Below are positions 1-40,268 of a DNA stretch of 40,268 nucleotides, in pieces. The notes below the pieces were generated by a model. The model was not told the origin of the DNA, ran no database searches, and was given only the letters and a program-made list of their open reading frames with translations. The position numbers and the translations under genes are program-made. The stretch comes from Alphaproteobacteria bacterium (GTDB taxonomy: Bacteria > Pseudomonadota > Alphaproteobacteria > Micavibrionales > Micavibrionaceae). Numbering within the stretch: the stretch's first letter is position 1; each line of letters starts with the position of its first letter. The DNA lies in assembly GCA_021775995.1 (NCBI GenBank), contig JAJFGS010000002.1, forward strand, positions 1 to 40,268, written 5' to 3'.

Positions 1-2
1 AC

Positions 3-140
3 ATGAATATACGCTATACCATCCGCTTACTGGAGCAGGTCAATCACAGCCGTGCTTTGGTAATAGAAAAGGGTAAGGCCCTCGGCGTTATTACCATGTA
101 TGACCTGGTGATGCATTACATGGATGATAGTACCGCATAA
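3..140 (+). CDS. CBS domain protein, C-terminal part (truncated by window edge)
   Basis: The reading frame ending at the TAA at 138-140 gives about 45 residues. They include ALVIEKGKALGVITMYDLV, the usual second half of a CBS domain (a beta strand, then GVIT-x-x-D-L and a helix). CBS domains bind adenine nucleotides and regulate partner proteins or stand alone as energy sensors. The rest of the gene lies left of the window, so the ATG at 3 is probably an internal methionine. The frame is open to the edge. Full length and partner domains cannot be judged. Confidence 0.6.
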   Translation: MNIRYTIRLLEQVNHSRALVIEKGKALGVITMYDLVMHYMDDSTA

Positions 141-250
141 CTTCTTGATATGTGCCAGACGGTGGTGAATGTTACGGGTAGCAGCTGTTTTATTGCGCAA
201 TGTTGGAGCGTTCTTGGAACAGGTTCAGGCTATTCCGTCAGGAAATTCTG

Positions 251-640
251 ATGAATAAAAAACTTATTTTGATGGGGATATTTATTGTTGGCCTTGGAAC
301 CTTGGGCACAGTAATATATACACTTGCAGATGATATACCAACAATCTCGCCTAGAGGGCATCAAGCGATTAAAGCAAAAATAGTCAGTAATGACCCCAAA
401 CGGTTTACAATCAACGTGAAAAGCTTGAGGAATTTAGGGGTGAATGAAGATGCCCTAACTTTTGCTTTATATGTTAGCCAGCGCCTCCCGCCGCAATGTG
501 GAAATTTTCTACATTTAAGTCTCAAGTATGATAAGCCTAAGAAATATCAGCGGGTTTTTGATCTTTCTAAGAATAATGATGTTTTAAGAGCTATCAACAC
601 GCATAAATGTATTGTGATTAAAAATACGTCGGCTCAATAA
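251..640 (+). CDS. Small membrane-anchored or exported protein of unknown function
   Basis: 129 residues from ATG 251. A start at 200 is also open, but 251 is preferred because AGGAAA lies just upstream (about 239-244) and it begins with a clean MNKK n-region. Residues 3-25 form one hydrophobic helix, which may be an uncleaved anchor or a signal peptide. The rest is soluble and basic, with two cysteines (in QCGNF and HKCIV) that could pair in the periplasm. I recognise no family. No gene is close enough to suggest an operon, and 641-784 downstream shows no gene or clear terminator. Confidence 0.55.
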   Translation: MNKKLILMGIFIVGLGTLGTVIYTLADDIPTISPRGHQAIKAKIVSNDPKRFTINVKSLRNLGVNEDALTFALYVSQRLPPQCGNFLHLSLKYDKPKKYQRVFDLSKNNDVLRAINTHKCIVIKNTSAQ

Positions 641-784
641 ACGGATAAAAATAAGTGTCATACAGAGAAAAGTTAGCGGTAAACTGCAAACACCACCATT
701 TATTCTTTAAAATCTTCGCCATCAGTCTCATTATAGTTTGAGCTATATAGTGCTCTGGAATATCTAGATAAGTTTTTGCGGGGT

Positions 785-2035
785 TTAACCAATAAAAGCT
801 TGCCAAAGTGCAAACACCAGCATTCCGCTGCAGATAACAAAACCGACAAGAGGCAGGATGAAATTCACAGTAAACAAATCATGGGATCTGGTTTCTTCCG
901 AGTATTTCAGTTTCAAAAGTGCGGCGTTTACAGAGGCAAAAACAAACAACACAATCGCGCTGGTCATTTTTGCCAACGTGGTCAGATCAGATAAAAGAGC
1001 AAAAACGAGAACCACGGCAATGACTAGCCCTGTAGCTCTGAGCGGCGTTTGCGTTTTTGGATGAACTTGGCCAAACCACGCAGGCGCTTCTCCGCCTTTG
1101 GCCATGCCGTATAACACGCGGGCACCCATAATTATCTGAACCAGAACGCCATTCACGGTGGCCAGCATACTGATCAGACCCATCAACCAGGACGGTATGT
1201 TTGATCCATTATGCGTCATAATGCTGGCCATGGGCGTGTTACTTTGAGCAAGAACATCGGGTGGTACGGCCATGACAGCGACCAACGATACCAGCGCGAA
1301 AATCACCAAGGTTGTAATAATACAGATTATAATTGCCAGTGGCATAGAGCGGCGCACATCCTTCACTTCCTCGGCGACATTCACCATGTCCTCAAACCCG
1401 ATAAAAGCATAGAAGGCCAGAAAGGCACCACTAAAAATGCTGCTCCAGACAGCCAGATTGTGCAGTCCTATGGGTGGAATAAATTCAGGCCAGCGTGTGC
1501 CGAATGTTGAGAGGTCATGCCAGCCTGTAAAGATAATTAAAAGCAAACCACCAATCTCGATTAATGTGATCAGCGTTACCAGCACAACAGATTCTGTAAT
1601 CCCCCAAGCGGCAACAAGACCAAGTATGAGTACGATTGAGCTAGTTAGCAGCAGGGTGGGTAGGTCTATAAAATCCCGAATAAACCCAGCGGTAGCATGG
1701 GCCAGTGCTGCGGCAGACACGATGCCAGTGAACACAACCAGCCAGCCAATCAGAGAGGCAAACTTTTTGCGTGCAAATGCGGCATTAACGTACCGGACTT
1801 CACCAGCACTTAAAGGAAAACGCGCGGCAAGCTCGGCGAAGGACAATGCAGTGATCAGCGCCAGACATGCTGAAAGTACAAAAGATACAGGCGCATACAT
1901 GCCAGCAATACCAGCCACTTTGCCAGTTAGAGCGTAAATGCCACCACCGATCATCGTACCGAGGCCATAGAAAATTAGAAACGGCAAGGAGATACTGCGC
2001 TTAAGGTTTTCTTCCTGTTTATCATTTGTAATCAC
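785..2035 (-). CDS. APC-superfamily amino acid permease
   Basis: 416 residues of almost continuous membrane helices. The N-terminal helix carries the APC signature GLGTMIGGGIYALTGKVAG, the unwound substrate-binding segment of the LeuT-fold transporters. The family imports or exchanges amino acids or polyamines across the inner membrane; the substrate cannot be assigned from sequence. The start is GTG at 2033-2035. Its GTGA overlaps the TGA stop of the upstream RND gene, and AAGGAG lies 8 nt upstream. It is therefore translationally coupled to, and co-transcribed with, the exporter. Length is slightly short for the family (usually 430-480) but the fold looks complete. Confidence 0.88.
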   Translation of the reverse strand: MITNDKQEENLKRSISLPFLIFYGLGTMIGGGIYALTGKVAGIAGMYAPVSFVLSACLALITALSFAELAARFPLSAGEVRYVNAAFARKKFASLIGWLVVFTGIVSAAALAHATAGFIRDFIDLPTLLLTSSIVLILGLVAAWGITESVVLVTLITLIEIGGLLLIIFTGWHDLSTFGTRWPEFIPPIGLHNLAVWSSIFSGAFLAFYAFIGFEDMVNVAEEVKDVRRSMPLAIIICIITTLVIFALVSLVAVMAVPPDVLAQSNTPMASIMTHNGSNIPSWLMGLISMLATVNGVLVQIIMGARVLYGMAKGGEAPAWFGQVHPKTQTPLRATGLVIAVVLVFALLSDLTTLAKMTSAIVLFVFASVNAALLKLKYSEETRSHDLFTVNFILPLVGFVICSGMLVFALWQAFIG

Positions 2036-4488
2036 ATTTCTTGCTCCTTACCTAACGGCTTAAACAAGACAAGCAATAATGGTAATAACGTCAGATCAGC
2101 AATTAAAGCTACCAGCATTGAAAATCCAGTCAAAAGTCCAAAATAAATTGTAGGAACAAAGTTAGAGAACGCCAGAATAGAAAAACCGAGTGTGACAGTA
2201 ATGGTTGTATAATACATTGCACGACCGATTGTGTTATGAGATTTTTTAACAGCTATCCAATAGTTATTATTATCCTTATACTCTTCCGCAAATCGATGAA
2301 TGTAATGGATGGTGTTATCATCTGCCGCACCAAAGCATATAGCAGCAATTGTGATTGTCATGATATCAAGTGGAATACCGAGCCAGCCCATTGTTCCCAA
2401 CACAATGGCAACGATTGTAATATTAGGAATAACTGCAATCATCGCGATTTTTATATTGCGAAAGAGAAAGATGAATACGCCAAACATTATAAGAAAAACA
2501 ACGCCAATGGTCAGAATTTGTGATTGGAAAAGTGTTTCAAGTAAGTTGTTATAAAGAACAAGCATACCCGTAAAATGAATTTCTCTTTTATTGATTTGAA
2601 ATTTTTGAGATAAATCAGTTTTAATTTTATTCAGCATTTTAGTGCGGTTTAAGCTACCTTGAGATTCAAATACACGGATACTAAAACGGAGTTGATTACC
2701 ATCTTTAGAAAGGTAAGGGTAAAATAGTGTCTTTTTTACTTCTTCGGGGAGTTTATTGTATAAAATACCGAGATACATGCGATCCATAAGTTGGTTTTCA
2801 TCTAAATCCTGTAACGTTAGTGCCGTTGTATGAAAGGATAAAACCTTTCCTGTTTCTGGTAGGCCATCCAAGTAATCATGAATGTTTGAAATAACATCTA
2901 GCGTTGTACCGCTAAACCAATAACCGTCAATAATAGCTGGAGTTTCAACCCCTGATGAAAAACCACTTTCGATTAAATATTGCTGTTCTTCTTTTTGGTA
3001 GTCTAAAAATTCTTGTGGTGCGTCAATGATAACATCCAACGGTGTTGTTCCTCCGAGTTTCTCATCAATAAATTTCATGCCTTGGTAAATTTCTGTGTCT
3101 TTTTTGTAATAATCAATAAAACGATTTTGAACATAAAGATGAGATATTCCCCATAGGTTGAAAATTAAAAATAGTGAAAAGAAAATGAGAATATGTTTTC
3201 TTTTGGATTGGATGAGGTTAGAAAAAAAATCTGTAATATGCCTTGTGAGATCATTTTTCTGTTTTGCTTGATAAGTAGGCAAGAGCATTAAGCAGGCAGG
3301 GAGTAGGATAAACGAAATAATAAAAGAAAAGATCAACCCCACCGTCATCATCCAGCCAAAATCAATAATGGGGCGGATATTGCTGACGATAAGAGAGGCA
3401 AAGCCAATAGCGGTTGTAAAAGCCATAAAAAAGCAAGGATTAACAATATCAAAAACGGTTTTTTTAATCAGCAAATGTTGATCTGCTGAAGGAAATTCAA
3501 TTTGAAATTCTTGATAACGAACAATTTGATGAACGCAAAATGAAAGTGTAAATATCAATAATAGAGATATAAAATTGGCAGACACAATTGTTACAGGCCA
3601 ATTCATCAAGCCCAAAAATCCAGTCACAATAATCCCAACGGTTAAGCATGTTATCATAGGTACAATAACCCATTGTATTTTTTGAAAAATTAAACTTAAG
3701 AGTATGATGAGAAACGAAAATATTACTGCTCCAAAAACAACTAAATCTTTTCGAATATAATTAATTGAATCTATGACAATCATCGGGACACCACCCAAGT
3801 AAATTTGAGCTGTATTATTATAAGAAGATACAATCTCTCTAACGGCTGCAATGTTAGCCTCTTCCATTTTTTGAGTGCGGGAGTTTTCAATCTTGTATAA
3901 CTGTTCAATCTTTTTGTCTTTGAACGTTGCGGTATTCTCTCGTTTTTGAATGATTTCAAGTAATTTTGTATTAGGTTTAAAATTCACGAGCAACGCTGTT
4001 GTTTGGCCGTCATGACTAACGATTAAATCCTTATATATAGGGCTGTTCAGAAGCTCTTGACTCGCAAGATTGATATCTGTTTTGGGATGCAAAAGGTTTG
4101 GTACAAGCTCCCTTAAGTCTTCTAAATCAATCGGCGGACTGTTAATTATAGGAACATTAAGGATACTGATTACGGATTCAACACCCTCAATATTTTCTAT
4201 TTGTTGTTGAAAATTATCTAACTCATTCAGTGTTTCCAGATTAAATAATTTTTGTCGTGGCGTATAAGTGATAAGCAGAAAGTTATCAGAGCCATATTTT
4301 TTTGAAATCTGACGATAATATTCTAGAGCTTTATCATTTTCCAACGATAAAGATTCAGATGAGGCATCAAGGCGAAAGTTAGGTATTTGGAATGCAAAAA
4401 ATAAAGTCATAAGAAATACTGATAAAATAACAAACTTTGGATGCTTAAGGACGCTATGTTCATATATCTTTGTGATGAGGTTTCTCAA
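2032..4488 (-). CDS. RND-superfamily exporter, MMPL type
   Basis: 818 residues with the duplicated RND layout: a helix at about 15-32, a large periplasmic domain (about 35-235), a five-helix bundle (about 240-410), a helix near 430, a second periplasmic domain (450-660) and a final bundle (660-805). The last bundle carries FGAADDNTIHYIHRF, the acidic motif typical of MMPL/HAE-type proton-driven pumps. Members export lipids, hopanoids or hydrophobic compounds without needing TolC; the cargo here is unknown. The start is TTG at 4486-4488 with AAGG about 8 nt upstream. A likely FNR-controlled promoter lies just upstream (box 4543-4556, -10 TAAAAT at 4515-4520). The APC permease follows with a 4-nt overlap. 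Confidence 0.88.
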   Translation of the reverse strand: MRNLITKIYEHSVLKHPKFVILSVFLMTLFFAFQIPNFRLDASSESLSLENDKALEYYRQISKKYGSDNFLLITYTPRQKLFNLETLNELDNFQQQIENIEGVESVISILNVPIINSPPIDLEDLRELVPNLLHPKTDINLASQELLNSPIYKDLIVSHDGQTTALLVNFKPNTKLLEIIQKRENTATFKDKKIEQLYKIENSRTQKMEEANIAAVREIVSSYNNTAQIYLGGVPMIVIDSINYIRKDLVVFGAVIFSFLIILLSLIFQKIQWVIVPMITCLTVGIIVTGFLGLMNWPVTIVSANFISLLLIFTLSFCVHQIVRYQEFQIEFPSADQHLLIKKTVFDIVNPCFFMAFTTAIGFASLIVSNIRPIIDFGWMMTVGLIFSFIISFILLPACLMLLPTYQAKQKNDLTRHITDFFSNLIQSKRKHILIFFSLFLIFNLWGISHLYVQNRFIDYYKKDTEIYQGMKFIDEKLGGTTPLDVIIDAPQEFLDYQKEEQQYLIESGFSSGVETPAIIDGYWFSGTTLDVISNIHDYLDGLPETGKVLSFHTTALTLQDLDENQLMDRMYLGILYNKLPEEVKKTLFYPYLSKDGNQLRFSIRVFESQGSLNRTKMLNKIKTDLSQKFQINKREIHFTGMLVLYNNLLETLFQSQILTIGVVFLIMFGVFIFLFRNIKIAMIAVIPNITIVAIVLGTMGWLGIPLDIMTITIAAICFGAADDNTIHYIHRFAEEYKDNNNYWIAVKKSHNTIGRAMYYTTITVTLGFSILAFSNFVPTIYFGLLTGFSMLVALIADLTLLPLLLVLFKPLGKEQEM

Positions 4489-4514
4489 TATAGGCCTTTC
4501 TTATTTTTTGCTGA

Positions 4515-4583
4515 ATTTTATACAAAATATAAACACTAAACCTTGATATTTATCAAGCCTTCCAGATACTTAGATGGTACAAT
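4515..4583. promoter_or_regulatory. Divergent FNR-box promoter (RND exporter / DUF350)
   Basis: The perfect palindrome CTTGATATTTATCAAG (core TTGAT-N4-ATCAA at 4543-4556) lies between the divergent exporter and DUF350 genes. On the minus strand TAAAAT (4515-4520) is centred 32 bp from the box centre. On the plus strand TACAAT (4578-4583) is centred 31 bp away. Both fit class II activation at about -41.5. Predicted transcript starts are near 4508 (-) and 4590 (+). The box is directly visible; FNR-family binding is inferred. Confidence 0.7.
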
Positions 4584-4620
4584 GCCCAAGTCGATAATAT
4601 TAAAATAGAGGGTTATTCAT

Positions 4621-5505
4621 ATGGATTTAGTATATTGGGATCACAGCTATAACGGCGTTATATTGTTGAATTTGCTTATTGTTATTGCATTGTTCACTTG
4701 CTTACGACTGTTCTCAGGCACTATCGCACATATTAATGCTTCTGATGAATTGCTCAAAAAAGATAATGCTGCTTTTGGCCTTACACTGGCTGGTGTTACT
4801 TTCGCTGTTACAATTCTTTTAAGTGGGACCATATACGGTGATCCGGGTGGTGACTTGGCCGATTCAGCCTTTTTTGTCGGTGCTTTTGGCATTCTTGGTA
4901 TTTCTCTTATGGCATTAACACGCCTTATTTTTGATAAGATCACGCTACCTGATATTTCTTTACGAGATGAAATTTCCAAAGGTAACATGGCAGTTGCTAT
5001 TGCTGATGTATCAAATGTTTTAGCTACAGCCATTATCATTCGTGCCATCATGATCTGGGTAACTGACAATTCCTTTGAAGGTTTAATCGCTTTAATCATC
5101 GCCTTTTTTGTTTCTCAAATTATTTTGACGTTAGCAACATATTTAAAACGTCGTATGTTTTCTAAACTATATGCAGGGAGATCTGTTCAAGAAGAATTGA
5201 AGAATGGTAATATTGCCTTGGCTCTATCTTTCGCTGGATGGAAGATAGGAACAGCCTTTGCTATCAGTGTAGCGGCAAACATTGTTGTCTACGAAGTCTA
5301 TGATATAAAAACAATTTTTCTACCGTGGATTATTGTTTCTATTGCCGCCATTCTTATTTTAAAGATCATCTCTTATATTGCGGAGCGTATTGTTTTATTT
5401 CAAGTTAACACAATGCGTGAAATATTGGATGACAGAAACATTGCGATTGGTGCTTTACAGGCTGTGATTTATGTTTCTATGGCATTGTTGATTGCAGAAT
5501 TGTAG
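4621..5505 (+). CDS. Tandem DUF350 membrane protein
   Basis: 294 residues forming two similar halves. Each half has a DUF350-like four-helix unit. Half one has NAAFGLTLAGVTFAVTILLSG followed by GNMAVAIADVSNVLATAIIIR; half two has GNIALALSFAGWKIGTAFAIS and later DDRNIAIGALQAVIYVSMAL. DUF350 (YjfL) proteins are inner-membrane proteins of undefined function, often near stress or membrane-lipid genes. GAGGG lies upstream of the ATG. The gene is read from the divergent FNR-type promoter at 4543-4556. It converges on the LysE gene with only 4 bp between stops and no visible terminator. Confidence 0.85.
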   Translation: MDLVYWDHSYNGVILLNLLIVIALFTCLRLFSGTIAHINASDELLKKDNAAFGLTLAGVTFAVTILLSGTIYGDPGGDLADSAFFVGAFGILGISLMALTRLIFDKITLPDISLRDEISKGNMAVAIADVSNVLATAIIIRAIMIWVTDNSFEGLIALIIAFFVSQIILTLATYLKRRMFSKLYAGRSVQEELKNGNIALALSFAGWKIGTAFAISVAANIVVYEVYDIKTIFLPWIIVSIAAILILKIISYIAERIVLFQVNTMREILDDRNIAIGALQAVIYVSMALLIAEL

Positions 5506-5509
5506 AATT

Positions 5510-6112
5510 TCACGTTTTTATCAAAAACCACAAAGCTATAACTATGAGCATGCAGGCCATCACCCTGCGTATGATTAGTCTTTGCCTATCATTTTCAATG
5601 AAGGTTCTGGCTGTCCCTGCCATAGTTACAATGATGCTATGAATTGATGTTGCAACAATAATGTATATTGCAGTTAGGGTAATGGCTTGAAAAGTTGCTT
5701 GGCTATCAAGGTTTATAAATTTTGGTAAAATTGTGATATAGAAAACAGCAGCTTTCGGATTTAATAAGTTAGTGATAAGCCCACGTTTAAAAAATTTAGC
5801 ATGATACAGGAGGCTCTCCAGTTCCTTTGCGGGCATAATCGCTTGTGGTTTCCATGTGTCCCAAGCCAGCCAAAGCAGGTAAAACGTCCCCGCGTATCTT
5901 AAGAGTTGATAAGCTACAGACGAATTGGAAATTAATGTTGCAATACCTAATGCAGCAATAACCCCAATTGTTAAAAGACCAAACGCAATACCTGCGGTGG
6001 CGGCAAAACCCGCTTTCTTTCCTTCGCTAATGCTTAAAACAGAAAGGTAAGCCATGTTCGGGCCTGGCGTTAATTCAATAACGATGCAGGTTATTATGAA
6101 GGAAATCAGCAC
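5510..6112 (-). CDS. LysE/RhtB-family amino acid exporter
   Basis: 200 residues with six hydrophobic helices and the N-terminal LysE motif ELTPGPNMAYLSVLSISEGKK followed by GFAATAGIAFG. The family exports amino acids such as lysine, threonine and homoserine lactones; the substrate here cannot be named. The start appears to be GTG 6110-6112, with only a weak AGG close upstream; no better in-frame ATG exists nearby. The 7-nt gap to the preceding 134-residue gene makes translational coupling likely. It is the last gene of the CBS - membrane protein - LysE operon, so it is probably under the FNR-type box at 7029-7042. Confidence 0.86.
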   Translation of the reverse strand: MLISFIITCIVIELTPGPNMAYLSVLSISEGKKAGFAATAGIAFGLLTIGVIAALGIATLISNSSVAYQLLRYAGTFYLLWLAWDTWKPQAIMPAKELESLLYHAKFFKRGLITNLLNPKAAVFYITILPKFINLDSQATFQAITLTAIYIIVATSIHSIIVTMAGTARTFIENDRQRLIIRRVMACMLIVIALWFLIKT

Positions 6113-6119
6113 CTATTAA

Positions 6120-6524
6120 TTAGAATTTTGGTAGTAAGCCTGTGGTAACTTCTAAATCATATAACAATAGAATGCCTATCAGGGTTAAAACCGTCCCCTC
6201 TAAAGGGATGATACAATTAAATTTTGGGGCTAATGCATTCAATATTTTTAAAGCTGTTCTTGGCATAATGAGTATCAAACAGCTCTCACACACTATTAAA
6301 ACACCTATAATGGTGATAATCGTAGCTAAGCCCTCCCATATCCAATGAAAGCTGACGATGATTGATCCCATGAACAAATAAATCATGCCTAATGAAAGCA
6401 TTGCAGGAACGCCTTTTTCTTGAATATTGTTTACCCATTCTATCCACAGATGAGGACGAAATGCCATTGATAGTCCAATAGCTATAAAATTAATAACAAC
6501 GATGATTTGAATAAAGTCTTCCAT
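6120..6524 (-). CDS. Four-helix inner-membrane protein, unknown function
   Basis: 134 residues with four predicted membrane helices (about 5-25, 40-62, 66-88 and 105-125) and short loops. I do not recognise a named family; the pattern resembles small DoxX-like or DUF-type membrane proteins without a diagnostic motif. ATG 6524 has AAGGAG about 8 nt upstream. It lies 13 bp after the CBS gene and 7 bp before LysE, so the three genes form one transcription unit. Confidence 0.72.
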   Translation of the reverse strand: MEDFIQIIVVINFIAIGLSMAFRPHLWIEWVNNIQEKGVPAMLSLGMIYLFMGSIIVSFHWIWEGLATIITIIGVLIVCESCLILIMPRTALKILNALAPKFNCIIPLEGTVLTLIGILLLYDLEVTTGLLPKF

Positions 6525-6537
6525 GTTTTAATCTCCT

Positions 6538-6972
6538 TTAAGCGACTGCTTTATATAGAACATGCTTAACAACATTTGTAATATCATCTGTCTTGGCTTC
6601 ATATCGTAATATACTGCCAAAAGACAAGATACCAACTACTTCCCCGCCGTGATTTCTGACAATTAAACGACTCACTTTATGATCTTTCATTTTTTTTGCC
6701 GCATCTTCTAGAAAATCATCCTCGTTACAGCCGTACGCAGCAACAGTCATGTAATCTTTTACCTGTTCCTCCGAAGGGGTTTTATTTTCTGCTATCGCAT
6801 TAACGATTATATCTCGGTCTGTAATAACACCTTCTATTCTATCTGCTGTTCCAACAGGTAAAAAACCACAGTCAACGGCTTTCATCATTTCTGATGCTTC
6901 TTGTAGGCTACTCTTTCCAGAAATAATCACTGGATTTTTGCTCATCACATCACTTACTTTTAAGTTATTCAT
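6538..6972 (-). CDS. Two-CBS-domain stress/regulatory protein
   Basis: 144 residues forming a CBS pair (Bateman module). CBS1 runs from VSDVMSKNPVIIS to GVITDRDIIVNAIAE. CBS2 runs from VKDYMTVAAYGCNEDD to VSRLIVRNHGGEVVGILSFG. These modules bind AMP, ATP or NADH and report energy state. Earlier starts (TTG, ATG) are in frame, but ATG 6970-6972 is preferred because GGAGG lies 5 nt upstream of it, inside the longer reading. The gene heads a three-gene operon. It has an FNR-type box 57 bp upstream, which suggests induction at low oxygen. Confidence 0.9.
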   Translation of the reverse strand: MNNLKVSDVMSKNPVIISGKSSLQEASEMMKAVDCGFLPVGTADRIEGVITDRDIIVNAIAENKTPSEEQVKDYMTVAAYGCNEDDFLEDAAKKMKDHKVSRLIVRNHGGEVVGILSFGSILRYEAKTDDITNVVKHVLYKAVA

Positions 6973-7000
6973 TTCATCCTCCATCAAGTTATATGAGTTT

Positions 7001-7042
7001 AGGAAAGCACAATTTATTCTCTATAGTTTTGATTTTTATCAA
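7001..7042 (-). promoter_or_regulatory. FNR-box promoter of the CBS operon
   Basis: TTGAT-TTTT-ATCAA at 7029-7042. Centred 32 bp away on the minus strand is an extended -10, TG-C-TTTCCT (hexamer 7001-7006). The hexamer itself is weak, which is usual for activator-dependent promoters. The predicted transcript start is near 6994, giving a leader of about 20 nt. Confidence 0.65.
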
Positions 7043-7066
7043 GAAATAAAACTTAAGTTTTTTTGA
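7038..7066. repeat. 29-bp promoter-linked direct repeat, copy 1
   Basis: Identical over 29 bp to 7645-7673. It begins with the right half of the FNR-type box (ATCAA) and contains the perfect palindrome AAAACTTAAGTTTT (7048-7061). It lies upstream of the CBS promoter. It is either a duplicated promoter segment or a second conserved operator/UP element. Confidence 0.75.
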
Positions 7067-7188
7067 AACTGTTCATAGAGTAATTTTGTTAGAGTGATAA
7101 ACAACAATGGTGTATTGTAATTTTGATTTCATTAAAAAGATCAAGGGTTGCTTTTATTTTGTACGGCAATCACAAATTTCATACCAAA

Positions 7189-7578
7189 TTAGTTATATTC
7201 AATATTAGCAACAGTAGGAGTAACCGCGCCTGTTGCGGCACCCTGAGTATCGATCAAAGTTGACATAGACTCTGTGATAATTGGTAGGGCAAATAACGCG
7301 CCACCCGAAGCCAAACGGATCATTCCGTGTTGCAATGGTGTTTGACCTGGGTTTTCTACATGATCTTTAATTTTTAAGATACCAAGAACACCAAGTAAAA
7401 TACCCAGCATATAAGAAATACCTGTTATCAATCCTGGTAATTCAGCAATACCGCCAATGATATTTTCACCGACATCGTTGAATGTTTTTTGAGCAAGGGC
7501 ATTATCTGCTCCACTCAACATACCAAGCACAACAAGTGCGCTTATTATCAAACTTTGGCTTTTAATAGAATTTTTCAT
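7189..7578 (-). CDS. IcmD/DotP-like small membrane protein (orphan)
   Basis: 129 residues. An N-terminal signal-type helix ends in ALA at about residue 30. A soluble start FNDVGENIIGGI follows, then a helix (GISYMLGILLGVLGILKIKDH), a loop with NPGQTPLQHGMIRL, and a second helix (ASGGALFALPIITES). Two helices flanking a K-x-H-x-x-N-P-x-Q-x-P-L loop are the layout of IcmD/DotP-type components of Dot/Icm (IVB) secretion systems; this assignment is from memory and moderate. No other Dot/Icm gene is in the window. An earlier start at 7617 is possible, but ATG 7576-7578 has GGTGGA 6 nt upstream. The leader carries a 12-bp inverted repeat covering that ribosome site, and an FNR-type box lies 58 bp upstream. 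Confidence 0.55.
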   Translation of the reverse strand: MKNSIKSQSLIISALVVLGMLSGADNALAQKTFNDVGENIIGGIAELPGLITGISYMLGILLGVLGILKIKDHVENPGQTPLQHGMIRLASGGALFALPIITESMSTLIDTQGAATGAVTPTVANIEYN

Positions 7579-7580
7579 TT

Positions 7581-7610
7581 TATCCACCCATATATGTTTA
7601 TGGGTGGATA
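7581..7610. repeat. 12-bp perfect inverted repeat over the RBS of the IcmD-like gene
   Basis: TATCCACCCATA (7581-7592) and TATGGGTGGATA (7599-7610) are perfect inverted copies separated by 6 bp. On the minus strand the inner arm contains the Shine-Dalgarno GGTGGA of the gene starting at 7578. If both arms are transcribed, the RNA hairpin would hide the ribosome site. If transcription starts near 7601, as the FNR-box geometry predicts, most of the outer arm is not transcribed and a DNA operator is more likely. Confidence 0.7.
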
Positions 7611-7649
7611 AAAGCATAAAATAGGTAACCTAATATTGATCATTATCAA
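7608..7649 (-). promoter_or_regulatory. FNR-box promoter of the IcmD-like gene
   Basis: TTGAT-CATT-ATCAA at 7636-7649. The extended -10 TG-C-TTTTAT has its hexamer at 7608-7613, centred 32 bp from the box. Predicted start near 7601 (-). The element TATGC followed by the hexamer is shared with the Hsp20 and EF-hand promoters. Confidence 0.68.
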
Positions 7650-7673
7650 GAAATAAAACTTAAGTTTTTTTGA
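7645..7673. repeat. 29-bp promoter-linked direct repeat, copy 2
   Basis: Second copy of the segment at 7038-7066, again starting in the right half of an FNR-type box and containing AAAACTTAAGTTTT (7655-7668). Here it lies between two boxes (7636-7649 and 7670-7683) that serve opposite strands. Confidence 0.75.
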
Positions 7674-7711
7674 CAAAAATCAAGAGAACGAAGGCATGAA
7701 TATGCTCTACT
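7670..7711 (+). promoter_or_regulatory. FNR-box promoter of the EF-hand/USP operon
   Basis: TTGAC-AAAA-ATCAA (7670-7683), one base off the perfect palindrome, lies 32 bp from the extended -10 TG-C-TCTACT (hexamer 7706-7711). The box centre is exactly 41.5 bp before the A of ATG 7718, so the predicted transcript would start at the start codon. Confidence 0.6.
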
Positions 7712-7717
7712 GACCCT

Positions 7718-8218
7718 ATGGAGAAATATTTTAAAGAGAATATCGTAAGGAAAATATTGGCGGTTTTTTTTATGACTCTGGTCATACTCACCCTTTTTGT
7801 TCTGACTGCTTTTGCAGAGGAGAAAAAAGAAGAAGTCGAAATAGAGTTTCATAAAGCGGACGTTGTCAATGATGGAAAGATCGACAGAGGCGAATTTGAT
7901 ATATACCATCATGATGTTTTTAAAGAATTAGATAGTAATCACGATCAGGTTATTACCCCAGAAGAGTGCGTTAGCAACTGCTTTACCGATAAAAGCAAGG
8001 TTCAGAAAATGGATAATGTGAAATATGAATTCAATAATATAGATATAGACGGAAGTGGTGTTATTCAGATATATGAATTTATTCTTCATGGTCGAGAAAA
8101 ATTTAGAGTTCATGACGTTAATGGAGATAATTTAATTGATAAAAATGAATTTTGTAGTTTTTACCAAGCTACAATGCCGTGCGCTTTCATTGTAGCAGAA
8201 GAAGGAAATTTAAAATGA
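7718..8218 (+). CDS. Exported or membrane-anchored four EF-hand calcium-binding protein
   Basis: 166 residues. An N-terminal hydrophobic helix (about 12-32, ending AFA-EE) targets it to the envelope. Four canonical 12-residue EF loops follow: D48-E59 (DVVNDGKIDRGE, third position hydrophobic), D72-E83 (DSNHDQVITPEE), D109-E120 (DIDGSGVIQIYE) and D133-E144 (DVNGDNLIDKNE). It is a calmodulin-like calcium buffer or sensor, probably periplasmic. Four other cysteines (in EECVSNC, EFC and MPC) could form disulfides. ATG 7718 has no Shine-Dalgarno; an alternative TTG near 7758 has AAGGA but would shorten the n-region. It heads the operon EF-hand, USP, PH, NAXD, Crp/Fnr and overlaps USP by ATGA. Confidence 0.82.
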   Translation: MEKYFKENIVRKILAVFFMTLVILTLFVLTAFAEEKKEEVEIEFHKADVVNDGKIDRGEFDIYHHDVFKELDSNHDQVITPEECVSNCFTDKSKVQKMDNVKYEFNNIDIDGSGVIQIYEFILHGREKFRVHDVNGDNLIDKNEFCSFYQATMPCAFIVAEEGNLK

Positions 8219-9078
8219 AAAAAATATTACTTGCGACTGATTTGACGGCTAGATCTGACCGTGCAATGGGACGTGCTATACAAATTGCTAAAGAACAAAA
8301 TGCGCAGCTTCATATTTTACATGTTGTTCCCCCTTATAAAAAAAGCCCTGCGAATTCTTCTTTAAAAGAACAAGCAGAAGACTTAATTAGAGTTTTTTTA
8401 GACGGTTACCAAGGGCATGCAAGTATAAGAAAGCATATTGAAATTGTTGAGAGCAGTGAAATCTATCAATCAGTCTTGGATTATGCCCATAAAATCAAAG
8501 TAGACCTTATTGTGATGGGACTTCATGGTAAAACAAAATTTCGTGATTTATTTGTAGGTACAAATATTGAGCGTGTTGTTCGTATTGGAAATAAACCTGT
8601 TTTAATGGTTAAAGATAAAGCGATTGAACCATATAAGGAGGTTGTTTCTGCAGTAGATTTTGCGCTGGCTTCGCGTAATGCTCTGCGCTTTGCTTATGGT
8701 GTTTGTCCTAAAGCGGAGTTTGAGGTTATTCATACTTATTTTATACCCACTGCTTATGCATCGGGCGCAGGTATGGCGTATGCCGTGCAAATAAATGACA
8801 ATACTGAAAAAGAACAACATAAAGCGATGGTTTCCTTCGTTAATACAGAAGAGAGTTATTATAAAAAAACGTATGGTGGTAAAACATTGAAGCTGATTTA
8901 TGAGTTATCAGAAGGAAGTCCGTATAGAACGCTTGTGAATAAGGTAAAAAAGAAAAAAGCTGATTTGATAACAATTGGAGCGCACAGTAAGTCTATTATA
9001 ACTCCCTCAAAATTAGGGGGTGTTGCAGAAGATATTTTGTCCAATCCGCCTTGTGACGTTCTTGTTTTGAGTGAATAG
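8215..9078 (+). CDS. Tandem universal stress protein (UspA family)
   Basis: 287 residues from ATG 8215, which overlaps the preceding TGA (ATGA) and has AAGGAAA upstream. Two Usp domains are present. Domain 1 (about 1-145) begins KKILLATDLTARSDRAMGRA and carries the ATP-binding signature G-x2-G-x9-G-T (GLHGKTKFRDLFVGT). Domain 2 (about 147-287) has VVSAVDFALASRNALRFA but lacks that glycine motif (GAHSKSIITPSK), so only the first half probably binds ATP. Tandem USPs are typical of anaerobic or hypoxic stress regulons, which fits the FNR-type promoter. The next gene starts 2 bp after the stop. Confidence 0.93.
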   Translation: MKKILLATDLTARSDRAMGRAIQIAKEQNAQLHILHVVPPYKKSPANSSLKEQAEDLIRVFLDGYQGHASIRKHIEIVESSEIYQSVLDYAHKIKVDLIVMGLHGKTKFRDLFVGTNIERVVRIGNKPVLMVKDKAIEPYKEVVSAVDFALASRNALRFAYGVCPKAEFEVIHTYFIPTAYASGAGMAYAVQINDNTEKEQHKAMVSFVNTEESYYKKTYGGKTLKLIYELSEGSPYRTLVNKVKKKKADLITIGAHSKSIITPSKLGGVAEDILSNPPCDVLVLSE

Positions 9079-9080
9079 AT

Positions 9081-9755
9081 ATGAGTTATGTTGCCAAAGC
9101 AATTAGCGATGAAGAGCGTCTACTAACGCTTGCACGCCCACACTGGATATATTTGATGACTGGATTTGTCTGGTGGATGATATTTATCTTAATCGGACTT
9201 TTTCTGGATAAATATTTTGATGAATATTTAAGTCGTTATTCTCTAGATTTTTTTCTTAATCTAAAAATTATCTATTTTAGTGGGCAGGTAACTCCTATAT
9301 CGGTCATGTTCACATTGATAGGTATTACTGCTTTTTGGCCGTTCTTCATGACTTATATTTCTTCTGAAATTGGGCTTACAAATGAACGTATCATTTATAA
9401 AACAGGGCTTATTTTTGTTCAAATAGATCAAGTTGATTTAGATGATATTCGTGCCGAACATATTTACCATGGGTGGTTAGGATGGTTTTTAGGCTATGGC
9501 AAGATTAGGATTGATTGCCGTTTTATTGAAGATCTCAAATTACCAGCAATCAGTAAGCCTTATAGATTAGTCAAGGCATCTCATAATGCTAGATACAGAC
9601 ATCCTGAAATTGAATATGGCCATGATGAGTTTTCTGGTAGATTAAAACAAATTGAACATCATCAAACACAAGCCACACCAGCCAAAAAAATAGAAAAATT
9701 AAAAAATCAATTCAAAATAAGTTTTTGGAAATCAGCGAGAGATAAATCGGCTTGA
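9081..9755 (+). CDS. PH-domain (bPH2-like) membrane protein
   Basis: 224 residues. Two membrane helices (about 25-45 and 72-92) are followed by a bacterial PH-like domain. The domain starts SEIGLTNERIIYKTGLIF, continues with QVDLDDIRAEHIYHG and ends LGYGKIRIDC, the usual bPH_2/YdbT pattern. After about 165 the chain is polar and basic (a cytoplasmic tail with KKIEKLKNQFK). The function of such proteins is unclear; many act in envelope stress or membrane organisation. The start lies 2 bp after USP and the next gene starts 3 bp after its stop, so it is inside the operon. Confidence 0.8.
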   Translation: MSYVAKAISDEERLLTLARPHWIYLMTGFVWWMIFILIGLFLDKYFDEYLSRYSLDFFLNLKIIYFSGQVTPISVMFTLIGITAFWPFFMTYISSEIGLTNERIIYKTGLIFVQIDQVDLDDIRAEHIYHGWLGWFLGYGKIRIDCRFIEDLKLPAISKPYRLVKASHNARYRHPEIEYGHDEFSGRLKQIEHHQTQATPAKKIEKLKNQFKISFWKSARDKSA

Positions 9756-9758
9756 ATC

Positions 9759-10511
9759 ATGCAAGAAAATATTCCAGATTTATGGCGACACTTATTGCCA
9801 GAGAAAACAAAAGAAGGTCATAAATATGATTATGGTTCGGTAGTTCTGTATGGTGCGGATGAATTAACGGGTGCCACAAGACTAGCAGCAAGTGCCTGCG
9901 CTAGAATGGGGGCTGGATTGGTTACTGTTTTAGCGAATTCTAAAATTGCAAACGTCTATCGCACTACCTTACCAGCCCATATTATGGTTCGAGATGATTT
10001 GAATTGGCAGAATGATAGCGTGAACGTAAAAATTTATGGCTGTGGTGGTTTATCTGTTAGACCCGATTATAAATCAAAAATATTAACAGTTTTGGATGCA
10101 GCAGCATTAGAAAATTTACCCAACAAGTTGTCTTCAAACTATGTTTTAACACCGCATGAGGGAGAATTTGATAAGGCCTTTCCGCATTTAAAAGGAAGCC
10201 GAGAAGAAAGAGCTATTGAAGCAGCAAAACAGATAAAGGCGTATATTATTTTAAAAGGATCTGAAACGATCATAGCCTGTCCTGATGGAAAGCATATTAT
10301 TAGCCGCCATGCCTCTCCTACGTTAGCCACAGCGGGCAGTGGCGATGTTTTAGCAGGGATTATCGGTGGGCTTCTCGCACAAAAAATGCCCATTTTTCAA
10401 GCCTGTATGGCAGCAACATGGATACATGGAGAGTGTGCCTATAAATTTGGTAAAGGACTGGTGGCGACAGACATTATTGATATGCTACCTTCCGTTTTAC
10501 AGAATCTATAA
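9759..10511 (+). CDS. nnrD: Stand-alone ADP/ATP-dependent NAD(P)H-hydrate dehydratase
   Basis: 250 residues of the ribokinase-like NAXD/YjeF C-terminal fold, which repairs hydrated NADH and NADPH. Visible motifs: YDYGSVVLYGADELTGATRLA near the start, TPHEGEFDKAF, LKGSETIIACPDG and ATAGSGDVLAGIIGGLLAQ (the catalytic GSGD loop with the nucleotide-binding glycines). The usual GPGLG and DADAL motifs appear as YGCGGLS and LDAAALENL, and the segment between is short. The N-terminal NAXE epimerase domain, fused in most bacteria, is absent. It is within the USP operon, which links cofactor repair to the stress response. Activity is likely but the altered motifs lower certainty. Confidence 0.85.
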   Translation: MQENIPDLWRHLLPEKTKEGHKYDYGSVVLYGADELTGATRLAASACARMGAGLVTVLANSKIANVYRTTLPAHIMVRDDLNWQNDSVNVKIYGCGGLSVRPDYKSKILTVLDAAALENLPNKLSSNYVLTPHEGEFDKAFPHLKGSREERAIEAAKQIKAYIILKGSETIIACPDGKHIISRHASPTLATAGSGDVLAGIIGGLLAQKMPIFQACMAATWIHGECAYKFGKGLVATDIIDMLPSVLQNL

Positions 10512-10570
10512 TTCTTTATGGCTTATTGAGTTGTTTGAGCGTATAAGGCTTCTATAAAGGGGATTTATAC

Positions 10571-11341
10571 ATGGATGTTTCTGCCGAACATATTGATAGG
10601 TTTTTTAAAGATTTACCTTTTTTTAAAGGCATGGATGAAGCGGATATTTCTGATTTCATTAAAAAGTCTAATCTCAAAAAATATTCAAAAAATCAGGTTG
10701 TGTTTTTGCACGGAGATAAGGCTGAGAAATTTTTTATTGTCTTCAATGGTTGGATTAAACTGCACCGTGAAACACCAGAAGGGGAGGAAGCAGTAATCGG
10801 TTTATTAACACGAGGTGATATGTTTGGTGATGCTGCTATTTTCTGTGAAGCAAAATACCCGTTTTCTGCACATTGCGCGGAGGAAACGCAGTTAATTGAA
10901 ATTCCTACATATTTTTTAAGAGAAAAAGGCAAATCACACCCCGAAGTCATGGAAAATTTATTGAGCATGATGTGCCATGACATGAAATCTGTTCGACTAG
11001 AAAACGAGCATATGGCACTTATGAGTACGCCCCAGCGTGTTGGTTGTCTTCTTCTTCAATTATCTTCTGGTATGGTTGGAAAAGGAGGGACGTTTTCTTT
11101 CCCTTACGATAAGTCTCTTGCCGCCATAAGGCTTGGTATGAAACCAGAAACTTTTTCTAGGGCTTTGGTGCAGTTAAGGCCATTCGGAGTAAGCGTTAAA
11201 GGTTCCGAAATTACAATTGATAGTTTTGAAACTCTTGTTGAATATACCTGTAGTCACTGTTCTGCAACGCCAGGAGAGTGTAGGCGGGCTGATCATTGTA
11301 ACGCCGATTGCCCTAAGAAAAAATTATGTTCTGCGGCTTAG
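10571..11341 (+). CDS. Crp/Fnr-family regulator with a six-cysteine C-terminal tail
   Basis: 256 residues. An N-terminal cyclic-nucleotide-binding-like beta barrel (about 10-115, FKGMDEADI to FLREKG) is followed by a dimer helix (about 120-150) and a winged helix (about 153-220). The recognition helix KPETFSRALVQL has E193-x-x-S196-R197, the FNR combination that reads TTGAT. The N-terminal FeS cysteines of FNR are missing. After the winged helix a tail (227-253) has six cysteines, C227-x2-C-x6-C-x5-C-x3-C-x5-C253, which suggests a metal or FeS site. It is 59 bp after nnrD, the last gene of the operon, and converges on the host-attachment gene with 4 bp between. It is the obvious candidate to bind the five TTGAT-N4-ATCAA boxes nearby. 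Confidence 0.88.
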   Translation: MDVSAEHIDRFFKDLPFFKGMDEADISDFIKKSNLKKYSKNQVVFLHGDKAEKFFIVFNGWIKLHRETPEGEEAVIGLLTRGDMFGDAAIFCEAKYPFSAHCAEETQLIEIPTYFLREKGKSHPEVMENLLSMMCHDMKSVRLENEHMALMSTPQRVGCLLLQLSSGMVGKGGTFSFPYDKSLAAIRLGMKPETFSRALVQLRPFGVSVKGSEITIDSFETLVEYTCSHCSATPGECRRADHCNADCPKKKLCSAA

Positions 11342-11345
11342 GTTT

Positions 11346-11861
11346 CTAAAACCAGACAATTTTTTCTATAGCTTTTTCAAACTCTCTATCATTTAGCTTG
11401 GTTAAGTCTTTATCAACCTCAGCAATAATAAGGCTTTTTACCAATTTGCTTAAATTTGATCGTAAATTCCCTAACATTTTAGGAGAGGCAACTATGACTA
11501 ACCGATCAAAAGCATCTGCTGTTTTAACTCGTTCTAAGAAATTTGATACTTCACGCGCGAAAGTTAATTCTTCTTGTCTTGTTTCATTCATGTGAGGTTC
11601 AAATTTGTGATGCACTGTACTTCCTGCTGCACTTACCATTCGTCCCATCGTTTTATTGTTAATTTCAGATTCGACAAGGCTTTTTTCTGGCTCGGCCTCA
11701 CCAATTAACTCCATGCGGTTATTAACTTTCTTATATATTCTAGCTAGATGATTATCTGCGGTTAATACCCAAATTCGTGCTGTTTTTTTTCCATTTTTTA
11801 AAGGCGGCTTCTTTGTAAAAGATACAAGCCCATCATCCATTAATTTTCCAGTGAGTTTCAT
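11346..11861 (-). CDS. Host-attachment-family protein (Host_attach-like)
   Basis: 171 residues. It shows the family pattern: a beta strand ARIWVLTADNHLARIYKKV, a middle segment with HHKFEPHMNETRQEELTFAREVSNFL, then LVIVASPKMLGNLRSNL and a terminal IAEVDKDLTKL. The family is named for an Agrobacterium protein needed for host-cell attachment but is widespread and resembles eRF1-like/baeRF folds; its biochemical role is unclear. It follows Hsp20 on the same strand with 70 bp between, and a hairpin with a T-run (11880-11917) lies there, so expression is probably partly attenuated. Heat-shock or FNR co-control is inferred. Confidence 0.72.
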   Translation of the reverse strand: MKLTGKLMDDGLVSFTKKPPLKNGKKTARIWVLTADNHLARIYKKVNNRMELIGEAEPEKSLVESEINNKTMGRMVSAAGSTVHHKFEPHMNETRQEELTFAREVSNFLERVKTADAFDRLVIVASPKMLGNLRSNLSKLVKSLIIAEVDKDLTKLNDREFEKAIEKIVWF

Positions 11862-11874
11862 TTTCTATCTCATA

Positions 11875-11917
11875 AAAATGGAAAGGTTAGAAAACAGGGG
11901 GGAAATCTAACCTTTCC
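11875..11917 (-). terminator. Hairpin with T-run between Hsp20 and the host-attachment gene
   Basis: GGAAAGGTTAGA (11880-11891) and TCTAACCTTTCC (11906-11917) form a 12-bp stem with a 14-nt loop. On the minus strand it is followed by ATTTTTATG, which suits an intrinsic terminator or partial attenuator after Hsp20. Confidence 0.65.
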
Positions 11918-11931
11918 AAAGTCGGGGTTAA

Positions 11932-12429
11932 TTAAGCGGCTTTTTTAATTTCTAGCTTTCTGGGCTTTTGCAAAGCTTCTGCTTTTTTTGGTACTTCAAT
12001 TTTTAAGACGCCATTTTTAAAACTAGCTTCGGCTTTATCGCAGTCTGCTGTTTCAGGTAGAGCAATAACTCGTTGAAAAGAACCATAAGATGTTTCTTGG
12101 CGTAAATAATTTTCTCCTTCTTCATCTTTTTCTTCTTCCTTTTCACCTTTAATTGTTAAAAATCCATCTGTTACAGATATTTCAACATCTTTTGGGGACA
12201 TCCCTGCTATTTCAGCTTTGACTCTGAAACTTTCTCCATTTTCAACAACGTCAATAGACGGAAATTTATCTTGGCTTAGCCAAGTAGGAAAATCCGTATC
12301 ATGAAAAAAATCATGAACCATACGATCCATATCCTCATGTAAAGAGCTTAAAGAACGTCCAAAACGGCTTCTTTGAAGCACAGGCACTTTAGAGGGGCGA
12401 TTCCAATGAATGAGTTCGTTTAATGTCAT
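11932..12429 (-). CDS. Hsp20/alpha-crystallin small heat-shock protein
   Basis: 165 residues. An N-terminal arm (1-45) is followed by the alpha-crystallin domain (about 50-150) with PSIDVVENGESFRVKAEIAGM, VEISVTDGFLTIKGEKEEE, and the end motif ASFKNGVLKIEVPK. A basic tail follows. It is an ATP-independent holdase that keeps unfolded proteins soluble. ATG 12429 has AGGAGG 7 nt upstream. The FNR-type box at 12495-12508 lies 66 bp upstream with an extended -10 in class II position. This matches the presence of Hsp20 genes in hypoxia regulons of other bacteria. The host-attachment gene follows after a hairpin. Confidence 0.94.
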   Translation of the reverse strand: MTLNELIHWNRPSKVPVLQRSRFGRSLSSLHEDMDRMVHDFFHDTDFPTWLSQDKFPSIDVVENGESFRVKAEIAGMSPKDVEISVTDGFLTIKGEKEEEKDEEGENYLRQETSYGSFQRVIALPETADCDKAEASFKNGVLKIEVPKKAEALQKPRKLEIKKAA

Positions 12430-12466
12430 TTAATTATCCTCCTAATGATTGGTGTTTATAAGGGGC

Positions 12467-12536
12467 ATCAAAGCATAAAAAACTTTGGTCTTATTTGATA
12501 AAAATCAAGAAAATATAAAATTAAATTTTGTACAGT
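12467..12536. promoter_or_regulatory. Divergent FNR-box promoter (Hsp20 / unknown membrane protein)
   Basis: TTGAT-AAAA-ATCAA at 12495-12508 between divergent genes. On the minus strand the extended -10 TG-C-TTTGAT has its hexamer at 12467-12472; on the plus strand TACAGT lies at 12531-12536. Both are centred exactly 32 bp from the box centre. Predicted starts are near 12460 (-) and 12543 (+), just before AAGGAGG. Confidence 0.7.
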
Positions 12537-12559
12537 AAGCAAACAAGGAGGTACTTGTT

Positions 12560-13171
12560 ATGTCTGACAATGTTGCAAAAGGATTTTCTGCTCAGAGTGG
12601 CGGTGCTGCTGTTGGGAATGCTATTGGGATGGCACATTCTCAGTCTGGTAGGACGCATATGGTTTTGTTAAGTGTTGTCGCTGTTGCTGGTGGGTGGGTG
12701 GCTTCTGTTCTTATTGTGTCTGAACCAGAACCAAAGCTTGAATCTATTCTTGAGAAGCGGCTCGAACAAAAACACTATGATGAAGAATATGAAAGAACAC
12801 ATCCTAGTGAAAAACAGAAAGGAGAGAAGTTACAAGAATATAATATGGAGCAACATATATCAGACACTATTCATTTATATATCTCTTCTGATATGGAAGA
12901 CGAATTATTGGAGGAAATGGCCGTATTGAAAGAGGATTTTGCTGATACTTATGAGAAGGATCTTCATTATCACTTTCAAAAAAATATTGGAGAAATATTT
13001 CTTGATTACGATTTTCACCTAGCTGTTCTTTCTGATGAACCAGAACCAATTATTCAGGGTGATGCCAGAACACCTAAAACATTAAACAAGGAACCAGAAT
13101 TAAGAAATGAGCCAAATAGACAATATAATAAAAATCGCGCATTACTTGAGCGTTTGGAATTAGATGGGTGA
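12560..13171 (+). CDS. Single-pass membrane protein of unknown function, FNR-box controlled
   Basis: 203 residues. A glycine/serine-rich N-terminus (1-33) precedes one membrane helix (about 34-54, VLLSVVAVAGGWVASVLIV), then a highly charged, mostly helical domain rich in Glu and Lys (55-200), ending in a polar, probably disordered tail. I recognise no family. The ribosome site AAGGAGG, 8 nt before ATG 12560, is the strongest in the region, so high translation is expected. It shares the divergent FNR-type box with Hsp20. A GC-rich terminator lies at 13327-13349. Confidence 0.72.
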   Translation: MSDNVAKGFSAQSGGAAVGNAIGMAHSQSGRTHMVLLSVVAVAGGWVASVLIVSEPEPKLESILEKRLEQKHYDEEYERTHPSEKQKGEKLQEYNMEQHISDTIHLYISSDMEDELLEEMAVLKEDFADTYEKDLHYHFQKNIGEIFLDYDFHLAVLSDEPEPIIQGDARTPKTLNKEPELRNEPNRQYNKNRALLERLELDG

Positions 13172-13252
13172 GAATTTCAGATTATAATTTCTTTAATCAG
13201 TATAGTATTTTTTGGCTCTAAAATTCACGTTTAGCCACAAATAATACTTAGA

Positions 13253-13290
13253 GAATAGTTAGGGTGTGACTACTCCCTCCACCATTTATC
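13253..13290. repeat. Dispersed intergenic repeat, copy A
   Basis: Bases 13253-13271 (GAATAGTTAGGGTGTGACT) are identical to 21863-21881. A looser relative lies at 15363-15397. The element continues with a C-rich part (CTCCCTCCACCATT). All copies are intergenic. The rest of 13172-13387 holds no gene that I can support. Confidence 0.55.
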
Positions 13291-13326
13291 CTCAATTTCT
13301 GCTACTGTAGAGAATTTATGCTCGTG

Positions 13327-13349
13327 AGCCCCGCCGTTTGCGGGGTTTT
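13327..13349 (+). terminator. Intrinsic terminator
   Basis: CCCCGC-CGTTT-GCGGGG followed by TTTT, the cleanest terminator in the window. It lies about 155 bp after the stop at 13171, so the 12560 transcript has a long 3' end or a separate short RNA ends here. Confidence 0.8.
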
Positions 13350-13387
13350 GCGTATGCGGTCTATTTTGAGTGCCGTGAACACGGCGG

Positions 13388-13855
13388 TCAAAAAGGGTTA
13401 TGAATAGGAATGGGATATATTGGCTTCAGCTTTCCAGCTTTAATATTCTTCTGCGAAATTTCCAAATTTTCTAGGGTTTCTTCAATATCGCCCTTGAGTC
13501 TGTTGCTAAGAGGTCTCCTACCAGTGGAAGATTTAACACTTTCATAGTTTGTTTTTATTTCTGCTGTAACTTCCGTAAGAAATTTCAAGACCGTCTCAGC
13601 TTGTGCTGGATCCTGTTCCAGGATTTCTTCTGCAATATCCAAAGCCGCGCCGCCCGCATCATCGCTCGATTCAACGATTGCGTCAGAATCACCTATTTGT
13701 TTGTAATCGTCTACCCAACACACTATTGTTTTCCATTCTTCTGCCCCATCCAAAAGGCTCCTTATATTTTCTAAACACTCGGGCACTGTGTCTGGCAATT
13801 TTATGTTGTTAAAATGCTTTGCTAAGTTATTTTCTGTAAGTTCTTTTAGAGCCAT
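13388..13855 (-). CDS. Unknown soluble acidic protein
   Basis: 155 residues, no signal or membrane helix. It is mostly helical and acidic, with segments such as ECLENIRSLLDGAEEWKTIV and DIEETLENLEISQKNIKAG. I recognise no family. It lies 49 bp downstream of the 81-residue gene on the same strand, so the two may be co-transcribed. A short GCCGTG/CACGGC repeat (13372-13385) lies just past the stop. Confidence 0.55.
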   Translation of the reverse strand: MALKELTENNLAKHFNNIKLPDTVPECLENIRSLLDGAEEWKTIVCWVDDYKQIGDSDAIVESSDDAGGAALDIAEEILEQDPAQAETVLKFLTEVTAEIKTNYESVKSSTGRRPLSNRLKGDIEETLENLEISQKNIKAGKLKPIYPIPIHNPF

Positions 13856-13904
13856 TGCTTCATTCCTTTGGTTTTCGTAGTCTAATACGGCTTTTATGTT
13901 AGTG

Positions 13905-14150
13905 TCAAATTTGTGGACCTCTAGCCCAACGCTTTCTTACCATATTATCAATGGGTGTTGTCAATTTTGTACTTTGAGACGGTGTGTTTTTTTCAATTAA
14001 ACCGTCCAGTTCGTTGATAATCTTTTCACGAATTGGTTTAGCGACACCAAACTTTCTTAAATTACCAGATAATTTTTCTCGATACCGCACCAGATGGTCT
14101 TGGCCCATTCTGATTTGCACGTGATTGTCTTCGGATTTTACCTGCGCCAT
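13905..14150 (-). CDS. Small unknown protein, possibly truncated at its start
   Basis: 81 residues if started at ATG 14148-14150. A longer frame (to 14183) would run into antisense of the porin remnant and is unlikely. The protein is basic and helical (QDHLVRYREKLSGNLRKFG, REKIINELDGLIEKN). No family is recognised. There is no good ribosome site at 14150, and the gene begins exactly where the broken porin starts, so a rearrangement may have removed its true 5' end. Confidence 0.4.
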   Translation of the reverse strand: MAQVKSEDNHVQIRMGQDHLVRYREKLSGNLRKFGVAKPIREKIINELDGLIEKNTPSQSTKLTTPIDNMVRKRWARGPQI

Positions 14151-14164
14151 CTTTGAAAAACCTG

Positions 14165-14725
14165 TCATCAACAGTTTACCCAACGGGCGCAGTACGCTTT
14201 AGTGCCAAGCCAGCTGGTGATGGTGATCGCGTTATCGACACAGGCGCTTTTGCTGCTGTCGATAGTGTTCATGTTTCTGGTGCCGAAGCGGCTGGTGTTT
14301 TTGGTCCGGTTAGTTTCCAAGGTGAATATTTCAAAACAGATGTAAGTCGTGAAAATGGTATGCCTGATGCCGAATTTGACGGTTATTATGCGCAGGCTGG
14401 TGTTTTCTTGACCGGTGAATCGCGTCCTTATAAAGGCAAAGTTGGTAATTTCAGCCGCGTGAAACCCAAAAATCCATTTAGCCTGAAAAACGGTGGTTGG
14501 GGTGCCTGGGAACTTGTAGCACGTCATTCAAATACGGACCTTAATGATATGGGCAGCGGTATTATGGGCGGTGAACTTGAACAAACAAGCGGCGGTGTGA
14601 ACTGGCACTTAACAGATCGTATTCGTGTGATGGGGAATGTCGTTGCCGTAGATACGGACAGTAATGCCGTGGTCGCAGACGATGATCCAATTGTCTACAA
14701 TGTTCGTGGTCAGTGGGATTTTTAA
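14165..14725 (+). pseudogene. Phosphate-selective porin (OprO/OprP-like), C-terminal remnant
   Basis: About 185 residues match the last third of OprO/OprP-type porins: RVIDTGAFAAVDSVHVSGAEA, then VFGPVSFQGEYFKTDV, GGWGAWELVARHSNTDLND, and a C-terminal strand ending VRGQWDF with the terminal Phe needed for outer-membrane insertion. No signal peptide and no upstream two-thirds exist; before about 14165 the sequence belongs to an unrelated opposite-strand gene. The open frame starts only at a TTG (14153) without a ribosome site. I read it as a truncated gene left by deletion or recombination near 14150-14185. The intact C-terminus shows the loss is not old. Confidence 0.78.
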
Positions 14726-14770
14726 ATAATTCACCTTATTGGGTGAAATTGCCGTTTGGACTTTAGGCTA

Positions 14771-15262
14771 CTATTTTCCTGGAAACGCTGGATTTCTTTT
14801 AAGGGCATCAAAAAGGCGCCCCAGACTGACGAGGTCCTTAGCTTCTGATTTAAATTCATCGTCCTCTTTTAAACGTTCAAGGTCAAAAGCTTTGCGTGAT
14901 TCTACAATCATATTTTTCAGTGCTTCAGGATCAATGCGGCTCATTTGAATGTCTTTTAAACGGCTAAAAATTTCTTCTTCCTGACGATCGTAATCTCCAT
15001 CACACCAAACCATCAATCGGGCAAATCCAAAAAATTCAGCTTGGTCTACCGGTTCTGTGATTTGGTTAAACATCTCTTCAATATTTTGTGCTTCTAGCAA
15101 ATCTTCTTGAAGTATTGTTTTTTGATCTTCTGAAAAAGGAACATTTGCTAGATAGCTTTCTGCCAATTCTTTTTCTTCAGGTGTCACAACGTGGTCGGCA
15201 TGCACTATCGCAATAACTGCGCGCCACATGTAAAGCCGACTTTCTGAAATGCTATCAGTCAT
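14771..15262 (-). CDS. TerB-like domain protein
   Basis: 163 residues, soluble, all helical. The pattern MWRAVIAIVHADHVVTPEEK, then ARLMVWCDGDYDRQEEEIF, is the double acidic motif of TerB-like domains (tellurite-resistance family, metal-binding four-helix repeats). It lacks the transmembrane or DnaJ parts seen in DjlA-type relatives. Function is unknown in stand-alone forms; tellurite resistance should not be assumed because no other ter gene is present. It is monocistronic, followed by the porin remnant on the opposite strand. Confidence 0.65.
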   Translation of the reverse strand: MTDSISESRLYMWRAVIAIVHADHVVTPEEKELAESYLANVPFSEDQKTILQEDLLEAQNIEEMFNQITEPVDQAEFFGFARLMVWCDGDYDRQEEEIFSRLKDIQMSRIDPEALKNMIVESRKAFDLERLKEDDEFKSEAKDLVSLGRLFDALKRNPAFPGK

Positions 15263-15362
15263 AAAAAATTCCTTCCATTTGAATCATCTTGTTCCATTGA
15301 AACCCCTTTAATAGATTAACGCAAGGATGCTTTAGGTGTTTGGTCACAAAAAATTACCCCAG

Positions 15363-15397
15363 TATAGTTAGATGGTGGCTATCCTCACCACCATTAA
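15363..15397. repeat. Dispersed intergenic repeat, divergent copy B, with hairpin
   Basis: ATAGTTAG-ATGGTGGCT...CACCACCATTAAG resembles copies A and C. ATGGTGG (15372-15378) and CCACCAT (15388-15394) form a 7-bp stem. It sits in the 311-bp gap 15263-15573, where I see no gene. Confidence 0.4.
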
Positions 15398-15573
15398 GTC
15401 TGCCTGAATGCTGTGCTCGCTATCAAATTTACTGTCTATTGATCTAGTTATTGAAAAATAGTAATTTTATTATTTAACAGTATCTTAGTGGTATTTTAAA
15501 ATGGTATTCTGTTCATGAAAAAAATTAGAAAAACCATAGGGTCAGTTCGCTTACGATAAGAAGAGGAACTAAA

Positions 15574-16884
15574 ATGGATACACAACACACTTGGAAAGAA
15601 GCTTTTTTATCTTATAAACACCCGCGTGTGTTGGGGATGTTGTTTTTGGGTTTTTCTGCTGGTTTGCCGTTCTTGCTTGTTTTTTCAACCTTGTCGGCTT
15701 GGCTCAGAGATGAAGGGGTCTCACTGGCAGTGATTGGATTTTTTGGTTGGATTGGTATGACCTATTCAATCAAAGTTTTTTGGGCGCCCGTTGTCGACCA
15801 TATTCGGTTGCCGCGTTTTTTGGGACGTTTAGGGCGTCGCCGCAGTTGGATTTTATTGGCGCAGCTCGGTATTGTTAGTGGTCTTGTTGGTATGGCTTTG
15901 AGCGACCCTTCCGTGAACTTACATGCGATTATTGCCTTTGCCTTCTTGGTCGCTTTTTCTTCGGCAACGCAAGATATTGCCTTGGATGCCTATCGTATTG
16001 AAGCGGTTGAAACAGAACTGCAAGGCAACATGGCGACAACCTATCAGTTGGGATATCGTTTGGCTTTACTGGTGGCGGGTGGTGGTGCGCTTTTCATTGC
16101 TGATTTTTGGAACTGGTCTGCCGCTTATTTTTCTATGGCGGCCTGTATGATGGTGGGGGTCATCACTATTTTTATTATTCGTGAACCGCAGGTTGGACAA
16201 GAGACTCTCCAAAATGCCCCGCAAGAAGAAGCGTTAGGAAAACGTATTACCCATTGGTTCTACCGATCTGTTGTGGCACCGTTTCATGATTTCTTTCAAC
16301 GTTATGGTTGGACGGCACTAACAATCTTATTGTTAATCGGGCTTTATCGATTGCCAGATTTGGCAATGGGCATCATGGCAAACCCATTCTATCTTGATCT
16401 TGGTTTTACAAAAACGGAGATTGCACAAATTGTGAAAGTTTATGGTTTTGTGATGACGGTTTTGGGCGCAACGATTGGGGGTCTTGCAGTTGTTCGTTTT
16501 GGCATTGCAGCACCGTTATTACTGGGCGCAATTTTAATATCGGCCAGTAATCTTTTATTTGCTTGGTTAGCAATCAAAGGGGCCGATACAAATTTTTTGG
16601 TTTTGACCATTAGTGCCGATAATTTATCGAGCGGTATTGCGGGTTCAGTTTTTATTGCGTACTTATCAAGTTTGACCAATACAGCCTATACTGCAACACA
16701 ATATGCGTTATTTTCGTCATTAATGACGTTGCCGGGTAAATTCCTGAGTGGTTTTTCGGGGCTGGTTGTTGAATCGCAAGGGTTCGCAATATTTTTCACG
16801 CTCACCGCGTTTCTGGGTTTGCCGGCTATTTTATTGGTGATTTATTTAATTAAGAAAACCAAGAACCAACTTTTGAAGATTTAA
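15574..16884 (+). CDS. ampG: AmpG-like MFS permease (muropeptide transporter family)
   Basis: 436 residues with 12 membrane helices. The start HPRVLGMLFLGFSAGLPFLLV and the following LSAWLRDEGVSLAVIGFFG are characteristic of AmpG, as are FSSATQDIALDAYRIE (helices 4-5) and the late FIAYLSSLTNTAYTATQYALF. AmpG imports anhydro-muropeptides from the periplasm for cell-wall recycling and, in some species, beta-lactamase induction. No ampC, ampR or ampD is near. AGAAGAGGA lies 5-10 nt before ATG 15574. A long gap (16885-17112) separates it from the kinase; GTGCTA (16912-16917) and TAGCAC (16938-16943) there could form a weak hairpin. Confidence 0.88.
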   Translation: MDTQHTWKEAFLSYKHPRVLGMLFLGFSAGLPFLLVFSTLSAWLRDEGVSLAVIGFFGWIGMTYSIKVFWAPVVDHIRLPRFLGRLGRRRSWILLAQLGIVSGLVGMALSDPSVNLHAIIAFAFLVAFSSATQDIALDAYRIEAVETELQGNMATTYQLGYRLALLVAGGGALFIADFWNWSAAYFSMAACMMVGVITIFIIREPQVGQETLQNAPQEEALGKRITHWFYRSVVAPFHDFFQRYGWTALTILLLIGLYRLPDLAMGIMANPFYLDLGFTKTEIAQIVKVYGFVMTVLGATIGGLAVVRFGIAAPLLLGAILISASNLLFAWLAIKGADTNFLVLTISADNLSSGIAGSVFIAYLSSLTNTAYTATQYALFSSLMTLPGKFLSGFSGLVVESQGFAIFFTLTAFLGLPAILLVIYLIKKTKNQLLKI

Positions 16885-17112
16885 ACATACAGTCGTATTT
16901 TTAAGAACAGGGTGCTATTTCTACGTTCGCCTGACAGTAGCACTATTCAGTTTATGCTCAGTCTTTATTGAACTCTATAAAATTGTATTAAGGCCGTAGG
17001 GGTTCGTGGACATAATAATCACGCTATTTTTAATGTGGTAGTTGCCCAATAGCTTGTTTCAAGAGTTTGTGAAATGTGTAACACTTCAATTTTAAGGAGT
17101 CATCATTATACG

Positions 17113-19410
17113 ATGTTTGCAAAAATATTATATTTTTCTTCTACCATACTGGATAAACATATTATACCTGTAATCATTGTTTTTGCCATTATGGGCACTT
17201 CAGCTGTTTTTATTAATATCCTTCTATTCGAGAGAAAATTACGTGAAACGATGGTACTGGAAAGCGCAGAAAGTCTGTCTAAGACATTGACAACTTTCCG
17301 TACTTTATACACTTCAGAGGTGGTTGGCTCTGCTGAAGAGGCTGGAGTAGAAGTTACGCATGATTATAAAGAAAAAGAACATGCCATACCACTGCCTGCG
17401 ACACTCAGTATGTTGATTGGGAACAAAATATCAGAACATTTGGACGGTGGAGAAACACGACTTTACAGCCCATACCCCTTTCCATGGAGAAAAGAGGAAG
17501 GGGGAATGCGTGATGATTTTGAAAAAGAAGCCTGGGAGAAACTTACACAAAACCCCGATCAACCATATTACCGTTTCGAAGAAAGGGATGGTAGGAAATT
17601 TATACGTTATACAATATCTGATGTGATGCGTCCTCAGTGTATAAACTGTCATAATACACATCCTGATACCCCTAAAAATGATTGGAAAGTTGGTGATGTG
17701 CGTGGCGTACTTGAAATTATTAAGCCATTAGATCGTGCGGCTATTGTCACAAGATCCAATATGAATCAAACTTTTCTTCTTCTCTTTGGACTTACTATTT
17801 TTAGTATAGTGGTGTTTTATTTTATTGTTGTGTCTTTGCGGGCGCGTGGAGAAAAAGCAGAAAAAGCCAATCAGGCAAAGACTGATTTTTTAGCGAATAT
17901 GTCTCACGAACTAAGGACACCGCTTAATAGCATTTTAGGCTTAACACGAATGTTTGTTGAGGATCCAAAAATGAGTACAGATAACAAAGAGATGGCTGGC
18001 ATCGTTTATAAATCAGCAACAAACTTGCTTGAAAGTGTGAATGATATTCTGGATATTTCTAAAGTTGAATCTGGCGGTATAGTACTGGAAAATATTGGCT
18101 TTAATGTAAAAAATATGATGACCAACATAATGGAATCTATGTCCCCTATAGCCAGTGCCAGAGGGGTTTCTCTAAATCACCATTATAAAAGCACCAATAT
18201 TCCCGACCTTCGTGGAGACCCTTTTCGTATCAACCGGATTTTAATTAATCTTATTAGTAACGCAATAAAATACACAGATAAAGGTACAGTAAATGTTATT
18301 ATTAGTGTTAAATCCATAACAGAAAATCAGGTTGAAGTTTATTTTTCAATTACAGATACAGGTATTGGAATCCCTGAAGATAAACTAGATTCTATTTTTG
18401 ATAAATTTACTCAAGCAAATGTCTCAACAACAAGAAAATATGGCGGCACAGGATTGGGATTGGCCATTACCAAAGAACTCGTTGAAATTATGGGTGGTGA
18501 AATAGGTGTTGAAAGTGAAATTGGTAGGGGTTCCCATTTTTGGTTTAAAATTCCGCTTGAAATTACAGATAAGATTGAGGAGGAAGAAACAGATAAGAGA
18601 CGAATAGAGCGTAGAAGAAGGAATAGGAATGAAGACAGAACGCGGATACCTGTTCAGGATGTTCGTATTTTGGTAGCAGAAGACCATCTTTTAAATCAGG
18701 ATTTAATGAGCCGTTTGCTGAAGCATATGGGTGTTAAGCACTATGATATTGTTGAAAATGGATTACTGGCTGTAGAGGCCTTTGAAAGGGATGACTATGA
18801 TCTCATCTTAATGGATTGCCACATGCCAGAGAAAAATGGTTATCAGGCAACACAAGATATTAGAAATAGCCAGAAAGATACACATAAAGATATCCCCATC
18901 ATTGCCCTAACGGCAGATGCCATGGTTGGAACAAGAGAAAAATGTCTTAAAGCGGGTATGAGTGAATATCTCAGTAAACCAATTGATTCAGATGAATTTA
19001 AACATATTCTTGAAGAATGGGTTTTATTTTCTAAAGAGGGAGAAAATAAACATCAAAAAAATAAGGATGAAGAAGAAATGAATAGTTCTATTGATATGAC
19101 CCTGCTTGAAGGATATGCCGATACACCCGAAGATATTCAACAATTCGTAGATGTATTCCTGAAGCAAAGCGACGAAAGTATCAAGCTTATGGAAGATCAT
19201 TGTGTGGATGGAGAATGTAGAGAATGGGTGGAAGCTGCTCATAAATTTAAAGGGGGTTCTGGAATGATTGGCGCAAAAAAATTACACAGTCTTTGTGAAC
19301 AAGCGCAGGGAATGGACGACGTTTCCAGCAAAGAACGAAATGAAAAGTTCGAAGAAATAAAGAAAGAATATGAGATCGTTAAGAACGAGTTGAATAATTC
19401 TACGTTTTAA
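17113..19410 (+). CDS. Hybrid histidine kinase with Tll0287-like heme sensor, REC and Hpt
   Basis: 765 residues from ATG 17113 (778 from ATG 17074; AAGGAG at 17094-17099 favours 17113 although the spacing is long). Order: membrane helix (about 15-40), periplasmic DUF3365/Tll0287-like domain with CINCH (a CxxCH c-type heme motif near 176-180), second helix (about 222-242), HisKA with H-box MSHELRTPLN, HATPase with GTGLGLAITKEL, REC with phospho-acceptor LMDCHMPEKNG, and Hpt with HKFKGGSGMIG. It is a self-contained phosphorelay. Sensing of redox state, NO or O2 through heme is inferred. It converges on a single-domain response regulator (5 bp between stops), a plausible partner. Confidence 0.88.
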   Translation: MFAKILYFSSTILDKHIIPVIIVFAIMGTSAVFINILLFERKLRETMVLESAESLSKTLTTFRTLYTSEVVGSAEEAGVEVTHDYKEKEHAIPLPATLSMLIGNKISEHLDGGETRLYSPYPFPWRKEEGGMRDDFEKEAWEKLTQNPDQPYYRFEERDGRKFIRYTISDVMRPQCINCHNTHPDTPKNDWKVGDVRGVLEIIKPLDRAAIVTRSNMNQTFLLLFGLTIFSIVVFYFIVVSLRARGEKAEKANQAKTDFLANMSHELRTPLNSILGLTRMFVEDPKMSTDNKEMAGIVYKSATNLLESVNDILDISKVESGGIVLENIGFNVKNMMTNIMESMSPIASARGVSLNHHYKSTNIPDLRGDPFRINRILINLISNAIKYTDKGTVNVIISVKSITENQVEVYFSITDTGIGIPEDKLDSIFDKFTQANVSTTRKYGGTGLGLAITKELVEIMGGEIGVESEIGRGSHFWFKIPLEITDKIEEEETDKRRIERRRRNRNEDRTRIPVQDVRILVAEDHLLNQDLMSRLLKHMGVKHYDIVENGLLAVEAFERDDYDLILMDCHMPEKNGYQATQDIRNSQKDTHKDIPIIALTADAMVGTREKCLKAGMSEYLSKPIDSDEFKHILEEWVLFSKEGENKHQKNKDEEEMNSSIDMTLLEGYADTPEDIQQFVDVFLKQSDESIKLMEDHCVDGECREWVEAAHKFKGGSGMIGAKKLHSLCEQAQGMDDVSSKERNEKFEEIKKEYEIVKNELNNSTF

Positions 19411-19415
19411 TGAAA

Positions 19416-19802
19416 TTAAATATTCTGTAACGCTGAATCGAGGTCGCCGCCTACAGGGAGACTCTCTACGGCTTTCAAAAATTCTTCCTTTTTAAAAGGC
19501 TTGGTTAACGTATCATCAGCAAAGTAATTTGCAAAATCAAGCATCCCTCCGCCTTCGCCATGAGAGCTAACAGCAAGTATGGCAATAGGTAATTCGTGGC
19601 TTCTAATATATTCTCCAACAGAAACACCGCTTTGACCAGGCATAACAACATCTGTGATAACAACATCGTATGTGTTGCACCCTAGTTTTGCGATTGCATC
19701 TGTTCCATCACAACTTTCTTCTACCTCATGGCCAACTGATTTAAGCGCTTGAATCATCACGGCGCGAATAAAATCATCATCATCTACAACAAGAATTTTC
19801 AT
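19416..19802 (-). CDS. Single-domain response regulator (CheY-like)
   Basis: 128 residues, only a REC domain. The acidic pocket is MKILVVDDDDF, the phospho-acceptor is D51 in VVITDVVMPGQSG, and the switch lysine is in TLTKPFKKEE. There is no output domain, so it works as a phosphate shuttle or by protein contact. It is next to the hybrid kinase and a degenerate GGDEF/EAL-like gene, which suggests one signalling set. The 149-bp gap 19803-19951 separates it from the latter. Confidence 0.9.
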   Translation of the reverse strand: MKILVVDDDDFIRAVMIQALKSVGHEVEESCDGTDAIAKLGCNTYDVVITDVVMPGQSGVSVGEYIRSHELPIAILAVSSHGEGGGMLDFANYFADDTLTKPFKKEEFLKAVESLPVGGDLDSALQNI

Positions 19803-19951
19803 TGATTGTACCCCTTTAATTGACCCATATAGTCATGTAAAATTTTACAGAAAAAGGGTTAAGATAAGCTTACCTTTTTATTTTCAATGAATTGTTGGTA
19901 AAAGGAAAGCTATTTCAAGCTTTTGACTACCATTGTATGGTTTGTACCACT

Positions 19952-21385
19952 CTAGTTAGTCAGGCCTTTTATGAGGTCGGCATGATGATAACGATGAACA
20001 TTATCGGGTTTTTTGACGATGTCATGAATGGCACGACCTCCTAGAAAATCAAACCCTGCACAGACGGCTGTTGTTGTAATGCTAAGACTGGCAACATTGA
20101 GAACAAATATTTGAGGAATTTTGAGTGTTTTTGCCTTTGCGCTAAAATTATTAAGCAGATTCAATATTTCTTGTTCTGTCATGGATTTCTTGTTCAACCT
20201 AACGCCCGCAACATCAACGCCTGAATTATGTAGGTAACTAAAATTTATATCGCGGCGCAAGGGAATTTCTGCAAAAACATGAGGGCATAAAACACGAAGA
20301 GGTTTTGCAAACCAATATGCATCTTTGAGAAGTTGGGTATCATCCATATCCATGACCAATAAGAATAGAAATTTTCTGTGTTCTTCGGGAATTTCAGAAA
20401 GAAGTTTCTTGTATTCCTCATAACTTTCCATGTTGTAAACGACACTGTGTTGAACTGGGCAAACGACAAAAAACTGACGGCCATCATTTTCCATGTTTTT
20501 CAATTCTTCTGCTACAATTTTAAGTATAGATTTATCTAAGTCTAATTGACCTGAAAGTGATCTATTTGCATAGATATCTTGATGAGAATCAAACGGATTT
20601 TTTTCTGATGATAATGCAGTGGACAAGCAAAGATAGGTTGTTAAAGCACCTTTTTTCGTATCCCATAAAGGGACGTAGTTGTAGCTTAGTTCAGGTAATT
20701 CAGTATCATCTTTTTTGTCCAGTAAGTTTTTGGTATTTTTGTATTCAGTGCCAACTTCTGTTGTCTTGACGGCGTCAAGTAATTCACCCTCATCTTCTTT
20801 TTCTTCTCCTTGAAATCCAAATTCCAAATCTCCAAGTTCGTTATCCATTGCACCGAACATGTCACCAAGCATCCCTGCTTTCATCAATGTTTCTGTACTG
20901 ATTTCACTCACTGCTTGTCTAATTTTAATGCTTCTTAATTCTTCCTCATCTAATGCAAATAATCTCTTGTTAATTTCTTCTGCTATTAATGCTGCTTTTT
21001 GTGTTGTTTCTTCTAGTGAAGCAAAAGAAAAAATTATGATATATGTATCGTCATTGTAGCGAATAAATATATCACCTTTATCCATGTGCTGATCAATGAC
21101 ATTTTCAGCTGTTTCATAGACAATCTTGCTAAGACCTTTCCAACGTTTTCCCATTCGTTTTTTGATTTGAGCAAGACCAATAAACTGAAATTTTCCTGAT
21201 GTAATCAGCTCTTTCTTTTTAAAAAGTTGCTGACAAAGGGCCTCTAATTGTGCCTGTTTTTCAGGATTTAGAGCTGTTCCTCTTTTTGAATGGATTTTCT
21301 TGATTTCCGTTTTTTCTTTCCAAAAAAATAACGGCTTTAAAAAAGAAGGAGCTTTAAACGGAATTTTTATATGTTTTAAAATCAT
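19952..21385 (-). CDS. Degenerate GGDEF/EAL-like signalling protein
   Basis: 477 residues. Region 60-150 reads like a diguanylate cyclase core (IVYETAENVIDQHMDKGD, then FIRYNDDTYIIIF), with NDDTY (111-115) where GGDEF should be. Region 290-470 resembles an EAL barrel (VDVAGVRLNKKSMTEQEI, IFVLNVASLSITTTAVCAGFDFLGG), but no EAL motif or metal ligands are visible. It should be catalytically dead and may bind c-di-GMP or act by protein contact. GAAGG abuts the ATG, an unusually short spacing. It lies 32 bp after the 121-residue response regulator and is likely in its operon. The fold assignment is from pattern only. Confidence 0.6.
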   Translation of the reverse strand: MILKHIKIPFKAPSFLKPLFFWKEKTEIKKIHSKRGTALNPEKQAQLEALCQQLFKKKELITSGKFQFIGLAQIKKRMGKRWKGLSKIVYETAENVIDQHMDKGDIFIRYNDDTYIIIFSFASLEETTQKAALIAEEINKRLFALDEEELRSIKIRQAVSEISTETLMKAGMLGDMFGAMDNELGDLEFGFQGEEKEDEGELLDAVKTTEVGTEYKNTKNLLDKKDDTELPELSYNYVPLWDTKKGALTTYLCLSTALSSEKNPFDSHQDIYANRSLSGQLDLDKSILKIVAEELKNMENDGRQFFVVCPVQHSVVYNMESYEEYKKLLSEIPEEHRKFLFLLVMDMDDTQLLKDAYWFAKPLRVLCPHVFAEIPLRRDINFSYLHNSGVDVAGVRLNKKSMTEQEILNLLNNFSAKAKTLKIPQIFVLNVASLSITTTAVCAGFDFLGGRAIHDIVKKPDNVHRYHHADLIKGLTN

Positions 21386-21417
21386 CCTTCTATTGTATAG
21401 AATTTTTATGTGTATAC

Positions 21418-21783
21418 CTACGTATTTAATAAACCTTTGGCTGCGGTCAGTAAATCAGAAGGTTTAAAAGGTTTTTTCAATACACAATCTGCGCCTATTT
21501 GTTTTGCTAATTGTAAGAAACTCATATTTTTAGTTCTACCGCCGCCAGATATGGCAATAATTTTAGCTGTTGGGTTTATGGCTCGAATTTCTGAAATTGT
21601 TTCCAGTCCTTCTTTATCAGGCATAAGCATATCTGTGACCGTTAAATCAGGTCTTTCAGACTTAAAAAGAGATACTCCCAAGTTGCCATTTTCTGCTTCA
21701 AGAGTGTCATAGCCTGCTTTTTTTAGGATATTACAACAAGTCATCCTGATAAGTTCATCATCATCTATAATAAGTACCTTCAT
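21418..21783 (-). CDS. Single-domain response regulator (CheY-like)
   Basis: 121 residues, REC only. The pocket is MKVLIIDDDELIR, the phospho-acceptor D51 lies in LTVTDMLMPDKEG, and the conserved Thr/Ser and Lys are in AISGGGRT and LKKPFKPSD. It is about as close to stand-alone regulators of other alphaproteobacteria as to the one at 19416. It heads the unit with the degenerate GGDEF/EAL-like gene, so that protein could be its output. Confidence 0.9.
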   Translation of the reverse strand: MKVLIIDDDELIRMTCCNILKKAGYDTLEAENGNLGVSLFKSERPDLTVTDMLMPDKEGLETISEIRAINPTAKIIAISGGGRTKNMSFLQLAKQIGADCVLKKPFKPSDLLTAAKGLLNT

Positions 21784-21862
21784 AACTTAGAGCCTTTTCA
21801 AATTTGGTAACAAATAACTAATTTAGCATTGTATAGATATTATATAACGTTTTTTCATTGGG

Positions 21863-21900
21863 GAATAGTTAGGGTGTGACTGTATCCCGCAACCTTAAAG
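21863..21900. repeat. Dispersed intergenic repeat, copy C
   Basis: Shares 19 identical bases with 13253-13271 and continues GTATCCCGCAACCTTAAAG. It lies in the gap between the response regulator and the small genes at 21969-22459. No open frame crosses it convincingly. Confidence 0.55.
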
Positions 21901-21968
21901 TTGACAAATTTTCATAAATCATATAAATATACCTACTTATTGACAAATAGTGTAATAGGAACAGATAG

Positions 21969-22085
21969 ATGAGTTTGTTTGGCAAAGCGAAGGGTGCTTA
22001 CGCTGAGGTGGTCCTAAGTATGAGTTACAAGATGATGGCTCGACGGTGTCGGCAGCTTCATAAATTAAAAGAGTACAATCTATGA
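21969..22085 (+). CDS. Small basic ORF (38 aa), coupled to the next gene
   Basis: Starts ATG 21969 with AGGA 8 nt upstream (21957-21960) and ends with TGA 22083-22085 overlapping ATG 22082 (ATGA). The product begins MSLFGKAKGAYAEVVLSMSY and has a basic middle (MARRCRQLHKLK). The ribosome site and the overlap support translation. It could be a leader peptide or a remnant. No family recognised. Confidence 0.4.
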   Translation: MSLFGKAKGAYAEVVLSMSYKMMARRCRQLHKLKEYNL

Positions 22086-22459
22086 ACCATTTAATGATAA
22101 AAGGTATATTATCCCTGACGATATTTACTTCGGTTGCCTTCACGCCTTTATCATCGTCGCCGGTTATAGATATATCAAAACTATCTTGTAACGAAATCGA
22201 CAAAACATCAACACAAGATATTTCAAAATTAAAAGTCCACTTTGAAACAGTTAAAGACATTCCCCGGCATTCTGATGCTTCTCCGAAATTAAATAAAATT
22301 TACAACCAACTTTTTGACGTTGTTGCCAGCGCAGAGCAATATCAAGCTATTAAAGGCTGTAAAAATAAATCTGTGCCTGGTGGATCTACTGAGCTCATGA
22401 ATGAAATAGTGGAACACTATAAAAATAATGTCGCTGGAAAGAGGCAATGGGATATTTAG
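22082..22459 (+). CDS. Small exported protein of unknown function
   Basis: 125 residues. Residues 1-26 form a signal peptide (MIKGILSLTIFTSVAFTPLSSS). The mature part is polar with two cysteines (LSCNEID and KGCKNKS) that could form a disulfide. The family is not recognised. Its start overlaps the stop of a 38-residue ORF. The next gene starts about 68 bp downstream on the same strand. Confidence 0.55.
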   Translation: MNHLMIKGILSLTIFTSVAFTPLSSSPVIDISKLSCNEIDKTSTQDISKLKVHFETVKDIPRHSDASPKLNKIYNQLFDVVASAEQYQAIKGCKNKSVPGGSTELMNEIVEHYKNNVAGKRQWDI

Positions 22460-22527
22460 GCTCTGGCTGATTATTTAATAGGGTACTCACAGAATAACAA
22501 AAACACTGGTAAATGCAGGATTAAGTG

Positions 22528-23154
22528 ATGTTTGAAGAAGAAGAAAAACAAAAACAAGTACAACGTTTAAAGGGTGAGTTGATTGATGCTGTGCGGAATG
22601 CTGTGTTTAATTCCCCGGAAGTAGAGGCGGCGAAGTACATTAAGTCAAGAAAAAGTGGTTACTACCTAGTTCTGGGTCTGGATCTACATGGTTTGGTATG
22701 CGAAGTATTAAATAGTCAATATTTTATTGAATCAAAAGCAAAACAAAATATACGGGTAGAAGAGGATAATAAATATAAAGAGGTTTTTAACGAGGTTTCT
22801 ATGGCAGTTACTGACGCTGTTATTTGGTCCGAAAAAGTTAGAACTGTGGTAAGTGAAATCAAGGAATTGGAACTCGTTGATGAATTTAAAGATTCGAAAA
22901 TGGGGTTGTATATACCAATCAAGGGACAGGAAAACACGCAAAAACAACTTCCTCTTGCCCGAATTAGGTGGCAAATACCAAATAATGGACTGAAAAACAC
23001 GCAAAAACAACTTTCCTCTGTTAGTTCTTATTTTATGAATCAGATTGATGGAAAAGTGCCTTCGAAAAATGAAGAAAAATATCTGGAATATGTGGCAGAT
23101 AACTTTAATCAAGATGACTGGATAAGGAAAGCCCGCATAAGATTGGAACCATGA
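22528..23154 (+). CDS. Unknown soluble protein with internal repeat
   Basis: 208 residues from ATG 22528 (GTG 22525 directly before it is less likely; AGGA lies 7 nt upstream of the ATG). No signal or membrane helix. The N-terminal half is helical (KQVQRLKGELIDAVRNAVF). Near residues 135-162 the motif NTQKQL occurs twice, 21 residues apart, from a 20-bp exact DNA repeat (22931-22950 and 22994-23013). I recognise no family. It converges with the diguanylate cyclase; 23155-23215 has no clear terminator. Confidence 0.5.
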   Translation: MFEEEEKQKQVQRLKGELIDAVRNAVFNSPEVEAAKYIKSRKSGYYLVLGLDLHGLVCEVLNSQYFIESKAKQNIRVEEDNKYKEVFNEVSMAVTDAVIWSEKVRTVVSEIKELELVDEFKDSKMGLYIPIKGQENTQKQLPLARIRWQIPNNGLKNTQKQLSSVSSYFMNQIDGKVPSKNEEKYLEYVADNFNQDDWIRKARIRLEP

Positions 23155-23215
23155 GCCGGATGGCACGGTCAATCTTCAAAAAATCTTCTGCAGGTGTTGC
23201 ATTATAGTTGAATGA

Positions 23216-24877
23216 TTAGGTGTTTAGGTCTTTTTTTTCTGCTTCTTGGTATATGATGTTTTTGAAGAGAACTGCTTTTTGTGTTTCAAAAGAATAAGCA
23301 TTTTTCCCTGCATCTTTTGATACATAACACCCTTTATCTGCAACCTCTAAAAGAGATAAAACACTTAATCCAGTTTTAGTCATTGCAATTCCAATACTGG
23401 CACCGACCTTCAGTTCTTGTCCGTCAAATCTAATAGGTAGATTGATCTCGTATAATAATTTTTCTACTTTCCTTTTCACTATTTCTTCATTCTGTACCCC
23501 ATCATAAAGTATAGCAAACTCATCTCCCCCTAAACGGGCAGCAATATCGTCTGTGCGAATGGCGCTTATGCTTAATCTCTGGCCTATGGTTCTTAAAATA
23601 GCATCACCAGCCGCATGGCCATATTTATCATTTATTATTTTGAAACCATCCAAATCAATTAACAATACGGCAGATAACTTAGAATCGTTGTCTTGTTTGT
23701 GAACGATCTGATCAATTCTTTCATTAAATTGCCGTCGATTGGGAAGTCCTGTAAGAGAATCATGCAACGCTAGATAAGCCATTTGGTCACGTTCTGATAA
23801 TCCTTTAACCATGTTATTAAAGCCACGCAATAATGATCCAAGCTCATCCTGTCGATCTCCAACTTCCAGCATATAATTATAATTCCCTTTCTCCACCTGT
23901 TTGACGGCATCAGCAAGAGATTTAACGGGTCTAGTGACTTGTCGTGATAAAAAGACACCTATGAAGATAGATATAAATAAGAAAGCTAGGGCGATGGTAA
24001 CCATGACATAACGGTGTTTAATATAAGGGCGTAAGGCTTCTTCCCAAGAACGTTGTATGACTGCGTAGTAAGTTTCTGTCTTTAGATCAAACAGAGGAAC
24101 AATGAAAGTGAGGTAATCATCTCCTTCCAAATTCATAAAGGAAATACCTTTTCTCAAGCTTTTGCGACTGAATTTTTCGATAAAATTGGTACGCAAACCG
24201 TCTTCAAAAAAAGTTGAAGCCAACAAATGGGATTCAGGCTGATTGGTATTTTTGTGTGAGGGATCGTATGACACGATGAAAGAAACATCAGCATTTGTTA
24301 CTCCGCCAACATTCGTTATAAAATCAGAATCAATACTAATCCCTACGGCAACAAAAGCTGTTAATTCGGGAGCATATACGGGAACAATAACGATCTGATA
24401 AGGCGCATCATCTAAGACAATCATTGAAGACAGCCCTTTTTCTACCACGATGTTATCTACGCCGTTTTTTAAAATAGCACTAAAGGCTTCGGTTATTTTT
24501 TCACTGTCTTTTTTGGGAAAGGAGGAAAAGGAATTTCCTTCTACATCAAAAGCAATCATAATATCTGCGTCTATGCGCCTGCTATGATTTTTCATCATAG
24601 AATAAATTGTTTCCTCTTCCATCATGGTAATAGCCGATCGAAAGCCAAAATCAGAAGATAAAACTCCCACTGTTTCTTTTAAACGGTTAAACCGTTCTTC
24701 TAAAACACGTTCAGAAACACTGAAGGTGGTATACAGATTATCGAGCACAACACGATGGGCAGTGGCAATACTACGTTGATCAAATATTACAAAAAAAGTC
24801 CCTTGAGAAATCAAGAGAACACCACAAAACATTAAGAGTACGCGTGTTCTAAAATTAAAAAAACGTTCAAGCCGCAT
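23216..24877 (-). CDS. Membrane diguanylate cyclase (dCache-like - HAMP - GGDEF)
   Basis: 553 residues. Helix (about 12-32), a periplasmic sensor of about 245 residues (Cache-like, ending YYAVIQRSWEEAL), a second helix (about 288-310), HAMP (LSRQVTRPVKSLADAVKQVE), then GGDEF. The catalytic motif RLGGDEF (450-454) is intact and an inhibitory I-site RTDD (441-444) lies five residues before it. It should make cyclic-di-GMP from GTP with product feedback. It starts 3 bp after the cupredoxin stop and belongs to the operon porin - cupredoxin - cyclase, which suggests a copper or envelope signal feeding c-di-GMP. Confidence 0.92.
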   Translation of the reverse strand: MRLERFFNFRTRVLLMFCGVLLISQGTFFVIFDQRSIATAHRVVLDNLYTTFSVSERVLEERFNRLKETVGVLSSDFGFRSAITMMEEETIYSMMKNHSRRIDADIMIAFDVEGNSFSSFPKKDSEKITEAFSAILKNGVDNIVVEKGLSSMIVLDDAPYQIVIVPVYAPELTAFVAVGISIDSDFITNVGGVTNADVSFIVSYDPSHKNTNQPESHLLASTFFEDGLRTNFIEKFSRKSLRKGISFMNLEGDDYLTFIVPLFDLKTETYYAVIQRSWEEALRPYIKHRYVMVTIALAFLFISIFIGVFLSRQVTRPVKSLADAVKQVEKGNYNYMLEVGDRQDELGSLLRGFNNMVKGLSERDQMAYLALHDSLTGLPNRRQFNERIDQIVHKQDNDSKLSAVLLIDLDGFKIINDKYGHAAGDAILRTIGQRLSISAIRTDDIAARLGGDEFAILYDGVQNEEIVKRKVEKLLYEINLPIRFDGQELKVGASIGIAMTKTGLSVLSLLEVADKGCYVSKDAGKNAYSFETQKAVLFKNIIYQEAEKKDLNT

Positions 24878-24880
24878 AAT

Positions 24881-25549
24881 TTACCCCCAATCGCTTTCTT
24901 CGTCTTCTTCGTCTCTGGCTTCAGGTCTTTTTTTAATAGCACGAGAAGGAATGGTAATGCTGTACGATTCTTGTGTAGAGCTAACAGTTTGTTTGGCTTT
25001 CATTAATCCTGCTTTCTGACTCAATCCAGGATACCAATAACTAATAGTGTATTCCCCTTCTGGTAGCTCCCCAAAATCTACTATTCCGTTTGTATCTGAA
25101 AGACCATAATAGGGGCTGTCAACAATCACAAGGTAACCCAACATCCAATCATGAATATTGCATCCCATAGAGACAACACCAGCCATATCAAATAAAACCT
25201 CTTTGCTTTTTCCAAGATAGAGCGGTAATTGAAATTCTTTAGCTTTGGAAAAAGAATAAATATGATGACGTGTAGGATCTTCATTAGGAAAATCAACAAT
25301 TGTTCCTACGGGAGCAACCGTAACAAATGGTTCAAATAGTTTATTTTCTTGCTTGATAGATATTCGCTTTGAGGGAGATGGTTTTGTTGTAACGTTTTCT
25401 TTGTTCACAGGGCTTAATAATACCACCACGTTTTCGGCAGGAGATTTACCACTGCTAATGTGCACGGAAAATGCGAATGCTTGAGAAGACGTAACAAAAA
25501 ATAATGAAACAATGAGGCAAGAAAAGAAAAATTTAAAATTCAAGGGCAT
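24881..25549 (-). CDS. Periplasmic cupredoxin-like protein (methylamine-utilization type)
   Basis: 222 residues. Signal peptide 1-26 (ending SSQAFA). The core (70-150) is cupredoxin-like with VGTIVDFPNEDPTRHHIYSF, then MGCNIHDWMLGYLVIVDSP. The ligands of a type 1 copper site are visible: H95 or H96, C130, H133 and M136 (C-x2-H-x2-M). A small Ig-like or carboxypeptidase-regulatory-like part follows (GIVDFGELPEGEYTISYWYPG) and the end is acidic. It may carry electrons or bind copper; the partner is unknown. It lies between the porin (48 bp) and the cyclase (3 bp), probably as the sensory partner of the cyclase. Confidence 0.82.
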   Translation of the reverse strand: MPLNFKFFFSCLIVSLFFVTSSQAFAFSVHISSGKSPAENVVVLLSPVNKENVTTKPSPSKRISIKQENKLFEPFVTVAPVGTIVDFPNEDPTRHHIYSFSKAKEFQLPLYLGKSKEVLFDMAGVVSMGCNIHDWMLGYLVIVDSPYYGLSDTNGIVDFGELPEGEYTISYWYPGLSQKAGLMKAKQTVSSTQESYSITIPSRAIKKRPEARDEEDEESDWG

Positions 25550-25597
25550 AAAACACCTGTAATTATATTAGAATTATCTAGTGTGTGCCCTCACACT

Positions 25598-26848
25598 TTA
25601 AAAATTAATTTTAACCTGAAACCAAATCTTTTCACTATCGGTAAAGGGGGCATCTTTCCCATTATAATGACCGTATTGTAACAATAGATCAATGCTGTCT
25701 GTTGCGAAGTCAGGCGTTTTAAACTTTTTTCCGATGCTTAGATCTATTTCAGAACCGAAGTCACCACTTTTATCTCCTTTGAACTTATGAAAATCAGCTT
25801 CCAGCTTTATTCCATTTAGTAATTCATTTTTACTGATAACTTTATGTTTTGCTTTTACAAAACTATCTTTCAGGCCTACAGCAGGGGTGTTTATAAACTG
25901 CTCTACCCGACCATTGAACTTTTGCCAGTGTGATAAAGGAACAATGACACTGTTCGTACCATTACCACCCAATGATTCATGCCCTACTTGTAAGGTCGTT
26001 CCATAGCCTTGGATACCAGGAACGATGCGGTGATAATTTTCCTTATAACTTGCAGGGTTATCGGCATGATCACTTTGTTGAGCTGCTTCAGCTTCATAAA
26101 TTAGCGACAATCTATCGCTGACAGGGATGTCTCCTCTTAACCGTAGGCCATACATTTTATGTGACATTGGTGGCAAATCTTCGAAATCAGCCCAGAAGCC
26201 ATAAGCTGCTATTTTTAACCACTCTGCATGTTTATAGGCGGCATTTGCAATGTGTATGTGTGAATCCAGATCTCCTAAAGGACTATCTTCTCCTAAAAAC
26301 CTGTTTACATTACCAACATAGCCATATGTAAGCTTAAGATTTTCGATGCTGTTGTTTTTGATAGTGACGCCATCAAAGTTTTGATCATTTTGTCGCCAGT
26401 CAACACTTGAAATAAAGCGTTCATTATTAAGATTAATATTTTGTCGACCAACTTTAATTTTTGTATCAGGAATGCCTGACCATAAAAGCCATAAACGGTT
26501 TATTTCTCGGTTTTCAGGATCCATAACAACAGGGAAGTTTCCTTTGCCATTTACTGTGTTATTATAGCTGTCTGCCCCAATGCTTTCGACAATCTGTATT
26601 TCGCCTAAGGCTTGCAAATTCATAAGCGTACCAGTTTCAAAACCTAAGTTGGTACGAACAAGAGATGCCTTTGCATTTTTAGAACGTCCGTCTTGATCCA
26701 CATGCTCATAACGATAGCGCACCTCACCAAAGAAATTTCCGTCTGAAAATAATTTTTCTATGCTGTGTTCCGCATAAGCTGGAACAGCAATAAGCACAAA
26801 CGCTGTTGCTAAAAATAGAATCGAAAATTTTTTAATAATTTCTCTCAT
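25598..26848 (-). CDS. Outer-membrane porin, alginate-export-like
   Basis: 416 residues. Signal peptide 1-26 (ending PAYA), then a beta-barrel made of alternating strands: FFGEVRYRYEHVDQDGRSK, LRTNLGFETGT-like, TKIKVGRQNINLNNERFI and a C-terminal strand KIWFQVKINF ending in Phe. VGRQ-x-I-x-L-x-NERF is typical of alginate-export/OprD-like barrels. The substrate is unknown. It heads the operon with cupredoxin and cyclase. The gap 26849-27051 on its upstream side holds no FNR-type box and no gene that I can support. Confidence 0.78.
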   Translation of the reverse strand: MREIIKKFSILFLATAFVLIAVPAYAEHSIEKLFSDGNFFGEVRYRYEHVDQDGRSKNAKASLVRTNLGFETGTLMNLQALGEIQIVESIGADSYNNTVNGKGNFPVVMDPENREINRLWLLWSGIPDTKIKVGRQNINLNNERFISSVDWRQNDQNFDGVTIKNNSIENLKLTYGYVGNVNRFLGEDSPLGDLDSHIHIANAAYKHAEWLKIAAYGFWADFEDLPPMSHKMYGLRLRGDIPVSDRLSLIYEAEAAQQSDHADNPASYKENYHRIVPGIQGYGTTLQVGHESLGGNGTNSVIVPLSHWQKFNGRVEQFINTPAVGLKDSFVKAKHKVISKNELLNGIKLEADFHKFKGDKSGDFGSEIDLSIGKKFKTPDFATDSIDLLLQYGHYNGKDAPFTDSEKIWFQVKINF

Positions 26849-27051
26849 GATTGCCTCATAATATCATGGCTGGGTTATAAATGAAAAAATACACAGAAAA
26901 GTGAAGAATTGAACTCGGCAGAAGATAGGCCCTGCTTCAAGCAGAAGTGTAGGATTTAAACGTTAATATAGTATTAATATTGCTGATATTTTTCTAGGGT
27001 ACTGTGATAAGGCTTGTTTTATATAAACGACTAAAGATAAATTGTAACGGC

Positions 27052-28779
27052 ATGAAACAAAAGATCACCCTAACAACCTCAAATAATAAGCAAGTTGCTC
27101 ACGAAGAGTTAGCGAAACAAGGGCGCGTCTTTTTTAAAGATGAAAAACCTGCCAAGGCGCAAATGATGCATGTACAGGCACTTTTATTGGATCCAAGCAA
27201 TAAAAGATATAAGAATGCTCTGACCGAGTGTTTTCCAAATGTTTCGTATAAAAAATTCAATCCATCCGTAAAAGAAGCTATTATTTTATGTTTAGATGAC
27301 CCTGATATCACACATCGTAAGATTGCTGGTGCTTGGCTAAGCCAGCTTCTACTTGATCCAGATATGGCACCACTTCTTCAGTTTTTTAAATACCAAAGTT
27401 ATGAGGAGTTTAAAAAATCGATTGATTTAGAAAGTATGATTGAAATTTTCAACGATAGCTATCTTTTAAATGGGCTTAAAAAATGCCTTCTGATGCATAT
27501 TGAGTTTGAACAATTACTGACTTATATGCGTCGTTTTTATTTATTAGAAGCGAACAATGAACAAAAGCAATTGGCGTTTCCTTTCTTATGTGCTTTGGCA
27601 ACAAAATGTTTCAATAATGATTATATCTATCATCTTACATTATCAGAAGAAAAATATATAAAAGAAATTGAAAATAAGAAAAATTTATCGCTCGAAAATG
27701 CCATTATAGTAGGATGTTATACTCCTTTATATAAAATACCTGATGCTAAAGAAATAAGCACACGTGCCCATCAGTCAAATAATCAAAACATTGCAGATGT
27801 AGCACGTATACAAATTGATGAACCATTACTAGAAAAAGAATTAGCCGCTAATATTGAAAGCTTCGCCCCCATCGAAAACAAAGTATCGGGCAATGTTCAG
27901 GCTCAATATGAAGAACACCCATATCCGCGTTGGGTGGCGTACACAAGATTTAAACCAAGTAAGTTACAGCTACAGCAAAGTATAAATAGGGATGTTTTGG
28001 TTGCTGGTTGTGGTACAGGACAAGAAGTAGCACATACTTCGTTTCTAATGCCAAACGCGGAGATTGATGCAGTAGACCTCAGCCGTACAAGCTTAGGCTA
28101 TGCATGCCGTAAAGCACAGGCACAAGAACTTAAAAATATACGCTTCTTACATGGTGATATTTTAAATCTCAAAGCGTTAAACAAATCCTATGATTTAATT
28201 TCAAGTAGCGGTGTTTTACATCACATGGAAAATCCTTCTGCTGGACTAAAATCAATATGCGATGTCTTAAAGCCAGATGGCGTCATTACCATTGCCCTTT
28301 ACAGTGAAATGGGGCGTCAACATGTGGCTGCTTGTCAAAAATGGGTAAAAGATGAGGGATATGCCTCAACAACAGAAAGTATGCGCCAATTTAGACAAGA
28401 TATAATTGCCATGGAGGATACAAACCCATTAAAGAAAATGGCTTATATAAGTGATTTTTATTCTGCTTCGGAATGTCGGGATTTAATTTTTCATGTTCAG
28501 GAGCATCGTTTTACCTGCCTTGGAATAAAAGAAATGATCGAATCTCTTGGCTTGTCTTTACTACATGTAGGCGTTCGGGCGATAAATAAGAAAAAACAAT
28601 ATCTGCAACAATATCCGGATGATCCAAAAGCAATTAACCTTGAAAATTGGCATGAATTTGAAACGCAAAACCCAAGCACATTTACTCTCATGTATGACCT
28701 TGTTTTAGGTTGGAAAGAAGAGCATCGACCTGGCAAATTACCAACCTGGATCAAGCGGCTTGGAATTTGTAAAGATTGA
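27052..28779 (+). CDS. TPR-like / class I SAM-dependent methyltransferase
   Basis: 575 residues from ATG 27052 (a GTG at 27004 is open but unsupported). The N-terminal 60 residues read like a TPR helix pair (LAKQGRVFFKDEKPAKAQMM), followed by a helical region to about 270. The methyltransferase domain starts near 300 after NVQAQYEEHPYPRW. Motif I is VLVAGCGTGQEVAHTS, then IDAVDLSRTSLGYACRKA (acidic residue for the SAM ribose), LHGDILNLK, and SSGVLHHMENPSAGL. The substrate is unknown. It is alone between the porin operon and tRNA-Glu. Confidence is high for the fold and low for the role. Confidence 0.85.
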   Translation: MKQKITLTTSNNKQVAHEELAKQGRVFFKDEKPAKAQMMHVQALLLDPSNKRYKNALTECFPNVSYKKFNPSVKEAIILCLDDPDITHRKIAGAWLSQLLLDPDMAPLLQFFKYQSYEEFKKSIDLESMIEIFNDSYLLNGLKKCLLMHIEFEQLLTYMRRFYLLEANNEQKQLAFPFLCALATKCFNNDYIYHLTLSEEKYIKEIENKKNLSLENAIIVGCYTPLYKIPDAKEISTRAHQSNNQNIADVARIQIDEPLLEKELAANIESFAPIENKVSGNVQAQYEEHPYPRWVAYTRFKPSKLQLQQSINRDVLVAGCGTGQEVAHTSFLMPNAEIDAVDLSRTSLGYACRKAQAQELKNIRFLHGDILNLKALNKSYDLISSSGVLHHMENPSAGLKSICDVLKPDGVITIALYSEMGRQHVAACQKWVKDEGYASTTESMRQFRQDIIAMEDTNPLKKMAYISDFYSASECRDLIFHVQEHRFTCLGIKEMIESLGLSLLHVGVRAINKKKQYLQQYPDDPKAINLENWHEFETQNPSTFTLMYDLVLGWKEEHRPGKLPTWIKRLGICKD

Positions 28780-28975
28780 AGATAATTTACCATTTTCCCC
28801 CTTAGTACACACAATTACTGCCAGAATAGAAGGTGAGATAATCAGGTTTATATACTTCTCATAATGTGTAATAGCCTCTATATTCAAAAAATATATGGTA
28901 TTTAAGAAAATCCACTTGATTTTATAACCACTTAACCATTATAAAGCACTGTCTTTAAGACATACTCTATCGTGC

Positions 28976-29051
28976 GTCCCGTTCGTCTAGGGGTCTAGGA
29001 CACCGCCCTTTCACGGCGGCAACACGGGTTCAAATCCCGTACGGGACGCCA
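28976..29051 (+). tRNA. tRNA-Glu (anticodon TTC)
   Basis: 76 nt including encoded CCA. The acceptor stem GTCCCGT/ACGGGAC, the D arm, the anticodon stem CCGCC/GGCGG with loop CTTTCAC (TTC at 29010-29012) and the T arm CACGGGTTCAAATCCCGT all form. Discriminator base G at 29048. The sequence closely follows E. coli tRNA-Glu. Confidence 0.97.
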
Positions 29052-29135
29052 ATTATTTCAATGACTTAGCCTATATTTACCTGAAACGTAGTACTATTTT
29101 ACGACCAAAATGGTGGTGGATTTAGGGGGTTCTCA

Positions 29136-30995
29136 TTATTTTTCTCTTAAAAATCCACCAGATTGCATCTGCCAAAGTTTAGCATAGTGACCATCATCGA
29201 GTTTTATCAGCTCATTATGTGTTCCATCTTCGATAATTTTTCCATCACTCATAACCAAAATACGATCCATTTGGCGTAAAGTTGAAAGACGGTGGGCAAT
29301 GGCGATGACTGTCTTGCCTTCCATGATATCTTCAAGGGCATTCTGAATGGCTTGCTCACTTTCGCTATCCAATGCAGATGTAGCCTCATCTAATATCAGG
29401 ATGGGCGCATCTTTCAAAATAGCCCGTGCAATACCAATCCGTTGTTTTTGTCCGCCAGAAAGTTTAACGCCGCGTTCACCTACATGGGCATCAAAAGCCT
29501 TACGGCCTTTATTATCTTCTAACTCCTGAATAAAGTCGTAAGCATTGGCACGCTTGGCAGCTAGAATTACATCATCCATATCAGCATCAAGATCGCCATA
29601 GAGGATGTTATCCAGCACTGAACGGTGGAACAGGTAGCTGTCTTGCGTTACAACCGTTACTTCCTTGCGCAGACTGTCTTGGGTTACATTTGCAATGTTT
29701 TGACCGTCAATCAGGATTTCACCGCCTTCCACATCGTAGGCACGAACAAGCAAGCTGGTGATAGTAGATTTACCCGCACCACTTTTTCCGACCAGTCCTA
29801 CTTTTTGTCCAGCCGGAATGTATAAATTGAAATCATTCATCAATCCACTACCATGATCTTGGTTGTGATCTTCGCCGTAATGAAAAGACATATCCTTGAA
29901 ACGTATGTCAGCGTTATTCTTGTCTAACTTCAAGTCCTTTGCATTTTTAACATCCTTAACTTCATGAGGCTTTGACAAAGTATCAATGATATCCTGCACT
30001 GTGCCGAGATTTTCAAAAACGGCTGAAACTTCAAACATGATCCAACCAGATTGAAATGTTGCCTGTAACGCCATAGGTAAAGCCATCGCCATAGCAGCAA
30101 CACCCAACTGTCCCTGTGTTTCAACCATCCAAAAACAAATAATGGCTGTTGAAATTAAGAGCAACGTGTTGAGAAAATCAATGACAAGACTCATGCGCCA
30201 TACAGTTCCAGTTGCATTGCGGAAAGTTCTGCTGTGTTCGCGCAACAATCCAATGACTCGATCATCTTCATGATCTGTCTGCGCAAAATATTTGGTTGGT
30301 AGAAAGTTGGTTAGACTATCAACAACTTGCCCAGTCAGTGTACTCATGGCATCGGCGTGGATTTTAGAGCGATCCTTAACTTTTGGCACAAAGTAAAATA
30401 GTGTCAACGCGTAACAGATCAACCATATAGCGAGTGGTAATGCCAAGCGAATATCAACGCTAGACATGAGCCAAAGGTTGGTTACTGTAAAAATTGCTGC
30501 AAACCAAATAGAACCAACTGTTGATTTTATAGCATCACGCAAGCTTGGCGCTTGTATAAGCTTATTGGCAATACGTCCAGCAAAATCATTCTGAAAATAG
30601 GCCAAAGATTGACGAGCCGTGTACCAATATAACTGACGACGTATCAAGTTTCCAAAGTATGGCGTGTAAACCAAATCATAAATCATCTGCAAAAATGCAC
30701 CACCGCCTTGCCGTAAAATAAGCAAAGCAATTCCGCCCCAGATCATGGCTGTGGTGTATTCAGAATTTTTTACCAGTTCTCCAACATACCAGAACATCAG
30801 GCTCACGCCTGAAGCAACGACAAGCTCCATCGTGAGAAGTAAGATGAGTAAGCCTTTTATCTGTTTCAAAAAGAACCAGATAAAATCCCATAGCTGTGTG
30901 GGCAGGCTCTCCAATCCTTCTGGTGGAAGTCTGTCAATTTCTATGTAGAAGCGCTTATCGCAAGCCTTCAAAAATTTCTTTAACGTAGCAACCAT
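29136..30995 (-). CDS. ABC exporter, fused permease and ATPase (ABCB type)
   Basis: 619 residues. Six-helix exporter domain (about 35-325), then an ATPase domain (about 355-600). Walker A is GLVGKSGAGKST, Q-loop VTQDS, signature LSGGQKQRIG, Walker B ILILDEATSALD and H-loop AIAHRLS; all intact. It should work as a homodimer exporting a lipid, drug or peptide. No membrane-fusion partner is adjacent, so it is not clearly the type I secretion ATPase for the RTX protein nearby. It appears monocistronic. 30996-31098 holds no gene. Confidence 0.92.
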   Translation of the reverse strand: MVATLKKFLKACDKRFYIEIDRLPPEGLESLPTQLWDFIWFFLKQIKGLLILLLTMELVVASGVSLMFWYVGELVKNSEYTTAMIWGGIALLILRQGGGAFLQMIYDLVYTPYFGNLIRRQLYWYTARQSLAYFQNDFAGRIANKLIQAPSLRDAIKSTVGSIWFAAIFTVTNLWLMSSVDIRLALPLAIWLICYALTLFYFVPKVKDRSKIHADAMSTLTGQVVDSLTNFLPTKYFAQTDHEDDRVIGLLREHSRTFRNATGTVWRMSLVIDFLNTLLLISTAIICFWMVETQGQLGVAAMAMALPMALQATFQSGWIMFEVSAVFENLGTVQDIIDTLSKPHEVKDVKNAKDLKLDKNNADIRFKDMSFHYGEDHNQDHGSGLMNDFNLYIPAGQKVGLVGKSGAGKSTITSLLVRAYDVEGGEILIDGQNIANVTQDSLRKEVTVVTQDSYLFHRSVLDNILYGDLDADMDDVILAAKRANAYDFIQELEDNKGRKAFDAHVGERGVKLSGGQKQRIGIARAILKDAPILILDEATSALDSESEQAIQNALEDIMEGKTVIAIAHRLSTLRQMDRILVMSDGKIIEDGTHNELIKLDDGHYAKLWQMQSGGFLREK

Positions 30996-31098
30996 TATAT
31001 TCGCCTTGTTTCTTTCAATTTTGAAAGACGAACAAATCTTCTTTATTTAAGGGGGAGAATGATCTGTCAGTCTTTAATATAGCTGACAGAAGAAAAAA

Positions 31099-31260
31099 CT
31101 AATGCAACCTGTTTTTGTGAATCCCATAAAATTCTTTAAGAGAATTCCACGCTCTGGTGGTTGGGGAGGCAATAGATACACGATCAAACTCCACCACCAC
31201 CGCATTTTCAGCAGAAATGTTCACGGCATTTTGTGCCAATATGTGAATTTGATTGTTCAT
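31099..31260 (-). CDS. Small ORF (53 aa), unknown
   Basis: ATG 31258-31260 with GGAG 6 nt upstream, ending TAG 31099-31101. The product starts MNNQIHILAQNAVNISAENA and continues VVVEFDRVSIASPTT to a basic end. No signal or helix of membrane type. The ribosome site gives moderate support; an opposite-strand frame here has none. No family recognised. Confidence 0.4.
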   Translation of the reverse strand: MNNQIHILAQNAVNISAENAVVVEFDRVSIASPTTRAWNSLKEFYGIHKNRLH

Positions 31261-31379
31261 ATAAATCTCCAAGCTATCCGATTAGTTAATCATAAAGCTT
31301 TGGTGATTAGCAAGAAATATTTTTGTGTGGTGTAAAAAAGACAGTAATATTTATTATTCGACATTAAGAACTTATAGAT

Positions 31380-32087
31380 TTATTTAGCACCCCGTACGAC
31401 TTTTCTCAATTTTTCCTCTGCCCTCATTGCTCGCGTCTCCGCTACTTTCCATTCGACTTCGACTTTCTGCACAACATCTCTTACTGCATCCTGCCGTGAT
31501 TCTTCCGTCTTTGCTTCTACACGCGCACGCTCTTTACTTTCCACCAGTGCTTTCTTTTGTTCTTCCCTCAAGGCACCACCACGTTCCCTTACCCGCTTCG
31601 CTTCCATTATTGCTTCGCGTGCTTCTGCCCGGGCATCCGCCTTCACATCTGGCCGATCCGTCAATTCTATGATTCGCTGGGATGTCCACTTTGCCAACGC
31701 TACCGCCGTCGCCCATTCTGTAGCCGCTTCCCCTGCTGCTTCACGCATTGACATCTTGGTAGCCTTTTCTACGATCTTTCGTGCTAAAACTTCCTGCGCT
31801 GACGCCTTTTCTGCTCTCTCTACCCAAACGGTTGTTGCCTGCTTTACCATCTCCGCTTTCTCTTTTTCCCGCTTTGTCGCCAGTTCTGCCTTTTTTTGCG
31901 CCGCCTTTTTTTGCGCCTCTTTTCTCCGCGCTTCTTGTTCTTCACGTTCTTTGATTAGCCGTTCTGATCGCTTACGGCGTTGCTTTTTGTTCTCTTTTTC
32001 TGCCGCTCGTTTTGCCGATCTTCCTCTTAACCATATCGCGCCAACAACAGCTATTGACGTTACACCTATTGCTATCCATATTAGCAT
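31380..32087 (-). CDS. Membrane-anchored coiled-coil protein
   Basis: 235 residues from ATG 32085-32087, with GGAGG 8 nt upstream (ATG 32117 is open but has no ribosome site). One membrane helix (about 2-20, MLIWIAIGVTSIAVVGAIWL) precedes a very charged Ala/Glu/Lys/Arg-rich coiled coil to the end. The layout resembles TolA-like or periplasmic linker proteins; no domain confirms this. Its codon and base composition (many GC-rich codons) differs from the AT-rich neighbours, which may be due to its amino-acid content or to transfer. Confidence 0.6.
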   Translation of the reverse strand: MLIWIAIGVTSIAVVGAIWLRGRSAKRAAEKENKKQRRKRSERLIKEREEQEARRKEAQKKAAQKKAELATKREKEKAEMVKQATTVWVERAEKASAQEVLARKIVEKATKMSMREAAGEAATEWATAVALAKWTSQRIIELTDRPDVKADARAEAREAIMEAKRVRERGGALREEQKKALVESKERARVEAKTEESRQDAVRDVVQKVEVEWKVAETRAMRAEEKLRKVVRGAK

Positions 32088-32256
32088 TCTCCATGCCTCC
32101 CGTACCAAGCAGGGCATAATGCCAAAATCAGAACTTCCCTAATTGTAGCCGCAGCCAACGGAACCATTAGACAATTACCAAGCAGTTTATGCTTCATATG
32201 TCTACCTTTACTAATTATGCTAAAAACTATGTATTAATTTTCAATTTTTATGCTCT

Positions 32257-35200
32257 TTAGACGATAATGGAGTCATTCAACAAAAGCGCATCAACAGTCA
32301 TGCCAATGGTATCATTAATGGAAACAATATCCGTAAAGCTGGCACCACCAGTTGTTCCATTGGCATCGATACCAATAAGTGTATCACCAGCAGATTCTGT
32401 TATTTGAACAAAATCATTAATGTCACTCACACCGTCTACGTAACCTACTAATAAATCACTAATGTCGATGGCATCATTCTCGCCAACATCAAAACCATTA
32501 ATTTCATCTATATCATTAAATGCGCTGGCTGATTCAAAAACAAAAGAATCACGTCCGACACCTGCAAAAAACTCATCAAGTCCATCACCGCCATATAATG
32601 TATCGTCGACAGCGCCAGCTGCGGGCGGTACGGTGATTCCCTGAACAATGTCTGAATGTGATAGTAACTGTGCCGCAGTAAGAGCTGTTGTATAAATGGC
32701 AACATCAGAAATACGGCCATCAAAGTAATACCCACCACTACCATCTTCACCATCATGAAATTGAACACCATCAGGAGCATATCCAATTCCTATATCACCA
32801 CCATGAGAAGGAAATGTTGAACTACCGACGGTGACTGATCCCATGCTGACCCCATCTAAAAACCCTTCAAAGCTATTGTTAGGTTGGTCAAAAACAAAAG
32901 CAACATGATAAGTCGTTCCCGTAGAAACGGCTGAATTAATATTGGCATCCACCCATACAGTATCTTCTTCTCCTGTTACATAGACATTGCCCCCATCAAG
33001 GTAAATGGTTAAGCCATGTGTTGCTCCACCTTCTTCATAGAGTACTTGTCTTGTTGTTACATCATCAGCATTAAAGACAAGCTCAACTGTTTTTTCGTTG
33101 TAGGTTCCTGTGTTGATAGCAGTACTATCAGGTATTAAAATACCATCATTCGTACCATCAAAGTCAACTGACCTTACACCACCTGCATATAAAGGTGCTG
33201 CCGATAAAGTTGGTGTGCCGGTGCTTGTTCCATCAATTGATGTTGCAGATCCTTTGTTATTAAAATTTGTACCTGATGATTCATTTAGCTGCCAATAACC
33301 AACTGGATTATCTCCAAGTATATCTTGTGCTAAAAGGTAGAGACTAGCCGTATCGGCAACAGTTAAATCAAGAACAACATCCGCATAAATAATGTCATCA
33401 CCATCACCACCATGAACGGTATCACTACCATTTATGTGTCCTGCCGTTGTATATACACCTGATTCTACTGCAAAATAACCAACATCCTCTGTTGTATGAT
33501 TAATTTCGGCATCAGCAGACGCTTCTTCATCAATAAAGACACCCGCTCCAGAAGAGCTTAAGGTACCATTTCCTGATGTTCCTGCAGGATCAGCTCCATC
33601 TTCTTTTTGCATATCTGCAATAAAGATGGGGGTACCAGAAAAGTTACCACCAAAATTAATAGATGTTGTTGCATGCGTTACAACGTCGCCTGTTGTTCCT
33701 GCCAATATACCAACAGCAGGTGAACCGCCAGCATCAATAGCAATCCAGCCGATATCTTCTGTGGCATGACCAACAGCATTCGCTTCCTGTTCATGCATTC
33801 TGACATTAAATCCTGTCGTGTTAACAGTTCTATTACGCGTTACAACAGCGCTTAGTTCATTGTCTGATGATAGTTGAGAGAATACTACAGGGGCGGCGCC
33901 AAAAGCACTATTAAAAGAAACGGCTGTTGTTGTTTCATCTGTTGCTGTTACATAGCCCGCTTGAACAACACTACCATTAGCAAGAGTATGAGTACCGCTT
34001 TCAACGGCAACCCAAGAAATTTCCTCTAATCCTGTACTGCCATCTAAATAATCATATTCATCTAATTGAAATTCAAAACCAGTATTTGTGACATCACGAA
34101 CGCGTATTGTAAAAGGATCGCTCGTTACATTGTTGGCAAACATTTTAACGACGGCATCTTTTATCATGCCATCGAAGCTTACACTATGCCATTCAGTGCT
34201 ATTTGTTTGTGTTACTTCTAACTTGCTAGCTTGCATTACAATTCTTAGGCCGCCGGAATCACCATAGATTGTATCATTGCCAATCCCACCGCTAATTGTA
34301 TCATTGCCTGTACCGCCATAGATTTCATCAGCACCTGCGCCACCGCGCAATGTATCATTATCAGCATATCCTGAAATTGTATCGTTACCATCGTTACCAT
34401 TGATGATGTCGTCACCAGCATTTCCAATTATAAGGTCAAGTCCATCTCCGCCATCAACCTGATCGGCACCTGTGCCAGCATAGATGAGATCATTGCCATC
34501 TCCGCCATCCAGCGTATCATCACCTGCGCCACCTATCAGTGTGTCAGCACCAACATCACCGAATAAATGATCATTCCCCGAACCGCCATTTAACCTATCA
34601 TTACCAATGCCTCCTGTGAGGATGTCATCACCAGTATGACCCGTCAAACGGTCATTACCGCCTCCACCATGAAGCTCGTCATTACCATTGTTGCCGAACA
34701 ATCTATCATCGCCAAGACCACCATAAAGCTCGTCATTACCATCACCGCCGTATAAACGATCGTTATCTGCCTCACCAGCGATCAGATCATTCCCTGCGCC
34801 GCCCCGTAACACATCATCACCTGCACCACCTGCAATTTTATCGTTACCGGAACCTGTATGTGCATGATCGTTACCAGCCAGCATGTTAAAAATTTCGCCA
34901 GTTACTTCGCTATAGGCATTATAATTGTCAACACCTGCCGTAAAAGTTTGTGTTGCGCCTGTAGTAAATTCCGAAGCTGCTGGTTCAGCAGAGCCATTAA
35001 AGATATAATCAGCACCCGTGATATCAACCGTCGAGTTTCCACCATTGGTTAATGTATTAGAGGAAAGGTAATTGCCTGTGTTCACATAGCGATCATTAAT
35101 TTTGGCACTATGGACTTCAATCGTCCGTCCGACTTCTGGCAACGCATCATTAAAACGAAATTCTAAAGAGGTTGGAAGGGCGCCACCATAAGCAATCACG

Positions 35201-35331
35201 ACGGAAATACTGCTACCTGAAGAAGAGATGGAATAAGAGCTATCCAAGGCACCATCTGCCCAGATCTCAAATCCTGGCATATCGCTCGTATAAACTCCTA
35301 AAAGCTCCAATTCTAACGTATAATTTGGCAT
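32257..35331 (-). CDS. Large RTX surface/secreted protein with lectin-like and LamG domains
   Basis: 1024 residues without N-terminal signal. Order: a carbohydrate-binding-like beta domain (about 1-120); about 22 RTX nonapeptides (about 157-362, GGxGxDxLxGG type) that bind Ca; three related beta units (about 370-650) containing EEISWVAVESG, EDIGWIAIDAG and EDVGYFAVESG, reminiscent of H-type lectin units; LamG (about 677-897, from GYWQLNESSG); one more RTX unit (YGGDGLDEFFAGVGRDSFVF); and a type I secretion target end (about 920-1024). It is probably exported by a type I system that is not encoded next to it and acts as an adhesin. It is monocistronic. Confidence 0.85.
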   Translation of the reverse strand: MPNYTLELELLGVYTSDMPGFEIWADGALDSSYSISSSGSSISVVIAYGGALPTSLEFRFNDALPEVGRTIEVHSAKINDRYVNTGNYLSSNTLTNGGNSTVDITGADYIFNGSAEPAASEFTTGATQTFTAGVDNYNAYSEVTGEIFNMLAGNDHAHTGSGNDKIAGGAGDDVLRGGAGNDLIAGEADNDRLYGGDGNDELYGGLGDDRLFGNNGNDELHGGGGNDRLTGHTGDDILTGGIGNDRLNGGSGNDHLFGDVGADTLIGGAGDDTLDGGDGNDLIYAGTGADQVDGGDGLDLIIGNAGDDIINGNDGNDTISGYADNDTLRGGAGADEIYGGTGNDTISGGIGNDTIYGDSGGLRIVMQASKLEVTQTNSTEWHSVSFDGMIKDAVVKMFANNVTSDPFTIRVRDVTNTGFEFQLDEYDYLDGSTGLEEISWVAVESGTHTLANGSVVQAGYVTATDETTTAVSFNSAFGAAPVVFSQLSSDNELSAVVTRNRTVNTTGFNVRMHEQEANAVGHATEDIGWIAIDAGGSPAVGILAGTTGDVVTHATTSINFGGNFSGTPIFIADMQKEDGADPAGTSGNGTLSSSGAGVFIDEEASADAEINHTTEDVGYFAVESGVYTTAGHINGSDTVHGGDGDDIIYADVVLDLTVADTASLYLLAQDILGDNPVGYWQLNESSGTNFNNKGSATSIDGTSTGTPTLSAAPLYAGGVRSVDFDGTNDGILIPDSTAINTGTYNEKTVELVFNADDVTTRQVLYEEGGATHGLTIYLDGGNVYVTGEEDTVWVDANINSAVSTGTTYHVAFVFDQPNNSFEGFLDGVSMGSVTVGSSTFPSHGGDIGIGYAPDGVQFHDGEDGSGGYYFDGRISDVAIYTTALTAAQLLSHSDIVQGITVPPAAGAVDDTLYGGDGLDEFFAGVGRDSFVFESASAFNDIDEINGFDVGENDAIDISDLLVGYVDGVSDINDFVQITESAGDTLIGIDANGTTGGASFTDIVSINDTIGMTVDALLLNDSIIV

Positions 35332-35594
35332 TTATTTAGTTTTCCCTCTTTCTCTTTAACTTTATTGTTTAAAATCAAAGAGATAACCCTACTATTATAA
35401 TACCATTATATGGTTGAAAAATAGTTAATTCCCTTCATTGGAGTGAGAAGATTAAATTTTTTAGTATCAACAAGTTAAGCGAAAAACTTGGATTTTCTAT
35501 GCTTTGTTTTAGGGGGTCTGTATAGGTCTAAAATTACCCCTCCGAATAGTTTATAAAGATAGATTATACTATCCTTTATTAGTATGCTGTTTTC

Positions 35595-36572
35595 ATGAAA
35601 AAAATATGGGTGAGCATACTGAAACCTAAGGGTATTTACGCAAAATGGCTGATTTTGTTTGTTTTGGCTGTTTTGGCTTGGTTGTGGGCGAACGGCCATT
35701 TTGAAGTTGCTAAACAATATCTTGATACGGAAGAACTTACTTTATCCGTTGGGGATTTCAAAATTACGGTTTATGCGGCTGTTAAGGCATTATTATCGGT
35801 AGTACTAATATTTTGGATTACAGCTATTGTGTCAGAGTTTGCAGAAAAGCGTATTTTTTCTATGAAGAAAATGCGTGTTGCAAATAAAGCATTATTACAA
35901 AAAATTCTTCAAATTATTATCTACTTTGTTGCATTTTTAGTGACCCTTAACATATTAGGAATTGATTTGACGAGCCTAACAATACTGAGTGGAGCGCTTG
36001 GTATTGGTTTGGGGTTTGGGCTACAAAAAATTGCGGCTAATTTTGTTAGCGGTATGATTTTATTATTAGAGCGTTCCCTAAAGCCAGGCGATTTAATTGA
36101 ATTAGAAGATGGAACGTTTGGGTATGTTCGAAAATCTACTTCGCGGGCAACATTGATTGAAACAATAGATGGAAAAGAAGTGCTTGTTCCCAATGAAGAA
36201 TTTATTACAAAACAAGTGGTCAATTGGACCCTCAGTAATCCTAGTGCCCGGCTCAATGTTACTTTTGGTGTTTCTTATAATTCTGATATTGAAAAAGCGA
36301 GAGATTTAGCGTTAGAGGCGATTACCAGTCACCCCCGATGCGCTAAAACCCCCGAAGCATCATGTTTTTTAGAAGGGTTTGGCGATAGCTCTGTTGATTT
36401 TTCAGCATTCTTCTGGATTAAAGATATCAATGAGGGGTTTCGCAATGTTAAAAGTGAGATTATGTTTGATATATGGAATAAATTTAAAGAAAACGATATT
36501 GAGATACCTTTCCCACAACGTGACTTACACCTTAAAAACCCTGAAGCTATAAAAATGGTTAGTAATGGATAA
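35595..36572 (+). CDS. MscS-family mechanosensitive channel
   Basis: 325 residues. Helices at about 15-33, 50-70 and 95-115, then the pore helix ALGIGLGFGLQKIAANFVSG and the following ERSLKPGDLIELEDGTFGYV that marks the MscS beta domain. It opens under membrane tension to release osmolytes. There is no strong ribosome site before ATG 35595. It is first in an operon with CorA/ZntB (8-bp overlap), CPA1 and CDF, all ion or osmotic transporters. The 263-bp gap upstream (35332-35594) holds no gene. Confidence 0.92.
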   Translation: MKKIWVSILKPKGIYAKWLILFVLAVLAWLWANGHFEVAKQYLDTEELTLSVGDFKITVYAAVKALLSVVLIFWITAIVSEFAEKRIFSMKKMRVANKALLQKILQIIIYFVAFLVTLNILGIDLTSLTILSGALGIGLGFGLQKIAANFVSGMILLLERSLKPGDLIELEDGTFGYVRKSTSRATLIETIDGKEVLVPNEEFITKQVVNWTLSNPSARLNVTFGVSYNSDIEKARDLALEAITSHPRCAKTPEASCFLEGFGDSSVDFSAFFWIKDINEGFRNVKSEIMFDIWNKFKENDIEIPFPQRDLHLKNPEAIKMVSNG

Positions 36573-37542
36573 TAAGAAAAGCATTATTCATGCCTGTACA
36601 ATTGATGGCAGTGGTAAGGGGGATCCATTATCAGGGGATGTTGTATCACAAACTATTAAAGGTGACGCTCTAGCATGGGTACATCTTGATGTAAATGGAT
36701 CGGAAACACGCACATGGTTAGAAAAAGAAGTTTCTTATTTGGATAAAATTATTATAGATGCTTTGCTAGCTGGAGAAACACGTCCGCGTATTATGGAGTT
36801 TGAAAAAGGTGCTTTACTTATATTACGGGGCGTAAATCTTAACGATAATTCTCAACCAGAAGATATGGTGTCTATACGTTTATGGATTGATCAACACCGT
36901 ATTATTAGCATGCAACGCCGGCCTTTAAAGGCGACTAAAGATATTCAGGAACTTTTAATGGAAGGTAGGGGTCCCAAGGACTCTGGTGAATTTATTGCCA
37001 TGCTTGCCGCGCGTTTATTTGAACGTATGGAGCCTATTTTTACAGAATTGGATGAAAATCTTGATGATGTTGAAGAACGTGTCATGGAAGACCCTGATAC
37101 AAAAGAAAGACAAGAAATTACCGCTATCCGTAAGCAGGCTATTTTATTTAGACGTTATATTGCACCGCAAAGAGATGTTATTGCACACCTGCGTACTTCT
37201 GAACAACCATGGTTAGGGTCAACACATAAACGGCGCTTACAAGAAAGTCTTGATCGCGTTATACGGTATGTAGAAGATTTAGATACTATTCGTGAGCGGG
37301 CGCAAATTGTAAAAGACGAGCTGTCTAATGCGCTGGCAGACAAGATGAATAAGAATATGTATGTACTCTCAGTTATCGCAGCTATTTTCTTACCTCTTGG
37401 TTTTTTTACTGGTCTTATGGGTATAAACATTGGTGGTATGCCTGGTGTGGATGATGACAATGCTTTTTGGATTTTTTCAGGACTGCTTGTGGTGATTGTT
37501 GCCTTACAAGTTATTATATTTAAAAAACTGAAGTGGTTTTGA
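36565..37542 (+). CDS. CorA/ZntB-family divalent metal transporter
   Basis: 325 residues. A long cytoplasmic funnel domain (1-260) with the helix ELDENLDDVEERVMEDPDTK is followed by two C-terminal helices joined by GLMGINIGGMPG. The motif is GIN plus GGMPG as in ZntB, not the GMN of CorA, so zinc/proton transport is more likely than magnesium uptake. The start overlaps the MscS stop by 8 bp, which indicates coupling. Confidence 0.88.
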   Translation: MDNKKSIIHACTIDGSGKGDPLSGDVVSQTIKGDALAWVHLDVNGSETRTWLEKEVSYLDKIIIDALLAGETRPRIMEFEKGALLILRGVNLNDNSQPEDMVSIRLWIDQHRIISMQRRPLKATKDIQELLMEGRGPKDSGEFIAMLAARLFERMEPIFTELDENLDDVEERVMEDPDTKERQEITAIRKQAILFRRYIAPQRDVIAHLRTSEQPWLGSTHKRRLQESLDRVIRYVEDLDTIRERAQIVKDELSNALADKMNKNMYVLSVIAAIFLPLGFFTGLMGINIGGMPGVDDDNAFWIFSGLLVVIVALQVIIFKKLKWF

Positions 37543-37600
37543 GGGGTAATTTTAAAACTCTCCTTTCTCCACTCTTTATCTTTAATCAAGAGGCGTTGTT

Positions 37601-38842
37601 ATGAGCATTATTACTATTTCAAGTATTCTTGTTACGTTTTGCGCAATTTTTTCTTATATCAATTATCGTTTTATTAAATTACCGACAACGATAGGTATCA
37701 TGGTGATCGCGCTGATTTTTTCAGCATCACTTCTTTTCTTACCATTAATAGATGTCAATGTACTTCCCTATGCGCGTACGATGTTGAATAGCGTCAATTT
37801 TTCCGAAACTTTATTGCATGGCATGTTGAGTTTTTTGCTTTTTGCAGGAGCATTACATGTTGATTTAGATAATTTAAAGAAACAAAAATATATTGTATCT
37901 ACAATGGCCGTGTTCGGAACAATATTTTCAACTGCTGTTGTTGGGTTGTTGGCATTTCATTTATTTCCTGTTTTAGGATTTAATATTAGTTTTATCCAAG
38001 CATTGTTATTCGGCGCACTTGTTTCGCCAACTGACCCTATTGCGGTGATGGCTATCTTAAAAAAAGCAGGTGTGCCTAAAACACTAGAGGTTAAAGTTGT
38101 TGGAGAATCCTTGTTTAATGATGGTATTGCCGTGGTTTTATTTGTTGCGTTATTAGGGATTGAAATGCATGGGGATACAGATGCGTCGCATATTGCACTA
38201 TTGTTTGTAGAAGAGGCTATCGGCGGCGCATTTCTGGGTTTGGTACTGGGTTATATTACGTTTTTGATGTTGCGTAGCGTGGATAATTATCAAGTTGAAA
38301 TATTTCTAACATTAGCGCTTGTTATGGGTGGATACGAGCTGGCGACAGTCCTTCATACCTCTGGACCTATCACGATGGTGGTGGCTGGATTATTGGTTGG
38401 AAATGTTGGGCGATCGCTTGCAATGTCGGAGCATACAAAAGAAAATCTTGATAATTTTTGGGAATTAATCGACGAATTTCTCAACGCACTTTTATTTTTG
38501 CTTATTGGATTTGAATTATTGGTTATTCCGTTTAACCAATCTGCCTTTATCGCTGGATTAATTATGATCCCAAGTTTGCTTTTTATTCGTTATATTTCTG
38601 TTTTGGTTCCAGTCACAGTTTTGAAAAAAATTAGAAATTTTAGCCCCGGTGCAATAAATATTTTAACATGGGGAGGCTTGCGCGGCGGCATTTCTGTGGC
38701 GTTGGTGTTATCACTTCCCACGAGTGAGTTACGCGATTTTCTTTTGCTTGTGACATACTGTATTGTGATGTTCTCAATTATTGTTCAAGGCTTAAGCATT
38801 GGCAAGCTTGTTGAATATTATAAACCCCGTGCGGGATTATAG
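37601..38842 (+). CDS. CPA1-type Na+(K+)/H+ antiporter
   Basis: 413 residues with 12 or so helices. Helix motifs are LFGALVSPTDPIAVMAILKKAG and VVGESLFNDGIAVVLF; the ND pair is the ion-binding site of CPA1 electroneutral antiporters. Near the end WGGLRGGISVALVLSLP is also typical of the family. The C-terminal soluble domain seen in larger NhaP relatives is missing. AAGAGG lies upstream of ATG 37601. It sits 58 bp after ZntB and 11 bp before CDF in the same unit. Confidence 0.9.
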   Translation: MSIITISSILVTFCAIFSYINYRFIKLPTTIGIMVIALIFSASLLFLPLIDVNVLPYARTMLNSVNFSETLLHGMLSFLLFAGALHVDLDNLKKQKYIVSTMAVFGTIFSTAVVGLLAFHLFPVLGFNISFIQALLFGALVSPTDPIAVMAILKKAGVPKTLEVKVVGESLFNDGIAVVLFVALLGIEMHGDTDASHIALLFVEEAIGGAFLGLVLGYITFLMLRSVDNYQVEIFLTLALVMGGYELATVLHTSGPITMVVAGLLVGNVGRSLAMSEHTKENLDNFWELIDEFLNALLFLLIGFELLVIPFNQSAFIAGLIMIPSLLFIRYISVLVPVTVLKKIRNFSPGAINILTWGGLRGGISVALVLSLPTSELRDFLLLVTYCIVMFSIIVQGLSIGKLVEYYKPRAGL

Positions 38843-38853
38843 AGGTTTGTATT

Positions 38854-39777
38854 ATGCAGTATAATAACCACTCTAGTGCTAAGCAAAATCCACGCTATGC
38901 GTTATTGGCTTCGGTATGGGCTTTAGGAACAGTCTTTATTCTCATTATCATTAAAACATATGCTTATTATGTTTCTGGTTCTGCTGCTGTTCTTGGAACG
39001 CTTGTAGACTCTGTTATTGATGGTGCTATCTCAATTATGCTGTTTTTTGCGGTACGTTTATCGCTGAAGCCAGCAACCAAGGAACATCGTTTTGGACATG
39101 GTAAAATTGAGGGTATTGCGGCTTTATTGCAGGGGGCTTTTATGGCTGGCGCAGGTTTATTTTTGGCGATGACGGCTTTTGAAAATTTTTTAAATCCGCA
39201 AGTTCTTACCCATCATAAAACAGCAATTATCATTGCGGCAATTGCCGTTGTGATGTCGATGATTGTGGTTGCTGTGCAAAAATTTGTCTTAAATCGCGCG
39301 CCATCATTAGCGATTGAGGCAGACCAAGCACATTACAAAACAGATGTGTGTCTTAACCTTGTTGTTATTTTGGCACTTGTTATTGATTATTACGGTGGAT
39401 ATCGCTGGGTTGATTCTGTTTTTGCTTTGTTTATTGCGGCCTACTTTATCCGCACTGCATATAAAATAAGTAATAGAAGTATTGATATGTTGATGGATAA
39501 AGAGCTTCCCGCAAATGTTCGTATGCGTCTTGAGCAACTCATTTCTTCTCATCCTGGTATTCACGGCATGCACGATTTAAGAACGCGTTTGTCAGGTATG
39601 ACACTCTATATTGGTTTTGATGTAGAGATTGATCCTGATATGCCATTAAAACAAGCACATGATATTGTTGCGCAGTTAGATTTAAAAATATTGGAGCATT
39701 ATCCTAATGCAGAAATTCTTATCCATATGGACCCTATAGGAGATACGGATGACCCACGACATAACCAGCTTTCTTAG
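38854..39777 (+). CDS. Cation diffusion facilitator (FieF-like)
   Basis: 307 residues. Six helices and a C-terminal cytoplasmic domain (about 210-307). The metal site has D-x3-D in GTLVDSVID (helix 2) and H-x3-D in HYKTD (helix 5), the FieF-type zinc/iron set. HRFGHGKIEG is the conserved loop after helix 2. It exports Zn, Fe or Mn by proton exchange. It is the last gene of the MscS - ZntB - CPA1 - CDF unit; a terminator-like hairpin lies at 39793-39822. Confidence 0.92.
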   Translation: MQYNNHSSAKQNPRYALLASVWALGTVFILIIIKTYAYYVSGSAAVLGTLVDSVIDGAISIMLFFAVRLSLKPATKEHRFGHGKIEGIAALLQGAFMAGAGLFLAMTAFENFLNPQVLTHHKTAIIIAAIAVVMSMIVVAVQKFVLNRAPSLAIEADQAHYKTDVCLNLVVILALVIDYYGGYRWVDSVFALFIAAYFIRTAYKISNRSIDMLMDKELPANVRMRLEQLISSHPGIHGMHDLRTRLSGMTLYIGFDVEIDPDMPLKQAHDIVAQLDLKILEHYPNAEILIHMDPIGDTDDPRHNQLS

Positions 39778-39792
39778 TTTCTTGTTAAAAGA

Positions 39793-39822
39793 CCGCCTTG
39801 CCCATAAGCGGAAGGGGTTTTT
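39793..39822 (+). terminator. Probable terminator after the ion-transport operon
   Basis: Imperfect stem (CCGC with GCGG or CCTT with AAGG around CCCATAA) followed by GGGGTTTTT. It lies 15 bp after the CDF stop. Pairing alternatives make it uncertain. Confidence 0.45.
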
Positions 39823-39882
39823 GTGAGGTATATACGTTATCTTGACAATGAAAGCAGAATAATTGATAACAATTCTATCAAT

Positions 39883-39956
39883 GCGGGTGTAGCTTAGTGG
39901 TAAAGCACTAGCCTTCCAAGCTAGCTATGAGGGTTCGATTCCCTTCACCCGCTCCA
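39883..39956 (+). tRNA. tRNA-Gly (anticodon TCC)
   Basis: 74 nt with encoded CCA (39954-39956). Acceptor stem GCGGGTG/CACCCGC, discriminator T, anticodon loop CTTCCAA within CTAGC/GCTAG, and T arm GAGGGTTCGATTCCCTT all form. It lies 172 bp before tuf, an order seen in many bacteria. Confidence 0.96.
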
Positions 39957-40128
39957 AATTTGCCATAGTTTTTGATATTTCAGAAACCTGTTGACTTATG
40001 TCAGCGGGTTTTTTATTAAAAAAGACTAGAATTCGTGGCGGTTTTACTTTGTTTAGGGTTTAATCGATGGCTATAAACGCGAAGCTGTTTAAACCTATAA
40101 CGCTATACTATTTTGAAGGAGAATTTTA

Positions 40129-40268
40129 ATGTCGAAAGAAAAATTTGAGCGGAATAAACCGCATTGTAATATTGGAACAATTGGTCATGTTGACCATGGT
40201 AAGACGACGCTAACGGCGGCGATTGCAAAATTGTATGGTGCAGGTGAAGCTGTGGATGCGATTGATAA
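40129..40268 (+). CDS. tuf: Elongation factor Tu, N-terminal part (cut by window edge)
   Basis: 46 residues before the edge: after [14 protein letters not shown] comes [20 protein letters not shown], in which GHVDHGKT is the P-loop of EF-Tu. It delivers aminoacyl-tRNA to the ribosome using GTP. GAAGGAG lies about 8 nt upstream of ATG 40129. The sequence is of alphaproteobacterial type ([10 protein letters not shown]). The upstream 39957-40128 has no gene and presumably holds the promoter. Confidence 0.95.

Follow-up and report, generated by a model that had tools for sequence, protein, structure and literature searches.

Crp/Fnr regulators with a C-terminal cysteine tail occupy the genomic place of FnrL in one alphaproteobacterial branch and probably sense oxygen through an Fe-S cluster held by the tail

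The Crp/Fnr-family regulator analyzed here, which is encoded in a stretch of 40,268 nucleotides (hereafter referred to as the window), is best described as an FNR-like oxygen (redox) switch whose Fe-S site would lie in the DNA-binding domain, and from sequence comparison we give this reading a probability of roughly 0.65. The conserved site of the family is made up of four cysteines (C159, C227, C230, and C237) and not of a six-cysteine tail, tailed relatives are found beside genes typical of FnrL neighborhoods, and FnrL itself is nearly absent from the window's order. The coordinates of the features discussed below are given in Table 1.

Both a cNMP-binding domain (PF00027, E = 1.5e-19) and a Crp-type HTH domain (PF13545, E = 8.8e-7) are matched above their cut-offs, which places the protein in the Crp/Fnr superfamily on both counts, and a Foldseek search with its AlphaFold model (8 sequences, mean pLDDT of 73) confirmed the Crp/Fnr fold with a match to 3fx3. 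A previous sequence-only reading of this gene had described six cysteines behind the winged helix, the lack of the N-terminal Fe-S cysteines, and intact DNA-reading residues of the E-x-x-S-R type, and these descriptions are exact. The tail reads C227-x2-C230-x6-C237-x5-C243-x3-C247-x5-C253 with codons from 11249, C92 is the most N-terminal cysteine, which leaves the N-terminal FNR cysteines absent, and E193 is followed by S196-R197 in the recognition helix. In the AlphaFold model C159 falls within helix 153–164, while residues 231–256 of the tail have a pLDDT below 50 and are not resolved, so we make no claim about the geometry between C159 and the tail.

Table 1. Features of the window that bear on the regulator and its surroundings.
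Feature	Position	Strand	Basis or remark
Crp/Fnr-family regulator, 256 aa	10571..11341	+	ORF call, Pfam matches, alignment A1 with 7 relatives
E193-T-F-S-R197, FNR-type DNA-reading residues	11147..11161	+	S196 and R197 in 82/82, E193 in 81/82 tailed homologs
Conserved tail core C227-x2-C230-x6-C237	11249..11281	+	Alignments
C243, C247, C253, non-conserved extra tail cysteines	11297..11329	+	3/82, 15/82, 2/82
C159 codon, helix D, QRVGC motif, proposed fourth ligand	11045..11047	+	Conservation; model helix 153–164
H147 codon, end of dimerisation helix (ENEH), alternative fourth ligand	11009..11011	+	Conservation
EF-hand protein	7718-8218	+	Upstream same-strand gene
Universal stress protein	8215-9078	+	Upstream same-strand gene
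Protein without Pfam match at 1e-5	9081-9755	+	Upstream same-strand gene
NAD(P)H-hydrate dehydratase	9759-10511	+	Upstream same-strand gene
Host_attach/baeRF12, convergent to regulator	11346-11861	-	Domain scan; family in 15/21 regions
Hsp20, convergent to regulator	11932-12429	-	Domain scan
CBS-domain protein, recurrent neighbor	6538..6987	-	7/21 regions
DUF350 membrane protein, recurrent neighbor	4621..5505	+	5/21 regions
Exact FNR box TTGATATTTATCAA, intergenic, upstream of DUF350 gene	4543..4556		Pattern search
Exact FNR box TTGATTTTTATCAA, intergenic, upstream of CBS gene	7029..7042		Pattern search
Exact FNR box TTGATCATTATCAA, intergenic, before same-strand run ending in regulator	7636..7649		Pattern search
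Second box, one mismatch, TTGACAAAAATCAA	7670..7683		Pattern search
Exact FNR box TTGATAAAAATCAA, intergenic, between Hsp20 gene and ORF at 12560	12495..12508		Pattern search

Conservation divides the six tail cysteines. All seven relatives in alignment A1 (47–61% identity, from Micavibrio and unclassified Alphaproteobacteria or Pseudomonadota, with a distant partial match from Microbulbifer omitted) keep C227, C230, S231, and C237 together with E144-N-E-H147 and C159, and one of them (L010) keeps the core cysteines while missing all three distal ones. For a wider alignment, 133 distinct Crp/Fnr homologs were gathered from loci in the order, class, and phylum of the window; 82 have the tail, 46 lack it, and 5 carry a different tail (L-C-x-F-C-D...). 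C227, C230, and C237 occur in 82/82 tailed homologs but served as the selection criterion for this set, so that C159 is the independent result: it is present in every tailed homolog, in 1 of the 46 untailed homologs, and in none of the 5 with the other tail. The distal cysteines C243, C247, and C253 are found in only 3, 15, and 2 of the 82, respectively. The tailed proteins are diverse (mean identity of 41% and a minimum of 23% over 1500 sampled pairs), and all of them agree with the window protein at 14 columns, namely the four cysteines and ten others including S196 and R197. The spacing between the second and third tail cysteines is x5 in 50, x6 (as in the window) in 31, and x2 in a single homolog.

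H147 is kept less strictly, being present in 74 of the 82 tailed homologs and in one untailed homolog (L161), with Q (3), R (2), N, L, and S (1 each) in the remaining eight. In a first set of 96 homologs from the order, where the 77 counted as tailed include three of the other tail type, the 19 untailed members have neither C159 nor H147. They carry Q144 in 17 cases and Q147 in 17, mostly read Q-I/L-E-Q where tailed proteins read E-N-E-H, and have alanine (13) or threonine (6) at residue 159. Two of the 46 untailed proteins (L117 and L123) carry yet another cysteine-rich tail, with alanine at 159.

To place these counts on a phylogeny, we used a quick tree built without the tail and without columns 144–147 and 159, in which support is weak for 55 of the 130 inner branches. 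The tail requires 3 changes on this tree, C159 only 2, and H147 11. The co-occurrence of tail and C159 thus rests on few independent events, and an independent-pairs test found only 2 pairs on well-supported branches, too few for power; that H147 changes 11 times while C159 stays, however, argues for selection on C159. H147 was dropped as the sole candidate for a fourth ligand because of these 11 changes, its absence from eight tailed homologs, and its presence in L161. As judged from the alignments, the fourth ligand is probably C159 as the first choice, or else H147. The six-cysteine site proposed from the sequence alone therefore reduces to three conserved tail cysteines plus C159, which had been missed, and the loss of conservation that was named there as the refuting outcome is seen for C243, C247, and C253 but not for C227, C230, and C237. 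What stands is the idea of a metal or Fe-S sensor behind the DNA-binding domain, for which conservation and gene context together make the best case.

Such a sensor has a precedent. Like the regulator described here, Fnr of Bacillus subtilis and B. cereus has three C-terminal cysteines behind the winged helix. In the sequence that we take to be B. subtilis Fnr, whose D141 and C227/C230/C235 agree with the published numbers, the C-x2-C pair aligns with C227 and C230 of the window protein, Asp141 (the fourth ligand of Bacillus Fnr) aligns with H147 and so is not shared, a serine stands at the position of the invariant C159, and overall similarity is low (76 bits against profile A2). This presumed alignment of C-x2-C and of Asp141 with H147 makes it likely that a cluster would sit at the same place of the DNA-binding domain here. 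In Bacillus Fnr, C227-x2-C230-x4-C235 and Asp141 are proven to hold a C-terminal [4Fe-4S] cluster that is destroyed by oxygen, a tail spacing of x4 as compared to x6 in the window and x5 in the sister group treated below (PMC3520743). The response occurs without a change between dimer and monomer, according to PMC12937710. The earlier assertion that no family with this tail had been described is thus contradicted by the C-terminal cysteine extension through which B. subtilis and B. cereus Fnr ligate [4Fe-4S] (PMC3520743; PMC12937710). For an alphaproteobacterial C-terminal cysteine tail we found no description in the literature searched, outside of which most subscription papers fell. The tailed family would probably have arisen independently of Bacillus Fnr.

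With FnrL, FnrP, and FNR of Gram-negative bacteria the regulator shares E-x-x-S-R, TTGAT-N4-ATCAA boxes, and a position at ccoNOQP/hemN, but these proteins have N-terminal cluster cysteines (C-x2-C-x(5-8)-C) and the regulator has none. It stays below the cut-offs of the NCBIfam FnrL/Fnr models (NF045989, 23.4 of 300 bits; NF008365, 48.3 of 228 bits), and its best-scoring NCBIfam model, FtrB (NF006901), is reached with 99 bits, far under the cut-off of 211. Among solved structures, Ruegeria pomeroyi 3fx3/3h3z come closest in both sequence and fold, followed by DNR as the best named relative by sequence; none of the matches runs past the beginning of the tail, as they stop at profile positions 226–227 in 3fx3/3h3z and 221 in DNR. 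We would expect the regulator to work like FNR, and most like Bacillus Fnr; it lacks defining features of both and is filed here as neither.

The tailed family is not confined to one protein, since the tail together with C159 was verified in no fewer than 66 of the 142 order genomes, with the window type (x6) in 26 and the sister group (C-x2-C-x5-C) in 41. The FnrL model has a match at E ≤ 1e-30 in 1 of these 142 genomes (G039) vs. 74 of 190 in a class sample, in which two or more genomes belong to the order. In 66 of the 74 class genomes the N-terminal stretch is part of the best match, and in the other eight this match starts at profile position 30 or later, so that these may be FixK-like; among the best 30 of the class FnrL loci, all 30 have N-terminal C-x2-C-x(5-8)-C and none has a cysteine tail. 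The protein of G039 has N-terminal cysteines, and that genome gives no match to the tailed profile A1 at E ≤ 1e-30. Conversely, none of ten class genomes outside the order taken as tailed (the tails having been read in eight, that is, in all but G320 and G284) has an FnrL match at E ≤ 1e-15, and NF045989 has no match in the window's own genome at E ≤ 1e-30.

At E ≤ 1e-55, 41 of 385 class-sample genomes pass; 30 of their loci were read, and the tail is present in 9, of which two lie in the order. At the same threshold 11 of 398 phylum-sample genomes match, with tails of the window kind in three (G000, G796, and G443), all of the same class, and no tail in the only matching genome outside the class (G594). 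Proteins with a CGxCS-type tail (x5; L124, L133, L134, L143, and L152, all with C159) make up a third tailed subgroup, which occurs in the class outside the order and once inside it (L124). A plasmid collection yielded 63 records for the window protein, all below 60% identity, and for the presumed B. subtilis Fnr sequence 8 records, all below 60% identity and none of them a Bacillus Fnr.

The window's own genome (2.0 Mb in 15 contigs) encodes two other Crp/Fnr proteins above the HTH_Crp_2 cut-off (L002 and L003), both without N-terminal FNR cysteines, and a third protein (L066) with a weaker, partial match below the cut-off. One of the two paralogs (L003, positions 1462–2292 of own-genome contig C6, beside a moeA-like gene) carries a different cysteine tail (LCHFCDLDTAHEC...NCPHC) and Y159, and the five proteins with this tail type form one branch of the tree.

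The genomic surroundings of the family resemble those of FnrL. In Rhodobacter sphaeroides, fnrL adjoins ccoNOQP, uspA, and hemZ, and FnrL binds at ccoNOQP, uspA, hemN, hemZ, and ompW; in many Alphaproteobacteria an FNR gene lies in the immediate neighborhood of the cbb3 genes (PMC2908626). For the sister group, 20 regions were fetched from the 41 order genomes with that spacing, and in 19 of them ccoN and ccoO (cbb3 oxidase) are nearby and read away from the regulator, in most regions with one gene in between; the twentieth has hemN and an OmpW-like gene instead. For the window type, we compared the window with the regions of 20 relatives, 21 regions in all, which cover 21 of the 26 order genomes having it. 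These hold hemN in 5, and ccoN, ubiV, nrdG2-type, and OmpW-like genes in 3 each, next to Host_attach/baeRF12 (15), CBS (7), Hsp20 (6), Usp (5), a second Usp-like family recognized by eye (5), and DUF350 genes (5), the neighbor families being named from one scanned member each and the OmpW model not reaching its cut-off. HemN, UbiV, and NrdG2 are the oxygen-independent versions in their pathways. Since it recurs in so many of the window-type regions, the Host_attach/baeRF12 protein and the regulator may work together. No match to ccoN was found in the window's own genome at E ≤ 1e-100. At L052, L054, and L055 the surroundings of hemN, ubiV, and nrdG2-type genes include a close pair of tailed regulators, whose members may divide the anaerobic regulon. 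At 14153–14725 the window has a 190-residue frame whose product looks, by eye, like the C-terminal part of a porin and may be a remnant.

The window is also rich in FNR boxes. Five exact TTGAT-N4-ATCAA sites are present vs. 0.19 expected, a count reached in none of 200 simulations; four are intergenic and within 6.1 kb of the regulator gene, and one (20579) is inside a gene. Allowing up to one mismatch gives 13 sites, whereas 100 shuffles average 4.9 and never reach 13. Across the 21 window-type regions there are 32 exact boxes vs. 0 for the reversed pattern, in the own genome 21 vs. 2, and in the congener with a window-type ortholog (G014) 28 vs. 2. Eight other congeners have 11 to 17 exact boxes each despite having no window-type regulator, two of them (G011, 77% complete, and G015) carrying a sister-group regulator. 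Of the 16 own-genome boxes outside the window the surroundings of 10 were read, and 8 of the 10 lie in an open frame (one, L183, with a doubtful frame start), so that the window's intergenic cluster stands out against boxes elsewhere in the genome. The sister group shows the same type of site at the regulators themselves, with TTGAY-N4-RTCAA within 300 bases upstream or in the first 30 bases at 18 of 20 genes (0 in the reversed control) and 36 sites in the whole regions vs. 3 in the control.

Directly before the window regulator gene there is no box, as compared to 6 of the 21 x6 loci that have one. The gene instead closes the same-strand run that starts at the 7636/7670 boxes, and the run may form one transcript. 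L002 and L003 also carry E-T-F-S-R and both could use the same sites; the window regulator would probably control its own stress-gene neighborhood through the boxes at 4543, 7029, 7636/7670, and 12495. The promoters at 7029–7067 and 7636–7674 share a stretch behind the box (GAAATAAAACTTAAGTTTTTTTGA), as though one had arisen as a copy of the other.

Other uses of the four cysteines have to be weighed against this background. A C-x2-C pair with two further cysteines is also a zinc pattern, and a structural or sensory zinc ion could stabilize the winged helix or respond to metals or oxidants with no Fe-S cluster involved; the variable spacing of the third cysteine would be tolerable for a zinc site. 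The FnrL-like gene context (cbb3 oxidase, hemN, and ubiV) and the near lack of canonical FnrL in the order speak against zinc, which we consider unlikely. A thiol-disulfide or thiol-oxidation switch sensing oxidants would have models in CprK and FixK2, which have redox-active cysteines (PMC12937710), and would suit the Usp, Hsp20, and CBS genes around the regulator; a disulfide, however, needs fewer than four co-conserved cysteines, and the sister group is located at cbb3 operons, which makes such a switch improbable.

A third possibility keeps the Fe-S cluster and changes the signal, with the regulator as a DNR/NnrR relative that senses nitric oxide and not oxygen. In a PDB search the family profile does score DNR (3dkw, E = 8.5e-30) above the FNR chains (E = 4e-22 to 1e-21). 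The defining trait of DNR and NnrR is heme-dependent NO sensing. No denitrification gene is found among the recurrent neighbor families that were identified, and in the own genome it is the other two Crp/Fnr proteins that lie at molybdenum-cofactor loci (moaA and moeA by eye), so we regard NO sensing as very improbable. That the regulator and its nearest kin use all six tail cysteines for one or several special sites of their own is hardly credible given the counts for the distal three and their absence from L010, even though the ortholog in congener G014 (L031) has all three.

The FNR-like oxygen switch that we prefer would operate as follows. In the absence of oxygen, C227, C230, and C237 together with C159 (or H147) would hold one Fe-S cluster per subunit, probably [4Fe-4S]. 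Placed inside the DNA-binding domain, the cluster would clamp the tail onto helix D and so keep the recognition helix, with E-T-F-S-R, in the pose that reads TTGAT-N4-ATCAA. Destruction of the cluster by oxygen would open the clamp, and DNA binding would be lost with no dimer-monomer change required. In this role the regulator would match FnrL in function while belonging to a different branch of Crp/Fnr proteins. We see an even chance that the family represents a second C-terminal Fe-S FNR, this one Gram-negative, in which a DNR-like ancestor gained a [4Fe-4S] site with cysteine ligands only, from C159 in helix D and from C227, C230, and C237 in the tail, and took over the cbb3/hemN regulon and the seat of FnrL, with loss of canonical FnrL from the order.

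A 2026 structural paper on FNR/CRP proteins places the cluster of Gram-negative FNR at the N-terminus and that of Gram-positive FNR in the C-terminal DNA-binding domain (PMC12937710). A Gram-negative family with its cluster in the DNA-binding domain, if true, would break this split and would suggest that the Crp/Fnr scaffold acquired oxygen sensing at one and the same place more than once. It would also name the likely oxygen regulator of Micavibrio and its relatives, a group nearly without FnrL.
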